A program made the translations under genes and the position numbers. DNA of 64,000 bases, from positions 4,347,823-4,411,822 of the forward strand of contig NZ_CP036265.1 in assembly GCF_007743815.1 (NCBI RefSeq), given 5' to 3'. Below, in pieces: positions 1-64,000 of this stretch; the first letter of the stretch is position 1; the number at the start of each line of letters is the position of its first letter. The notes under the pieces were generated by a model. It was not told where the DNA came from and did no database searches. It was given only the letters and a program-made list of their open reading frames with translations. This DNA is from Alienimonas californiensis. GTDB taxonomy: Bacteria > Planctomycetota > Planctomycetia > Planctomycetales > Planctomycetaceae.

Positions 1-500
1 AGCCGCGGGTCCTCCAACGGAATGCGCACCGGCGTCCGTCCGCGGCCGAGCGCCGCCGCCGCCCGTGCTAGGTGCCCCCGCAGGGCTCCCACCCGCACCT
101 GCGCCCGCAGACCGGGCGCGAGGAGCATCAGGGCGTCGCAGCGTCCCGGCTCCGCCGCGAGCGTCGCCGCGACTTTGCCGCCCCAACTGATCCCGCACAG
201 GACGGTGGGCGTGCGGGGGTCGGTCCGACGGGCCGCGTGGAGTACGTGCCGCATGTCCGCCAGCAGGCGGTCCGGGTGCCGCACGTCGCCCCGCGGTCCG
301 CCGTTCGCCCCGCTACCGCGACGGTCCGCGAACCAGACGCGCCAGCCTGCTTCCGCCCACCGCCGGCAACTCCAGCCGTACCAGCCCGAATGGCTGCGGA
401 CGCCGGGGCAGAGCACGATCGCCCCGCGGGTCGGCCCGGGCGGGTCGTACCGGCGGCAGAACAGCGGGACGCCGTCCGAAGTCTGGAGGCGCAGTGCCAC
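1..500 (-). CDS. Alpha/beta hydrolase, partial (runs off left edge)
   Basis: The reading frame stays open to the window edge and gives about 166 residues of an alpha/beta-hydrolase fold resembling monoglyceride-lipase or S33-type serine hydrolases. Seen directly: the strand-loop motif ADRRGSGANGG and, about 40 residues later, the nucleophile elbow CGISWGGK (GxSxGG, Ser as nucleophile). The Asp and His of the catalytic triad lie beyond the left edge. A GTG at 500 is chosen because the conserved core (LRLQTSDGVPLF) begins just after it; the frame stays open further upstream, with TTG codons near 640, so the true N-terminus is uncertain. The gene is divergent from the glycosyltransferase at 687. 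Substrate unknown. Confidence 0.7.
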   Translation of the reverse strand, partial: MALRLQTSDGVPLFCRRYDPPGPTRGAIVLCPGVRSHSGWYGWSCRRWAEAGWRVWFADRRGSGANGGPRGDVRHPDRLLADMRHVLHAARRTDPRTPTVLCGISWGGKVAATLAAEPGRCDALMLLAPGLRAQVRVGALRGHLARAAAALGRGRTPVRIPLEDPR

Positions 501-686
501 GGCGTCGGCCAGCGCCGTGCGAGAGGCGCGGACCGCGGGCGTGTCGTGCGGCCACGGGTCAGTGGCGCTGGAAGGTGGGTCGGCCGACAGCGGGGGACGG
601 CGGGTTCGGGGCGGGGGGACGATTCGGCTATTCTTTCCCAACCTAGTTCTCAAAGACGGCGCCCGCCGCGAGGAATCGACCGCACC

Positions 687-1808
687 GTGCCACGCGTCCT
701 GTCCGTCATCGCCACCCTCGACGGCAGCGGCGCCGAGAAGCAGTTCGCCCTGCTCAACGCCGGGCTGAAGGCCCGCGGTTGGGACGTGCAGGCCGTCGCC
801 CTCACCCGCGGCGGACCGTACCGGGCGACGCTGGAGGAGGCCGACGTCCCGGTCACGGTGTTGAACAAGTCGCTGAAGTTCGACCCGTTCTGCCTGAACC
901 GCCTGCGACGGCTCGTCGCCCGCTGGAAGCCGGACCTCATTCACAGCTGGATGTTCACCGCGAACGCCTACGCCCGGATGGCGAGCGGCGGGCGGCCGGT
1001 GATCGTCGGCGAGCGCTGCGTCGACCGGTGGAAGGGCGGCTGGCAGCACGCCGTCGATCGTCGGCTGCTGGGCCGCACGACCAAGATCGTGGGGAACAGT
1101 CAGGCCGTCGTCGATTACGTCGCCGCCTGCGGCGCCCCGGCGAACCGCCTGACCGTCATCCCCAACGGCGTGGAGCCGCTGGATCCGGACCCGGGATACC
1201 GGGCGGCGCTGCTCCGTTCGCTCGACCTGCCCGAGGACGCGCAGCCGGTGGTGTCCGTCGGCCGGCTCGCCCCGCAGAAGCGGCCGGAAGATCTGGTCTG
1301 GGCGTTCCAGTTGCTCCATCAGGCAAACCCGCACGCGGTGCACCTGATCGTCGGGGACGGCCCATTACGCGCCCGCTGCGAGCGACAGGCGACGTACTTC
1401 GAGCACATGCACCGCTGCCGGTTCCTCGGCCACCGAACGGACGCCCGGCAGATCCTCGCCAACGCCGACGCCCTCTGGCTCGCCAGCGAATACGAGGGGC
1501 AATCCAACGCGGTGATGGAGGCCATGAGCGCCGGCGTCGTGCCGATCGTGACGGACATCCCCTCGAACCGCGAACTGGTGACGGACGCGGAGACGGGCTT
1601 TCTGGTGGGCGTCAACGACTCGCTGGGCCTCTGCCAATGGGCGGACCGCGTGTTGAGCGACGAGGTCCTGCGAGAACGAATTGGCGGTGCCGCCCGGCAG
1701 CGGATGCGGACGGAGTTCTCGATCGAAAAGATGATCGACCGCTACGAGTCACTGTACCGCGAAACGCTGGGCGCCCCGGAGACGCCGAGCGGAACGGCGG
1801 TCGCCTGA
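687..1808 (+). CDS. Glycosyltransferase, GT4/GT1-like (GT-B fold)
   Basis: A 373-residue retaining glycosyltransferase that would move a sugar from a nucleotide donor to an envelope or capsule acceptor in the cytoplasm. The N-terminal half begins PRVLSVIATLDGSGAEKQ, the loop typical of GT-B acceptor domains. The C-terminal half carries VIPNGVEPL, VGRLAPQKRPEDL and the donor-binding E-x7-E motif in EYEGQSNAVMEAMSAG. The GTG start at 687 puts the first conserved strand right at the N-terminus; the frame is open further left but antisense to the hydrolase. The stop overlaps the asnB start by one base (TGATG), so the two are probably cotranslated. This pairing is common in polysaccharide or lipopolysaccharide clusters, though no other such genes are visible. 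Confidence 0.88.
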   Translation: MPRVLSVIATLDGSGAEKQFALLNAGLKARGWDVQAVALTRGGPYRATLEEADVPVTVLNKSLKFDPFCLNRLRRLVARWKPDLIHSWMFTANAYARMASGGRPVIVGERCVDRWKGGWQHAVDRRLLGRTTKIVGNSQAVVDYVAACGAPANRLTVIPNGVEPLDPDPGYRAALLRSLDLPEDAQPVVSVGRLAPQKRPEDLVWAFQLLHQANPHAVHLIVGDGPLRARCERQATYFEHMHRCRFLGHRTDARQILANADALWLASEYEGQSNAVMEAMSAGVVPIVTDIPSNRELVTDAETGFLVGVNDSLGLCQWADRVLSDEVLRERIGGAARQRMRTEFSIEKMIDRYESLYRETLGAPETPSGTAVA

Positions 1809-3823
1809 TGTGCGGCTTCGTCGGGGCGATCTGGGAAGCGGGGGCGACGCCGGTCTCGGAAGGCGAACTGAGGGCGATGACGGACGCTCTCGCCCATCGC
1901 GGCCCCGACGACGCCGACGTGTGGCTCGGCGCCACGCCCTCCGGCGGCGGCGTGGCGCTGGGGCATCGACGGCTCTCCATCCTCGACCCCACCCCCTGCG
2001 GCCGGCAGCCGATGGTCGACCCGGCGACCGGCTGCCGCGTCGCCTTCAACGGGGAGATCTACAACTACCGCGAACTGGCCGACCGCTTCGCCGACGGCCG
2101 CCCTTACGACACCGGGACCGATACAGAGGTCCTGCTGCGGGCGTTTTCAGAGGTTGAGTATGACTGTGTCGGCCACTTCCGCGGGATGTTCGCCTTCGCC
2201 GCCTACGATCCGCGGCATGGGACGCTGCTGCTGGCCCGGGATCGACTCGGGCAGAAACCGCTGTTCCTCCGCCGCGAGCCGGGTCGGTTGCTATTCGCCA
2301 GCGAGCTGAAGGCCCTGCTGCAGGTGGACGGTGCCCCGCGGGAGGTCGACCCGGCCGCGGTCGATCGGTTTCTCGCACTCCAGTACGTGCCGGACCCGCA
2401 CTGCATTCTGACGGGCTACGAAAAGCTGCCGCCGGGCCATCGGTTGATCTGGCGGAACGGGGCGGTCGACTCGCAGGCCTACTGGCGGCCGCCGTACGCG
2501 GGGAACGCCTGCGTGGACGGACCCTTCCACACGCCCCTGTCGGGGGTGACGGCCCCGGAGGACTGGCTGGAACACACGCGGCAACGCGTGGAGGAGGCCG
2601 TGCGGCTGCGGTTGCGGAGCGACGTGCCGCTGGGGGCGTTTCTCTCCGGCGGGGTGGACAGCACGGTGATCTGCGCCGTGGCCCAGAAGCTGTTGCGGGA
2701 GGCCGGCGCCGGGCCGCTGAAGACCTTCAGCATCGGCTTTGCGGAGAAGCGTTACGACGAATCGGACTTCGCCCGCACTGCCGCGGACACGCTGGGGACG
2801 GACCATCACGAGTTCCGCGTCACGCCGGACGCCGTCGCGGCGCTGCCGCGGTTGGCGTGGCACTTCGACGAACCGTTCGGCGATTCCTCCGCGATCCCCA
2901 CGCTCGCCCTGTCCGAGCACACGCGGGAGCACGTGACGGTCGCCCTCTCCGGCGACGGCGGCGACGAATTGTTCTGCGGCTACGAACGCTACGACGCCGT
3001 CCGGCTCGCCGCCCGGCTCGACCGCCTGGGGCCGCTCAAAGCGTTGGTCGCCGCCCCGCTCTGGCAGCGCCTGCCTGCAGGCGTGGAGCAGAAGGGGGTG
3101 ATGCGACGGGCGAAACGGTTCGCGGCGGAACTGGCCAAGTCGCCGCAGGAACGCTATCTCCGCTGGATCGGCATCTTCGACCGGGAGACGAGGGACGAGC
3201 TGTACACGCCGGAGTTCCGAGCCCGCATCGACCAAGACGCCGCCGGCGACCTGCGGGACGCCTTCGCAGCGTGCGGCTGCGACGACGGGACGGTCGACGG
3301 AGAGGTGCGGGCGGCGACCTGCGTGGACCTGCTCACCTATTTGCCGGGGGACATTCTCGTCAAAGTCGATCGGGCCAGCATGGCGGTCGGGTTGGAGGCC
3401 CGCAGCCCGCTGCTGGACCACCGCGTCGCCGAACTCGCCGCGGAGATGCCCCAGTCGGTGAAAGTTCGCGGCGGCCGGGCGAAGTGGCCGCTGAAAGCGG
3501 CGGCGTGGTCGGACGACTTCGCGAAACTGCCGCAGGGCTTTCTGGATCGGAAGAAGACCGGCTTCGGAGTGCCGCTGGGGCCGTGGTTTCGCGGCGAACT
3601 GCGGCCGTTGCTGGACCGGGCGCTGCTGAGCGACCGCGCCCTCGCCCGCGGCTGGTTCCGACCCGAGGCGGTGCGACGCCTGATCGAGGACCACGCCGCC
3701 GGCCGCTGGGATCACTCGGCTCGGCTGTGGTGCCTGCTGATGCTGGAACTGTGGTGCCGGACTTGGCTCGACCCGGCCACGGCCCCCACCGCGGCCCCGT
3801 CGACGCTGGACGAGTTGCTCTGA
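1808..3823 (+). CDS. asnB: Asparagine synthase (glutamine-hydrolysing)
   Basis: A class B asparagine synthetase of 671 residues. It makes asparagine, or amidates a carboxylate in a polysaccharide or peptide, using glutamine-derived ammonia and ATP. The catalytic Cys follows the initiator Met (MCGFVGAIW) as in all Ntn-type glutaminase domains; FNGEIYNYREL and RGPDD belong to the same domain. The synthetase domain shows the ATP pyrophosphatase loop FLSGGVDSTVI near residue 278 and ALSGDGGDELFCGYERY. Late motifs KVDRASMAVGLEARSPLLDH and RKKTGFGVPL are intact. It overlaps the glycosyltransferase stop by one base. AsnB homologues next to glycosyltransferases often belong to exopolysaccharide clusters, so a specialised acceptor is possible. 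Confidence 0.95.
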   Translation: MCGFVGAIWEAGATPVSEGELRAMTDALAHRGPDDADVWLGATPSGGGVALGHRRLSILDPTPCGRQPMVDPATGCRVAFNGEIYNYRELADRFADGRPYDTGTDTEVLLRAFSEVEYDCVGHFRGMFAFAAYDPRHGTLLLARDRLGQKPLFLRREPGRLLFASELKALLQVDGAPREVDPAAVDRFLALQYVPDPHCILTGYEKLPPGHRLIWRNGAVDSQAYWRPPYAGNACVDGPFHTPLSGVTAPEDWLEHTRQRVEEAVRLRLRSDVPLGAFLSGGVDSTVICAVAQKLLREAGAGPLKTFSIGFAEKRYDESDFARTAADTLGTDHHEFRVTPDAVAALPRLAWHFDEPFGDSSAIPTLALSEHTREHVTVALSGDGGDELFCGYERYDAVRLAARLDRLGPLKALVAAPLWQRLPAGVEQKGVMRRAKRFAAELAKSPQERYLRWIGIFDRETRDELYTPEFRARIDQDAAGDLRDAFAACGCDDGTVDGEVRAATCVDLLTYLPGDILVKVDRASMAVGLEARSPLLDHRVAELAAEMPQSVKVRGGRAKWPLKAAAWSDDFAKLPQGFLDRKKTGFGVPLGPWFRGELRPLLDRALLSDRALARGWFRPEAVRRLIEDHAAGRWDHSARLWCLLMLELWCRTWLDPATAPTAAPSTLDELL

Positions 3824-3851
3824 CGCCCGGCCTCGGCTCGCGCCTCGGGCG
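3824..3851. terminator. Possible bidirectional terminator hairpin
   Basis: An inverted repeat CGCCCG/CGGGCG with overlapping GCCTCG/CGAGGC pairings lies between the convergent asnB and SGNH-like genes. There is no U-tract, so this is only a candidate; in this GC-rich genome such hairpins also arise by chance. Confidence 0.3.
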
Positions 3852-3866
3852 ACCGATTTGCCACGA

Positions 3867-4661
3867 TCAGAACAGCGAAAGGCTTAAACCGTTGCTGCGC
3901 CACACCGGCTGCGGGGTGCTGCGGGCCCGGCCGAACAGGCGGACCTGCTCCGCCCGGCCCCAGACCGGGGGCACGCGCGGCAGCGTCCCCTCGCCCTCGG
4001 GCCGAAACGACCGCCAGCCGGCGAAGACGCGTTCCCACGCCTCCCTGCGGCGAGACCGACGGATGTGAATCGGGTCGAAGCCGTACCACTCCGCCGGCGG
4101 TTCGAGCGACGCGACGGAGCGGCTCTCGGCCAGCGCCGAGAGTCGCTCGTGCAGTTCGTCGGCCCGCCGCCGCATTTCGTCCCAGGGCAGCGGGTCGCGG
4201 CTGGGGAACAGCAGGCCGCGGGCGGTGTGGTACTGCCACGCCGGCAGGGCGGCGGCCCGACGGCTGGGGGGCAGCGTCAGCGCCACCTCCGCCCCGGGTC
4301 CGAGGCGATCGAGGCAGGCGGCGACCCAGCCGACAAGCGTCGCCGGCGGGTGGCCGTACAGCAGATCGTTGCCGATGTCCGTCAGGCAGACCAGCGGCGG
4401 GGGGCCGGGCGGCCGGTTGGCGTAGGCCGGCCAGGCGCCGCACCGCAGCAGTCCGGGCAGACTGCGTCCGAACGTGAGCGTGCGATCCGCGTAGCTCCGG
4501 CCGTGCCCGGCCGCGATCAGCACGTTCAGATCGCCCTCCAACCCGCCCCGCAGGCTCCGCAGGATCGGTCGCAGGCCCAGCGAGACGTTGCTCGCCCCCA
4601 TCAGCAACACCGTGCGGACCGGGGCCTCGGGGGATTCGTCGCGGGGGGGCGGTTGCGGCAT
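3867..4661 (-). CDS. SGNH/GDSL-like hydrolase
   Basis: A 264-residue protein that looks like a divergent SGNH-fold esterase or lipase. Block I is seen as LLMGASNVSLGL in place of the usual GDS; block III as CLTDIGNDLLYG, carrying the G-x-N-D signature; block V as WYGFDPIHIRR, with the D-x-x-H pair. HGRSYADR may supply the block II oxyanion glycine. No signal peptide is evident, so it is probably cytoplasmic. The nucleophile assignment is uncertain because the canonical GDS is replaced by GAS. It is convergent with asnB. Substrate unknown. Confidence 0.65.
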   Translation of the reverse strand: MPQPPPRDESPEAPVRTVLLMGASNVSLGLRPILRSLRGGLEGDLNVLIAAGHGRSYADRTLTFGRSLPGLLRCGAWPAYANRPPGPPPLVCLTDIGNDLLYGHPPATLVGWVAACLDRLGPGAEVALTLPPSRRAAALPAWQYHTARGLLFPSRDPLPWDEMRRRADELHERLSALAESRSVASLEPPAEWYGFDPIHIRRSRRREAWERVFAGWRSFRPEGEGTLPRVPPVWGRAEQVRLFGRARSTPQPVWRSNGLSLSLF

Positions 4662-4759
4662 CGGGGTACGGAACCGCCGAACGGTCCGAGGTGCAAGGCG
4701 CGAGCGTCTCGCGGCAGCCGAGGCGATCAGGGACCGATCAGGTCGTCACCAGGCCGTCG

Positions 4760-5149
4760 TCAGGCCGTCAGCTTCCGGCGGCGCCGACGGCGGTCCTGGT
4801 CGTGCATGAACTCGTCGCCGTCCTCGCTCTCGGTCAGCAGTCGGCCGGAGAACAGGCGGTAGAACAGCAGCAGGGTGAAGGCGCCGGCGATGCCCGCCCC
4901 GAAGCCGACCGGGCTGATCGGCGTGATGGGGCCGTGCCGGCGGCCCATCTGCTCCAAGATGAAGATGAGGACGCCGCAGCCGATCACGCTGCCGGCGATG
5001 CCCATCAGCGTGGTGGCGATCGCCCCGCCGGGGTCGCGGCCGGGCATCACCGCTTTGGCGCATAGGCCGACGATCGTTCCGAAACCCACCCACAGCAGAA
5101 ATTCGTGGGCCGCGGCACTGAACACCCCGCGGAACTGTTCGAAGTCCAT
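4760..5149 (-). CDS. GlsB/YeaQ/YmgE-family (transglycosylase-associated) membrane protein
   Basis: A small integral membrane protein of 129 residues with three hydrophobic segments separated by glycine-rich turns, the layout of the GlsB/YeaQ/YmgE family, usually annotated as transglycosylase-associated but without proven enzymatic activity and often stress-induced. The central stretch PGRDPGGAIATTLMGIAGS matches the family's G-rich signature. A charged tail rich in Glu, Asp and Arg follows. The start MDFEQF at 5149 is preferred; an in-frame ATG at 5197 would add 16 residues lacking hydrophobic or conserved character. It is divergent from comEC. Confidence 0.7.
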   Translation of the reverse strand: MDFEQFRGVFSAAAHEFLLWVGFGTIVGLCAKAVMPGRDPGGAIATTLMGIAGSVIGCGVLIFILEQMGRRHGPITPISPVGFGAGIAGAFTLLLFYRLFSGRLLTESEDGDEFMHDQDRRRRRRKLTA

Positions 5150-5264
5150 CGATCGCTCGTCGGGTGCGGGGGGAAAGTACGGTCCAGCCCGCTTCATCGG
5201 CGCCGACGGCCGGCCGTCTCCGCCCCCGATTGCGATTCGCCGCGCGCCACGGCTTCAATCCGCC

Positions 5265-7748
5265 GTGCCCCTGCTCGCCCCCGTCCCCGCCGAACCGGGC
5301 GCCCCCGCCGATCGGGGGGCCGACCGGGCCGAGCCCCGACGGCCGGCCGTGGCGATCGCGGCGGCCCTGGCGGCGGGGGTCTGCCTCGACCGTGGCCTCG
5401 CACCGCTGATTGCGCTGCCGCTGGCGGTCGGCGCCGCGGCCGCCCTGCTGGGGCTGGCGGCGCCGGCCGTGCGGCGGGCGGCCCTGCTGGTCGCCCTCGT
5501 CGCGGTGGGCGCCGCCGCCCACCATGTGCAGTGGCGGGCCGTCGCGGCGACTGACGTGTCCCGGCGGGTGGGGGACGACGTGATCCTCGCCCGGCTCACC
5601 GGCGTGCTGATGGCCGATCCGCGGGAGTACGAGGACCCGAACCGCCCCTCCTGGGAGGACGCCCGTCGCTCCGTCGCGGAGGTGCGGTGCGAAAGGCTGG
5701 ACGGCGAGGACGGCCCGGTCGCGTGCAGCGGGCGGATTCGGCTGTACGCCGCCGGGTCGCTGGGGGACCTTGGCGCCGGGGATCGGATCCGGGCGCTCGG
5801 CTGGCTGGGGCCGGTGCAGGGGCCGTCGAACCCCGGCGAGTGGGATCGTCGGGCGGCCCTGCGGCGGGAGGGAATTCGCTGCGAGATGTCCGCCGACGCC
5901 GGCACCGTCGAACGGCTGGCGGAGGGTTGGAACCTCTCGGCGCCGCTGGACTGGCTCCGCGGCCGCTGCGCCCGGCGGATCGACCGCCTGATGCCCGAAC
6001 GGGCCGCCGCGGCGGCGAAGGCCCTCCTGCTGGGCGATCGCACTGACCTCACGCGCGACGATCGCCGCCGTTTCATGGCGAGCGGGGCGATGCACCTGTT
6101 GGCGATCAGCGGACTGCACGTCGGTCTGCTGGCGGCGTTCGCCGCGGGACTCTGCCGATTGGCAGGCTTCGGGGCAGGGCCGACGGCAGTGTTGTGCGTG
6201 GCGGCGGTCGTCGGCTTCGCCCTGCTGGCGGAGTTCCGCCCGCCGGTGCTGCGGGCCGTCCTGTTCGTGATGCTGGCGGCGACGGCGTGGGCCGCCCGGC
6301 GGACGCTGGATTTGTTCAACACCCTGTGCGCCGCCGCCGCGGTCGTGCTGCTGGTCACGCCGGCGTCGCTGTTCGAGCCCGGCACGCAGCTGTCGTTCGT
6401 CGCCGTGGCGGGGCTGGAGTGGGGCCGCCGCGTCTTCGCCGCCCGCCCGCCGTGGTGGCCGGCGGGGCGACTGCAATGGGGGGAGCGACTGTGGGACGGT
6501 TACCGCCTCACGGCCGGCATCGCCGTGTGGACGGCGCCGCTGGTGGCGGCGAACTTCGGCCTCGTCTCGGTCGTCGGCTACGCCCTGAACATCCTGCTCC
6601 TGCCGGCGTTCGGGGCGCTGCTCGGGCTGGGATTCGTGACGCTCGGGCTGCTGATCGTCGTCCCGCCGCTGGCGACGTGGCCGGGCGTGGCGTTCGGCGT
6701 GGGCCTCACGGCGCTGCTGTGGATCGTGGACGCCGCCGCGGCCCTGCCCGGCGGGCACTTCGCCGTCCCGCCGCCCCCGCCGTGGTGGCTGGCGGGCTGG
6801 TACGCCGGGCTGCTGGGCTCGTTGCTCCTCCCGATCCGGCGGATTCGAACCGCCGCCGGTCGCGGAGCGCTGTTAGCGGCCGGAACCCTCTGGGCGATCG
6901 CCCTGTCGGCGGCGCCCGGCGATCTGCCGGAGGGCGCATTGCGGGTCACGGCTCTCGACGTCGGCCACGGCTCGGCGACGCTGATCGAACTCCCGGACGG
7001 CCGGACGCTGCTCTACGACTGCGGCAGCCTGTCCGGCGGCGAGCGCGCCGCAGACGCCGTCGCCGCCGGCCTGCGGGCGCGGGGCCGCACGCGACTGGAC
7101 GAAATCGTCATCTCGCACGCGGACATGGACCACTTCAACGGCCTGCCCGAATTGCTCACCGGCGCCGCCTGGGGCGGCGTGCGGATCGGGGGGCTGTCCG
7201 TCGGGCCGCACTTTCTGGCGTCGGGGCAGGAGGACGCCCGGGCAGCCTTGGAGGCCGCGGACGCCCTGCCGCTCGCCCGGCTCGCCCGCGGTCTGACCCG
7301 GACCGCCGGCGGGGCGACGCTCACGGTCCTGCATCCGGGGGCGACGCTGGACCCGGAGGCGTCGGACAACGATCGCAGCGTCGTGATCCTGATCGAGTAC
7401 GCCGACCGCCGCCTCCTGCTGACCGGCGATCTGGAGGGCGAGCCGCAACGGGAACTCGTCGAGCGCTTCGTGCAGCGGTACGGGGCGGGCGTCGATTTGC
7501 TGCTGGCTCCGCACCACGGCGGGCGGCGAGCGAACCCGGCGACGCTGGCGGAGGCGCTTCAGCCGCGGATCGTCGTCGCCAGCGGCGCCCAGCACGCCGA
7601 CCCGGTGTTTCTTCGCAGCGTCTATCCTCGCTCGACCCTCTTTCTCACCTCCGAGAGCGGCGCCGTGACCGTCACGGTGACGCCGGAGGGGACGCTGGAG
7701 GCGACGCCGTTTCTCCCGACGGACCCGGCGGCGAGGCCGCCCCGGTGA
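5265..7748 (+). CDS. comEC: ComEC/Rec2-family DNA uptake channel
   Basis: An 827-residue polytopic membrane protein of the ComEC/Rec2 family, which forms the inner-membrane channel for single-stranded DNA in natural transformation. Domain order: N-terminal hydrophobic helices and a DUF4131-like soluble region (about 20-220), the competence core with HLLAISGLHVGLLAA near residue 280, many transmembrane helices to about 560, and a C-terminal metallo-beta-lactamase-like domain with ISHADMDHFNG and APHHGG. All three parts are present and uninterrupted, so it looks functional. The GTG start at 5265 is chosen because it follows the divergent neighbour; earlier codons are antisense to that gene. No other competence genes are visible here. 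Confidence 0.9.
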   Translation: MPLLAPVPAEPGAPADRGADRAEPRRPAVAIAAALAAGVCLDRGLAPLIALPLAVGAAAALLGLAAPAVRRAALLVALVAVGAAAHHVQWRAVAATDVSRRVGDDVILARLTGVLMADPREYEDPNRPSWEDARRSVAEVRCERLDGEDGPVACSGRIRLYAAGSLGDLGAGDRIRALGWLGPVQGPSNPGEWDRRAALRREGIRCEMSADAGTVERLAEGWNLSAPLDWLRGRCARRIDRLMPERAAAAAKALLLGDRTDLTRDDRRRFMASGAMHLLAISGLHVGLLAAFAAGLCRLAGFGAGPTAVLCVAAVVGFALLAEFRPPVLRAVLFVMLAATAWAARRTLDLFNTLCAAAAVVLLVTPASLFEPGTQLSFVAVAGLEWGRRVFAARPPWWPAGRLQWGERLWDGYRLTAGIAVWTAPLVAANFGLVSVVGYALNILLLPAFGALLGLGFVTLGLLIVVPPLATWPGVAFGVGLTALLWIVDAAAALPGGHFAVPPPPPWWLAGWYAGLLGSLLLPIRRIRTAAGRGALLAAGTLWAIALSAAPGDLPEGALRVTALDVGHGSATLIELPDGRTLLYDCGSLSGGERAADAVAAGLRARGRTRLDEIVISHADMDHFNGLPELLTGAAWGGVRIGGLSVGPHFLASGQEDARAALEAADALPLARLARGLTRTAGGATLTVLHPGATLDPEASDNDRSVVILIEYADRRLLLTGDLEGEPQRELVERFVQRYGAGVDLLLAPHHGGRRANPATLAEALQPRIVVASGAQHADPVFLRSVYPRSTLFLTSESGAVTVTVTPEGTLEATPFLPTDPAARPPR

Positions 7749-8778
7749 TGATCGCCGGTGAGGAAGCGGAGGAGGGCGGCTCCGCGGCTCCCTCGTGCCC
7801 GGCCTCCGCCGGATCCAGGTCCGGAAGTTTCGGGGCGCGAATCAATTCTTCGTGAGCCCGCGTGCGCACGGCTTCGATCCGATACGCCGCCGCGGCGCCG
7901 TCCGCCCGCTCCACCGCCCGCTCAAAGGTGTCAAAGGCGTCGACGAGCGTCGTCCCCGTCGACCCGGCGATGGCGTGCTCCAGCTTGCCGAGGGCCGCCG
8001 GCAGATCGCCCTTGAGGATCTCCGCCCAACCGGCCGCGCTGGCTTCGACCGCAACTGTCAAGTGGCCCAGTTGGGCCCGATCCTTCATCCGATGATTGGC
8101 AGAGAGGACGGGGTAACGACGTTGCCGCACGGCGGTCTTCATCGTGGGGCCGCCCGGAGCGGGGGGCAGTGCGAAGCGGTCCAGCGAGGTGAGGGACGCC
8201 TGCTTTTTCTCCGCCTCCGCTTCCGCCCGCCGCAGCCCGGCGCTGGCCTTCGGGAAGTCCGGCCGGATTCGCAACGCCTCGCGGAAGGCGTCGGCGGCGG
8301 CGCGGGCGCGGCCGAGATCCAGCAGCGTGTTCCCGAGGTTCTGGTGGGCTTCCGCGAAGGCCGGGTCCAGCCGCACCGCCTCCCGGTAGGCCTCGGCCGC
8401 CAGTTTGTTGCGGTTCAGTTTCCGCCGGGCGATACCGAGGTTGTAGAAGCCCTCGGCGATGTTGTGATCCAGCGAAATCGCCTTCTGCAGGACCCGTTCG
8501 GCCTGCTTGTGGTCGCCGGTCCGGTTGTGGATCGCCCCGATATTGACGAGCGCCCGGGCGTGGGCGGGGGTCAGCCGCGTGACCTTCTCGAAGAGTTCAA
8601 TCGCCCGGTCGAGCCGGCCGGCGGCGAAGACGGCCCCGCCGGCCGCCATGTGCAGTTCCACGTCCATGGGAGCCGCCGCCGCCGCCTGCTCGTAGGCGTC
8701 CGCCGCCTCCTCACGCTGTCCCGCGGCGGCGTGGGCCCGGGCGACGGCCGAGAGATCAGTGGCGGGCGGAGCAGACAT
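7672..8778 (-). CDS. Tetratricopeptide repeat protein
   Basis: A 368-residue protein with about five TPR units between residues 10 and 190, seen as repeated A..G...AA..YEQA and NLG......A...Y..A blocks (for example FYNLGIARRKLNRNKLAAEA). TPRs form a helical scaffold for protein contacts. The C-terminal half is predicted helical, without a recognised domain, and ends in a Pro/Ser/Ala-rich tail. The start MSAPPATD at 8778 fits the first repeat; a longer frame to 8850 exists. No signal peptide is seen. The 3' end overlaps the convergent comEC end by 77 bases, so the low-complexity tail may be shaped by antisense constraint. Partner unknown. Confidence 0.75.
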   Translation of the reverse strand: MSAPPATDLSAVARAHAAAGQREEAADAYEQAAAAAPMDVELHMAAGGAVFAAGRLDRAIELFEKVTRLTPAHARALVNIGAIHNRTGDHKQAERVLQKAISLDHNIAEGFYNLGIARRKLNRNKLAAEAYREAVRLDPAFAEAHQNLGNTLLDLGRARAAADAFREALRIRPDFPKASAGLRRAEAEAEKKQASLTSLDRFALPPAPGGPTMKTAVRQRRYPVLSANHRMKDRAQLGHLTVAVEASAAGWAEILKGDLPAALGKLEHAIAGSTGTTLVDAFDTFERAVERADGAAAAYRIEAVRTRAHEELIRAPKLPDLDPAEAGHEGAAEPPSSASSPAIITGAASPPGPSGETASPPASPPASP

Positions 8779-8886
8779 CAGGGGCGTCCGATGTGAAGAA
8801 CCTGCGGACGCGCAGCCTAGGCCGCGGGAACCCCGCACGGAAGCACACACCGGCCCTCGACCTCCCGGCGGGCGTCGCCCGCGGGT

Positions 8887-9396
8887 TCAGCGGGGCAGTC
8901 CGGCCGGGAACGGCGGCGCCGAACCGGGAGGAGCGTTCAAGGAGGAGGCGCCGCCGGCGTCCGCCGATCCGGAGACGGCCCGCACCGCGCGCTTGCTGAG
9001 GGCTTCCAGTTCGCGGCGGCGTTCCTCGATCTCCGCGTCGATCCCCTGATAGAACAGGACGTAGGTCACGTCCGCCTCGCGGAACGCCCGCACCCGGGCG
9101 GAGACCGTCCTATCGAGGCAGAAGAATGCCGCGTCCAGCCCCGCCTCGCCCCCGGCCAGCGGAGCGGTCGCGAGGGCTTCGCTTTCGAAATCTTCGTACT
9201 CCTCCCGCAGCCCGGCGACGGCGCTGTCCACCGCATCAGCGGGATCCGGCCCGCCGGGCAGAGCGGTGAACGTCCAGAAACAGGTGTCCGGGCTGGTGAG
9301 CGTCAGCGTCCCGCCGTCGCGTTCCGCGGTCCAGCCGTCGGGAACGGGGACTGGCGGGGCGGAGGGCGAACCGGGGGGCGTGTCCTCGAGACTCAT
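8887..9396 (-). CDS. Hypothetical protein
   Basis: I do not recognise this 169-residue protein. It has a proline-rich N-terminus, a beta-strand-rich central part (WTAERDGGTLTLTSP, then TCFWTFTALPG) and a helical C-terminal part rich in Glu and Arg (EIEERRRELEALSKRAV). The pattern resembles small DUF1795-like beta-sheet proteins, but that is only an impression. It lies 36 bases downstream of the UvrA-like gene on the same strand and may be cotranscribed with it and with the TPR gene. Codon use is that of its neighbours. Confidence 0.6.
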   Translation of the reverse strand: MSLEDTPPGSPSAPPVPVPDGWTAERDGGTLTLTSPDTCFWTFTALPGGPDPADAVDSAVAGLREEYEDFESEALATAPLAGGEAGLDAAFFCLDRTVSARVRAFREADVTYVLFYQGIDAEIEERRRELEALSKRAVRAVSGSADAGGASSLNAPPGSAPPFPAGLPR

Positions 9397-9432
9397 CGGC
9401 GGGGCGGGCGTGAGGGGCGGGGGCGAGCGATT

Positions 9433-11997
9433 CTAACGCCCCGCCGCCGCGAACCGTCGCGCCAACGCCCGGCCGGTCGGCGTTTCCCGCTGCGCGATCT
9501 CCCGCGGACTCCCCTCCGCGACCAGATCCCCGCCGGCCGGCCCGGCCCCCGGACCCAGTTCCACGACATGATCGCAGCGGACGATCAGATCCAGATCGTG
9601 CTCCACGCACAGTACGGTGTGCCCCCGCTCGACCAGCCGGGCCAGCAGGTCCGTCAGCGGGGCCACGTCCAGCGGGTGCAGGCCGGCCGTCGGTTCGTCG
9701 AGGAGGAACAGCGTCGGGGTCGCTCCCGGATCGGCCAGGGCGGCGGCGAGGCGAACCCGCTGCGACTCCCCGCCGGACAGCGTGTCCGCCGGTTGCCCGA
9801 GCGGCAGGTAGCTCAGCCCCACCTCCACAAACGTGTTCAGCACCCGGGCGATCGGGGTGACGTCCGTGAACAGCGGCGCCGCCTCGCCGGCCCGCAGCGC
9901 CAGCAGGTCCGCCGCCGTCCGGCCCTTCCAACGCACCGCGAGCGTCTGCGGGTTGAACCGAGCGCCCCGACAGGTCGGGCAGACCGTGATCGAGGCGGGG
10001 AGGAAGTCCATCTTGAGCGTCCGAAAGCCCCGGCCCCGGCAGTCGGGGCATTGGCCGGCCCGGTTGGCGGGGCTGAAGCGGCTCGCGGAGAAGCCGAGGC
10101 GTCGGGCGTCGCGGGTGCGAGCCAGCAGCTTGCGGATCTCCGTCCACACGCCGCTCGCCGTGGCCGGGCAACTGCGGGAGGAACCGCCCAGCCGCGACTG
10201 ATCCACCTCCGCCAATCGCCCGATCGGCTCCAGCCCGCTCAGCACCCCGTAGAACGCCGTCGGCGGCGGGGAGGCCGTCGGCGACAGAGCCGCGCGCACC
10301 GCCGGCGCCAGCAATCCGGCGATCAGGGACGACTTCCCAGACCCACTCACCCCCGTCACCGCCGTCAGCCGCCCGTGGGGCACCCGCAGCGTAACGCCCC
10401 ACAGGGAGTTCAACCGGGCGTCCGTGAGAGTCAACCACGAGTCGGCGTCTGCACCCGACTCTTTGGTGGGAGTCAATGTCTCCGCGGAGAGGGCGCGGGC
10501 GGTGGGCGACATGCCGCGGGCGACGACCTCCGCCGGCGGGCCGGCGTCGCAGACGGTCCCGCCGTCGGCGCCGGCTCCGGGTCCGAGGTCGATCAGCCGG
10601 TCCGCCCGCCGGATCAGGTCCGGGTCGTGCTCGACGAGAAGCACGGTGTTCCCGGCGTCCCGCAGGTCGGTCAGCACGTCCCACAGGCGGTCGGCGTCGG
10701 CGGGGTGCAGGCCCACGGTGGGCTCGTCCAGCACGAAGCAGGCGCCCGTCGTCCGTTCGCCCACCGCCCCGGCGAGTCGCGCCCGCCGGTACTCCCCGCC
10801 GGAGAGCGTGTCCGCCCGCCGGTCGAGTCCGAGGTAGCCGAGCCCCACTCGCCGCAGGCCGTCCAACAGGCTGCGCACGTCCGGCAACAGGCGTTCGGCG
10901 ACCCCGGCCCCGCCGGCGGAGAGCGACGCGTCTCCCGCTTCGACCCGCTCCGCCAGTTCCGCGAAACGTTCGGACGCTGCATCGACGGAGAGCCGACCGG
11001 CCTCGCCGATGCCCAGCCCGTCCACCCGCACCGCCCGGGAGTCGGCGTTCAGCCGCTCCCCGTCGCAGGCGGGGCAGGGGGCCGACGAACGGTGGCGGGC
11101 GGTCTTCGCCTCCGGGTCGGCGAGGCCGACGCCGCCGCAGGCCGGGCAGGCGCCGCGGGGGGAATGAAAGCTGAACGACTGCGGCGTGAGCGGCCGCCGC
11201 TCCCCGCCGGTCGCCGGGTCGATCAGGCGGGTGCGGAAGCGTTCGGTCCGCCAGCCGCCGGGAGCGTCCGCGTCGGCGATCCGCAGGGCGACGGCCCCGC
11301 CGGTGCGGGCCGCGGCGAGGTCCACGCTCTCCCGCACCCGGTCCTCTGCCCCCGGCTTCACGATCGCCCGGTCGATCACTACGTGCACCGGCCCGGTCGG
11401 CGACGCGTCCCCGGCGGCCAACTCGGCGGTCTCGAACGATTCGTCGCCCACCTCGCAGCGAACGAAGCCCTCCTTCAAGGCCGCGTCGTAGAGGGAACGA
11501 TCGGCGGCGTCGCCGGTCGCCTCGCCGGCGGGGGCGAGGATCATCAGCTTGGTGCGCTCCGGCAGGGCGAACGCCCGGTCGACGATCTGCCGGACGGTGT
11601 GCCGCTCCAGGCGGTCGCCGGTGTCGGGATCGTGCGGCACGCCGGCGCCGGCCCAGAGCAGGCGGAACAGGTCGTGCAAACCGACCAGCGTGGCGAGCGT
11701 CGTCCGCGGCCCGGCCGTGGGATCGGACTGGCCCACGGCGATCACCGGCGGCAGGTTTTCGACCGCGTCCACGTCCGGCCGATCGAGCTTCGCGATCGCG
11801 GCCCGGGCCTTGGGCGACGCGGTGGCGAGGAACCGCCGCTGGCCCTCCGCGTGGACGGTGTCGAAGGCGAGCGAGCTTTTTCCGCTGCCGCTCACGCCGG
11901 AGAGAACGGTCAGCGTGCCGGCGGGGATCTCGGCGGAGACGTTCTTCAGATTGTGCACCCGGGCCCCGACGACGCGGATCGGCGGAGGTTCGTTCAT
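9433..11997 (-). CDS. UvrA-like excinuclease ATPase, shortened paralogue
   Basis: An 854-residue double-ABC ATPase of the UvrA family, damage-recognition proteins of nucleotide excision repair. Walker A loops lie near residues 34-41 (GVSGSGKSS) and 549-556; signature motifs are LSGGEYRRARLAG near 398 and LSGGESQRVRLA in the second half; both Walker B LDEPT motifs are present. Zinc-type Cys pairs occur at 284/287 with 308/311, and at 650/653 with 673/676. Compared with E. coli UvrA, the roughly 110-residue insertion domain between CPxCxG and CxxCxG is reduced to about 20 residues, and the first CPICG pair is missing. That suggests a paralogue, not the housekeeping uvrA. Start MNEPPP at 11997. 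Confidence 0.85.
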   Translation of the reverse strand: MNEPPPIRVVGARVHNLKNVSAEIPAGTLTVLSGVSGSGKSSLAFDTVHAEGQRRFLATASPKARAAIAKLDRPDVDAVENLPPVIAVGQSDPTAGPRTTLATLVGLHDLFRLLWAGAGVPHDPDTGDRLERHTVRQIVDRAFALPERTKLMILAPAGEATGDAADRSLYDAALKEGFVRCEVGDESFETAELAAGDASPTGPVHVVIDRAIVKPGAEDRVRESVDLAAARTGGAVALRIADADAPGGWRTERFRTRLIDPATGGERRPLTPQSFSFHSPRGACPACGGVGLADPEAKTARHRSSAPCPACDGERLNADSRAVRVDGLGIGEAGRLSVDAASERFAELAERVEAGDASLSAGGAGVAERLLPDVRSLLDGLRRVGLGYLGLDRRADTLSGGEYRRARLAGAVGERTTGACFVLDEPTVGLHPADADRLWDVLTDLRDAGNTVLLVEHDPDLIRRADRLIDLGPGAGADGGTVCDAGPPAEVVARGMSPTARALSAETLTPTKESGADADSWLTLTDARLNSLWGVTLRVPHGRLTAVTGVSGSGKSSLIAGLLAPAVRAALSPTASPPPTAFYGVLSGLEPIGRLAEVDQSRLGGSSRSCPATASGVWTEIRKLLARTRDARRLGFSASRFSPANRAGQCPDCRGRGFRTLKMDFLPASITVCPTCRGARFNPQTLAVRWKGRTAADLLALRAGEAAPLFTDVTPIARVLNTFVEVGLSYLPLGQPADTLSGGESQRVRLAAALADPGATPTLFLLDEPTAGLHPLDVAPLTDLLARLVERGHTVLCVEHDLDLIVRCDHVVELGPGAGPAGGDLVAEGSPREIAQRETPTGRALARRFAAAGR

Positions 11998-12066
11998 CGC
12001 GGCGTGTGGACGGGGCAAGCGGAGACGGTGCGGAGACGGGCGGCGGGCGGGCGGTACGATACCGGC

Positions 12067-12771
12067 ATGCCCTCCGCCGTCTCCCCGTCCTCCGCCCCGC
12101 CGAACGCCGCAACCGCCTCCGGGGCGGGGGACCGGCCGGCTCCCGCGGCCTTTCTATTCCGGTTCGAGCTGAACCTGCCACGGTTGGGCGACGGGGTGCT
12201 CGAACCGCCGTTCGATCTGCCGGACGCGGCTCTGCTGCCGCACTTCGGGGGGTTGGACGACCTGCCCCAGTTCGCCGAGATCCGAGTGGGTTGGACGCCC
12301 GCCGGGCTGGCGGTCGCGGTGGCGGTCTCGGGGAAGAGCGCCCCGCCGGAGGCATCCGCGAAAGCGGTGGGCGCCGGCGACGGGCTGCACCTGTGGATCG
12401 ACACCCGCCCGACCGGCACGTCCCACCGGGCCGGGCGGTACTGCCGCCGGTTCGCCCTGCTACCGCGGGTCGGCAAGGTCGGGAAGGCTGGGGCCTTCGA
12501 CGTGCCGATGATGAAGGGTGGTGAGGCCTCGGTCGCCGAGCCGCTGCCGATTCCGCTCAAGGCGACGGTAGAGCGTGGCGGCGACTACCGCCTCGCCGCC
12601 TTCCTGCCGGCGGAGGAACTGCCGGGGTTCGATCCGTCCCGCAGCGCGACGATCGCCCTGCACACCGTCGTGATCGACGGCGAGTTGGGTACCCAGCCGC
12701 TAACGGTCAGTGGTGAGTTTCCCACCGGCCACGATCCCAGCCTCTGGACCCGTGCCACCCTCGGCGGCTGA
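12067..12771 (+). CDS. Hypothetical protein, possible CBM9-like beta-sandwich
   Basis: A 234-residue protein starting MPSAVSPSS. After a Ser/Pro/Ala-rich N-terminal stretch it has alternating strands including ELNLPRLGDGVLEPPFDLP, AEIRVGWTPAGLAVAVAVSG and DGLHLWIDTRP, then RFALLP and RLAAFLPAEELPGFDP. The pattern (small test domain, W-I-D-T-R-P, later A..LPAE.LPGF) resembles the carbohydrate-binding family 9-like fold found in uncharacterised secreted proteins of planctomycetes, but no signal peptide is visible and I cannot confirm ligand residues. It is divergent from the UvrA-like gene and overlaps the next gene's 3' end by 65 bases. Confidence 0.6.
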   Translation: MPSAVSPSSAPPNAATASGAGDRPAPAAFLFRFELNLPRLGDGVLEPPFDLPDAALLPHFGGLDDLPQFAEIRVGWTPAGLAVAVAVSGKSAPPEASAKAVGAGDGLHLWIDTRPTGTSHRAGRYCRRFALLPRVGKVGKAGAFDVPMMKGGEASVAEPLPIPLKATVERGGDYRLAAFLPAEELPGFDPSRSATIALHTVVIDGELGTQPLTVSGEFPTGHDPSLWTRATLGG

Positions 12772-13180
12772 ACGGTTCGTGGTCCTCGTACTCCCGACCG
12801 TGCCAGGGGAGGGCGGCGGCGTAGAGCGTCGTCACCAATCCCAATGAGGCCATGGCGAACGACCCCCACAACGGCGGGGCGAACCAGAGGGTTCCGTCCT
12901 CCACGGAGGCAAAGGGGAGTTTCTCCTCCCACTCCGGCCCCAGCCGCAGGGCGCAGCGGTCGATCGCGGACAGCGTGACCCCGCCCAGAAGTCCCCACAG
13001 ACCGACGGCGAACAGGCAGGCGCGAAGCACGGCGGCGACTTTCGACGGGAAGGACCGGCGGCGAATGACCGACGGGGAAACGGCCGGCGGGGCGGGCCGT
13101 GACGGGGACGGCGGGGAACGGGGCGGGCGACCGGCGGGAAGCGGGCGTCCGCGGTGGACATCGACGCGTCGCGGGCCCAC
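12707..13180 (-). CDS. Hypothetical two-helix membrane protein
   Basis: About 157 residues, not recognised. Two hydrophobic helices are seen, [20 protein letters not shown] and [18 protein letters not shown], separated by a charged loop that includes [16 protein letters not shown], and followed by a polar tail rich in Gly, Arg and Trp. The N-terminus before the first helix is Pro/Arg-rich and may not be translated; GTG at 13180 is a guess, and shorter forms beginning nearer the first helix are possible. It is convergent with the preceding gene and divergent from leuB. Confidence 0.45.
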
Positions 13181-13264
13181 CCTTCGGCCCCGAACCGGCC
13201 GCCGGCCTTTCCGGCGCCACCCGCACGTTCCGCCCCCCTTCGTTTCCCCTTCTGTAGCCCGCTG

Positions 13265-14341
13265 ATGCACGCCCGAATCGTCCTGCTCCCCGGTGACGGC
13301 ATCGGGCCGGAAATCGTCGCCCAGGCGGTCCGCGTCCTGAACGCCGTCGCCGACCGATTCGGACACACCTTCGAACTGACGGAGCAACTGATCGGCGGGG
13401 CCGCGATCGACGCGACCGGCGATCCGCTGCCCGCGGACTCGCTGGCCGCCTGCAAATCGGCCGACGCGATTCTGCTGGGCGCCGTCGGCGGGCCGAAGTG
13501 GGACGACCCGAACGCCAGCGTCCGGCCGGAGCAGGGCTTGCTGAAGATCCGCAAGGAGCTGGGCCTGTTCGCCAACCTGCGGCCGATCAAGCCGCTGGAC
13601 GCTCTCGTCGACGCTTCGCCGCTGAAGACGCACATCGTTCACGGCACGGACATCCTGTTCGTCCGCGAGCTGACCGGCGGCGTCTACTTCGGCGAGAGCG
13701 GCCGCCGGGACGGCGGCAAGACGGCCTATCAGGAGATGGTTTACTCGGAGGCGGAGGTCGAACGCATCGTCCGCCTCGCCGCCGGGCTGGCTCGGGGTCG
13801 CGACGGGCGGCTGACCAGCGTGGATAAGGCGAACGTGCTGGAACCCTCCCGGCTGTGGCGGAGCGTGACGAGCCGCGTGATGAAGGAAGAGTTCCCGGAC
13901 GTGAAGCTGGAGCACGTGCTCGTCGACGCGATGGCGATGCACCTGCTGGTGCGGCCGCGGGACTTCGACGTGGTCGTCACCGGCAACCTGTTCGGCGACA
14001 TCCTCACCGACGAGGCCAGCATGCTGCCCGGCTCGCTGGGCCTGCTGCCGAGCGCCTCGCTGGGCGTGCCGCGGAGCGAGGGCGGCGGGCCGGGGCTGTT
14101 CGAGCCGATCCACGGCAGCGCCCCGGACATCGCCGGCACCGGCAAGGCGAACCCGCTGGCGACGATCCTGTGCAGTGCGATGCTGCTCCGCGACGGCCTC
14201 GGCCTGCCGGGCGAGGCGACCGCCGTGGAGCGGGCCGTGCATGACGCCGTCGCCGCCGGCGTCCGCACCGCCGACATCGCCGCCGGCGGCCCGTCCGTCA
14301 CCACCGTCGAAGCGACCGACGCGGTGCTGGAACGCATCTGA
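13265..14341 (+). CDS. leuB: 3-isopropylmalate dehydrogenase
   Basis: LeuB, 358 residues, oxidises and decarboxylates 3-isopropylmalate to 2-oxoisocaproate with NAD+ in leucine biosynthesis. The N-terminal [11 protein letters not shown], substrate-binding LRPIKPL, the catalytic [11 protein letters not shown] loop, the Lys/Asp region [10 protein letters not shown], the metal-binding [13 protein letters not shown] and the NAD-binding [18 protein letters not shown] are all present. Arrangement and length match bacterial leuB, not isocitrate dehydrogenase. It stands alone; leuA, leuC and leuD are not in the window. It ends just before a REP-like inverted pair. Confidence 0.96.
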
Positions 14342-14345
14342 GGCA

Positions 14346-14481
14346 GGCGAGCGCGGGGGCGTCAGCCCCCCGTGTGCTCTCCCGCCTCCGCCGAAACGAA
14401 AACGACCCGGACGCTGGGAGGCGTTCGGGTCGTTAAGTCGTCGTTTGTCAAAACTCAGGGGGCTGACGCCCCCCGCTCGCC
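14346..14481. repeat. REP-like inverted pair (copy A)
   Basis: Two near-identical arms face each other across about 80 bases. The left arm at 14346-14371 and the reverse complement of the right arm at 14456-14481 share GGCGAGC, then a G-run, then CGTCAG and a C-run. Each arm can fold as the hairpin GGGGGC-GTCA-GCCCCC. Between them is a separate strong hairpin (14401-14434). A similar pair occurs at 51109-51304 with different internal sequence. The element fills the gap between the convergent leuB and BAX-inhibitor-like genes. Confidence 0.7.
14401..14434. terminator. Strong hairpin, probable bidirectional terminator
   Basis: The stem AACGACCCG (14401-14409) pairs with CGGGTCGTT (14426-14434) around a loop in which ACGC and GCGT pair further. 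It lies between convergent genes and inside the REP-like pair. There is a short A-run before it and a T-containing tail after it, so it could work on either strand. Confidence 0.55.
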
Positions 14482-14488
14482 TTTCTGA

Positions 14489-15214
14489 CTAATCGTCCGA
14501 CATGATACTCAGCAGGCGGACGACGTAGAAGAACAGGGTCGCGACGCTGGCGAACAGGGCCAAGCTGGCGGCGACGTGCTGGTTCGTGTGGTAGTGGTGC
14601 AGGACGTTCGAGGTGTCGTAGAGGATGTAGCCGCTCAGCAGCACGATCATCCCCACGCTGAACCACAACCCGAGGCTGAACCCGAACAGCAGCCCGGCGA
14701 CGATCAGCCCGAGCGCGGCGAACATCCCGATCGACAGGGCGCCCCGCAGGAATGAGAAGTCCGCCCCGGAGACGAACACCGCGGCCGTCAGCCCGCCGAA
14801 GATCACCGCGGTGATCAACCCGGCCATCGGAATGATGTTTCCGTCGATCAGCGAGGCGTAGGTCAGCAGCGGCACGAAGATCAGGGCCTCGGCGACGACG
14901 TACAGGGCCAGGCCGAGGTACTGCTTGCCGGGGGAGGAGGCGTCCGAGTGGGCCCACTTCTGGGCGATCCAGGAGGCGCCCATGAACAGGATCAGCGCGA
15001 TCCACCAGTTCCCGCCGATCAGGGCCAGCAGGGCGTTCCTAATCGGTTCGACGGTCAGGAACAGCCCCTCGATGCCGCAGAAGATCAGGATCGCGGTCAG
15101 CAGGTGGGCGTAGGTCCGCCGGATAAAGCCGGCTCGTTCCGAGGCGATGGCGTCGGCCGCGAAGCCGTAGCCGGAGGACAGTTCGTAATCGTCAGCGGCG
15201 CCGCCGAAGCTCAT
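14489..15214 (-). CDS. BAX inhibitor-1/YccA-family membrane protein
   Basis: A 241-residue protein with seven hydrophobic segments and little soluble sequence, matching the BI-1/LFG/YccA family (Ca2+-leak or pH-sensitive channels; bacterial YccA modulates the FtsH protease). Seen directly: RAGFIRRTYAHLLTAI at the first helix, GALSIGMFAALGLIVAGLL, and the family tail YDTSNVLHHYHTNQHVAAS before the last helix, ending MSDD with acidic residues. The start MSFGGAADD at 15214 is used; the upstream in-frame ATG at 15268 adds 18 residues unlike the family. No operon partner. Confidence 0.88.
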   Translation of the reverse strand: MSFGGAADDYELSSGYGFAADAIASERAGFIRRTYAHLLTAILIFCGIEGLFLTVEPIRNALLALIGGNWWIALILFMGASWIAQKWAHSDASSPGKQYLGLALYVVAEALIFVPLLTYASLIDGNIIPMAGLITAVIFGGLTAAVFVSGADFSFLRGALSIGMFAALGLIVAGLLFGFSLGLWFSVGMIVLLSGYILYDTSNVLHHYHTNQHVAASLALFASVATLFFYVVRLLSIMSDD

Positions 15215-15384
15215 CGGGAGATACTCGAACCGGGGATGGGGATTCTGTGCAGAGAGTGTCCGTCGCACAGACCGTGCGGTCCAGCGGGAAACCGCCGTTC
15301 GCCCCGTCGGCCGGTTGGGCGGACGGGATCCGGCCGTTAGGGTGGAGGGTCGAACCCGTTACTTCATCGCACCCAGCTCGCCCC

Positions 15385-15918
15385 GTGGCCAAGAACTACT
15401 CCGCCGAAGTCGAAAAGCACACCGCGAACTTCGATCCGTCCAAGCAGTACCGCGTGACCCTCAAGACGAACGCCGGCACGATCCGCCTCGACCTGCGGCC
15501 GGACAAGGCCCCCGGCCACTGCAAGAATATGGTCGGCCTGGCGAAGGCCGGGTTCTACGACGGCTGCATCTTTCACCGGGTCATCGACGGCTTCATGATT
15601 CAGGGCGGCGACCCCACCGGCACCGGCACCGGCGGCCCCGGCTACCAGATCGACGCGGAATTCAACGATCTCCCGCACGAGTCCGGCGTCCTCAGCATGG
15701 CCCGCAGCCAGGACCCCAACAGCGCCGGCAGCCAGTTCTTCATCTGCCTGCCCGGCAACACCAGCTTCCTGAACGGCCAGTACACCGCCTTCGGCAAAGT
15801 CGCCGACGAGGAGAGCCTGGAAGTCGTTAAGAAGATCGGCTCCACCGAGACCAACCCCGGCGACCGCCCGCGGGACGAGCAGACGATCGAAAAAGCGACC
15901 GCCGAAGTGATCGGCTGA
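15385..15918 (+). CDS. Cyclophilin-type peptidyl-prolyl cis-trans isomerase
   Basis: A 177-residue cyclophilin that speeds proline isomerisation in folding proteins. Core motifs are intact: FHRVIDGFMIQGGDPTGTGTGG (active-site Arg and Phe; shown here only as family positions), SGVLSMAR, SAGSQFFICL and FGKV. No signal peptide, so it is probably cytoplasmic. The GTG start at 15385 begins VAKNYSAEV, close to the usual N-terminal extension; the open frame continues to 15247 but without similarity. It is divergent from the BAX-inhibitor-like gene. Confidence 0.9.
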   Translation: MAKNYSAEVEKHTANFDPSKQYRVTLKTNAGTIRLDLRPDKAPGHCKNMVGLAKAGFYDGCIFHRVIDGFMIQGGDPTGTGTGGPGYQIDAEFNDLPHESGVLSMARSQDPNSAGSQFFICLPGNTSFLNGQYTAFGKVADEESLEVVKKIGSTETNPGDRPRDEQTIEKATAEVIG

Positions 15919-15936
15919 TCGGCGGAAGCTTCAAAA

Positions 15937-15994
15937 CCAAGAAATCAAGAACCAAAGGGCCAAGATCGGCAGTCTTTGGTTCTTGAGTTCTTGG
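15937..15994. repeat. AT-rich 21-bp inverted repeat (hairpin)
   Basis: The arm at 15937-15957 and the reverse complement of 15974-15994 agree in 20 of 21 bases. Sequence is built of CAAGAA and ACCAAAG words and is far lower in GC than everything around it. It lies between the convergent cyclophilin and inositol-phosphatase-like genes, so it could terminate both, but its base composition suggests a separate origin. Confidence 0.65.
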
Positions 15995-16005
15995 TCTTGG
16001 AATTT

Positions 16006-16959
16006 CTAAAGGGCCTCGCCGTCGCGATACCGCTCTGGGTGCCACCCGCGGCCGACCTCGCGGAGCGTCGCCAGCGTCGCCGGATCGTTGGCGGTGGCGA
16101 CGACGCGGGGCAGGCGGAGCATGTCGGCCCGGTCGTCCATCCAGAGTTCGCGGTAGTGGACCGGCTCGCCGGTGTCGCACCACACGCTGCCGCCGCCGAA
16201 GGCCGTCGCGATCTGGGCGGCGGCGGGGTAGTCGTAGACGTTCGGTGAGTGAATTAGCGACCCGGCGAAGACGCCGCTGGCCATCAGGTCGTAGATGCTG
16301 CCCGGCGTCTCGTCGGCGACGACGCCCTCCAGCCCCGCGGCGGTGATCGCCGCCGCGGCGGCCGGATCGCGGTGTTGGAAGCCGATGACGTAGATCTTCT
16401 TCGTCGCCCCTGGCGTCGGAACCGGCCGCGGCTCCAGCGAGGCGAGCGCCTGCCCCGCCGGCACAGTCGGATTATCCTCTCCGCAGCGGACCGTCGCCCC
16501 GGTGCCGGCGCCGATGCATTCGACCCAGCGGCCGGTCGCTCCGGCGTCGGGGACGTAGGTAAGGGAGTAATGGACCGCGTCGTCGGTCCGCAGGTTCAGC
16601 ATCACGGCCCAGCCGTCGCCGGCGCGGTCGCGGTACTGCTTCGTCCCGTCGATCGGGTCGAGGCAGAGCGTCAGCGGCGAGTCCTCCGCGAAGGCTTCCA
16701 GCGGGCCGGTCGCCTCCTCCGCCTCGATCCGGCAGGCGCGAAACCGCGGGTCCAGGTCCCGCAGCGCCGTGACGACCAACTCCTGCACCGAGAGGTCGGC
16801 GAGGGTCAGGGCGTCCGTATTACTGGAACCGCTGACCTTCCCGGCGACGGCGATGTCGAACGACCGCATCCGCGACGCCACCCGTCCGGCCCAGCGAAAG
16901 ACCGCGGGCAGATGCTCGTGCAGGGCGGCAGCGACTTCGGCGGGGGGCGGAGCCGTCAT
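16006..16959 (-). CDS. Inositol monophosphatase-family protein (CysQ/SuhB-like)
   Basis: A 317-residue member of the Li+-sensitive, Mg2+-dependent phosphatase family, which includes inositol monophosphatase, fructose-1,6-bisphosphatase and PAP phosphatase (CysQ). The metal-binding signature CLDPIDGTKQY is present near residue 100, EAEEATG upstream supplies a Glu ligand, and the C-terminal metal motif appears as SPNVYDYPAA instead of the usual WDxAA, a deviation. Its ATG overlaps the stop of mch (ATGA), so the two are coupled. The true substrate is unknown, and the coupling to a C1-pathway gene makes a cofactor-related phosphate ester conceivable. Confidence 0.8.
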   Translation of the reverse strand: MTAPPPAEVAAALHEHLPAVFRWAGRVASRMRSFDIAVAGKVSGSSNTDALTLADLSVQELVVTALRDLDPRFRACRIEAEEATGPLEAFAEDSPLTLCLDPIDGTKQYRDRAGDGWAVMLNLRTDDAVHYSLTYVPDAGATGRWVECIGAGTGATVRCGEDNPTVPAGQALASLEPRPVPTPGATKKIYVIGFQHRDPAAAAAITAAGLEGVVADETPGSIYDLMASGVFAGSLIHSPNVYDYPAAAQIATAFGGGSVWCDTGEPVHYRELWMDDRADMLRLPRVVATANDPATLATLREVGRGWHPERYRDGEAL

Positions 16960-18008
16960 CGGTTCTCTCCGAAGAAGGAGCGTTCCAGCAGGTCCTCCCG
17001 CACGCTGCCGGCGGAGACCGCGGCGCCGTCGCGGAGGCTGATCAGCGTGATCTGGGCGGGGCTGAACAGGTGCGGGTCGAGATCGTAGAAGTTCCCGCCG
17101 GCCTCGCTCAGCAGTTCGGCGAACGGCCGGCCGTGCTGGGCGCTGGACTCCGAGGGGACCTTGTTCACCAGCCCGGCGAGTTCCTGCCCTTCGGCGTCGA
17201 TCCAGAGGACGACGCGGCTGCCGTAGAGGATCGAATCGTTGGTGCGGCCCAGCGCCGCGACGTCGTCGCCGCCGGCGGGGGCCAGCGGGGCGGAGCCGAC
17301 GCCGCTGCGGACGCGGGTCACGTCGAAGCCGAGGGCGTCCAGCTTGTGCAGGGCCGTCTCCACGCTGCGGGCGGCGATCTGCACGGTCCCGGCGAGGCTG
17401 GCGGTGGGCGCCATGCAGAGGACGAGTTTGTCCGGCGCCACGCTGCAGGAATCCGCGAGATGCGCCACGACGTTGGGCGGCGGGATCCGCCGGGTTTCGA
17501 GAACGCCGACGACCCGCCGGGCCTCCTCCACCCCGCCGAGCTTGGCGATCAACTCCTCCCCGCCGGCCGCGACCCGCAGCGGGCCGGAGGCCATCGCGAA
17601 GTACTCGCCGCCGCCGGGCTCGGCGAGTTGCACCTTACGGCCGGCGTATTGGCAGCGAAGACAGGCGGAGACCGGGTCGTCCGTCCGCACGTTGACCGTC
17701 GGCCAGGGGCGGCCGGCGAGCGTGCCCGGGTCGACGGTCACGTCCAGCAGGTCGGCGGCGGAGAGCCGGGCCAGTACGCGGCCCGCCTCCAGCCCGCCGG
17801 CGGCCTGGGCGCCGAAATCGAGCACCGTGGTGCCCGTGGAGAGCCGCAGCAGGTCGACGCCGAGTTCGTCCAGCCGTTTCAGGACGAAATCTGCCAGCCG
17901 GGCGGCCCGCCGGTTCAGCAATCCGCCGGGGGAACTGCCGCCGGCGCTGGCTTTGGGGGCGGGGGTCTTGCGGCCGGAGCTCGCGGACTGTTTGTTGCGT
18001 TTCGCCAA
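16956..18008 (-). CDS. mch: Methenyltetrahydromethanopterin cyclohydrolase
   Basis: Mch, about 350 residues, interconverts methenyl-H4MPT and formyl-H4MPT in tetrahydromethanopterin-linked C1 transfer. Seen: TVNVRTDDPVSACLRCQYAG, EYFAMASGPLRVAAG, LADSCSVAPDKLVLCMAPTASLAG and SILYGSRVVLWID, a set matching archaeal and methylotroph Mch. The N-terminal domain starts LLNRRAARLADFVLKRL; TTG at 18008 gives a Lys/Ser-rich 35-residue leader before it, and a later start is possible. Planctomycetes are known to carry H4MPT genes without being methylotrophs. The next gene (an inositol-monophosphatase-like protein) overlaps it by four bases. fae, fhcD and mtdB are not in this window. Confidence 0.9.
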   Translation of the reverse strand: MAKRNKQSASSGRKTPAPKASAGGSSPGGLLNRRAARLADFVLKRLDELGVDLLRLSTGTTVLDFGAQAAGGLEAGRVLARLSAADLLDVTVDPGTLAGRPWPTVNVRTDDPVSACLRCQYAGRKVQLAEPGGGEYFAMASGPLRVAAGGEELIAKLGGVEEARRVVGVLETRRIPPPNVVAHLADSCSVAPDKLVLCMAPTASLAGTVQIAARSVETALHKLDALGFDVTRVRSGVGSAPLAPAGGDDVAALGRTNDSILYGSRVVLWIDAEGQELAGLVNKVPSESSAQHGRPFAELLSEAGGNFYDLDPHLFSPAQITLISLRDGAAVSAGSVREDLLERSFFGENR

Positions 18009-18048
18009 GGGGGCGGGGCCGTACGTCGATGACAAAAAGGGTTCGTTC

Positions 18049-18546
18049 GTGCAGACAGTACCCGATCTGCTCGCCTCGATCCCGCAGGTCGGCCGGCTGG
18101 AGTGGATCGGCCTGTCGCCCGCCCGCCGGCAGCCGCTAATCGAACCGGACGAAGCGGTCTGCCGCGTGGGCACCGGCCTCGACGGCGATCACCACAGCCT
18201 CGGCGGCGCCGGCAAGCGGCAAGTCACGCTGATTCAGGCCGAACACCTGCCGGCGATCGCGGCGACGCTGACCCCGCTGCCGGACGGCTCCGCCCGAACC
18301 GTCACCCCGGCGACGCTGCGGCGGAACCTGTGCGTCGCGGGCTTCCCGTTGACCGCGGTGAAGGACCGGCGGTTCCGCGTTGGCGAAGTGCTGTTGGAGG
18401 GCACCGGGCTATGCCACCCGTGCAGTCGGATGGAAGAGACCTTCGGCCCCGGCGGCTACAACGCCGTACGCGGGCACGGCGGGATCACCGCCCGGGTGCT
18501 GGAAGAGGGCACGCTGCGAATTGGCGACGCCATCGCCGCCGCCTGA
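18049..18546 (+). CDS. MOSC-domain protein
   Basis: A 165-residue single MOSC domain, the fold that in molybdenum-cofactor sulfurase and YiiM-like proteins carries sulfur or reduces N-hydroxylated bases. Visible motifs: GTGLDGDHHSLGGAGKRQVTLI, shortened here to GLDGDHHS and KRQVTLIQAEHL; LRRNLCVAGF; the Cys-containing LLEGTGLCHPCSRMEE; and a closing GHGGITARVLEEG. Start at GTG 18049, directly before the first conserved helix. It is divergent from mch by about 40 bases, with the regulatory region shared. It may act in Moco metabolism, but no moa/moe genes are nearby. Confidence 0.85.
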   Translation: MQTVPDLLASIPQVGRLEWIGLSPARRQPLIEPDEAVCRVGTGLDGDHHSLGGAGKRQVTLIQAEHLPAIAATLTPLPDGSARTVTPATLRRNLCVAGFPLTAVKDRRFRVGEVLLEGTGLCHPCSRMEETFGPGGYNAVRGHGGITARVLEEGTLRIGDAIAAA

Positions 18547-18564
18547 TCCCCCCCGCAGCGTCCG

Positions 18565-19065
18565 TCAGGCCGCCTTGGTGAAGACCCGCGTCCATTCCAC
18601 GAGGCTGCGACCGGCGATCAGCGGCAGCGTGAACCCGTCGGCGTCCCGCAGGTTCGACCGTTTGCTCAGCCGCTTGACCACGGAGCGCAGCGGGTTGTCG
18701 GAGACGTCCACCGTCCGCGGGATCATCCGCAGTTCGACCGCCTGACCCATCCCGCAGGCGTGTGCGGTGGCGGCGAGGTCCTGCAACATCTGACCGAAGC
18801 GCTCCTCGTGGAGGAGGCCGGCCATCGCGGCGATCTCCTCCGGCCCGGCCTGGATCACCGCCGTGACGGACTCGCGAAAGTCCGGGCAATCACGGCAGTT
18901 CTGCACCAGTAACTCGCGGCAGTGGGCGAGGGTCTCCTGGGGCATCGGCAGCGCGAGCAGGCGGTCGGCGGACCAGCCCTGGCGTTCGTCCTGCGGATCG
19001 TAAGCGTCCCACACCGCGGGGGCGTGATAGTCGGGAGCCGGGAGCGGGAGGATCGGGGCGAACAC
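18565..19065 (-). CDS. Hypothetical protein
   Basis: Not recognised; 166 residues. It begins MFAPILPLPAPDYHAP and has a helical middle with a Cys-rich part (HCRELLVQNCRDCPDFRE; a further Cys in ATAHACGMGQ). No zinc-finger spacing, signal peptide or membrane segment is certain. It is convergent with the MOSC gene with an 18-base gap. Codon use matches its surroundings, and the frame is free of stops with sensible hydrophobic periodicity, so I think it is real. Confidence 0.55.
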   Translation of the reverse strand: MFAPILPLPAPDYHAPAVWDAYDPQDERQGWSADRLLALPMPQETLAHCRELLVQNCRDCPDFRESVTAVIQAGPEEIAAMAGLLHEERFGQMLQDLAATAHACGMGQAVELRMIPRTVDVSDNPLRSVVKRLSKRSNLRDADGFTLPLIAGRSLVEWTRVFTKAA

Positions 19066-19288
19066 CGAAGGGACCTCCGAAGGGGGGGCGGCGGGGCGAG
19101 CGGCGGCTGAGCCGCGCGGGAGACGGTCCCGCCGGCAAGCCTAGTGCGCCCCGGGCCGGCGTGCGGGCCGGCGGAATGGAACTTGATCGGTTCGCCGCCC
19201 GCTCGCGGTCCACTCTCACGAGCCGGCGCGGAGGAAATCGTGCGATCCACAGAGTCGACGCACGTCGATCCCGGAGCGCCGTTCCCCG

Positions 19289-19753
19289 TCACGCCGGCAG
19301 CGGGGCCGTCTTGGAGGGAGGAGCCGACGGTGCGGGGCCTTCACAGAGCGGGACCACCGGGCTGGCGGAATCCAGCAGTTCCCGCACGGTCACCCCCGCA
19401 AACGCCGCCTCGGTTGCGGCGTAGGCCTTATCCAACTCGGCGTGCAGCGGGCAGAGCTCCGTGTGCGAAGTCAGCCCCAGCGGACAGGCGCGGATCCGTT
19501 CGATCGGCGAGACCGCGTTGACCACGTCCAGAATCGAGACGCGGCCCGGCTCGCGGGCCAGGCTGTAGCCGCCGCCCGGACCCGGCCGCGACGCGACCAA
19601 ACCGGCGGCGGCCAGATCCTGCAGCACGCGGTGGAGGTAACGCCGCGGAACCTTGGTCTTCTCCGCCAGCAAATCGGCGGACGCTGGTCCGTCCGGCTGA
19701 CCGGCTAGGGCTGCGACCGCCCGCAGGGCGTACTCGGCGGTCTTGGAAAGCAT
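19289..19753 (-). CDS. Rrf2-family transcriptional regulator
   Basis: A 154-residue Rrf2 winged-helix regulator, the family of IscR, NsrR and RsrR, which sense Fe-S status, nitric oxide or redox through an Fe-S cluster. The N-terminal helix-turn-helix is [17 protein letters not shown], with the recognition helix in [19 protein letters not shown] and the wing at [13 protein letters not shown]. Cysteines occur at 90, 101 and 137, with His97 and His104 nearby. The 90-101 spacing is wider than the usual C-x5-C-x7-C, so cluster ligation could differ or the protein could be cluster-free. It is divergent from hmp, the classical NsrR target, which makes an NO-responsive role plausible. Confidence 0.88.
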
Positions 19754-19800
19754 GGAGACCTCGTGGAGCGTCGGGGGAACGGTTGATTGTATACCTTGAC

Positions 19801-19820
19801 GTGCAGTTTCTAATCTGCAC
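19801..19820. promoter_or_regulatory. Inverted repeat between rrf2 and hmp (candidate operator)
   Basis: GTGCAG at 19801-19806 is followed eight bases later by its inverse CTGCAC at 19815-19820, in the short divergent region between the Rrf2 regulator and flavohemoglobin. TTGACG at 19796-19801 overlaps its left half, and TATACAAT reads leftward just outside it (19786-19793). This is where a repressor controlling both genes would bind. Target identity is inference. Confidence 0.5.
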
Positions 19821-19902
19821 CAATGAGTGTAGATCCCGGCGTCCGCCGCTCGGCCGCGGACCGCCGACGCGTTTCCGCCCTTCGCACCCGCCTTGAAGTC
19901 CG

Positions 19903-21189
19903 ATGCACAGCCCCGACACCATTCGGATCGTCAAGGAAATCACGCCCGCCGTCGCGCAACACGCGGAGGCGATCACCCGCCGCTTCTACATCCGCATGTT
20001 CGAGGGCGACCCTGAGGTGCGGCGGTACTTCAACCAGGCCCACCAGCACTCCGGCGGCCAGCAGCGTGCGTTGGCGGGGGCGATCTGCGCCTACTTCGCG
20101 CACATCGACGATCTGGCGGCGCTGGGGCCGGCGGTGGAACTCATCGCGCAAAAGCACACGTCGCTGGGCATCAAGCCGGAGCACTACCGGATCGTCGGCA
20201 AGCACCTCCTCGATGCCATCGGGGATGTGATGGGCGAGGCCGCGACCCCGGAAGTCGTCGCGGCCGTGGGGGAAGCCTACGGCGTGCTGGCGGACGTCTT
20301 CATCCAGCGGGAACGGGGAATCTACGAGGAACAGCGGACGGCCCCCGGCGGCTGGAACGGCGCCCGCACCTTCCTGGTCGAGCGCACGGTCGAGGAGAGC
20401 GACGAGGTGCGGTCGTTCCTTCTCAAGCCGGAGGACGGCGGGGCGCTGCCGGAGTTCCTGCCGGGGCAGTACGTCACGGTGTTCGTCGATCATCCGACCA
20501 CGCCGACCTCCCCGCGGAACTACAGCCTGTCGGACCGGCCGGGGCAGGATCATCTGCGGATCAGCGTGAAGCGGGAGGGCGGGGCCGTCCACCCGACGCC
20601 GGAGGGGTTGATCTCCAACCACCTGCACGCCGCGGTGCGGGAAGGGGATCGGCTGGAACTCGGCCCGCCGTGCGGCGTGTTCACGCTGGACCCGAAGGCA
20701 GTGGGCGATCGGCCGGTCGTCATGCTGGCGGGCGGGATCGGGATCACGCCGCTGCTCTCGATGGCCAAGGCGTGGGTGCATCACGGGGTGAACGCCCCGC
20801 TGTTCTTCCTGCACGCCGCCCGCGACAGCCGCACGCGGGCCTTCGCCGACGAACTGGCCCAGTTGGAGGCGGAGGGTAAAAACGTGCGGACCCGCGTCCG
20901 CTACGACTGCCCGCTGGACGGTGACGTCACGGCGGAGAACGCCGATCAGGGGTTCGTCGACGTCCCGCTGCTGCGCGACTGGGCGCCCTACCGGGACGCC
21001 CGGTTCCTCTTCTGCGGACCGAAGCCGTTCATGCAAAGCGTCTACGCCGACCTGAAGGACCTGGGCGTGGGCGACGACCGCATGGACTACGAGTTCTTCG
21101 GCCCGAAGCAGGACATCGCCGCCAAACTCCTCAACCGCAGTCAGGCCCCCGCGGGCATCGCCTGCCCGATGCACGCCGGGCTGACGTAA
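19903..21189 (+). CDS. hmp: Flavohemoprotein (nitric oxide dioxygenase)
   Basis: Hmp, 428 residues, oxidises NO to nitrate with O2 and NAD(P)H, protecting against nitrosative stress. The N-terminal globin domain has Tyr29, Gln53 and the proximal heme His85 ([12 protein letters not shown]), at the same numbers as E. coli Hmp. The reductase part has the FAD-binding RNYSLS, the conserved [10 protein letters not shown] and [13 protein letters not shown] for [15 protein letters not shown] and YEFFGP close it. All functional residues are intact. Expression is probably controlled by the adjacent Rrf2 regulator through the dyad upstream. Confidence 0.96.
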
Positions 21190-21211
21190 GGCACGGTTCA
21201 ACAGCGTCCCG

Positions 21212-21243
21212 TAACGCAGAGGCGCCGCGGCGCCTCTGCGTTA
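21212..21243. repeat. 32-bp perfect palindrome (family member 1)
   Basis: TAACGCAGAGGCGCCG is followed immediately by its exact reverse complement, giving a perfect 32-base palindrome between the convergent hmp and acnA genes, where it could serve as a terminator. Two more copies with the same frame but C/G exchanges occur at 43995-44026 and 53813-53844, and half of one is at about 35805-35823. The shared consensus is TAACGCnGAGGCnCCG plus its inverse. Confidence 0.75.
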
Positions 21244-21272
21244 ATGCGTGATGCAGGGGACGAGCGGCCGGG

Positions 21273-24131
<2,859 letters not shown>

Positions 24132-24232
24132 GAGAGGAGAGGAACGCAGGCGTGAAGCAGGTGTACGGTTGCCGATCCTATCCGCGACCGCGGATGATCG
24201 ACACCGCCCGCCCCCCATCCGTCGACCCGCAT

Positions 24233-25615
24233 ATGTCCTCCGCCCTGTTGCTCGCCGCCGCCGTCGCGTTCGCGGCCCCCGCGGACGACCTCGACCTAAC
24301 GCCCGGCGCCTGGCCGATGTTCCGCGGCCCCAACGGCGTGGGCGTGGGGGCCGACCCGCTGCCGGCCGATCTGATCCGGCCGGAAAATCTGCGCTGGCAG
24401 GTCGACGTGCCCGGCCGCGGCTGGGGCAGCCCGGTCGTCGCCGACGGACCGGAGGGACCCACCGTCTACGTCCCCACCGCCACGCCGGACGGCACGCAGA
24501 TGGACGTCCTGGCCTACGACCTCGCCACGGGCGAGGAGCGCTGGGTCCGCAAGTTGTTCACCGTCGCCGAGCCGGACTTCACGCACCCGACCAACACCTA
24601 CGCCAGTTGCACGCCGGTGGCGACGCGGGACGTCGTCTTCGTGCACTTCGGCAAGTACGGCACGGCCGCGTTGGATACGAAGAACGGCCACACGCTCTGG
24701 GAACGCCGCGATTTCGAGTGCGACCACTTCCGCGGCCCGGCCTCCTCGCCGCTGCTGGTTCAGTTCGACGGCCTGAGCCCTCGGTTGATCGTGCCGTTCG
24801 ACGGGGTCGGGGAGGACGACCAGTACGTCGTCGCCCTCGACGCGGCGACCGGCGAGACGCTGTGGCGAACGGGTCGCGACCCGGAAGTGCAGGACGTCGT
24901 GCCAGACCTCCGCAAGGCGTACGGAACCCCCGTTCTGGCCGAAGTGGGAGACCGCACGCTCGTCGTCACGACGGGAGCCATCGCAACGGACTTCCTCGAT
25001 CCGGCCACCGGGGAGCGGGTTTGGCGGGTGAAGCACGGCGGGATGAACTCCGGCAGCGCCCCCCAAGTTCTGCAAAGTCCGTTAGGGGTCGCCAGCGACG
25101 CCGTCCTGGTCACGACCGGCGACGCGCCGACCTCCCTCGCACTGCTCGCGACGGATTCCGACCTCACCCAAACGAAGGGCGCCGCCGCCTCGGATCCGGC
25201 GTTGGCCTGGTCCTCGAACGCCGGAGCCCCAAAGCGGGCGACGCCGCTCCTGCTTTCCCTCGGCCAGGCCGTGACAGTGGACGACGGCGGCGTCGCCTCA
25301 ATGGTGGCCCTTGGGTCGGACGTCGACGGGGACGGGGGGGAAGTTCTCTCCCGCGTCCGGCTCGGCGATTCTTACTGGTCCTCCCCGGTGCGGGCCGGTG
25401 GGACGATCTTCACTTTCGGCAAGGAGGGGGCCGCCACGACGCTGGAGACCGGCGTCTTCCGCGGCGGCGCCGACGCTCCGCCCGAACTGAAGGTCGCGCA
25501 CAAATCGACGCTGGACGAAGGCGTCTGGGCCACCCCGGCCCTCGTCGGCGGCGGGCTCGTGCTGCGGACCGAGCACACCCTGCGGTTTTATCACCCCGAC
25601 GGGACGAACGAATGA
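24233..25615 (+). CDS. Secreted PQQ-like beta-propeller protein
   Basis: A 460-residue exported protein: the leader [15 protein letters not shown] ends with an Ala-x-Ala type site (AFAAPADD). The mature part has repeated blades such as [34 protein letters not shown] and [12 protein letters not shown], the signature of PQQ-type or outer-membrane BamB-like propellers. The start of the mature part, [11 protein letters not shown], is the opening of a planctomycete PQQ-like family. The PQQ-binding residues cannot be confirmed, so it may be non-catalytic. It overlaps the next gene by four bases (ATGA) and is therefore cotranslated with it. Confidence 0.82.
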
Positions 25616-26589
25616 CGCCTCGACTGCTCGCGGGCGGGTTGCTCGCCGCCGCCGTTCCCGCTCTGGGTTTCGCCTATCAAACGGGCGCCCCGACCGGGCC
25701 GGACTACCCGCAGGTGCCAGCGGACGTGTTCTTCCCGGACCCGTTTGCGGTGTTTGGGGACGACACCCCCGTCCCCGGCGCCGCCCCGCTGCCGCAGGCG
25801 ACGGCCGGAACCGGCCCCGCCGCCGAACCGATGGCCGCCGGCCCGACCTCGGGCGAGCCGGCCGAAGCCGTCGCCGCCGGCGGGGCCGACGCCCCGCAGG
25901 CCGCCGGGGTCGATTGGGCGGCGCTGCTTCCGCCGGACCAGTTGGACGCCCAGGTTCGGGCGGTGATGGAGGACCTCGGTAAGAAGTCCCGCGACGTGCA
26001 GACGTACAACAACGCCTACCTCGCCATCCCCCCGGCCGCGGCGGAGTTGGCGACGCTGTTCGCCGTCGGCACGCGGTACGAATCCGGGGTGAGCTGGGCC
26101 GACAACGGCGCCGCCCTCGCCCAGAAGGCGGCGGAGATTAACGAGTCGAACCTCCGCCGCGGCGCCGGCGGGCAGAAGCAGGTCGCGGACCCGCTGCGGA
26201 CCCTCGACGCCCTGCTGAACGGCGGCGGGGCCGGCAGCGGCGGGGAGGCCGACTTCTCCGAGGCGGCAGACTTCAATCTGCTGATGAAGCGGTTCCAGGT
26301 CGGCGTGGACTCGTTGCAATCGCTGGCCTCCTCTCAGGCGCTGCTGGAGGCGAACCGCGACGCCGTCGCCCGGGAAGCCCGGGTGATCGCGGTGCTCAGC
26401 GAGATCAGCGCCGACGAGGCGCACGGCTGGAGCGTCGGCGATGCAGTGTTCCTCGCCCTGTCGAAGAAGATGACCGCCGCCGCGACCGCCGCCGCGGAGG
26501 CCGCCGCCACGGACTTCGACGCCTTTGACGCCGCCCGCCGGCGACTCTCGCAAACCTGCTCCGACTGCCACGGCGAGTATCGCGACTGA
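25612..26589 (+). CDS. Exported c-type cytochrome (C-terminal heme site)
   Basis: A 325-residue exported protein (leader LLAGGLLAAAVPALGFAYQ), followed by a Pro/Ala-rich linker of about 80 residues and a helical bundle. Near its C-terminus the single heme-c motif CSDCH lies at 316-320, which is the layout of class II cytochromes (cytochrome c'-like four-helix proteins). Because the site is C-terminal and the preceding residues are helical, a periplasmic electron-transfer or gas-binding role alongside the beta-propeller is likely, but unproven. ATG overlaps the previous stop. Confidence 0.75.
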   Translation: MTPRLLAGGLLAAAVPALGFAYQTGAPTGPDYPQVPADVFFPDPFAVFGDDTPVPGAAPLPQATAGTGPAAEPMAAGPTSGEPAEAVAAGGADAPQAAGVDWAALLPPDQLDAQVRAVMEDLGKKSRDVQTYNNAYLAIPPAAAELATLFAVGTRYESGVSWADNGAALAQKAAEINESNLRRGAGGQKQVADPLRTLDALLNGGGAGSGGEADFSEAADFNLLMKRFQVGVDSLQSLASSQALLEANRDAVAREARVIAVLSEISADEAHGWSVGDAVFLALSKKMTAAATAAAEAAATDFDAFDAARRRLSQTCSDCHGEYRD

Positions 26590-26639
26590 CGGCGCCGCGG
26601 CCAGTTTTTACCACGGCCCGTTCCAGCCGCGGCCCGCAC

Positions 26640-27548
26640 CTACCGCGGTTTGTCCGCCGAGGCCGCGTCGCCGAGGCGTTCGCACTCCACGATAATCCCG
26701 CCGAACTTCAACGCCTTGTGCACCGGGCTGAGGTGGTGGCGGCGAACCCAGGGCAGGCCGGCCGCGGCGCAGGCGGCGGCTAACTCGCGCGGGTTGTAGG
26801 TGCGGCACTTCCAAGTCCGGCTGTTCCACTGGCCGGTGACGTTGTCCGCCGTGCACAACAGGAGCAGCCGGCCGCCGGGCCGCAGGACCCGGGCCATCTC
26901 CGCCAAACCGGGGGCCGGGTCCGGGAGGTGCTCCAGCACCCAGCCCGCGGTGACGCAGTCGAAGGCGCCGTCCGCAAAGGGCATCCGCAGCATGTCGCCG
27001 GCGACGTACCCCGGTTCGCGGCGGTGCCGGGCGGCCCGCGGTTCCATCCGACGCCGTGAGCGGCGGAGCATCTGCTTGGAAAGGTCGAACGCCACCAACC
27101 GGGCGTCCGGGGAGGCCTCGCGGAGGAGGTGTCCGAGGATCTGCCCGGCCCCGCTGCCGACGTCCAGCACGTCGCGGAAGCGGGAGACGTCGAACCGGGG
27201 GGACCGCCGCGCGATGCCGCGGCCGTCCGTGGGCGCTTTGAGAAGTTGCCCGATCAGCGGTTCGTGCAGGCTGACGGCGCTGGCCAAGGCCAGCACGGCG
27301 CCGGCCGGACCGTCGTAGAGGCGCCGGGTGAGGTCGCGGTTCTTCTCCTCCGACCGCTCCACGACCGGCGCCTGCCCGGCCCGGCGATCCCGAATCGCCA
27401 GCCGCCGACGGGCCGCCAGTCGCCGCGGGAGCCGCCGTAACTGCCTCACGACGCGATCGGCCGGGCCGGGGGCCGCGGCGGGGCGTTCCGGTCCGACCGC
27501 CGGGGGAACGTCGAGCGGTTCGGCAGCGGGGAACGGGGGGCGGAGCAC
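26640..27548 (-). CDS. SAM-dependent methyltransferase (UbiE/type 11-like)
   Basis: About 302 residues. The SAM-binding motif I is VLDVGSGAGQILG, followed by VAFDLSKQMLRRS, a GDMLRMPFADGAFDCV post-I region and LEHLPDPAPGLAEMARVLRPGGRL (motifs IV and V; quoted in part as AEMARVLRPGGRL), typical of the class I family with UbiE and small-molecule methyltransferases. The first 110 residues are Arg/Pro-rich and not recognised. The start is doubtful; GTG at 27548 is chosen to precede this region. Substrate unknown. It is divergent from the phosphatase fusion, with an 18-base dyad between. Confidence 0.78.
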   Translation of the reverse strand: MLRPPFPAAEPLDVPPAVGPERPAAAPGPADRVVRQLRRLPRRLAARRRLAIRDRRAGQAPVVERSEEKNRDLTRRLYDGPAGAVLALASAVSLHEPLIGQLLKAPTDGRGIARRSPRFDVSRFRDVLDVGSGAGQILGHLLREASPDARLVAFDLSKQMLRRSRRRMEPRAARHRREPGYVAGDMLRMPFADGAFDCVTAGWVLEHLPDPAPGLAEMARVLRPGGRLLLLCTADNVTGQWNSRTWKCRTYNPRELAAACAAAGLPWVRRHHLSPVHKALKFGGIIVECERLGDAASADKPR

Positions 27549-27599
27549 GGCAACCTCGACCGACAGGACGCCCCCGTTATGACGCAGCGGCGGGTCCGA

Positions 27600-27617
27600 A
27601 GCAACGTAACCGTTGCT
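27600..27617. promoter_or_regulatory. 18-bp dyad in divergent intergenic region
   Basis: AGCAACG is separated by TAAC from CGTTGCT, a perfect 7-base inverted repeat in the gap between the methyltransferase and the YrdC-phosphatase fusion. It could be an operator for either direction. It is too short to rule out chance. Confidence 0.35.
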
Positions 27618-27729
27618 CCCGTCGACGGTTGGGGCCGCCCCGGGTGGGGTCCGTTGGATCGCGCAAGCTTGATGCGCGGCGTCGCCCGCACGATACTCGC
27701 CCGGTCTCTCCCCCGGCCCGCGGTACCGC

Positions 27730-28770
27730 ATGACCTCACCAGCCTCGCCCGGCAGGCCGGACGGGCCCGGCGGCTCGCCCGTCGCGGCCCGTGACCGGGT
27801 GCATGAACAGGTCCGCACGCTCGCTGCCGGCGGCGCCGCGGAGATCGACGCGCTCGACGGCCCGGTGCGGGTGGTGTCGCTGCTCGCCCGGCCGGAGTTG
27901 CCGCAGGGCGGGGAGGGAGCCGTGCTGTTGCTCCGCGATCCGGCGGAGTTCCTCGACTACTTCCCCCGCCTCTCCGCAGCCGCGGCCCGCACCACCGCCC
28001 GGTGGTGGCCCGGCGCCGTCACCGTGGAAGTGGACGGCCGGGCGGAGGGCCTCGCCGCCGCGCTCCCCGGCGCCGCGGCCTCCCTGCGGGACGCCGGCGC
28101 CCGCACCCGCGCCCGCTGCCCGAACGATCCGGCCGTCGCCGCGGTGCTGGAACTCAGCCCAACCCCATTGGTGCAGGTCGGCGGCGAGTCGACCGAGACG
28201 CTCGTCCGGCTCGACGAGGACGGCCGGTGGGAGGTGCTCGTGGAGGGCGCCGTCACCCACCGCGACCTCGCCGCTCGGCAGGGGGAGACGATCGTGTTCG
28301 TCTGCACCGGCAACACCTGCCGCAGTCCGCTGGCCGAAGCGCTGCTCCGGTTCCGCCTGAAAGAAGCGGTCGGCCCGGAGGTGCGCGTGGTGTCGGCGGG
28401 TCTGTCGGCGGCGTACGGGGCGGCGGCGAGCCCGGAATCCGTCGATCTGGCCCGGCAGGCGGGCGCCGACCTCAGCGCCCACCGCTCGCAACCGCTCACC
28501 GAAGAACTCCTCGACGCGGCGGACCGGGTCCTCTGCATGACCGCCGGTCACCGCGCCGCCATCCTGCGGCACCGCCCGGACGCCCGAAACCGCGTGACTT
28601 TGCTGGACCCCGCCGGCGGGGATATTCCGGATCCGATCGGCGGGGAGATGGCGGATTATGAAGCCTGCCGCAACGCAATCGACCGGGGCCTCGATCTGCT
28701 GATGGCGGAACTCGGCCTGGTTCCCCCGCCGGGCGAATCGCCCGGCGAACCGCCGGCGGATCGGGCTTAG
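27730..28770 (+). CDS. Fusion of degenerate YrdC-like domain with low-molecular-weight phosphatase
   Basis: A 346-residue fusion. Residues 45-185 resemble YrdC/Sua5 (threonylcarbamoyl-AMP synthase): RWWPGAVTVEV aligns with its WPGPLTLVL, and RTRARCPNDPAVAAVL with its VRVPDHPLAxxLL. The N-terminal PTDTVYGLG-type element is missing, so synthase activity is doubtful. The C-terminal domain, from residue 187, is a complete LMW phosphatase: FVCTGNTCRSPLAEAL gives the C-x5-R loop with Cys192, and the general-acid Asp is in DIPDPIGG (Asp301). It may act on phosphoproteins or on arginine-phosphate. Next comes rpiB, 51 bases downstream; YrdC-phosphatase-RpiB association is seen elsewhere in bacteria. 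Confidence 0.82.
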   Translation: MTSPASPGRPDGPGGSPVAARDRVHEQVRTLAAGGAAEIDALDGPVRVVSLLARPELPQGGEGAVLLLRDPAEFLDYFPRLSAAAARTTARWWPGAVTVEVDGRAEGLAAALPGAAASLRDAGARTRARCPNDPAVAAVLELSPTPLVQVGGESTETLVRLDEDGRWEVLVEGAVTHRDLAARQGETIVFVCTGNTCRSPLAEALLRFRLKEAVGPEVRVVSAGLSAAYGAAASPESVDLARQAGADLSAHRSQPLTEELLDAADRVLCMTAGHRAAILRHRPDARNRVTLLDPAGGDIPDPIGGEMADYEACRNAIDRGLDLLMAELGLVPPPGESPGEPPADRA

Positions 28771-28821
28771 CCCGGCCGTTCGGCCTTCCCCCGTACAGAT
28801 CTCCCAGGATCGGGACGACCA

Positions 28822-29385
28822 ATGCCCACCGATTCCATTCTCGACGACTCCCCCGCCGACGACGAACAGTCGGACGAACTCACGATGCTGCACCCGATTC
28901 CCGGCCACCAGCCCAGCGCCACCGGCGGCCCCTGGCGCATCGCCGTCGCTAGCGATCACCGCGGTCAGCACGTGAAGGGGCGGGTGATCGAACGCGTCCG
29001 CGAACTGGGCCACACGGCGGAGGATTACGGCCCCGGCGACGAGAAGAGCGTCGACTACCCGGATTACGCCGCCCGCGTCGCCGAAGCGGTGGGCGGCGGA
29101 AAGTTCGACCGCGGCATCCTGATCTGCGGGTCCGGCCTCGGCATGTGCATCGTCGCCAACAAGTTCCCCGGCGTGCGGGCGGTGCCGTGTCACGACGATC
29201 TCAGCGCCGAGGTCTCCCGCCTGCACAACGACGCCAACGTCCTCTGCCTGTCCGCCGACCTGCTGGGGGAACGGCTGATCGACCGGATGCTCGAACTGTG
29301 GCTCTCCACCGGCTTCGAGGGCGGTCGGCACGCCCGCCGGCTGGAGAAGATCGCCGCCCTGGAGCGCCGCGTCGCCGGGAAGTGA
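28822..29385 (+). CDS. rpiB: Ribose-5-phosphate isomerase B
   Basis: RpiB, 187 residues, isomerises ribulose-5-phosphate and ribose-5-phosphate in the pentose phosphate pathway. The family motif set is intact: IAVASDHRGQHVKG, YGPGDEKSVDYPDYA, GILICGSGLGMCIVANK with the active-site Cys, and RAVPCHDDLSAEVSRLHNDANVL. The first 35 residues (acidic, Ser/Pro-rich) are not conserved and may be a local extension. It follows the phosphatase fusion and precedes gcvH; spacing permits one transcript. Confidence 0.94.
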   Translation: MPTDSILDDSPADDEQSDELTMLHPIPGHQPSATGGPWRIAVASDHRGQHVKGRVIERVRELGHTAEDYGPGDEKSVDYPDYAARVAEAVGGGKFDRGILICGSGLGMCIVANKFPGVRAVPCHDDLSAEVSRLHNDANVLCLSADLLGERLIDRMLELWLSTGFEGGRHARRLEKIAALERRVAGK

Positions 29386-29450
29386 GTCGCCCGGGGCGCC
29401 GCGCTCCGCTATCGTCCCGGCCCCGTTCGCCTTCCCGCCACGACACTGCA

Positions 29451-29834
29451 ATGTCCCCCGACGAACTGCACTTCCTCGAGAGCCATGAGTGGGTCGGCCG
29501 CGACGGCGACCTGGCCGTCGTCGGCATCAGCGATTTCGCCGTCAATCAGCTGACGGACCTGGTGTACGTCGATCTGCCCCCCGTCGGTTCGACCGTCACC
29601 CGCGGGGAGACCTTCGGCGAGGTGGAGAGCGTCAAGGCCGTCTCCGACCTGTACTCCCCCGTCACCGGGGAGGTGGTCGAGGTGAACGGCGGCCTGGAGG
29701 AGAACATGGCGACGCTGTCCGAGGACCCGTTCGGCGACGGCTGGCTGATCAAGGTCCGGCCGACGGACGAGGGAACCGAGGGGCTGATGGACGCCGCGGC
29801 CTATCGCGAGTTCTGCACGACGGCCGATCAGTAA
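29451..29834 (+). CDS. gcvH: Glycine cleavage system H protein
   Basis: A 127-residue lipoyl carrier of the glycine cleavage system. The lipoyl domain has the acceptor lysine in ESVKAVSDLYSP (Lys63 of the usual numbering), and the start MSPDELHFLESHEW is the family's N-terminus. It shuttles the aminomethyl group between P and T proteins. It is followed by gcvPA after about 175 bases with no gene. The lipoate ligase at the end of the cluster could load it. Confidence 0.96.
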   Translation: MSPDELHFLESHEWVGRDGDLAVVGISDFAVNQLTDLVYVDLPPVGSTVTRGETFGEVESVKAVSDLYSPVTGEVVEVNGGLEENMATLSEDPFGDGWLIKVRPTDEGTEGLMDAAAYREFCTTADQ

Positions 29835-30008
29835 GTCGCCCGTTTCCGGTGCTGCGCAAGCGTTGCGAGGGCCGGGGGAGCGGGGATCGGTTCGTTGAAT
29901 CGCAGCGGTTTCGCGGCCGCGGCGGACTGACGCCGGGCGCCGTGCCCGCGGGCGGATACACTTTCGCCGCTCGCCAGGTCCCCCGTTCCCGCATGCCCCT
30001 GAGACGCT

Positions 30009-31445
30009 TTGGCGTACCTGTTTGATTCCCCCGAAGACGTGTCCGCGATGTTGGCGGAGACGGGGGCGACCTCGATCGAGGACCTGCTGGCGCAAATCCC
30101 CGCGTCGGTGCGGCTGGATCGCCCGCTGAACCTGCCCGCGGGGCTGTGCGAATCGGAGCTCCAGCGGCACGTCGCCGCGCTGGCGGAACGCAACCGCCCG
30201 CGGGACGCCGCCGACTTCGTGCACGGCGGCGGCGACCGCGTCTGCTTCCTCGGCGGCGGGGTGTACGACCACTTCGTGCCGGCGGCGGTGGACGCGATCG
30301 CCGGCCGCGGCGAGTTCTACACCGCCTACACGCCCTATCAGGCGGAGGCGTCGCAGGGCAGTCTGCAGGCGTTCTTCGAGTTTCAGACCCTCGTCTGCCG
30401 GCTGACGGGCTTCACCGTCGCCAACGCCAGCCTGTATGAGGGCGGCAGCGCCGCGGCCGAGGCGGCCCTGCTGGCGATTCGCGAGACGCGGCGGGAGGGA
30501 CGGGTGGTCGTGCTCGGCTCCGTGCATCCGGAGTACCGGCAGACGCTCGCCACGCTGCTCGAAAACCTGCCCGCGGACGTCGTGACGGTCCCGTGCCCGG
30601 ACGGCGTTGCGGACGTCGCTGCGGTCGAGGCCGCCCTGACCGACGACACCGCCGCCCTGATCGTTCAGCATCCGAACTTCTTCGGGAATCTGGAGGACGC
30701 CGAACGCCTGTTCGCCGCGGCGAAGGCGAACGGGACGGTCAGCGTGCAGGTGTTCGATCCGGTTTCGCTGGGCCTGCTGAAGAATCCGGCGGCGTTGGGG
30801 GCGGACATCGCCGTCGGCGAGGGGCAGTCGCTCGGCATTCCCATGCAGTACGGCGGGCCGTACCTCGGCCTGTTCGCCTGCCGGGAGTCGTTCCTCCGCA
30901 AAACGCCGGGCCGGCTGATCGGCCGCACCGAGGACGCCGACGGCCGGGAATGCTACGTGCTCGCCCTGCAAACCCGCGAGCAGCACATCCGCCGCGGCAA
31001 GGCGACCAGCAACATTTGCTCGAACCAGGGCCTGCTGGCCCTGCGGGCGACGGTGCATCTGGCGCTGCTCGGCCCGCAGGGGTTGCGGGAGGTCGCGGAC
31101 CTGTCCGTGCGGAAGACGCACTACCTTGCCGACCGGCTGTGCGAGGTCGAGGGCGTGTCGCAGGCGTTCGAGGCGCCGTATCTGCGTGAGGTCTGCCTGC
31201 GGGTGCAGGGCGGGGCGGGGCGGCTGCTGACCGCGGCCCGCACGGCCGGGTTCGATCTGGGCCCGGCGCTGTCCCGGTTCCCGGCGGGCTCGTTCTGCGA
31301 CGAGTTGCGGGCGGACGAACTGCTGCTCGTCGCGGCCACGGAGCGTCGGACGCGGGAGGAGATCGACCAGCTCGCCGCCGCCCTCACGCATATGGGGAGC
31401 GATTCGCCGCTCCGCCGGGGCGAGCCGCTGCTCGCCGTCGCCTGA
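30009..31445 (+). CDS. gcvPA: Glycine dehydrogenase (decarboxylating) subunit 1
   Basis: The N-terminal half of the P-protein as a separate chain (478 residues). It forms the non-PLP-binding subunit of the heterodimeric glycine decarboxylase. Seen: DFVHGGGDRVCFLGGGVYDHFVP, quoted as FLGGGVYDHFVPA; YTPYQAEASQGSLQAF; and LYEGGSAAAEA. The first codon is a TTG (residues AYLFDSPEDV), preferred over an ATG 13 codons later because the family begins close to this. Next gene gcvPB is 58 bases away. Confidence 0.95.
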   Translation: MAYLFDSPEDVSAMLAETGATSIEDLLAQIPASVRLDRPLNLPAGLCESELQRHVAALAERNRPRDAADFVHGGGDRVCFLGGGVYDHFVPAAVDAIAGRGEFYTAYTPYQAEASQGSLQAFFEFQTLVCRLTGFTVANASLYEGGSAAAEAALLAIRETRREGRVVVLGSVHPEYRQTLATLLENLPADVVTVPCPDGVADVAAVEAALTDDTAALIVQHPNFFGNLEDAERLFAAAKANGTVSVQVFDPVSLGLLKNPAALGADIAVGEGQSLGIPMQYGGPYLGLFACRESFLRKTPGRLIGRTEDADGRECYVLALQTREQHIRRGKATSNICSNQGLLALRATVHLALLGPQGLREVADLSVRKTHYLADRLCEVEGVSQAFEAPYLREVCLRVQGGAGRLLTAARTAGFDLGPALSRFPAGSFCDELRADELLLVAATERRTREEIDQLAAALTHMGSDSPLRRGEPLLAVA

Positions 31446-31502
31446 CCTCCCCCGCACACGCCCGCCGAACGACGCCGTTCGGCCCAGCCCCTCCCCATCG
31501 CC

Positions 31503-33016
<1,514 letters not shown>

Positions 33017-33020
<4 letters not shown>

Positions 33021-33682
33021 GTGCGGTTCCGGTCGAAGCCGGCCCCCACACCGGCGAGGAGAACATGGCCGCCGACGCGGCCCTGCTGGACGCGGCGGTC
33101 GCGGGGGCGGTCGGCGGCCGCTGGTATCGGTGGGCGGAGCCGACCGTCTCGTTAGGGCACTTTCAGAAGGAGGCGGACCTGGAATGGGGGGCGGCCGGTG
33201 ATCTGCCGCGGGTCCGGCGCCTGTCGGGCGGGGGGGCGATCGTGCATGATCAAGAGTGGACCTACGCCCTCGCGGTTCCCAAGGGGCACGCGTTGGCCGC
33301 TTCGCCCGAACGGTTCTACGAGGCGGTGCACCGGGAACTGATTGCCGCGCTGGCGTCGGTCGGAGTTGCCGCCCGGCTGCGGGGCGACCGGACGCTCCGG
33401 GGGCCGGAGCCGACCCTCTGTTTCCTGCGGTCCGACCCGCGGGACGTGGTCGTGACGGACCCCGACGGCGTGGAGCGGAAGGTCGTCGGCAGCGCCCAGC
33501 GCCGGCGGAAGGGGGCGGCGCTGCAACATGGGTCGCTGCTGATCACGACCTCGCCGTTCGCCCCGGACGTCCCCGGCCTCCGCGAGACGCACGGCGTGAC
33601 GGATGCGCGGGCCGAACACGTTGTGAGGGACGCCGCGTCCCGCTTCGGCCGGTTACTCGCCGGAACCGCCGGAACGGACTGA
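33017..33682 (+). CDS. Lipoate-protein ligase/octanoyltransferase family (LplA/LipM-like)
   Basis: A 221-residue biotin/lipoate protein ligase domain that would attach or transfer lipoyl or octanoyl groups to GcvH and other lipoyl domains. Motifs: VRRLSGGGAIVHD, the LplA R-R-x-x-G-G-G-A element; the catalytic lysine within KVVGSAQRRRKGA; and LQHGSLLI. No full adenylation C-terminal domain follows, which favours a LipM-like octanoyltransferase or LplA N-domain. The GTG start overlaps the gcvPB stop, so the enzyme is cotranslated with its acceptor's partner. Confidence 0.82.
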
Positions 33683-33700
33683 GCCGTCCTCCGGATCTTG

Positions 33701-33729
33701 TTGACGCCCTCCCGCGCCGTCTCTAGATT
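33701..33729 (+). promoter_or_regulatory. Sigma-70-type promoter for the FHA gene
   Basis: TTGACG at 33701-33706 and TAGATT at 33724-33729 are separated by 17 bases, close to consensus spacing, and the FHA ATG lies about 60 bases downstream. It lies just after the lipoate ligase stop at 33682, so the FHA gene could be transcribed independently of gcv. Confidence 0.5.
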
Positions 33730-33789
33730 TCAAAGCGTCGAGGCGCTCCAACGGGCACACGATCGAAACTCAAATCTGATAGGCCGAAC

Positions 33790-34479
33790 ATGCTGTCCGC
33801 CCAGCTCGTCGTCCGTGGGGGCAAGCATGAAGGGAAGCGCATCGTCCTGGAACGGGGCCGATTCCTGATCGGGCGGGAGCAGGACTGCAATCTGCGGCCC
33901 AGCAGCGACCTGGTCAGCCGCCATCACTGCGTGTTCCAGGTAGACGACTACACCGTCCGGCTGCGGGACCTCGGCAGCACCAACGGCACCTTGGTGAACG
34001 GGGAACGCCTCAGCGGTGAACGCACGCTGGCCGCGGGGGACCGGGTGGTCGTCGGCAAGCTGACCTTCGAGGTCGAGTTGAAGGAAGTCGCCGACGAGCA
34101 GGAAGCGGCGGCCGCCGGGCCCTCGGAGGAGATGTCCCTGCCGACCGACGGCGCCGACACCTCCTACGAACTTCCGGTCAGTCAGGGGGCCGAATCGGGG
34201 CAGGGCGGGGGACCGATCCCCGGACCGAACCCGAACGACACGGCGATGATCCCGACCCAGCAGGGCTACCCGCCCCCGGGCTACGGCTACCCGCCGCAAT
34301 ATCCGCCGCCGGGCTACAACCCGTACGCCCAGCCGGGCTATCCGCCGCCGGGCTACGGCTACCCGCCGCAGTACGGGCAGTACCCGCCGCCGGGGGCCAC
34401 GCCGCCGCCGGAAAGTGGGGACGGGTCGAAGGTCTCCGCGCCGCCGGTCAAGCTGCCGCCCCCGCCGAAGCGGGACTGA
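33790..34479 (+). CDS. FHA-domain protein with Pro/Gly/Tyr-rich tail
   Basis: A 229-residue protein with one N-terminal FHA domain, which binds phosphothreonine peptides. Seen: GKRIVLERGRFLIGREQDCN, quoted as FLIGREQDCN; then SDLVSRHHCVFQ and LRDLGSTNGTLVNGERL, containing the Gly, Arg, Ser, His and Asn of the phosphopeptide-binding loops. The C-terminal third is low complexity, with PPGYGYPPQY repeated three times. Probably a partner of a Ser/Thr kinase not in this window. Confidence 0.88.
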   Translation: MLSAQLVVRGGKHEGKRIVLERGRFLIGREQDCNLRPSSDLVSRHHCVFQVDDYTVRLRDLGSTNGTLVNGERLSGERTLAAGDRVVVGKLTFEVELKEVADEQEAAAAGPSEEMSLPTDGADTSYELPVSQGAESGQGGGPIPGPNPNDTAMIPTQQGYPPPGYGYPPQYPPPGYNPYAQPGYPPPGYGYPPQYGQYPPPGATPPPESGDGSKVSAPPVKLPPPPKRD

Positions 34480-34606
34480 GCCGCGCCCGGTCTGCCGTGA
34501 GCTGGCCCGCCGGAGATAGGCTCGCCGACGGCGTTTGTGAGGCGTCGGCGCGGTTCGCATACTTGCGGGATCACCCGTCCGTTTCCGCTCGCCCCCGCCC
34601 GCCCCG

Positions 34607-34840
34607 ATGGCCGCTCCCCCCGCCAATCCCGTGCAGCCGTCCGGCGCGAACGCCGAGGACCTGAAGCGCCGTTACCGGGAGTTCCTCGATCTGCTCCCGC
34701 TGACCCTCGCCCTCGCGGGCCTGCCCCGCAGCGACTCCGGCCGCTATTACACCGAGGAGCAGATCGAAAGTCGGGCCTTCACCGTGAAGGCCGCCTGGCG
34801 CCTCGCCCGCTCCACGACGCGGGAATGCCTGCAGAAGTGA
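34607..34840 (+). CDS. Small conserved-looking hypothetical protein
   Basis: A 77-residue acidic/basic protein with one long amphipathic helix (EDLKRRYREFLDLLPLTLALAG), then SGRYYTEEQIESRAF and a basic end (LARSTTRECL). No known domain recognised. The ATG at 34607 is followed by a normal coding pattern and the length is typical of the unannotated small proteins of planctomycetes. It is followed by an ECF sigma gene after about 135 bases. Confidence 0.55.
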   Translation: MAAPPANPVQPSGANAEDLKRRYREFLDLLPLTLALAGLPRSDSGRYYTEEQIESRAFTVKAAWRLARSTTRECLQK

Positions 34841-34976
34841 CGGCCGCGGGCCGCCGTTCGCGAGGACCCTGCGAACGACCGGCGAAGTTTTTTCCGGGGG
34901 CGGCGAAACCCTCCTGCGGTCGCCGCGGTATCGCCTCCCGACCGGACGTCCGTTCGGCCTCCCGCCCTGAAACCGC

Positions 34977-35570
34977 ATGAGCGACGACTCGGACGCCGCC
35001 CTCGCCGCTCTCGTCCTTGACGGCGACGACGCCGCGGCCGCCGTGCTGGTGCGTCGGTACCAGCGGGCGGTCTTTGGCATCTGTCTGCGGATGATGGGGC
35101 GTCGGGAGGACGCCGAGGACGTGACGCAGGAGGCGTTCCTCCGCCTGTTCCGTCACCTCGATCGCTGGGACGCCTCCCGTCCGCTCCGGCCCTGGCTGAT
35201 GACGATCGCCGTCAACCGCTGCCGCACCGCCCTGAGCCGACGCGGTCGGCAGCGGGCCCTGCTGCCCGGCGACCTCGACCCCGCGGATACGTCCGTCCCG
35301 CTCACCGACGCCGACCTCGCCGAGGAGCTGCAACGGGCCGTCGACGGGTTGCGGGACGACCATCGCGCCGCGTTCGTGCTGTTTCACTACGAAGAACTGA
35401 GCCTGCAGGAGGTGGGCGCCGCGTTGGGACGGCCGGACGGCACCGTCAAAACCTGGCTCCACCGAGCCCGCAAACAACTCGCCGAGGCGCTCGCGCGCCG
35501 CGGCGTGCAGCCCGATCAGCGTTCCGCCCCCCCCGCACCCTCCCCGCCTCGGGAGCCGGCCCGTGTCTGA
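34977..35570 (+). CDS. ECF-subfamily RNA polymerase sigma factor
   Basis: A 197-residue extracytoplasmic-function sigma factor. Region 2 is visible as YQRAVFGICLRMMGRREDAEDVTQEAFLRLFRHL, shown in part as DAEDVTQEAFLRLFRHL, followed by WLMTIAVNRCRTALSRR; region 4 as DDHRAAFVLFHYEELSLQEVG and DGTVKTWLHRARKQL, a helix-turn-helix. The C-terminal tail is Pro-rich. Its stop overlaps the next gene's GTG by eight bases, so it is cotranslated with a membrane-anchored probable anti-sigma protein, the usual pairing. Confidence 0.92.
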   Translation: MSDDSDAALAALVLDGDDAAAAVLVRRYQRAVFGICLRMMGRREDAEDVTQEAFLRLFRHLDRWDASRPLRPWLMTIAVNRCRTALSRRGRQRALLPGDLDPADTSVPLTDADLAEELQRAVDGLRDDHRAAFVLFHYEELSLQEVGAALGRPDGTVKTWLHRARKQLAEALARRGVQPDQRSAPPAPSPPREPARV

Positions 35571-36210
35571 CTTCACTCCCGAAAGCGACGAACTTCCGCC
35601 CGCGCTCGCCCTCGCGCTGCCGGCGTGGCGACTCGACACGGACGTGCCGGATTTCGCCCCGGGCGTTGTCCGACGGTTACGAGAGGAACGCCGCCGCGAG
35701 CGGCCGAACGGCGGCGGCTCCCCCCGTCGCTGGCGGCAGGCGGCCTGGGCGACGCTCGCCGCGGCGCTGTTAATCGGGTGCTCCGTGCTTTGGATGCAGG
35801 GCGATAATGCAGAGGCGCCGCGGATGGCCGCGGCCGAGCCGAGCGTCCCCGCCGCGGTTCAACCGGCTCCGAGTCCGCCGGCCTTCGTCCAGCCGGAGCG
35901 GGAACCGCCGTCCCTGCCGCCGGTTTCGGTTTCGGTTGCGGGATTGCCGGGTGAGGAATCGGAGGGCTTGGCCGTCGGGCCCGGGGCGCCGCGGTTGTCG
36001 CCGGAGCGGGCGATCGCCCTGCGGGACGATCTGCTGCCGGTCGACCTGTTCTCGACGGATCGACTGGCCCAGGCGTGGGCGGTTTTGCCGGACCCCAATC
36101 GCACTTGGCGGGACGAGGTGCGGGACGGCGTGCAGCCGTTCCGGGCCGGGGCCGAGACCGTAGCGACGCTGTTCGCCGAGGCTCTCCCCCCGCCGCGGCG
36201 GTCCTACTGA
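35563..36210 (+). CDS. Probable anti-sigma factor, membrane anchored
   Basis: A 215-residue protein coupled to the ECF sigma gene. About 60 N-terminal residues are soluble and charged, followed by one transmembrane helix ([19 protein letters not shown]) and a Pro-rich extracytoplasmic part. No CHCC zinc motif is present, so this is not a typical ZAS-domain protein; identification as anti-sigma rests on position and topology. Residues about 82-88 (NAEAPR) are encoded by a half copy of the 32-bp palindrome. Confidence 0.6.
35805..35823. repeat. Half copy of the 32-bp palindrome, inside the anti-sigma-like gene
   Basis: A 19-base stretch matches the left arm plus centre of the palindrome at 21212-21243 in 18 positions. 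The right arm is absent. It encodes NAEAPR in the anti-sigma-like protein, near its membrane segment. It may be a decayed insertion, or chance. Confidence 0.4.
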
Positions 36211-36409
36211 CCGCCCCGTCGGCATGACCGGTGCGAGCCGCAGGCAGAACCGGACCGGCCGGCGCAACCGAACCCTCCTCCGTGCCCCAGGCGAAACTTC
36301 TTGCCCGAACGGTCAGGTGGGCGGTGGTTGGGGGCCGATGAAGTTGGGGCGGCGAGAGGCCGCCGCAGCCGGACGGACTCGGCTCCCCTCCAACCACGAG
36401 ACCGTCCCA

Positions 36410-36763
36410 ATGCCCGCGACCCTGAATGATCCCGCCGCCGCCAAGAAGCGCGCCTCGCACGTTAACCGCCTTGCCAAGGTGGAGCGTCGCTCCCACGCGC
36501 GACGGCAGGCCCTCGCCGAAGACGCCCCCCCGCCGGTCGTCGAACGCCGCGTCGTCGAACGCCGCAAGCAGATCGACCCGACCACCTGCGAACGCGATTA
36601 CAGCGAGGACGAAGTCGATTTCATGCGGGCGATGGACGAGTACAAACGCCTTGCCGGCCGTCAGTTCCCGACCTGGAGCGAAGTGCTGGAGGTCGTCCGG
36701 GCCATCGGTTACGAGCGGGTGAACGCCCCGGTGGCGATCGCCACGATTCTTAAGGACGAGTAA
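36410..36763 (+). CDS. Hypothetical protein (planctomycete-type)
   Basis: A 117-residue, highly charged protein with Arg-rich [10 protein letters not shown] and a C-terminal helical part ([21 protein letters not shown] and [19 protein letters not shown]). I recognise it as the style of a conserved, uncharacterised planctomycete family but cannot name it. The start [13 protein letters not shown] at 36410 is used; an in-frame ATG at 36224 would add 62 residues of low-conservation sequence. It may bind nucleic acid, given charge, but no known fold is seen. Confidence 0.6.
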
Positions 36764-36803
36764 CCCGTCAGGGGAACCTCGCAGGTTCAAAGCAGGTTCA
36801 GCG

Positions 36804-36835
36804 CACGGCCGGGGGACGAATGTCTCCCGGCCGTG
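36804..36835. terminator. Hairpin terminator upstream of thiL
   Basis: CACGGCCGGGGGAC pairs with GTCTCCCGGCCGTG (one G-T) across a four-base loop at 36818-36821, right after the 117-residue gene and before thiL. A T-containing tail follows. Confidence 0.5.
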
Positions 36836-36854
36836 TTCGCATTAGGGTGCGGGA

Positions 36855-37760
36855 ATGCCCGCCGAATTCGACCTGATCCGCACCCTCGCCGCCGCCGCCC
36901 GGCCGGATCCGCGGGCCCCGTTGGGCATCGGCGACGACGCGGCGGTGCTGAATCTGACGGGTCGGCCGGTCGTCTGCTGCGATCTGATTGCTGAGGGGAC
37001 CCACTTCCCGCCGGACACGCCGCCGAAATTGGTTGGCCGCAAGGCCTTGGCGGTAAACCTGTCCGATTGCGCGGCGATGGCGGCCACGCCGGTCGCGGCC
37101 TTCGTGGGCCTGCTGGTCGATCGCCGCCGCGGCTACCGCTATGCGGAGGCGGTGATGCGCGGGCTGACGGAGTTGGCGGAGCAGTTCCACGTGACCCTCG
37201 CCGGCGGCGACACCGCGACGCACGACGGGCCGACGAGCCTCTGCGTGACGGTCGTCGGGACCTGCGACCGGGAGGTTCGCCGTTCCGGCGCCCGCCCCGG
37301 CGACGCCCTGCTGGTGACGGGGCGACTCGGCGGCAGCTTTCCGAGCGGCCGGCATCTCACGTTCACGCCCCGCGTCGCCGAGGCGCAAGCCCTCGCCGCG
37401 GCGGCGGAACTGCACGCGATGATCGATCTCTCCGACGGCCTACTGGCCGACTGCGGCCGGCTGTGCGACGCCTCGGGCCTCTCCGCGATCCTAGACGCCG
37501 CCGCGGCGCCCCTCGCCGACGGGGCAGAGAACGTGAAGGCGGCGCTGACCGACGGGGAAGACTTCGAACTGCTGTTCGCCGTCTCGGAATCGGACGCGGC
37601 GCGACTGTTGGACGCCCCGCCGGTCGCCTGCGGACTGACCCGCATCGGCACCGTCGCCGCGGGGGCCGGCGTGACGGTGCGGGGAGCCGACGGGGAACCG
37701 CTGAGGTTCCCGACCGCCGGCTACGAACACGCCTTCGCCGCCGACCCCGCGACCGACTGA
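36855..37760 (+). CDS. thiL: Thiamine-monophosphate kinase
   Basis: ThiL, 301 residues, phosphorylates thiamine monophosphate to the diphosphate with ATP. Motifs: LGIGDDAAVLNLTG, TCTHF-like IAEGTHFPPD, KALAVNLSDCAAMAA with the conserved SD, and AGGDTATHDG; IDLSDGLLADCGRL and the acidic DGEDFELLF follow. Length fits the family. No other thiamine genes are in the window, and I see no TPP riboswitch upstream. Confidence 0.94.
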   Translation: MPAEFDLIRTLAAAARPDPRAPLGIGDDAAVLNLTGRPVVCCDLIAEGTHFPPDTPPKLVGRKALAVNLSDCAAMAATPVAAFVGLLVDRRRGYRYAEAVMRGLTELAEQFHVTLAGGDTATHDGPTSLCVTVVGTCDREVRRSGARPGDALLVTGRLGGSFPSGRHLTFTPRVAEAQALAAAAELHAMIDLSDGLLADCGRLCDASGLSAILDAAAAPLADGAENVKAALTDGEDFELLFAVSESDAARLLDAPPVACGLTRIGTVAAGAGVTVRGADGEPLRFPTAGYEHAFAADPATD

Positions 37761-37763
37761 ACG

Positions 37764-38558
37764 CTACGCGGCCCGTTCCGCATCGAACCCGCGGGCCAGT
37801 TCGTCGTCCCACTCCTCCAGCAGCGGCCAGTCGATGGCGCAGGTGCCGAAGTCGGAGAGGTGCAGGTAGCCCTTCAGGCGGTCGATCGCTCCCTGCAGGA
37901 TCTTCGGGTCGTTCCGAAAGATCGGGCCGTGACTGGGCAGCAGCCACTTCGCGTCGCAATCGCGGATGCGTTCGAGACTGCGGATGAAGGCCGGCAGTTC
38001 GCTGCCGTGGTGGGCGTCGATGTTCCCGACGCCGCCGTCCCGGTAGATGTTGTCGCCGCTGAACAGTAGGTCGTTCATGCGGAAGGAGAGCTGCCCGTCG
38101 GTGTGGCCGGGGGTGCTCCAGACGGTCAGCGTCTGAGAGCCGACCTGCAGGGTGTCGCCCTCGTTGATCGTGCGGTCGAAGGCCACCTGCGGCATCGGTT
38201 CGTCGATGCCCTGGGCCGGGATCAGGGCGTAGCTGGTGATGCGGTCGTCCGCTTCCAGCACAGCCTTGGTGTGGGGATGGCCGATGACCTCCGCGTTCGG
38301 CAGCAGGGCTTTGGCGGCGGCGAGGCCCTGGACGTGGTCGGCGTCGGCGTGGGTGGCGACGAGGTACCGGCAGTTCGCCAGCGGCAGGTCCACCGAACGG
38401 ACGATGTCGATCACCTCCGCGACGGTGTCCTCGTAGCCCACGTCGATCATCAGCCAGTCGGCCCCGTCGTGCACCACATAGACGGCGCAACCGAGCCGGC
38501 GGCCCGCTTGGTTGTTCAGTTCGAGAACGTGGGGGAAGACGTCGCGGCGGGGCTGCAT
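37764..38558 (-). CDS. Metallo-beta-lactamase-fold hydrolase
   Basis: A 264-residue MBL-fold protein with motif THADADHVQG near residue 69: His70, Asp74 and His75 are standard ligands, while the second His of HxHxDH is Asp72. STPGHTDGQ, LFSGDNIYRDG and LLPSHGPIF provide further ligands. Such proteins include glyoxalase II and other thioesterases; substrate unknown. It is convergent with thiL with a three-base gap. Confidence 0.85.
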   Translation of the reverse strand: MQPRRDVFPHVLELNNQAGRRLGCAVYVVHDGADWLMIDVGYEDTVAEVIDIVRSVDLPLANCRYLVATHADADHVQGLAAAKALLPNAEVIGHPHTKAVLEADDRITSYALIPAQGIDEPMPQVAFDRTINEGDTLQVGSQTLTVWSTPGHTDGQLSFRMNDLLFSGDNIYRDGGVGNIDAHHGSELPAFIRSLERIRDCDAKWLLPSHGPIFRNDPKILQGAIDRLKGYLHLSDFGTCAIDWPLLEEWDDELARGFDAERAA

Positions 38559-38722
38559 CAGGGCGGGAGGGACGAACGGCGGCGGAGCGGCGAGTGCCGG
38601 GTTCTATCCTAGATCGGTTCGCTCCGCGGCCGACCGTCCCGCGGGCGCGGCCCGTCGCCGCGGCGAGGATTGACACCCGATCCCAGCCCGACCGGGAGGA
38701 TCGAACCGCCTGCGTCTGAAAA

Positions 38723-40117
38723 TTGGGGGACGGGGGTCGCCCCGATCCGTTTGCGAAACGGACCCCGGGGCGGCACCCTTCTGCGTCGCCCCGCCGCTCG
38801 GCGGGTTCCGCCGTTCCGCTCACGCCCCCGCGGCCGATCGCCCGTCCCGCCCCGATCGAGTTCGCCTGTCCGCACTGCCGGGCGGTGCTGCGCGCCCCGC
38901 ACGACGCCGCGGGCGCGCTGGGGGACTGCCCGCACTGCGAGAAGGAGATCCGGATCCCCGGCGGCGCCGTCGTGGAGCCGGACGATCCGCTGGGCTTCAT
39001 CCCGGTGGGCGCCCCGCTGGATCACGACGCGGTGGAGGCGGCGATCGAACAGTCCGCCCCCGCGCGGACCGTGCCTGGGATCGCGGCGCCCGACGTCGCC
39101 GCCCCCGCCGCGGGTTCGCCCGGCGGGGTGGTGTTCGAGTCGTCTGACGGGGCGGCCGCGCCGGTGACGTTCGCCTCGGCGGACGAAGACGAGGGAACGC
39201 CCGAGGCCGGCGCCGCCCCGGCGACGATCACGAAGCCGGCCCGCGGCCGCCGGCGCCGCGGGAAGCGGGGCAGCCCCGTGCTGGCGGGGTTGGTGCTGCT
39301 CGTCCTGTTCGGCGGGATCGGCGGCGCCGGGTGGGTGATGTACGAGCGCCTAGCCGGCGGCGGGGTCGAGAGCGTCGCCGCGGAGGCCGTGGCCGCCGAC
39401 GCGGCGCCGCCGGCCTACTTCCTCCCGCCGGATCCGGTCAGTCAGCAGGCATTGCGAACGGTCGAGTTGGGGGTGCCGTTTGTCAGCCCGGTGCTCGAAG
39501 TGCGTTTGACGGGTACGAGCCGGCGCGGCGGGGGCGGGGCGGGGGCGCCCGACCCGGACGCCGGCGGGATGGCCGACCGCCGCGGCATGACCGACGCCCG
39601 CCCGGCCGACAACGCCCCGCCGGCCGACGACATAGCGGCCGGCGAGGACGAAGCGGCCCCCGCGGGCCCGGCCGCGGCGAACGTGCCGGCGGGGGCAATC
39701 CTGGTGACGGTTCGCCCCGGCGACGCCGGCCGACTGGTGCGGGCGCCGGCCCTGCGGGAGCGGCCGGAGGTGAAGGCCTGGCTGGAGGCGAACGCCAAGC
39801 TGTACGGCGACAAACAGATCGCCTTCACAGAGGCTCGGGCGGCGTTCTTCGCCGCCGTGGCGGCCGGCGAGGACACCTCGGGGTTCCGGGACTCCGTCGC
39901 CCTCAACGCCGCGACGGATGTGACGGGCTGGAGCGTCGAAGCCGTCGCCGACAGTCGCGTCGTGCCCTGCTGCCGGGAGACCTCGAGCGGCGACCTCTAC
40001 TTCTGCATCCCCCGGACCGCGACCGCCTTCACGATCCGCGGCCGCACCATCCCTGGCCTCGGTTCGGAGTTCCCGTTCACCTACGGCGCCCCGGTCGACG
40101 CCCCGCCGGGCGACTGA
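38723..40117 (+). CDS. Zinc-ribbon single-span membrane protein
   Basis: A 464-residue protein with a CPHC-x16-CPHC zinc ribbon (Cys49, 52, 69, 72), an acidic linker, one membrane helix at about 185-207 (SPVLAGLVLLVLFGGIGGAGW) and a large outward domain with no recognised family. Basic residues before the helix (RGRRRRGKRG) imply an N-in orientation. The TTG at 38723 is the first start after the preceding stop and precedes the zinc ribbon; no ATG is available. Function unknown. Confidence 0.65.
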   Translation: MGDGGRPDPFAKRTPGRHPSASPRRSAGSAVPLTPPRPIARPAPIEFACPHCRAVLRAPHDAAGALGDCPHCEKEIRIPGGAVVEPDDPLGFIPVGAPLDHDAVEAAIEQSAPARTVPGIAAPDVAAPAAGSPGGVVFESSDGAAAPVTFASADEDEGTPEAGAAPATITKPARGRRRRGKRGSPVLAGLVLLVLFGGIGGAGWVMYERLAGGGVESVAAEAVAADAAPPAYFLPPDPVSQQALRTVELGVPFVSPVLEVRLTGTSRRGGGGAGAPDPDAGGMADRRGMTDARPADNAPPADDIAAGEDEAAPAGPAAANVPAGAILVTVRPGDAGRLVRAPALRERPEVKAWLEANAKLYGDKQIAFTEARAAFFAAVAAGEDTSGFRDSVALNAATDVTGWSVEAVADSRVVPCCRETSSGDLYFCIPRTATAFTIRGRTIPGLGSEFPFTYGAPVDAPPGD

Positions 40118-40157
40118 CGCGGGTACGCTGGGCGGCGTTCCATCGGAGATCGCCGCC

Positions 40158-40326
40158 GTGTTCGCCCTCGCCTACCTCCCCGCCCTGATCACCGGGGGGC
40201 TGCTGATCTGGATCGCGGCCCGCACCCGCACCTGGTACCTCGCCGGAACGTTCGGGGCGGTGGTCGTCTGGGCGACGTTCGTTTCGCTGTTCGTTCCGGG
40301 CCGCGACGGGGGGGGTGGGGTTTTTA
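40158..40326 (+). other. N-terminal fragment of the first heme paralogue, frameshifted
   Basis: ATG at 40158 opens a hydrophobic start (FALAYLPALITGGLLIW) that matches the N-terminal membrane segment of the paralogue at 41441, then shifts out of frame at the G8 run 40308-40315. Removing one G would join it to the next open frame (GFLLAAACGIG) and give a single membrane protein. It is either a sequencing/assembly slip or a genuine frameshift. Confidence 0.65.
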
Positions 40327-41406
40327 CTCGCCGCGGCCTGCGGCATCGGCGTGGCCTGCCTGCGGGGGGCCGGGGTCTCCGCGAACCGGGCCGCCGCGAT
40401 CGCTGCGGCGGCGCTGGTGGCAGGATGTGCGGCGGACGCCGGCTACTACTACGTCTCCAGCTACCGGCCGTGGGCCGCTGCGGTGGCCGGGTGGCGTGCA
40501 GACCACCCGCCGGTCCCGCGGTCGGAACTGCTGCCGCGGTTGGAACCGGTCGTGGAGCAGTCCCCGCCCCTTCGCAACCGGTCCGGCGATCAGGCGGAGT
40601 GGGAGACGCATTTTGAGAACGAGAAGGCCCCGTTTTGGGCTAGGTCCGATCGTCCCGGCGGCGAGCGGCGGGCCTACATGCACCGCCTGCACACGGTGCA
40701 CACCGACTTCGCGGCCCGCTTCGCGGAGCGGATGGAGTTCGGCGTCGTGCGGATGCGCCCCATGACCCGACGGCTCCTGCGATTCGAAGACTTGCCGGCC
40801 GAACCGAAAGGCGAGCGCATCCAACAACCCCGCGGCGGCCTCAGCCGGCTGCCCAGCGGAGACGCGGCGCCGATGGACAGCGTCCTGCGGGACGCCGTCG
40901 CCGCGTGGCATCTCGACCGCGGCATCGACTTCGCCAACGAGGGCGGCTTCGGCGCCTTCGGCACGCCGGGCGATGAATGGGACGACCCGCTGCCGGCGGA
41001 CTACGAGGGTGGGGAGGGACCGTTCCTGATCGGCTTCCGCTCGCACGCGGCCCAGACGACGCCGAAGGACGGCCCGCTGCCCGGGTGGGAGCTGACGGGT
41101 TTCGAACTGATCGGGCTGATCCTGCATGAGCGGCCGGTCGCCTATCAGTCCGACTACCTGCCGATCGCCGGGCCGGAGTCGCCCAGCGCCGTGCGGGAAC
41201 TGACGCCGTTCGAGTCCGCCGCGCTGGAGCGGCTGGCGGCGGGGGAGTGGGTCGTGGGCGAGACTGACGCGGACCGCCTGAGGGCCGTCGGCGCCCTCCC
41301 CGCGGCCAAGGCCTGCGCCGACTGCCACGACGTGCCGGTCGGCCGGCTGCTGGGGGCGTTGAGTTACGAGTTCGTCACTGAAACGTCCGTCGGCGCCGCC
41401 GAGTAG
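40315..41406 (+). CDS. Membrane-anchored single-heme protein, body of frameshifted gene
   Basis: A 363-residue continuation, opened by GTG at 40315, with two hydrophobic segments (GFLLAAACGIGVACLRGAG and AAAIAAAALVAGC), a soluble middle and a C-terminal heme-c motif CADCH (334-338) followed by VGRLLGALSYEF. It is paralogous to the next gene throughout: both share HLDRGIDFAN / HVDRGVDFAN, EGPFLIGFR, and ADRLRAVGALPAA before the heme motif. The true start is probably ATG 40158, with a frameshift at the G8 run. Likely function: periplasmic electron transfer or sensing, unproven. Confidence 0.7.
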   Translation: MGFLLAAACGIGVACLRGAGVSANRAAAIAAAALVAGCAADAGYYYVSSYRPWAAAVAGWRADHPPVPRSELLPRLEPVVEQSPPLRNRSGDQAEWETHFENEKAPFWARSDRPGGERRAYMHRLHTVHTDFAARFAERMEFGVVRMRPMTRRLLRFEDLPAEPKGERIQQPRGGLSRLPSGDAAPMDSVLRDAVAAWHLDRGIDFANEGGFGAFGTPGDEWDDPLPADYEGGEGPFLIGFRSHAAQTTPKDGPLPGWELTGFELIGLILHERPVAYQSDYLPIAGPESPSAVRELTPFESAALERLAAGEWVVGETDADRLRAVGALPAAKACADCHDVPVGRLLGALSYEFVTETSVGAAE

Positions 41407-41440
41407 CATCGAACGACCGTCCCCCGCCGAGCGGTTCGCC

Positions 41441-42715
41441 GTGACACTCGCCCTGTTCTATTACGCCGCACTCACCGTCCCGACGGGGGCGGCCGCGCTG
41501 CTCGGGCTGGGACCCGACGAGCCGCTGCGGTGGCGCTGGGCGGGGGCCCTGGCACTGGCGTGGGCGGGCTTCGCGGCCCTATGGATGCCGATCTCTCCGC
41601 AGTTCAGTCCCGCCCCGCTGGTGCATTTCCTGCCGGGGGCGGCGTTGCTAGTGGTCACGCTGGGACGTCGCCTCTCAAACCGCGCGGCGGCCGCGGGGCT
41701 GGCGGGGGCGCTGGTGACAACGGTCTGCCTGCTCGACGTGTGGACCTTCGATCGCACCGTGTACCGGCCCTGGAAGACCTGGGCGGACGCCGCCCGCGTC
41801 GCCTACGCCCCGATCCCGTGGGGGGACCGGCTCCCGGAGACGGGACGGGGCCGCGGACGTATCCCAGTGGGCTCGAACGCTGGCTGGAACGAGACATTCG
41901 CCGAGGCGAAGTCGCAGGCCTACCCGGACGTGGACTCCACCGGCAGCGCCCCGAAGCGGGCGTTGGCGAGCCTGCACGGCCTGCACGACGAGTTCGCCGC
42001 CCGGTTTGTCGTGGAGCAGGGCTTCGGCCTGTTCCGCGTGGCGCACTGGCAGGCGTTCGGGCCGGAGGAACTTGGCGAGCCCCGCGATCGGCCCCCGATC
42101 CCGCAGCCGTCGCCCGAGCCGATGGGCGACGACCGACCCGCGGCCGCGGCGCTGCTCGCCGGTTTGGGAGACGAAGCGGACCCGCACGGGTTGCTGGCGT
42201 GGCACGTCGACCGCGGCGTCGACTTCGCGAACGCCTCCGGCTGGGGCGTGACCGGCCGCGCTCCGGGCTATCCGTATGACGAGGTCGCGGTGCCGGGCTC
42301 CCTGACGGGACAGGAGGGGCCGTTCCTGATCGGCTTCCGCCCCCACGCAATGCGGTCCGAGCCGCCGCCGCTGGCGGGGTGGTCCCTGCGGCGGGTGGAA
42401 CTGATCGGCCTGGTTCTGAACGACGAACCAGTCGCCTACCCCTCCGAGAACCTGCCGCGGATGGTCGCCGGCGGGGAGCGGGAAACGCGGCCGCTGACCG
42501 CGTTCGAAGCCGCCGCGCTGCCGAAGCTGGCGGCGGGGGAGTGGGTCGTGGCCGCAGAGGAGAGCGATCGGTTGCGGGCCGTGGGGGCGTTGCCCGCCGC
42601 CGCAGCCTGTGCGGAATGTCATGGGGTGGAGAAAGGACGGCTGCTGGGCGCCCTAAGCTACGACTTCGCCCGCGGGGCCGCGGCGGGGGGATCTGCGGAT
42701 GCTGTTCCGAAATGA
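41441..42715 (+). CDS. Membrane-anchored single-heme protein, second paralogue
   Basis: A 424-residue intact paralogue: four N-terminal hydrophobic segments (ending near residue 100), a long soluble domain, and the heme-c motif CAECH (390-394) followed by KGRLLGALSYDF. Start GTG at 41441. It lies 34 bases after the first copy and 48 before the large dehydrogenase; the three may form one unit of exported electron-transfer proteins. The family is not recognised by name. Confidence 0.75.
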   Translation: MTLALFYYAALTVPTGAAALLGLGPDEPLRWRWAGALALAWAGFAALWMPISPQFSPAPLVHFLPGAALLVVTLGRRLSNRAAAAGLAGALVTTVCLLDVWTFDRTVYRPWKTWADAARVAYAPIPWGDRLPETGRGRGRIPVGSNAGWNETFAEAKSQAYPDVDSTGSAPKRALASLHGLHDEFAARFVVEQGFGLFRVAHWQAFGPEELGEPRDRPPIPQPSPEPMGDDRPAAAALLAGLGDEADPHGLLAWHVDRGVDFANASGWGVTGRAPGYPYDEVAVPGSLTGQEGPFLIGFRPHAMRSEPPPLAGWSLRRVELIGLVLNDEPVAYPSENLPRMVAGGERETRPLTAFEAAALPKLAAGEWVVAAEESDRLRAVGALPAAAACAECHGVEKGRLLGALSYDFARGAAAGGSADAVPK

Positions 42716-42763
42716 CGCCGCCCTTTACCCTGCCGGCCGCCGCTCCCATCAACTGTCGTCGCC

Positions 42764-45700
42764 ATGTCGCCGCTTCGTTTTTCCGCCGTCCCGGCGGCCG
42801 TCCTCGCGCTGCTGACCGTCGCCGCTGAGGCGACCGCGGCGGACTTCCCCTACGCGGGATTGCCGGCGGAGCAGGCCGCCGCGGTGATGCGGTTGCCGGA
42901 GGGCTTCAAGGTCGTCCCGTTCGCCGCGGAGCCGGACGTGACGCAGCCGATTGCGATGGCGATCGACCACCGCGGCCGGCTGTGGGTCGCGGAGGGGCAC
43001 AGCTACCCGGTGAAGCGGAAGCCGGGCGAAGGCAAGGACCGCATCCTGATCTTCGAAGACACTGACGGCGACGGCCGCCACGACACCCGCAAGGTGTTCG
43101 CCGACGGGCTGAACCTGGTCAGCGGGCTGGAAGTCGGCTTCGGCGGGGTCTTCGTCGGGCAGGCGCCGGAACTGCTGTTCTTCGCCGACGCCGACGGCGA
43201 CGACGTGCCGGACGGCGAACCGGAGGTGTTGCTCGACGGCTGGCACTACGAGGACACGCACGAAACGCTCAACTCCTTCATCTGGGGCCCGGACGGCTGG
43301 CTGTACGGCTGCCACGGGGTGTTCACGCATTCCCGCGTCGGCCCGCCGGGGACGCCGGACGAGCAGCGGGTGCCGATCAACGCCGGCATCTGGCGGTATC
43401 ACCCGACCAGCGGGGCCTTCGAGGTGTTCGCCCACGGCACCAGCAATCCGTGGGGCGTGGACTTCGACGAGCACGGCCAGAGCTTCCTGACCTGCTGCGT
43501 GATCCCGCACCTGTTCCACGTGATTCCCGGCGCCCGCTACTTCCGGCAGGCCGGGCGGCATTTCGATCCTCACGTCTACGAAGACATCCCCACGATCGCC
43601 AAGCACCGGCACTTCGTCGGGCACCAGTGGACCGAGGCGGATAAGAATGCCAGCCTCGACACCGGCGGCGGCCACGCCCACGCCGGGGCGATGATCTACC
43701 AGGGCGACGCCTGGCCGCAGCAGTACGCCGGCGCCCTGCTGATGAACAACATCCATGGCGCCCGGTTGAACGCGGACTCTCTCACGCCCTCCGGCAGCGG
43801 GTTCGTCGGCGATCGGCTGCCGGACTTCTGTCTGACGGACGACCTCGCCAGCCAGATGCTCTACCTGCGCAGCGGGCCGGACGGGAACGTCCTCGTGATC
43901 GACTGGTACGACACGTCTCAGTGCCACCATACGAACATCGAAGGGCATCAGCGTTCCAACGGCCGGATCTGGAAGATCGTCTATGACACTCCCCTAACGC
44001 CGAGGCCCCGCGGGGCCTCGGCGTTAGATAGAGCTTCGACCGAAGAGCTCGTCGTGCTGCTGACGCACCCGAACGTCTGGCACCGCCGGCACGCCCAGCG
44101 GGCGTTGCAGGAGCGGAACGATCCGGCGACGGGCGCGCTGCTCGCCCCGCTGCTCGGGCACGCCAACCCGCTGACCCGACTGCGGGGCCTCTGGGCCGCC
44201 GCGGCGACCGCCACGCTGACGGGCGAACACCTCGACGCCGCGCTGACCGACGCTGATCCCAATGTGCGGCTGTGGGGCGTGCGGCTGGTCGCCCAGTCGC
44301 GGCCGGCCCTGCCAATGAGCGCCGGCGTGCCGCGGGCGATCGGCGACCTGCCCCCGCTGCCGGCCTTCGGCGATCGGCTGGAGGCGCTCGTTCAGATGGC
44401 CCAAACCGACCCCGCCGCCCCAGTGCGGTTGGAACTGGCGTCGCTCGCCCAGCGGCTCCCGCTGGAGGAACGCGGCGATCTGCTGGCGGCGCTGCTGGCC
44501 CGGGGGGAGGACGCCGGGGATCACAACCTGCCGCTGATGGCCTGGTATGCCTTCGAACCGCTGGTGCCGGCGAACCCGGAGGCGGCGCTGAAGGTCGCTC
44601 TCGCCGGCGAGTTGCCGACGGTCCGCCGGCTGACGCTCCGCCGAGTCGGGGAACTGGGGACGCCGGCGTCGCGGGAGGCACTGGTCACGGCGGCCGCGAA
44701 CGCCGCCGCCGCGGGGCAGGACGACCGGGCGCTAGAGGCCCTCGCCGGGCTCTCCGGGGCGATCGCCGGCCGCAAGGTCGAGTGCCCCGCCGGTTGGGCA
44801 GACGCCGTCGCGGCCCTGCGGACGAGCAGAAACGAAACGGTGCGGGATCAGGCAGTCGGCTTCGACTATCGCTTCGGCAACCCGGCCGCGGGTGAGGAGC
44901 GCCGGGCGACGGTGACGGACGCCGCCGCCTCGGTCGACCGCCGCCGGGCGGCCCTGGCCGATCTGCTGGACGTGCCGTCGGACGATCTGGCGATCTTCCT
45001 CCGCCGGCTGATCTCCGCCGAGCCGGCCGCCCCGCTGACCCCGGATCTGATCCGCGGACTGGGCCGCGCCGACAGCCCGGAAAACCCGCCGTTCTTGCGG
45101 CAGTACCTTCCGCGGTTCGACCCCGCCGGCCGCCGGGCGGCACTGTCCGTGCTCGTTTCCCGCCCGGCCGGCGCCGAGGCCCTGCTGAACGCGATGGCCG
45201 AGGGCGAAGTCCCGACCGCCGACCTCACCGCCGACCTCGCCCGGCAGTTGCGGAACCTTGGGGACGACGCCCTCACCGCCCGCCTCGCCGAGGTGTGGGG
45301 CACCGTCGCGGAGACGGACGAAGAGCGGGCGAAACTGATCGTGCAGTACAAACGGAAGCTCAGCGCCGGCGACAACAGCAGCGACGTGACGCCCGACCGC
45401 GTCGCCGGCAAGGCCCTGTTCACGAAGACCTGCGGGCAGTGCCACGAACTGTTCGGCGAGGGCGGCAAGGTCGGCCCCGGCCTGACCGGTTCAAACCGGC
45501 GGGATCTCGATTACCTCCTGTCCAACATCGTCGCCCCCTCGTCGGTGATGGCGAAGGACTACCGACCGACCGTCCTGCTGACCGACGGCGGGCAGGTGCA
45601 CACCGGCCTGATCCAGGCGGAGACGGACGCGGCGATCACCCTCGCCACCGCGGACGGCGAGGTCGTGGTGCCGACCGCCAGCGTGCTCGAACGGATGGAG

Positions 45701-45832
45701 AGCGATACCTCCATGATGCCGGACGGGCTGCTCAACCCACTGTCCACGCAGCAGGTCCGCGACCTCGTCGCCTACCTCCGCGGCGACGGCCCGGTGACCG
45801 GCGTGGTCCCGGGGTCCGCCGGCGGGGAGTGA
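42764..45832 (+). CDS. PVC-type membrane-bound dehydrogenase with C-terminal cytochrome c
   Basis: A 1022-residue exported protein (leader AAVLALLTVAAEATAAD) of the planctomycete PVC-type heme-binding family (dehydrogenase beta-propeller, HEAT-like helical repeats, then cytochrome). The propeller part shows AIDHRGRLWVAEGHSYP, quoted as DHRGRLWVAEGHSYP, and HETLNSFIWGPDGWLYG. The heme site is CGQCH near residue 890, with GPGLTGSNR after it. It probably oxidises sugars or other substrates in the periplasm. Residues encoded at 43995-44026 (LTPRPRGASAL) come from an embedded 32-bp palindrome at a predicted linker between the propeller and helical domains. Confidence 0.88.
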   Translation: MSPLRFSAVPAAVLALLTVAAEATAADFPYAGLPAEQAAAVMRLPEGFKVVPFAAEPDVTQPIAMAIDHRGRLWVAEGHSYPVKRKPGEGKDRILIFEDTDGDGRHDTRKVFADGLNLVSGLEVGFGGVFVGQAPELLFFADADGDDVPDGEPEVLLDGWHYEDTHETLNSFIWGPDGWLYGCHGVFTHSRVGPPGTPDEQRVPINAGIWRYHPTSGAFEVFAHGTSNPWGVDFDEHGQSFLTCCVIPHLFHVIPGARYFRQAGRHFDPHVYEDIPTIAKHRHFVGHQWTEADKNASLDTGGGHAHAGAMIYQGDAWPQQYAGALLMNNIHGARLNADSLTPSGSGFVGDRLPDFCLTDDLASQMLYLRSGPDGNVLVIDWYDTSQCHHTNIEGHQRSNGRIWKIVYDTPLTPRPRGASALDRASTEELVVLLTHPNVWHRRHAQRALQERNDPATGALLAPLLGHANPLTRLRGLWAAAATATLTGEHLDAALTDADPNVRLWGVRLVAQSRPALPMSAGVPRAIGDLPPLPAFGDRLEALVQMAQTDPAAPVRLELASLAQRLPLEERGDLLAALLARGEDAGDHNLPLMAWYAFEPLVPANPEAALKVALAGELPTVRRLTLRRVGELGTPASREALVTAAANAAAAGQDDRALEALAGLSGAIAGRKVECPAGWADAVAALRTSRNETVRDQAVGFDYRFGNPAAGEERRATVTDAAASVDRRRAALADLLDVPSDDLAIFLRRLISAEPAAPLTPDLIRGLGRADSPENPPFLRQYLPRFDPAGRRAALSVLVSRPAGAEALLNAMAEGEVPTADLTADLARQLRNLGDDALTARLAEVWGTVAETDEERAKLIVQYKRKLSAGDNSSDVTPDRVAGKALFTKTCGQCHELFGEGGKVGPGLTGSNRRDLDYLLSNIVAPSSVMAKDYRPTVLLTDGGQVHTGLIQAETDAAITLATADGEVVVPTASVLERMESDTSMMPDGLLNPLSTQQVRDLVAYLRGDGPVTGVVPGSAGGE
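43995..44026. repeat. 32-bp perfect palindrome inside a coding sequence (family member 2)
   Basis: A perfect palindrome of 32 bases, identical to the copy at 53813-53844 and differing from that at 21212-21243 at two symmetric pairs, lies in frame in the PVC-type dehydrogenase gene and is read as LTPRPRGASAL. It does not disrupt the frame, although 32 is not a multiple of three, so other bases must have been added or lost with it. Confidence 0.8.
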
Positions 45833-45855
45833 GCGGCCCGCGCGGCAAGAGCGCC

Positions 45856-45888
45856 AGCGTCCCGGACCCTCCAAGGGGCCGGGACGCT
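45856..45888. terminator. Strong hairpin terminator
   Basis: AGCGTCCCGG (45856-45865) pairs perfectly with CCGGGACGCT (45879-45888), a 10-bp stem between the convergent dehydrogenase and ABC-transporter genes. A short T-tract follows on the plus strand (CGCTT). Confidence 0.6.
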
Positions 45889-45908
45889 CCGCTTAAGGAA
45901 CCGCCGAT

Positions 45909-46607
45909 TCAGCTCACGATGCGGCCGTCGCGGATCTGGAAGACGAGGTCGCCCTCCGTCACCAGGCCGCGGTCGTGGGTGACGACGACTACCGTCGTCC
46001 CGCCGGCGGCGTGCAGGCGGCGGAGTTCGGCGAAGATCTCCGCCCCGGTTTCGCTGTCCAACTCGCCGGTCGGTTCGTCGGCGAGCACGATCTGCGGGTT
46101 CTTCAGCAGGGCCCGGGCAATCGCGACCCGCTGCTGTTCGCCGCCGGAGAGCTGGTGCGGGCGGTGGTCGAGCCGGTCGCCCAGCCCCACCTGGTTCAGC
46201 AGGCTCACGGCCCGCTCCCGCAGTTCGGCGGAGACGCCGCGGGGCAGGAACGGGACGAGCACGTTGTCGACCGCGTCGAGGTTCCCCAGCAGGTTGAACG
46301 CCTGAAAGATGAACCCCACCCGTTCCCGGCGGAAGGCGTCGCGCTCCGCGTCGGAGAAGCCGGACAGGGGGCGGCCGTCGATGGCGATCTCGCCGCCGGA
46401 CAGGTCGTCCAGCCCGCCGATCAGGTAGAGCAGGGAACTCTTCCCGCTGCCCGACGGGCCGAGCAGAAAGGCGAATGAGCCAGCGGGGATGTCTGCGGTG
46501 ACGCCCCGCAAGGCGTGCACCTCGGTTTGCCCCCGCTGGTGCGTCTTGACGACGTCGCGGAGGGCGATGGCGCCGGGGCGGGGCGGAGGGGCGGAGGGCT
46601 CAACCAC
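45909..46607 (-). CDS. ABC transporter ATP-binding protein (LolD/MacB-like)
   Basis: A 232-residue ATPase with Walker A LLGPSGSGKSSLL, signature LSGGEQQRVAIARAL and Walker B IVLADEPTGELD; FIFQAFNLLG gives the Q-loop. The D-loop GELDSETG and HD in VTHDRGL are intact. The family powers MacB, LolCDE or FtsE exporters that work with FtsX-fold permeases. It overlaps the permease gene by eight bases, which confirms a two-gene transporter. Substrate unknown; lipoproteins or peptides are typical. Confidence 0.92.
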   Translation of the reverse strand: MVEPSAPPPRPGAIALRDVVKTHQRGQTEVHALRGVTADIPAGSFAFLLGPSGSGKSSLLYLIGGLDDLSGGEIAIDGRPLSGFSDAERDAFRRERVGFIFQAFNLLGNLDAVDNVLVPFLPRGVSAELRERAVSLLNQVGLGDRLDHRPHQLSGGEQQRVAIARALLKNPQIVLADEPTGELDSETGAEIFAELRRLHAAGGTTVVVVTHDRGLVTEGDLVFQIRDGRIVS

Positions 46608-47991
46608 GGCGGATGGCGTCCATTGGCTGCATCCGCATCGCCCACAGGGCCGGATACAGGCCGCCGAGGGTGCCGACGACCGTGCTGAACGCCACGGCGA
46701 AGCTCAGCAGCCCCGGCCCGGCGTACAGGTTCAGGCGGTCGGGAAAAGTCACATTGAGGATCTCGGTGGCGGCCCAGCCGAAGGCCGCCCCCAGCAGGCC
46801 GCCGACGACGCCGAGGATCAGGCTTTCCGAGCAGATCAGCTGCACCACATCCCGCTTCCCCCAGCCGTTCGCCTTGAGGATGCCGAACTCGATGATCCGC
46901 TCGGAGACGCTCATCAGCATGGTGTTCACCACCCCGAAGACGGCGATCAGTACGCCGGTCGCCCCGAGGATCTGCAGGAACAGATCGAGGTCCGCGGTGA
47001 AGCTGTCGAACTGTTCGAGCCACTCGTCCATCGTCCGCAATTCGACCGGGTCCCGCCGTTCCCCCCCAGCGGCCGTGGGGGCGGCGCCCAGGGAGTCGAA
47101 CAGCTGGGCGTAGTCGGGCTCCGGCAGCGGCTTGCCCCGCGCGGCGGCGTCGAGCGAGTTGAACAGCGTCGTGAAGTCCGGCGCCGGGCCGGGGCCGTCG
47201 GCGTCGCTCTGCGCGTCCGCGTCGAAGGCGCCGTCGAGCGACGCCCCGCCCCCGCCGAGCGCCAACAGACTGGACGGCCGCCAATCGGTGGTGCGTTCGT
47301 CCCGCAGGGCGTCGAGGATGCGGCCCTTCAACTCGGCCGGCTCGACCCCCGGATCGCCCTCGATGTAGTAGTTCGAGACCGAGTTCGGGTCAAACCGCGT
47401 GACCTGCCGCATCGTCGGCAGGTCCATCAGGATCGCCGCGTCGAGGAACAGGCTGCCCACTTCGTAAGCCCCAACGATTTCGCATTCGATCCCGTCGACG
47501 ATCAGCGTGTCGCCCACCTGCTTGCCGTGCTCCTCCAGAATCGGGGCGGCCACGTAGACGTGGGTGGTGCCGAGGTCGGATTCGTTTAGGAACCGCCCGG
47601 CGGTCAGGGCTTCGCGGTAGACGCCGTTCCGTAGTTGATTCCGCTCGACGATGCTGGTGCCCAGCAGAAACCGCGGGGGGGAGACGACGGTTTTGCCCTC
47701 GATCACGTTCGCCCGGTTCCAGACGTCCGTGACGACGGTCTCCACGCCGGAGACGGCGGCGATCTGCGGTTCCCAGTGCGCGGGCAACCGGGAGAGCAGC
47801 GGCACCGGAGCGCCGGGCTGGATCGCGGTGAGGCCGTCCACCTTGCCGAAGGCGTCCTGGGCGGCGGCCTCCAATCCGCCCTTCACCCCGAAAAGGCCGA
47901 CCATCCCCGCGATGGCCACGGTCAGACCCGCCAGCGCCAGCGCGGAGCGGGCCGGACGGCTCAGCAGGTTGCGAAACGCGAAGCCGAACAC
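46600..47991 (-). CDS. ABC transporter permease, FtsX/MacB fold
   Basis: A 463-residue permease: one N-terminal helix (ALALAGLTVAIAGMVGLFG), a large periplasmic domain of about 270 residues, then three helices (LDLFLQILGATGVLIAVFG, GVVGGLLGAAFGWAA and the last) ending with YPALWAMRMQPMDAIRRG, typical of MacB/LolC/FtsX C-termini. An acidic, Gly-rich insert (ADAQSDADGPGP) lies in the periplasmic domain. Cotranslated with the ATPase. Confidence 0.92.
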   Translation of the reverse strand: MFGFAFRNLLSRPARSALALAGLTVAIAGMVGLFGVKGGLEAAAQDAFGKVDGLTAIQPGAPVPLLSRLPAHWEPQIAAVSGVETVVTDVWNRANVIEGKTVVSPPRFLLGTSIVERNQLRNGVYREALTAGRFLNESDLGTTHVYVAAPILEEHGKQVGDTLIVDGIECEIVGAYEVGSLFLDAAILMDLPTMRQVTRFDPNSVSNYYIEGDPGVEPAELKGRILDALRDERTTDWRPSSLLALGGGGASLDGAFDADAQSDADGPGPAPDFTTLFNSLDAAARGKPLPEPDYAQLFDSLGAAPTAAGGERRDPVELRTMDEWLEQFDSFTADLDLFLQILGATGVLIAVFGVVNTMLMSVSERIIEFGILKANGWGKRDVVQLICSESLILGVVGGLLGAAFGWAATEILNVTFPDRLNLYAGPGLLSFAVAFSTVVGTLGGLYPALWAMRMQPMDAIRRG

Positions 47992-48110
47992 GCGGGCGGG
48001 GGCGCTCGTTGGGTGACACGGAGAACAGCCGGGGGCGGGAAGGGTAGACGCCCGGCCCCGCGGAACAACTGACGGCGTCGGCTCGTCGGAACCGACTCAC
48101 CGGCGCCGAA

Positions 48111-48605
48111 TCAGTCCGGCCAGCAGCCGAGGGCCTTTCGCACCGTCACCGCCTGCCCGACGTGGTACGCCTGGTGGTCCAAGGCGATGGTCGCCGTCCG
48201 CAGCCAGGTGTGCGGCTCGCCGTCCGGCCCGGCGGCGTGGGGGAAGGGGGCGAGCAGGTCGCGGTCCGCCAGCAATCCGCAGAGTTCTTCCCGATCGGTG
48301 AGGAAGCGGGCGAGGGCGGCGTCGTAGGCCTGATCGTCCGGCGGCTCCGGCCGCGTCGGCCAGTAGCCGTCCGGGTGCGGCGGCGAGACGTGCCCCGGCC
48401 GTTCGCTGTAGTCGATCAGGTCCCGCTGGGCGATCCGCAGGTGTTCGAGCAGTTGCCAGAGGGAATGGTCGAACCGATCCAGCAGCCGACCCTGCACGCC
48501 GCAAGCGACGTCGCCGAACGCTCGCTCCGCGCCGCAGTGGGCGTGCCCGCCGCGGAGGCTCCAAGCCAGGTGGGCGGCGAGATCGGTGTGCGTGGCGGCG
48601 GCCAT
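48111..48605 (-). CDS. DinB-like/four-helix putative thiol transferase
   Basis: A 164-residue protein of the DinB/YfiT-like four-helix bundle fold, known from DNA-damage-inducible proteins and mycothiol- or bacillithiol-dependent enzymes. Metal-ligand candidates are His in LDRFDHSLWQLLEHLRIAQ and in ALDHQAYHVGQAV, the family's usual trio of histidines. Start MAAATHTDLA at 48605, overlapping the htpG stop by four bases. Substrate unknown. Confidence 0.72.
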   Translation of the reverse strand: MAAATHTDLAAHLAWSLRGGHAHCGAERAFGDVACGVQGRLLDRFDHSLWQLLEHLRIAQRDLIDYSERPGHVSPPHPDGYWPTRPEPPDDQAYDAALARFLTDREELCGLLADRDLLAPFPHAAGPDGEPHTWLRTATIALDHQAYHVGQAVTVRKALGCWPD

Positions 48606-50497
48606 CAGAGGATCACGCTCGACTTCGCCCCGGCGGCCTCGGCCATGAACTGCTCGGCGCGGGCGGCCAGTTCGGTCGGGTCGGGAACCATGCCGCTCAT
48701 CAGCAGGGCATTGTCGAACAGTTGCCGGCCGCACTTCTTGATGAAGTCCCCGTTCTGATCGTTCACCGACAGGTCCGCCAACCGGCGGATCAGCGGGTGG
48801 CGGGGGTTCACCTCCAGGATGCGCTTGAGCGGCTTGAAGTTCTTGTCGCCAGCTCCCAGCACGCTTTGTAGCTGCGGGGAGAGGCCGCCGCCGGGGGTCA
48901 CCAGCCGGCAGGGGCTGCCAGTCAGCTTGTCGGTCTGACGGACCTCCTCCGTCTCCTCGCCCAAGGCGTCGCGGAACAGGCCCAGCACCGCCTCCAACCC
49001 CGCCGGGGCGGCCGGTTCGGGGCGGTCGTCTTTCTCGTCCTCGCTCTCGGGCAGCGGGGGCAGGTCGGCCTCGGCGCTCTCCACGGAGACGAACGCCTTG
49101 CCGTCGTACTCGCCGAGCGTATTGAGCACGATCTCGTCCACCGGATCAGTCAGCAACAACACGTTGAGCCCCCGGGCGGTGAAGGCCTCGAGCGTCGGCC
49201 GCCGCTTGACCGCCTCGGCGTTGCGGCCGCCGACGTGGAAGATCTGGGTCTGGCCCTCCTTCATCCCCTCGACGTAGGCCTGCAGGCCGGACATCTCGTC
49301 CGGAGCGTCGATCGTGCGGAACCGCAGCAGCTCGCCGATCTTGCCGCGGTTCGGGCCGTCCGTCGCCACGCCCTCCCGCAGGGTCGAGCCGAACTGCTCG
49401 TAGAATTCCGCGTAGACCTTGGGTTCGCTCTCCGCCAGCTTGGCGAGATGGCCGAGCACCTTGCTGGTGAGGACCCGGCGGATCTTCAGGAAGACCGTGT
49501 CGTCCTGGAGGGCCTGCCGGGAGACGTTCAGCGGCAGGTCGCTGCTGTCGACCAGTCCGTACAGGAACCGCAGGTACTCCGGCAGCAGGTCGTCGCAGTC
49601 GCTTTGCACCAGCACCCGGCGGGCGCACAGGTGCAGGCCGTGCTCCGCCCGGCCGAGGCCCATCCGCTCCGGGTTCAGCGGCGGGCAGTACAGGATCGCC
49701 TTGATTTCCAGCGGCGAATCCAGCGAGAGGTGCAGATTCCACAGCGGATTCGCCCCGACCTGCCCGGACAGGTAGCCGAAGAACTGCCGGTGCTGCTCCG
49801 CGGTGACGCTGCCCTTCGGCTCCACCCAGACCGGCGGCTGATCGTTGACGTGCAGCGTCTCCCCGTCGGCCCCGGCCAGATGGATCGGGTGCGGCACGAA
49901 GCTGCTGTATTTCTTGAGGACGTACTCGACCCGTTGCGGGTCGGCGAAGTCCTTGGCGTCGTCGCGGAGGTGCAGGACGACCTCCGTGCCTCGCTCCGGC
50001 GGGGCGGCGTCGCCGCTGAGTTCGTCGATCGTGAACGACCCCGTGCCGGCGCTGGTCCACCGCCAGCCGGCCTGCTCGGTATAGCTGCGGGTGCGGACCT
50101 CGACCGTCTCCGCCAGCATGAAGGCGGCGTAGAAGCCCACGCCGAACTGCCCGATGAGGCTGTTGGCGTCCGCGCCTTCAAGCCCCTTCGAAAACCCTTC
50201 CGTCCCGCTGCGGGCGATCGTGCCGAGGTTCTCGATCAGGTCGTCGTGGGTCATGCCCACGCCGTTGTCGGCGATCGTCAGCGTGTTCGCGGCGGCGTCC
50301 GGGGTGACGGTGATCTGCAGACCGTCCGACGCCGGCAGGCCCTCCTCCCGCAAACTCAGCAGGCGGTACTTATCGAGCGCGTCGCTGGCGTTGGAGACCA
50401 GCTCGCGGACCGCCACCTCGCGGTTCTGATAGAGGCTCTGCGACAGCAAGCGCAGGAGCTTGGCGATGTCGGACTGAAATGCGTGCGTTTCGGCCAT
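48605..50497 (-). CDS. htpG: Molecular chaperone HtpG (Hsp90)
   Basis: HtpG, 630 residues, an ATP-driven dimeric chaperone of the Hsp90 family. GHKL-type ATPase motifs are intact: RELVSNASDALDKYR, DNGVGMTHDDLIENLGTIARSGT shown as DNGVGMTHDDLIENLGTIA, and GQFGVGFYAAFMLA. The middle domain shows LPLNVSRQALQDD with the catalytic Arg region, and the C-terminal dimer domain ends with LIRRLADLS and FDNALLMSG. Length matches. Cotranslated with the downstream DinB-like gene. Confidence 0.96.
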   Translation of the reverse strand: MAETHAFQSDIAKLLRLLSQSLYQNREVAVRELVSNASDALDKYRLLSLREEGLPASDGLQITVTPDAAANTLTIADNGVGMTHDDLIENLGTIARSGTEGFSKGLEGADANSLIGQFGVGFYAAFMLAETVEVRTRSYTEQAGWRWTSAGTGSFTIDELSGDAAPPERGTEVVLHLRDDAKDFADPQRVEYVLKKYSSFVPHPIHLAGADGETLHVNDQPPVWVEPKGSVTAEQHRQFFGYLSGQVGANPLWNLHLSLDSPLEIKAILYCPPLNPERMGLGRAEHGLHLCARRVLVQSDCDDLLPEYLRFLYGLVDSSDLPLNVSRQALQDDTVFLKIRRVLTSKVLGHLAKLAESEPKVYAEFYEQFGSTLREGVATDGPNRGKIGELLRFRTIDAPDEMSGLQAYVEGMKEGQTQIFHVGGRNAEAVKRRPTLEAFTARGLNVLLLTDPVDEIVLNTLGEYDGKAFVSVESAEADLPPLPESEDEKDDRPEPAAPAGLEAVLGLFRDALGEETEEVRQTDKLTGSPCRLVTPGGGLSPQLQSVLGAGDKNFKPLKRILEVNPRHPLIRRLADLSVNDQNGDFIKKCGRQLFDNALLMSGMVPDPTELAARAEQFMAEAAGAKSSVIL

Positions 50498-50512
50498 GAA
50501 CGGAAGGCAGGA

Positions 50513-51094
50513 TCAGATGCGGTAAAGATACTTGTCGTGCAGATAGGCGATCACCGCCGCCGGCGTGCGGTAGCGCAGGCTCAGCCCCTCGGCGGCCCGA
50601 CGCCGCAGGTCGGTCGCGGAGAGGTCGCAGGCCGGCATCGCCACGAAGCGGACGCGATTTGATTCGATCCCGGGCGGCACGACGGCCGGCACGTCGCCCC
50701 GGTTCACGGCGACGATCGTCGCCAGGTCCAGCACCCGCCCCGGCTCCCTCCAGGCGGGCAGGTCCGCCAGGGCATCGGCGCCCATCAGGAAGAACAGCTC
50801 GGCGTCGGGGTTCTCGGCGGCGACCTCGGCGAGGGTGTCCACGGCGAAACTCGGCCCGCCCCGCTTCACCTCCCGCCGATCGACGGCGAACGCCGGGTTC
50901 CCGCTGATCGCGAACTGCACCATCTCGCAGCGCTGCGGCCCGTCGGCGATCGGCCCATTCTCCTTCAGCGGGTTCGAGGCGGCGGGGAGAAAGCGGACCT
51001 CGTCCAGTTCCAACTCCTCCCGGCAAACCTCTGCCAGCAGCAGATGGCCGAGGTGGATCGGGTCGAAGGTGCCGCCGAACAGACCGATGCGCAT
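50513..51094 (-). CDS. nadD: Nicotinate-nucleotide adenylyltransferase
   Basis: NadD, 193 residues, adenylates nicotinate mononucleotide to NaAD in NAD biosynthesis. The dinucleotidyl-transferase signature is GLFGGTFDPIHLGHL, followed by FLPAASNPLK, and the tail motif SATDLRRRAAEG is the ISxTxIR element. Its 3' end is 15 bases before the htpG start, so the two could be cotranscribed. The promoter would lie within or beyond the REP-like pair immediately upstream. Confidence 0.95.
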   Translation of the reverse strand: MRIGLFGGTFDPIHLGHLLLAEVCREELELDEVRFLPAASNPLKENGPIADGPQRCEMVQFAISGNPAFAVDRREVKRGGPSFAVDTLAEVAAENPDAELFFLMGADALADLPAWREPGRVLDLATIVAVNRGDVPAVVPPGIESNRVRFVAMPACDLSATDLRRRAAEGLSLRYRTPAAVIAYLHDKYLYRI

Positions 51095-51108
51095 GAGCTT
51101 CTGGGGAC

Positions 51109-51304
51109 GGCGAGCGGCGGGGCGTCAGCCCCCCCGTGCGGTGACGCCGTGCGGCGAGCCGGGGGGAAGCACAAATCCTGTCACGATCACCGCTTCCGTC
51201 AACCGTGCCGCGACGGGGTTGCGGGTGTTGTGTCTATGTGTACACTAGTCGCGGCCCGCACGTCAACGCCAGTTGTACGGGGGGCCGACGCCCCGCCGCT
51301 CGCC
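51109..51304. repeat. REP-like inverted pair (copy B)
   Basis: The left arm at 51109-51137 and the inverted right arm at 51277-51304 agree in 27 of 28 bases in their shared part: GGCGAGC, a G-rich stem, CGTCAG/CGTCGG and a C-run. The head-out arrangement equals copy A at 14346-14481, but the 140-base interior differs. A further single copy lies at 51412-51435. The element separates nadD and priA, which diverge here. Confidence 0.7.
51219..51246 (+). promoter_or_regulatory. Possible priA promoter inside the REP-like pair
   Basis: TTGCGG (51219-51224) and TACACT (51241-51246) are 16 bases apart, upstream of the priA frame. The -10 overlaps the palindrome GTGTACAC at 51238-51245. Weak match; position is the main argument. 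Confidence 0.3.
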
Positions 51305-51315
51305 GAGGTTCCCGC

Positions 51316-53796
51316 ATGGTCGCCCGCACCGCCACCCTTTCGGCCGGCTCGCTTTCGGCCCGCGCCGCGGGCGCCAAGATGGAGCGCATGGAGCCGTCCC
51401 CGCCGCACGCTCCGGGGGCTGACGCCCCCGGCTCGTTTTCCGCGACCAAGTCTGCGAAGGAGCAGGGGGCGCTGTTCGACCCGCCGGAGCCGACCGCCGA
51501 GGAGATCGCCGCCGGCGCCGCGATGGCGTGGGAGAGCGCCGCGGCGGAGGACCGCGTCGTTGCCGACGTGGTCCTGAACAAGCCGCTGATGGACGCTTAC
51601 ACGTATCTTGTGCCGGAGAATCTGCGAGATGAGGTGGTCCCCGGCCGCCGGGTGCGGGTCCCGTTCGGCCGCGGCCCGCGGGGCGGACGGAGCGAATCCG
51701 GCTTCGTGGTCGCCGTCCGGCCGGTGGAGGAGTACGCCCGGGAGCGCGGCGCCAAGCCGGAGCGGCTCAAGACGATCGACCGCACGCTGGACGAAGCTCC
51801 GCTGGTCGACGCCAAGATGCTGGCGCTCTCCCGCTGGATCGCGGAGTACTACCTCTGCGGCTGGGGGCAGGTGCTTTCGTCGATCGTCCCGGCCGGGGTG
51901 AAGCGGAACGCCGGCACGCGGGAGCTCGTCTACTACAAACCCACCGCGACCGGCCGGGCGGCGCTGGACGCCGGCAGCCTCACCAAAAAGCAGCGGGCCG
52001 TGATGGCGGCGCTGATCGACGCCGGCGAGCCGGTCCGGGCGGACTACCTCGCCGGCAAAGCCGATTGCGGCGTGGGCGTGGTGACTGGCCTGAAGCACAA
52101 GGGCTTTGCGGAACAGGTGGTTCAGCGAACCGACGTGACGGATTTCGGGGACGTCGAAATCGAACCCTGGACGGAACTAACCGCCACGGAAGAACAGCAG
52201 GCCGCCCTCGACGCGATCCTGACGGCCCTGCGGGAACGCGAGTACGCGACCTTCCTGCTGCACGGCGTGACCGGCAGCGGCAAGACGGAGGTCTACATCC
52301 GGGCGATCAAGGAGGTGGTCGAGTACGGCCGGCAGGCGATCGTGCTGGTGCCGGAGATCGCCCTCACCCCGCAAACGATCCGCCGATTTCGGCAGCGGTT
52401 TGAACGGGTCGCGGTGCTGCACAGCCACCTCTCCGACGCCGAACGCAGCAAGCACTGGCGCGACATCGCCGCCGGGCGGGTGGAGGTGGTGGTGGGGGCC
52501 CGCAGCGCGATCTTCGCCCCGACGACGCACCTGGGGCTGGTCATCATCGACGAGGAGCACGAGTCGACCTTCAAACAGGACAGCGTGCCCCGCTACCACG
52601 CCCGAGAAGTGGCGGAGAAGCGCTGCCGCGAGGCCGGCGTGCCGCTGGTGCTGGGCTCCGCGACCCCGACGCTGGAAAGCTGGCACGCGGCTCAGGAGGG
52701 GCGGTACCGGTTGCTGAGTCTGCTCCGCCGGGTCGGCAAGCTGCCCTTGCCGCCGGTGGTGACCGTGGACGTGCGAAACGACCCGCAGGTTCGCAAGGGC
52801 CGGGCGATCGGTCGGCAGCTGACGAACGCCGTGAAGGCGGCGCTGGAGGACGGCGGGCAGGTGATTCTGTTCCTGAACCTCCGTGGGTTCAGCCCGGCGG
52901 TCTGGTGCCGGGCCTGCGGGGCGAGCCTGAAATGCCCGGACTGCGACGTCTCCCTCACTTGGCACCGCGACAAGGGGCGGGCGGTCTGCCACTCCTGCGA
53001 TCACGAGCAGACCGTCCCCCGGGCCTGCCCAGGTTGCGGCGCCCATGAACTGAAGTACGTCGGCGTCGGTACCCAGAAGCTGGAAGAAGAGGTCCGGCAG
53101 GTCTTCCCGGAGGCGGAGATCGCCCGCATGGACAGCGACTCCATGCGGAAACCCGGCAGTCACGACAAAGTGCTGACCCGCTTCCGCGCGGGCGAAATTG
53201 ACATCCTGCTGGGCACGCAGATGATCGCCAAGGGGCTCGACTTTCCGAACGTCACGCTCGTCGGGGTCGTCGATGCTGATACCCAACTCCATCAACCCGA
53301 CCCCCGGGCCGGCGAGCGGACTTTTCAACTGATCGCCCAGGTCGCCGGCCGCACCGGCCGCAGTTCCCGGGGCGGGCGGGTCTACGTGCAAAGCAGCAAC
53401 CCGGCCGAGCCGGCGATCCGCCGGGCGGCGGGGCACGACTACCTCGGCTTCGTGGCGGACGAACTCCGCGACCGCTGGGACATGAGCTACCCGCCCTACC
53501 GGCGGCTCTGCCGGGTGATCCTCCGTGGGCCGGACGAGGCGGCGGTGAAGCGACGGGCGAACGAGATGGCGAACGCCCTCGCCGCCGCGGCGAAGGCACA
53601 GAACCTCCCCGTGCAGATCCTCGGCCCGGCCCCCTGTGCCGTGGCCCGGTTGCAGAAGAACTGGCGCTTCCACTTCCAACTCAGCGGCGAGAACCCGAAC
53701 GACGTCCGCACTCTCTGGCGAACCGTCGAGCCGGAATTTCCCACCGCCGGCGACGTCGATTACGTCGTCGACATGGACCCGCTCAACATGCGGTGA
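51316..53796 (+). CDS. priA: Primosomal protein N' (replication restart helicase)
   Basis: PriA reloads the replisome at stalled forks as a 3'-to-5' helicase. From ATG 51316 it is 826 residues; the first real homology (VADVVLNKPLMDAYTYLVPENL, quoted as LMDAYTYLVPENL) begins about 75 residues in, so ATG 51379, 51388 or 51523 may be the true start. Seen: Walker A GVTGSGKTEVYI near 317, DEEHESTFKQD, the zinc module CRACGASLKCPDC with CHSCDH and CPGCGAH near residue 530, and the helicase motif TQMIAKGLDFPNV. The long N-terminal extension contains a REP-like unit (51412-51435). Confidence 0.93.
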   Translation: MVARTATLSAGSLSARAAGAKMERMEPSPPHAPGADAPGSFSATKSAKEQGALFDPPEPTAEEIAAGAAMAWESAAAEDRVVADVVLNKPLMDAYTYLVPENLRDEVVPGRRVRVPFGRGPRGGRSESGFVVAVRPVEEYARERGAKPERLKTIDRTLDEAPLVDAKMLALSRWIAEYYLCGWGQVLSSIVPAGVKRNAGTRELVYYKPTATGRAALDAGSLTKKQRAVMAALIDAGEPVRADYLAGKADCGVGVVTGLKHKGFAEQVVQRTDVTDFGDVEIEPWTELTATEEQQAALDAILTALREREYATFLLHGVTGSGKTEVYIRAIKEVVEYGRQAIVLVPEIALTPQTIRRFRQRFERVAVLHSHLSDAERSKHWRDIAAGRVEVVVGARSAIFAPTTHLGLVIIDEEHESTFKQDSVPRYHAREVAEKRCREAGVPLVLGSATPTLESWHAAQEGRYRLLSLLRRVGKLPLPPVVTVDVRNDPQVRKGRAIGRQLTNAVKAALEDGGQVILFLNLRGFSPAVWCRACGASLKCPDCDVSLTWHRDKGRAVCHSCDHEQTVPRACPGCGAHELKYVGVGTQKLEEEVRQVFPEAEIARMDSDSMRKPGSHDKVLTRFRAGEIDILLGTQMIAKGLDFPNVTLVGVVDADTQLHQPDPRAGERTFQLIAQVAGRTGRSSRGGRVYVQSSNPAEPAIRRAAGHDYLGFVADELRDRWDMSYPPYRRLCRVILRGPDEAAVKRRANEMANALAAAAKAQNLPVQILGPAPCAVARLQKNWRFHFQLSGENPNDVRTLWRTVEPEFPTAGDVDYVVDMDPLNMR
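51412..51435 (+). repeat. REP-like single unit within the priA N-terminal frame
   Basis: The reverse complement carries CGAGCC, then GGGGGC-GTCA-GCCCCC, matching an arm of the REP-like pairs at 14346 and 51109. In the priA frame it reads PGADAPGS. It is either translated or part of a leader if a later priA start is used. Confidence 0.6.
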
Positions 53797-53812
53797 ACGC
53801 TGCTGAAACGCG

Positions 53813-53844
53813 TAACGCCGAGGCCCCGCGGGGCCTCGGCGTTA
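53813..53844. repeat. 32-bp perfect palindrome (family member 3)
   Basis: Identical to the copy at 43995-44026, here between priA and the convergent SIS-domain gene, where it would also work as a terminator for both. Confidence 0.75.
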
Positions 53845-53867
53845 CGTTCTCGTGCAAGATGTGCCAG

Positions 53868-54503
53868 CTACGCGGCCTTGCGGAGCGGCTGCGCGGGGGC
53901 GTAGCGGCCCACTTCGTTGATGCGGCCATGGAGGTCGTCCAGCACCCAGTGGAACAGTTGGAGGTGCAGGCATTCCACGATGCCCATGTCGTCGCAGGGG
54001 ACGTGGATGCCGTTCTGAGCCATCACCCGCAGCTTGCCGCCGGTGAAGCCGGTGATGCCGAAGGTCTCCAGTTTGTGCCGGTTGGCCCACTCGACGGCGT
54101 TCAGGATGTTCGGGCTGTTGCCGGAACCGCTGATGGCGATCAGCACGTCGCCGGGGGAGGCGAGGTTCTTCAGCTGCTCGACGAAGATGCGATCGAAGCC
54201 CTCGTCGTTGCCCCAGGCCAAGATATAGGGGGTGTTGTCGGTCAGGCTGAGCACCTTGAGCCGCTTCACGGAATCGTCCGTGAACTTGTCGCGGGTCAGG
54301 CTGCTTTTGCCGAGGTCTTCGCAGAGGTGGCTGGCGTTCGAGCCGCTGCCGCCGTTCCCGCAGATGAAGACGAACTTGCCGTTTTCGTAGGCCCGATGGA
54401 CGGCGTCGGCGAGGGCTTCCGTCTCGGCGAGGTCGAGCTGTTCCTGCACCGCACTGATGCGGGCAAGGTAGTCGCGCGGGGAGACGTGAGCGCCGAACAT
54501 CAT
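53868..54503 (-). CDS. SIS-domain phosphoheptose isomerase-like protein
   Basis: A 211-residue SIS-fold protein of the GmhA/DiaA type: [20 protein letters not shown], quoted as [17 protein letters not shown], then [17 protein letters not shown] and [17 protein letters not shown]. GmhA converts sedoheptulose-7-phosphate to heptose phosphate for LPS; DiaA-like proteins bind DnaA. The metal/His ligands of GmhA cannot all be located, so the enzymatic role is uncertain. Start [12 protein letters not shown] at 54503. Confidence 0.8.
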
Positions 54504-54665
54504 CGCGCGGTCCTGCGGGCGGGGGCCGGAAGTAAAAAAGGAGCGCCGACGTTGTCGCACAGAGGCGACGGCCGGCGGAAGGGGAGATTCCACACATTCC
54601 CCCGGCACGGCGAGCGGGGCCCGCCGGTGGACGGCGCCGCGGGACGGGCTGTACGATCGCTCAGA

Positions 54666-55937
54666 ATGACGCTGCAACAAGCCCGCCGCCACCGCCTGAC
54701 CGCGTTCGCCTCCGCAACGCTCGGACTCTGGGCGTGCGGCTGCGGGGGCGATGCGCCGGAGACCGTCGCTCCGCCCGTCGCTCCGCCCGTCGCTCCGCCC
54801 GTCGCTCCGCCCGTCGCTCCGGCGGCCAACCCCGCCGTGAATGCGCCAGCCAACGCGGCGACCGCCGGAGCCTCGTCGAGTTCCCGTCCGAGGACGGGAC
54901 GGCCGTCCCCCAAGTCCGGCCCGCTGCGGGCTCTGCCGGAGGGGGTCGCGCGGTATGAGTTCCTGCCCCTCGTCGGCCCGGAGGGCGAGCCGCGGGCGGA
55001 GCAGGCGAACTTCGTCCTCACCGGCGCCGCCCGCGGGCTGGAAGACGCGGCGACCGTCACCGTACTCAGCGAAGCCGCCGGGCCGAGCGGGCGGTTCGCC
55101 ATTGAGTCGCTGCCCGAACCGCCGGGCGGCGACTGGACCGGCGCCGCCCCGAAGGGGTTCGCGGCGCTGCCGTCGGCGGGAGTCGGCCCCGGCGGGCTGC
55201 CGCGGCGGATGCGGGCCGAGCAGGACGGGATGACCGTCTGCCTGGTGCCCGCGGGAATCGTGCGGCTGGGGTCGCCCGAGGCGGGGGAAGAGCGACCGCG
55301 GGTCTTCGTCAGCGCCTTCTATATGGATCGACATGAAGTGACGGTCGGGCAGTACCGTGCCTTCATGGAGGCGACGAGCGAACGAACCCCGCCTCCGACA
55401 AACATTGACGCGGACGCCGACCTGCCGGCCCTGGGGCTGCCCTGGCGAAGCGCCTTCCTCTACGCCCAGTGGGCCGGCCGGGCGCTGCCGACCGAGGCGG
55501 AGTGGGTGCGGGCCGCCCGCGGCGACGACGACTTCCGCTACCCCTGGGGCAACGCTCAGCCGGTGTTCGGCTCCTCCCGGGACTCCGGGCAGATCGATCC
55601 CGTGATGAGCTTCCGCATGGATCGCAGCCCCTTCGGCGTGTTCGACCTGGCCGGCAACGCCGGGGAGTGGGCGGTTCAGTCCTTCGCCGACGATCCCCTG
55701 CGGGGGGAACGGACGGACGACTCCGGCCTGTATCGCAATCCGGACCGCGGTAGCGGCGCCGGCGGGATGAAAACCGTCCTGGGGTTGGGCGACGGTTGGA
55801 CGCCGGATCGGCGGGTCGGCCGCGACAGTCAGGACGGGGTGGAACGGGTGGGCTTCCGCTGCGTGTTCCGCCTGACCGTGGACGGCACGCCGGGCGGGGA
55901 CCCGCTGCCGCTCGTGACCGAGGGCGCCGGCACGTGA
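54666..55937 (+). CDS. Formylglycine-generating enzyme (SUMF1)-like lipoprotein
   Basis: A 423-residue protein with a lipobox-like leader ([10 protein letters not shown], Cys as lipid site), a VAPP tetrapeptide repeated four times (DNA 54769-54824, 12-base units) and a C-terminal FGE-sulfatase domain ([62 protein letters not shown]). The two Cys that convert sulfatase Cys to formylglycine are not evident in the usual FR-C-x-x-x-C arrangement, so it may be non-catalytic. Planctomycetes carry many sulfatases, so a linked activator would fit. The next gene overlaps (GTGA). Confidence 0.8.
54769..54824. repeat. 12-bp tandem repeat encoding VAPP
   Basis: GTCGCTCCGCCC is repeated four times in exact tandem with a partial fifth unit, near the lipoprotein's N-terminus. 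In-frame units add or remove four residues without breaking the gene, a natural site for length variation. Confidence 0.75.
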
Positions 55938-56437
55938 CCGACGCCGCAGACCCACCCCCGGAGCGGGACGTACTGACGGTCTATCCGGGAGTCGCCGCGA
56001 CCTCCGTCGGTCGGCTGATCGGCCGGGCCCTGAACTGCGTCCCGCTGCGGATCGGGCCGGCGACGCTCTCCCAATGGCTGCTCGGGTTGCCGCTCGCCCC
56101 GCTGGGAGCCGCGGTCTACTTCTGGCAGAAGGCGTTCGGCCTGCGGTATCGACTGACCGATCGTCGGCTGATCGTCGAAACGAGCCTCACCGGACGGCAG
56201 GTCGACGCCGCCGAGCTTGCGGAGGTGACGGCCGCCGAAGTGACCGTGCCGAGTGCCGGCCGCTGGTTTCGGGCCGGCGACCTGACGCTGCGGGACCGCT
56301 CCGGCGCCCGCCTGCTGACTGTGCGGAGCGTGCCGCACGTGGACAACTTCGCCGCGCGTGTCGCGGAGATGAAGGGAGCCCGGGCCTCCGTCGACGCCGC
56401 CGCGAAACAGATCGCGGCCCGCCCGGTGCGGGCCTGA
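55934..56437 (+). CDS. PH-like (bPH2/DUF304) membrane protein
   Basis: A 167-residue protein with an N-terminal soluble part, a hydrophobic segment ([20 protein letters not shown]) and a beta-strand region [17 protein letters not shown]...[11 protein letters not shown] typical of bacterial PH-like (bPH2) domains. Start GTG at 55934 overlaps the upstream stop, so it is cotranslated with the SUMF1-like lipoprotein. Function unknown. Confidence 0.7.
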
Positions 56438-56462
56438 GAGGTCCCCGCTTCGCTCCGCCTGT

Positions 56463-56963
56463 TCAGGCGGCGGGCGATTCGTCGACGGTCGCCGCCGCCG
56501 GGGCGTCTTCGGCCGGCGGCTCCGGCCGCTTGGCGTCCGGCAGGAGGCGGTCCAGCAGACCGTTCACGAACTGCGGGCTGTTCTTGTCGCCGTAGGTGCG
56601 GGCCAGTTCGATCGCCTCGTTCAGCACGATCTTCGGCGGCAGGTCGGTGTGCAGCAGTTCGAACAGGCCCAGCCGCAGCGCATTGCGGTCGGTGGCGGCC
56701 ATCCGCTTGAGCGACCAGTTGCGGGCCACGCCGGACAGGCGGGCGTCGAGGTCGTCCCGCACCTCCATCACCTGAGCGAACAGGCGCCAGGCGCGGCGCC
56801 GGAGTTCCGCGTCCTCGGTTCGTTCCTCCAACGCGGACTTGGCGTGGAGCGGGTCGAGGGCCGGGTTGAGATCCGCCTCGAACAGCAGTTGGAGGACAAT
56901 CTCGCGGGCGGCGCGGCCGACGCCGCGGGCGGCCGTTCGATCCGGATGGCGACGGGTGGGCAT
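56463..56963 (-). CDS. nusB: Transcription antitermination protein NusB
   Basis: NusB, 166 residues, helps RNA polymerase through rRNA operons. Helical family motifs: ARGVGRAAREIVLQLLFEAD, quoted as REIVLQLLFEADLNP; MAATDRNALRLGLFELL; and LPPKIVLNEAIELARTYGDKNSPQFVNGLLDRL, quoted as KIVLNEAIELARTYG. The start MPTRRHPDRT is used at 56963; a longer frame to 57164 is unconserved. About 110 bases after ribH on the same strand. Confidence 0.9.
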   Translation of the reverse strand: MPTRRHPDRTAARGVGRAAREIVLQLLFEADLNPALDPLHAKSALEERTEDAELRRRAWRLFAQVMEVRDDLDARLSGVARNWSLKRMAATDRNALRLGLFELLHTDLPPKIVLNEAIELARTYGDKNSPQFVNGLLDRLLPDAKRPEPPAEDAPAAATVDESPAA

Positions 56964-57072
56964 AATCGAAGAACCGTCGCGGACGGCGGCGGGCAACACG
57001 CCGCAGAGAAGAGACCGGGTTCGTCCGCGAGACCTGTTCAAAGGGGCGGCACGGCGGGGGACGGACCGCGGC

Positions 57073-57549
57073 TCAGCCCGCCCCAGCCCGGATGCTACGC
57101 AGCAGCCCCGCCGTTTCAACGGCGGCGGCCGCCGTCTCGCTGCCCTTGTTGCCGTGTTTGCCACCGGCGCGGCTCAGCGCCTGCTCAAAATCGTTCGTCG
57201 TCACCACCCCGAACAGCACCGGCACCCCGGTTTCCCGCCCGCTCGCCTGAAAGCTGGAGGCGACCGAGGCGTTGATGAACCGGTCGTGCTCCGTCTCCCC
57301 CTTCACCACGCACCCGAGCCCCAGCACCGCGTCGAACCGGCCGCTTTTCGCCAGTTCGTGGCAGACGGCCCCCAACTCGAACGTGCCCGGAACCCGCATC
57401 ACGGTGAGAGCGTCTTCGTCCGCCCCGAGCCGCCGCAGAGTGCCGAGGGCGCCCTCCAGCAGCCGATCGGTAATCAGCGGGTTCCAACGGGCGCAGGCCA
57501 CGGCGTACTTGCCGCCGGGCAGGGTGGGGGGGGCGTCGTGTTCGATCAT
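57073..57549 (-). CDS. ribH: 6,7-dimethyl-8-ribityllumazine synthase
   Basis: RibH, 158 residues, makes the riboflavin precursor lumazine. Motifs ARWNPLITDRLLEGA, VMRVPGTFELGAVC and GCVVKGETEHDRFI with the catalytic His are intact; GVVTTNDFEQALSRAG closes the core. It precedes nusB, a pairing common in bacteria. Confidence 0.95.
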   Translation of the reverse strand: MIEHDAPPTLPGGKYAVACARWNPLITDRLLEGALGTLRRLGADEDALTVMRVPGTFELGAVCHELAKSGRFDAVLGLGCVVKGETEHDRFINASVASSFQASGRETGVPVLFGVVTTNDFEQALSRAGGKHGNKGSETAAAAVETAGLLRSIRAGAG

Positions 57550-57592
57550 GCGGGGCGTGAGGGGCAGCCGGGGACGGCGGCGAGGGGCGGCG

Positions 57593-59149
57593 TCAGCTCA
57601 GCGACATGCCGTCGAGGAACTCGCCGTTGGATTTGGACTTGGCGAGCCGGCCGACCAGCATGTCCATCGCGTCGGCGGGGTTCATGCCGGAGAGGGTGCG
57701 ACGCAGGCGGTCGACCTGACGCTGTTCGTCGCCGTCGCGGAGCAACTCCTCGCGGCGGGTGCCGGACTTGTTCACGTCGATTGCGGGCCAGATCCGCTTC
57801 TCGACCAGCTTGCGGTCCAGGTGCAGCTCCGTGTTGCCGGTGCCCTTGAACTCCTCGAAAATCACCTCGTCCATCTTGGAGCCGGTGTCGATCAGGGCGG
57901 TGGCGATGATCGTCAGGCTGCCGCCCTCCTCGACGTTGCGGGCGGCGCCGAAGAACCGCTTGGGGTGCTGCAGGGCGCCGGCGTCGACACCGCCGGTGAG
58001 CACCTTGCCGCTGTGGGGCGTCTCCGTGTTCCAGGCGCGGGCCAGACGGGTGATCGAGTCGAGGAAGATCACCACGTCCTGCCCGAACTCCACCAGCCGC
58101 TTGGCCTTTTCGATCACCATCTCGGAGACCTGAATGTGCCGGCTGGGCGGTTCATCGAAGGTGCTGGAGACCACCTCGCAGTGGCGGCCCTTCACCTGGC
58201 GTTCCATCTCCGTGACCTCCTCCGGCCGTTCGTCGATCAGCAGGACGATCACGTAGGCGTCCGGGTGCCCGGCGAGCGTGGCCTGGGCGAGTTGCTGGAG
58301 GAGCACCGTCTTGCCGGCCCGCGGCGGGCTGACGATCAGGCCCCGCTGCCCGAGTCCGATCGGGGCGACGAGGTCCACCACCCGGGTGCTGAGCTGCTTC
58401 GCATCCCCGGAGAGCCGGAGGCGTTCGTCCGGGTGCAGGGGGGTGAGGTCGTCGAACGGCACCATCCCGTGCACCGCGGACGGGTCCTTGCCGCCGACGG
58501 CCTCGACCCGCAGCAGGGCGAAGTAACGTTCGTTCTCCTTCGGCGGCCGGATCTGCCCGGCGACGGTCGCCCCGGTCTTCAGGCCGAACCGGCGAATCTG
58601 GCTCGGGGAGACGTAGATGTCGTCCGGACAGGGCAGGTAGTGGTAGTCCGGGCTCCGCAGGAAACCGAATCCGTCCGGCAGGATCTCGAGGGTGCCCTCG
58701 CCGAACATCAGCCCGGAGAGCTTCGTGCGCTCCTTGAGGATCTTGAAGATCAGGTCCTGCTTTTTGAGCCCCCCGTACTCCTCCAGCCCGGCCTCCGCGG
58801 CCATGGAGAGCAGTTCCTTCATGCTCATCCGCTGAAGCTCGGAGATGTGAATCTCCTCCGCCGGCCGCGGACCCAGTGCCGGCGGTTCGTCGTCCTCGGT
58901 GAGCATCGAGAGCGTCCGCGGCGTCTGCAACGCCGCGGCGGCCGGCGCGGCGGGAGCCGACGGGTGCGCGGGCTCCGCGTCGTCGTCCACGGCCGCGGTC
59001 AGCGCCGAGGGCGCGGTGTCGCTGGACGGGTTGAGCTTCGCCTGGCTCCTCGCCATGCGATCGCGGACGCTGGAGCGTTTCTTCTTCGACGGGGTGGACG
59101 AGGACGCCATAGCGGTCGCGGGGGGGAGGACGGAATGCGGGGCGGACAT
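57593..59149 (-). CDS. rho: Transcription termination factor Rho
   Basis: Rho, 518 residues, a hexameric RNA helicase that ends transcription. Motifs: N-terminal [19 protein letters not shown], cold-shock-type RNA site [19 protein letters not shown], Walker [40 protein letters not shown] and the R-loop [12 protein letters not shown]. An Ala/Pro-rich N-terminal extension of about 100 residues precedes the core, as is common in high-GC bacteria. Start ATG at 59149 overlaps the coaE stop by one base; [11 protein letters not shown] at 59110 is an alternative. Confidence 0.95.
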
Positions 59150-59865
59150 CAGGACAACACCGTTTGACCGGCAGCGGGTCGGGCCGGGGCGAACAGGTCG
59201 GAGCGTTCCCGGCGAATCGGGGCGCCGGGGCTCGGTTCGACGGACCACTCGAACAGCAATGCGTCAAAGGCGCGGACGGCGTCCGCCAGCGCTCCGCCGT
59301 TGTCGATCACGGCGTCGGCGGCGGCCTTTTTGCGGTCCAGCGGCCACTGACTGGCCTCGCGGCGATCCAGCTCGGCCTCGTCCCAGCCGCGGCCGGCGAC
59401 GCGGCGGAGACGTTCAGTCCGGGGGACGTCGACGAAGACAATTTTCTCGCAGAACTCCGACCAGCCGCTCTCGAGCATCACGGCGGCGTCCAGCAGCACG
59501 GCTTCGACGCCGGAGGCGAACCAGCCCGCCGCCTCCTCGAGCAGCCGGCGACGAATCACCGGGTGCACAATCGCTTCCAGATCCTTCAGCGCGGCCTCAT
59601 TGCCCGGGCCGAACACGCGGGCGGCCAGCTTGGAGCGGTTGATCTCCGCGTGGGCAAGGTCGCCGTGAGCGAAGAAAATCGCCTCCCCAAAACGGTCGTG
59701 CAGCGCATTCTTCACCGCATCTTCGCGCAGCGCGGCGTGGCCGGCGGCGTCGCCGTCGAGCACGGCGAGGCCCCAACGCTCCGCCACGGCGGAACAGAGG
59801 GCGCTCTTACCGGAACCGACGCCGCCGACGACCCCGAACACGGGGCCTGGGGCAGAACTGGACAC
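59149..59865 (-). CDS. coaE: Dephospho-CoA kinase
   Basis: CoaE, 238 residues, phosphorylates dephospho-CoA in the last step of CoA synthesis. P-loop [14 protein letters not shown] is at the N-terminus, [13 protein letters not shown] and [14 protein letters not shown] follow, and [23 protein letters not shown] is the middle signature (quoted as [15 protein letters not shown]). GTG at 59865 is chosen so that the P-loop lies near residue 13. The rho start overlaps its stop, so the two are cotranslated. Confidence 0.92.
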
Positions 59866-60006
59866 GGGGAGGGGCGGGGGAGGGGGCGGCCGCGGGCTGC
59901 GGCGGGGTGGGAACCCGAGACGGGCGCGGCCTATCGTCCCGGCGGCCCCGCACGCTGTCAACGGCCGATTGCACCCCGGAGAGGGTTCGCGCGATCGGGG
60001 GCGCGG

Positions 60007-62826
<2,820 letters not shown>

Positions 62827-63117
62827 CAGGTCCCGGGCGGGAGGCGTTTACGTGGGGGCGGCGGGGGCGACGCACGGTAGAGAGCCGCCCCTTCGCCCCC
62901 AACCGGGCGCGGGCGTCGGCACAACCGGGCGGCGGCGGGGGATTCTGCGCGATTGCGCGTCGCGTTCCACAGAATCCGGTCGAACGCCCGCCCCGGGGTC
63001 CGGTGGCGCGGGCGGGGGGCCGCGACGTCTTGACGGGCGTGATTGCCGTCCGAAGATCATTGAACCGGCGATTCCGCCCCGTTCCCGCCCCGCCCTGTTC
63101 CCCCCGCACCCCGAATC
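62827..63117. promoter_or_regulatory. Intergenic region with candidate promoter (divergent polA and coiled-coil gene)
   Basis: No gene seen in about 290 bases. It holds an 8-base inverted repeat, GGATTCTG (62940-62947) with CAGAATCC (62970-62977), and TTGACG at 63030-63035 with GATCAT at 63055-63060 (19 bases apart), a poor-spacing promoter for the rightward gene. The left half should hold the polA promoter, not identified. Confidence 0.3.
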
Positions 63118-64000
63118 ATGGCAGCTCAAGGCAAATCCACCGGGCTTCAGGTGGGACTTATCATCGCGGTGGTCGTCGCGCTGATCGCCTCCGTCGCCGC
63201 GTTCATCATCTATCGGCAGGACAGCCAGAACCAGGTCCGCTACGCGACGATCGAGCAGGAGAAAGAGAACGTTCAGCGGGTGAACGAGACGCTCCGCAAC
63301 GAAATCGCCGCGATCAAGCAGACCCTCGGCACGACCGCCAGCGAAGCCGGCCTGGCCGACCGGGCCGCGGGCACGGTGCTGGGCGACCTGGACGCGCGGA
63401 TCGCCAACTACAACACCGACCAAAACGAACAGACGCTGTTCCAGGTCGTCGAGAACCTGGACGCCCTGCTGGAAGCGGAACGGTCCCGGTCGGGCCAGTA
63501 CGCATTGACGAACGCAGCCCAGCGTCAGGAGATCAACGGCCTGAACAGCAAATACAGCCGCGAGTCGCAGCAGTATATGGAAGCCCGCAACGTCGCCGTC
63601 GCCGACCGCGGCGACGTGCAGGCCGCGACCGACGAACGCATCCGGGCCGAGCAGGCCCGCCGGCAGGAGATCGAGGACACCCTCGCTTCGACCAAGGCGG
63701 AGCTGGAAGAGGTCAAGGAACAGTTGGCGAACCGCGAGGCGGAACTCGAAGACCAGATCGCCGAACTGGCGGAAACGAACCGGCGCCTGAATCGCGACCT
63801 GGCGATGCAGGAGACCCGCAGCTTCACCACCGCCGACGGCAAGATCGTCAACCTGCAGCGCAGCACCGACACCGTTTACCTCAACCTCGGCAGCCGGCAG
63901 AACCTGCGTCCGGGCGTGACCTTCAGCGTCTACGACAAGGAACAGGTCGGCCCGACCGGCGGCGACATCAGCGCCCTGAAGGGGTCGATCGAAGTGCTGA
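63118..64000 (+). CDS. Coiled-coil membrane protein, partial (runs off right edge)
   Basis: The first 294 codons of a protein with one N-terminal membrane helix (GLQVGLIIAVVVALIASVAAF), then a very long charged coiled-coil (for example QEIEDTLASTKAELEEVKEQL and LEDQIAELAETNRRLNRDL) and, after about residue 235, a beta-like region (ADGKIVNLQRSTDTVYLNLGS and LRPGVTFSVYDK). The layout resembles cell-envelope or pilus-type MreC-like proteins, but no family was recognised. The 3' end is beyond the window. Confidence 0.75.
   Translation, partial: MAAQGKSTGLQVGLIIAVVVALIASVAAFIIYRQDSQNQVRYATIEQEKENVQRVNETLRNEIAAIKQTLGTTASEAGLADRAAGTVLGDLDARIANYNTDQNEQTLFQVVENLDALLEAERSRSGQYALTNAAQRQEINGLNSKYSRESQQYMEARNVAVADRGDVQAATDERIRAEQARRQEIEDTLASTKAELEEVKEQLANREAELEDQIAELAETNRRLNRDLAMQETRSFTTADGKIVNLQRSTDTVYLNLGSRQNLRPGVTFSVYDKEQVGPTGGDISALKGSIEVL

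Follow-up and report, generated by a model that had tools for sequence, protein, structure and literature searches.

A REPIN-like repeat family and its putative HuH-Y1 transposase in Alienimonas californiensis

Repeat pairs beside leuB and priA

The stretch of DNA analysed here, termed the window, comprises 64,000 nucleotides of Alienimonas californiensis (contig NZ_CP036265.1, positions 4,347,823 to 4,411,822), whose genome is a 5.48-Mb single contig. It carries two inverted pairs of short repeat units, here called arms, and one lone arm:

13265-14341, plus strand: leuB (3-isopropylmalate dehydrogenase), left neighbour, convergent
14346-14374, plus strand: REP arm, head first, GGCGAGCGCGGGGGCGTCAGCCCCCCGTG; GGCGAGC head and hairpin GGGGGC-GTCA-GCCCCC; the other strand of its tail reads CACGG
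14375-14453: interior of the pair, 79 nt, enclosing a terminator-like hairpin; leuB and BI-1 converge on it
14454-14481, minus strand: inverted partner arm, head first on that strand, CTCAGGGGGCTGACGCCCCCCGCTCGCC; CTCAG tail
14489-15214, minus strand: Bax1-I / BI-1 family membrane protein gene, right neighbour, convergent
51109-51137, plus strand: REP arm, second pair
51138-51275: interior of the second pair, 138 nt, between divergent nadD and priA
51276-51304, minus strand: REP arm, second pair, one core mismatch, GGGCCGACGCCC
51410-51435, minus strand: lone arm, its head truncated, within the predicted 5' end of priA

The arms of the first pair occupy the intergenic space between leuB and the BI-1 family gene. 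A preliminary description of the window had reported both head-out pairs as sharing their arms, and had held that the arms, not the interior, are the conserved unit. The pairs are confirmed, with one point corrected: their interiors differ because both pairs are long-gap (79 and 138 nt), and in the most frequent doublet of the family the interior is 19-20 nt and has a loose consensus. Read from the head, the inner tails of the leuB pair are CGTG (left arm) and TGAG (right arm). This pair is a long-gap doublet of mixed type, with one CACGG and one CTCAG arm around the leuB/BI-1 terminator; the earlier view of it as a REP doublet holds as to family membership, but not as to form, which is atypical.

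Between the two arms lies a strong hairpin (14402-14433; z -6.15, DNA folding), whose stem is retained in the sister species of the same genus despite sequence changes; both arm types are preserved there as well. The right arm itself has a terminator-like reading on the minus strand, consisting of its hairpin and the following TGAGTTTTGA. An Rfam search of 14200-14600 gave two matches only, both far below gathering scores, and a promoter scan of the same interval found none. Stretches resembling the stem match elsewhere, for example at positions 475681, 4046525 and 4973773 of the window genome and at C26, C190 and C58 of the sister genome; this sequence is perhaps a recurrent terminator. The lone arm at 51410-51435 is translated within a low-complexity N-terminal stretch of the predicted PriA.

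The repeat family and a transposase gene framed by its arms

Inside the window alone the repeat core is not over-represented (7 matches with two mismatches allowed where 4.35 would be expected, the 7 being reached by 9 of 100 shuffles). Throughout the window genome there are 67 exact copies of the 14-mer core against one for its reversed control, and 106 of core plus head, again against one; these counts rule out a chance repeat. The preliminary description had called for such a search, naming a mere handful of copies together with the lack of a RAYT-like gene as the outcome that would speak against it; 152 arms in total were found in the stretches read. The scan demanded a head within one mismatch, so that conservation of the head is partly a product of the scan rule.

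Where arms lie less than 200 nt apart in these stretches, 45 of 48 pairs are head-out, three point the same way and none is head-in. Spacing in the 45 head-out pairs is preferentially 19-20 nt (20 nt in 17 pairs and 19 nt in 5, together 22/45), giving a commonest doublet of ∼76 bp: arm, 19-20 nt interior, inverted arm. Over 21 spacers of 20 nt there is a loose inverted consensus, with T1 in all 21, T4 and C5 in 20 and 19, and CGA at positions 15-17 in 19, 19 and 18. One canonical doublet that was folded forms a single long hairpin (z -14.1). In 56 distinct arms, with no filter for pairing applied, stem pairs 2, 4 and 5 (numbered from the loop) are paired in 56, 52 and 44, above all 2000 reshuffles; pairs 1, 3 and 6 have no clear excess. 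The base next to the outer arm end (-1) is A in 48/84 flanks, and no target motif of a strength that could account for the shared places described below was seen. By a simple and crude codon model, trained on 35 window open reading frames and calling the window 88% coding, the 128 arms with no more than one mismatch divide into 97 that lie between genes, 11 that touch the end of a gene and 20 within predicted coding sequence.

The genome has six Y1_Tnp matches, four of them over the family cut-off, and a seventh homologue found by protein search. One encodes a HuH-Y1 transposase of 199 aa and is framed, in doublet orientation, by two arms:

G000:C1:5144924-5145611: arm-framed transposase cassette of the window genome, 688 bp, identical 28-nt arms at both ends

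The other six Y1-like genes (L031, L033-L036 and one at 5188984) have no arm pair, L036 having one match with three mismatches; from its framing, the cassette gene is probably the acting transposase. The preliminary description had suggested looking for such a gene flanked by arms, and it is present, as are such genes in relatives, with arms of their own.

The protein scores 26.2 bits with PF01797 (Y1_Tnp; cut-off 23), a profile matched by 15/15 proteins, and 36.5 bits with NCBIfam REP_Tyr_transpos, below the cut-off of 80. Residues H106, H108, Y165 and Q169 are invariant in an alignment of 15 proteins (the window genome's and 14 relatives); the Y motif is Y---Q in all 15, and Y----Q in the homologue L055. 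Most of the 15 have WT or WA, the window genome's own transposase having WS. The structure model is that of the relative L180 (3 sequences, mean pLDDT 74). Its fold matches IS200/IS605 TnpA with Z up to 14.2 and E. coli TnpA_REP (4er8) with Z 10.8, the latter only modestly above unrelated folds, which reach Z 9.0. A PDB profile search matched IS200-type 2f4f and 2ec2; SAKe designs ranked higher but were set aside, their score being a sum of weak stretches. By its motifs, the Y1_Tnp profile and the predicted fold of its relative, the window genome's transposase can be assigned to the HuH-Y1 (TnpA_Y1) superfamily.

Transposases and arms across lineages and known systems

At a threshold of E 1e-5, which admits distant homologues, the transposase has homologues in 69 of 150 genomes from the family. 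Of 33 homologue loci scanned, own genome included, nine with cut flanks were left out; 22 of the remaining 24 have arms within ∼400 nt on one side or both (both in 18), against no reversed-motif matches at the same loci and 0.003 per locus in shuffles. L180 duplicates L050, leaving 23 distinct loci, 21 with arms and 18 with arms on both sides. L043 has a duplicate too, L181, and the flanks of both are cut. The two full-flank homologues without arms by the main rule are L055, with imperfect arms by a looser rule, and L062, with none. L182, from a Chloroflexi-labelled MAG with one flank cut, has no arms.

Each tested lineage has a matched transposase and arm type. For three other lineages, arms of the lineage's own type were counted in 12 genomes and were numerous chiefly in the genome that has its transposase, named first:

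Lineage 1: G093 171, G068 7, ten others 0
Lineage 2: G102 85, window genome 12, sister species 10, nine others at most 1
Lineage 3: G088 18, eleven others at most 1

Arm distance tracks protein distance (51 arms at 27 loci; r 0.42, p 0.0001). In that set, arms with more than two core mismatches had to pair fully in the inner stem, so covariation counts on the 51 arms are flattered; the 56-arm recount given above drops this filter.

In each congener, arms of the type that frames its resident transposase outnumber every other type. The window genome has 111 CACGG arms among 152, the type that frames its own transposase, and 22 of CTCAG. The transposase of the sister species is 61% identical, with four CTCAG-tailed arms around it, and the stretches read there have 57 CTCAG and 28 CACGG arms among 104 (tails within one mismatch of CACGG are counted as that type, CTCGG tails among them). 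The matching is not exclusive: no CTCAG-framed transposase was found in the window genome for its 22 CTCAG arms, and the sister species has its 28 CACGG-like ones. Six further homologues in the sister species comprise five without an arm within 600 nt and one with a single 3-mismatch match.

The two cassettes occupy different places. At the place in the sister species that matches the window genome's cassette there are 30 nt against 718, with flanks 85% and 75% identical; conversely, at the place in the window genome that matches the sister's transposase there are 85 nt against 779. Given these reciprocal empty sites, the position of the cassette is not fixed within the genus; movement, exchange or transfer, or loss on each side could have produced them.

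The system appears to work like REPIN/RAYT, by analogy with Pseudomonas, Stenotrophomonas and E. coli (PMC3116915, PMC2817692, PMC3686654, PMC8266576). As described there, and as here, a palindromic unit forms inverted doublets, mostly intergenic, and a transposase has its own repeat type and coevolves with it; one Pseudomonas REPIN type has 71 bp between its 16-mers. Here, too, a repeated, mostly intergenic palindrome forms inverted doublets with preferred spacing. In contrast, the head here is GGCGAGC with no GT(A/G)G foot, and the Y motif is Y---Q with no NP. Furthermore, the relevant passages of those papers have orthologous rayt genes keeping their place, with no evidence of tnpA_REP mobility, whereas here the two congeners carry the cassette at separate positions.

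A GTAG foot is absent from the arms read in the window genome and at 27 homologue loci, GGCGAGC standing at that end; this applies to arms scanned by their head, and GTAG repeats may exist elsewhere in these genomes. Lacking this foot, and with Y---Q in place of the Y..NP of class-2 RAYTs in the 15 aligned proteins, the system falls outside the GTAG REP / class-2 RAYT family as judged from sequence motifs. The preliminary description's REP doublet and RAYT reading is thus borne out in the REPIN-like layout and the framed transposase, but not as a classical GTAG REP with a class-2 RAYT.

The nearest known group seems to be the 'class 3' TnpA_Y1, although the match is not firm. Class 3 proteins, known chiefly from Planctomycetes, are flanked by atypical structures (PMC6006769). 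As printed there, the class shares with the proteins here the HuH-Y1 type, a similar length, a W with T or A after it, a Q within the Y motif, occurrence in Planctomycetes and non-GTAG flanking structures that can be high-copy; WT or WA and multicopy atypical flanks are found here too, and two relatives, L180 and L181, come from records of Planctomycetota, their proteins being identical in every residue to those of two loci of the family. Set against the printed motifs only, class 3 has Y----Q where the 15 proteins have Y---Q (Y----Q recurring in L055), and a 5' foot CnGA of which the arms here have no conserved counterpart; by one reading only, the arms of the window genome's transposase have CGGA before the inner stem, and it is not conserved among homologue arms.

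Two other systems resemble this one in part. IS200/IS605 elements (IS608, ISDra2) share the fold, the HuH and Y---Q motifs and hairpin ends, whereas in the window genome many short doublets accompany the one arm-framed cassette found. GTAG- and CGTC-tagged palindromic repeats (PMC3733652) are likewise tagged hairpins, described there as mostly head-to-head dimers; unlike them, the arms here have a GGCGAGC head, with CGTC at stem and loop, and, unlike the CGTC class as it is presented there, frame a transposase gene.

Repeat places shared with the sister species, and their interpretation

We compared repeat clusters between the two species in stretches of the sister genome (759,494 unique bases of 5.3 Mb) chosen around repeats and transposase-like genes. 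Of 99 clusters in the window genome 53 could be mapped into these stretches, and 36 of the 53 coincide with a cluster there, whereas 200 shifted controls gave 1.1 on average and never more than 5; given how the stretches were chosen, 36/53 is not an unbiased sharing rate, and the shifted control tests coincidence only. In 12 cases of repeats present only in the window genome, the flanks were too diverged for base-exact empty sites.

One account of this coincidence, to which we give close to an even chance, is that two different transposases inserted independently into the same hot spots. The content of the shared places fits it. Over 44 matched arm pairs arm likeness is 0.872 against 0.865 when permuted, with 125 of 2000 permutations as high (48 of 2000 for the first 18 nt of the arm), and the outer flanks of these pairs are clearly orthologous (z 10 and 21). 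This set covers 32 of 35 shared clusters with wider margins, three clusters with several same-way arms being left out; an earlier version with 45 arm pairs over the 35 selected shared clusters gave p 0.035. Ten short doublets are complete in both species; their arms (z -0.4) and spacers (z 0.7) show no more likeness than permuted pairs. Inner-side orthology over the matched pairs (z 5.1) is carried by single arms (z 4.5) and by long pairs (z 2.5); as short doublets lack the signal, it is not evidence against hot spots. In 11 aligned shared sites the two insertion points lie 0 to about 40 nt apart, and the A at -1 suggests some target preference. Against hot spots stand the degree of coincidence itself, which extends to a site in the same frame of one gene, the want of a target motif strong enough to account for it and the arm type being the same in both species at the leuB pair, 3896783 and 1311298.

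The same-frame site is a short doublet within a ferredoxin-like gene, named from its visible cysteine motif alone (G000:C1:2925333-2925408, L076; G001 L145:2479-2581); arm type and length differ between the species.

Tentatively, and with somewhat lower probability, the REPIN places may instead be inherited, each short doublet having been replaced whole by the type of the lineage's current transposase. Existing sites would then be refilled, by excision and re-insertion at a restored target, and not only new ones added; the transposase cassette itself would relocate or be exchanged; and long-gap pairs, such as both window pairs, would escape replacement. Among 13 doublets complete in both species, arm type changed in 9 of 10 short and 0 of 3 long-gap ones (p 0.014), an exploratory comparison, its 32-nt cut having been chosen after inspection of the table and change being taken as gain or loss of CTCAG; the three long-gap doublets include both window pairs. 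The exact tails at matched pairs go from CACGG to CTCAG in 16, are unchanged in 6 and 5 and do the reverse in none, the rest being other (Fisher p 0.25). Replacement in place and hot-spot insertion both fit the data, and we found no report of REP doublets replaced in place in the open-access literature searched, as far as its accessible text goes.

Whichever applies, the arms are very probably non-GTAG REP units of a REPIN-type system with a cognate HuH-Y1 transposase. The transposase of the 688-bp cassette would most likely bind the arm hairpin in single-stranded DNA and cut next to it; the cut would lead to the copying (in trans) or moving of short doublets of ∼76 bp, mostly into intergenic DNA. 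Both long-gap pairs of the window are probably immobile, the leuB pair presumably an old member, common to the sister species, that has stopped moving.

It is unlikely that the arms are instead mainly host elements, terminators or stabilisers of mRNA 3' ends kept by selection, to which the association with a transposase is secondary. Such a role would suit the intergenic position of most arms, the share of clusters flanked by convergent genes (24 of 77, compared with 10 of 50 gene pairs in the window), the preserved terminator-like hairpin within the leuB pair, the one terminator-like window arm and the places coinciding between species. It sits poorly with the matched transposase and arm type of each lineage, the identical arms framing a transposase gene and the head-out layout at 19-20 nt; moreover, a T-rich stretch follows the stem in only 10/145 arms on the tail side and in none on the head side. 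DNA uptake sequences (DUS) of natural transformation can be arranged as inverted pairs, and the arms are short repeats paired around a terminator-like hairpin, but with only 152 in the stretches read, each a hairpin with some stem covariation and tied to a transposase, we regard a DUS-like function as extremely improbable.

For a REPIN-type system with its own transposase, the cassette is compact (688 bp, identical ends) and suited to biochemistry; the paper on the class 3 group notes atypical structures only. How REP populations persist, and whether REP transposases are immobile domesticated genes, are treated as open in the literature, to the extent of the texts cited above. Here two congeners differ in their transposase and in its position, and dozens of their repeat places coincide but differ in content; this forms a natural experiment, in which a third congener would make replacement and hot-spot insertion testable against each other.

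Two further repeats were seen in the window. A perfect 32-nt palindrome (TAACGCCGAGGCCCCGCGGGGCCTCGGCGTTA and variants) lies at 21212-21243, 43995-44026 and 53813-53844; with up to three mismatches and both strands counted it has 68 places in the window genome and 71 in the sister genome (reversed control 0), and it has no relation to the REP arms. An A+T-rich inverted repeat of 33 nt (15925-16006; 16 nt between its arms, 85% complementary) sits between genes ending at 15918 and 16006.
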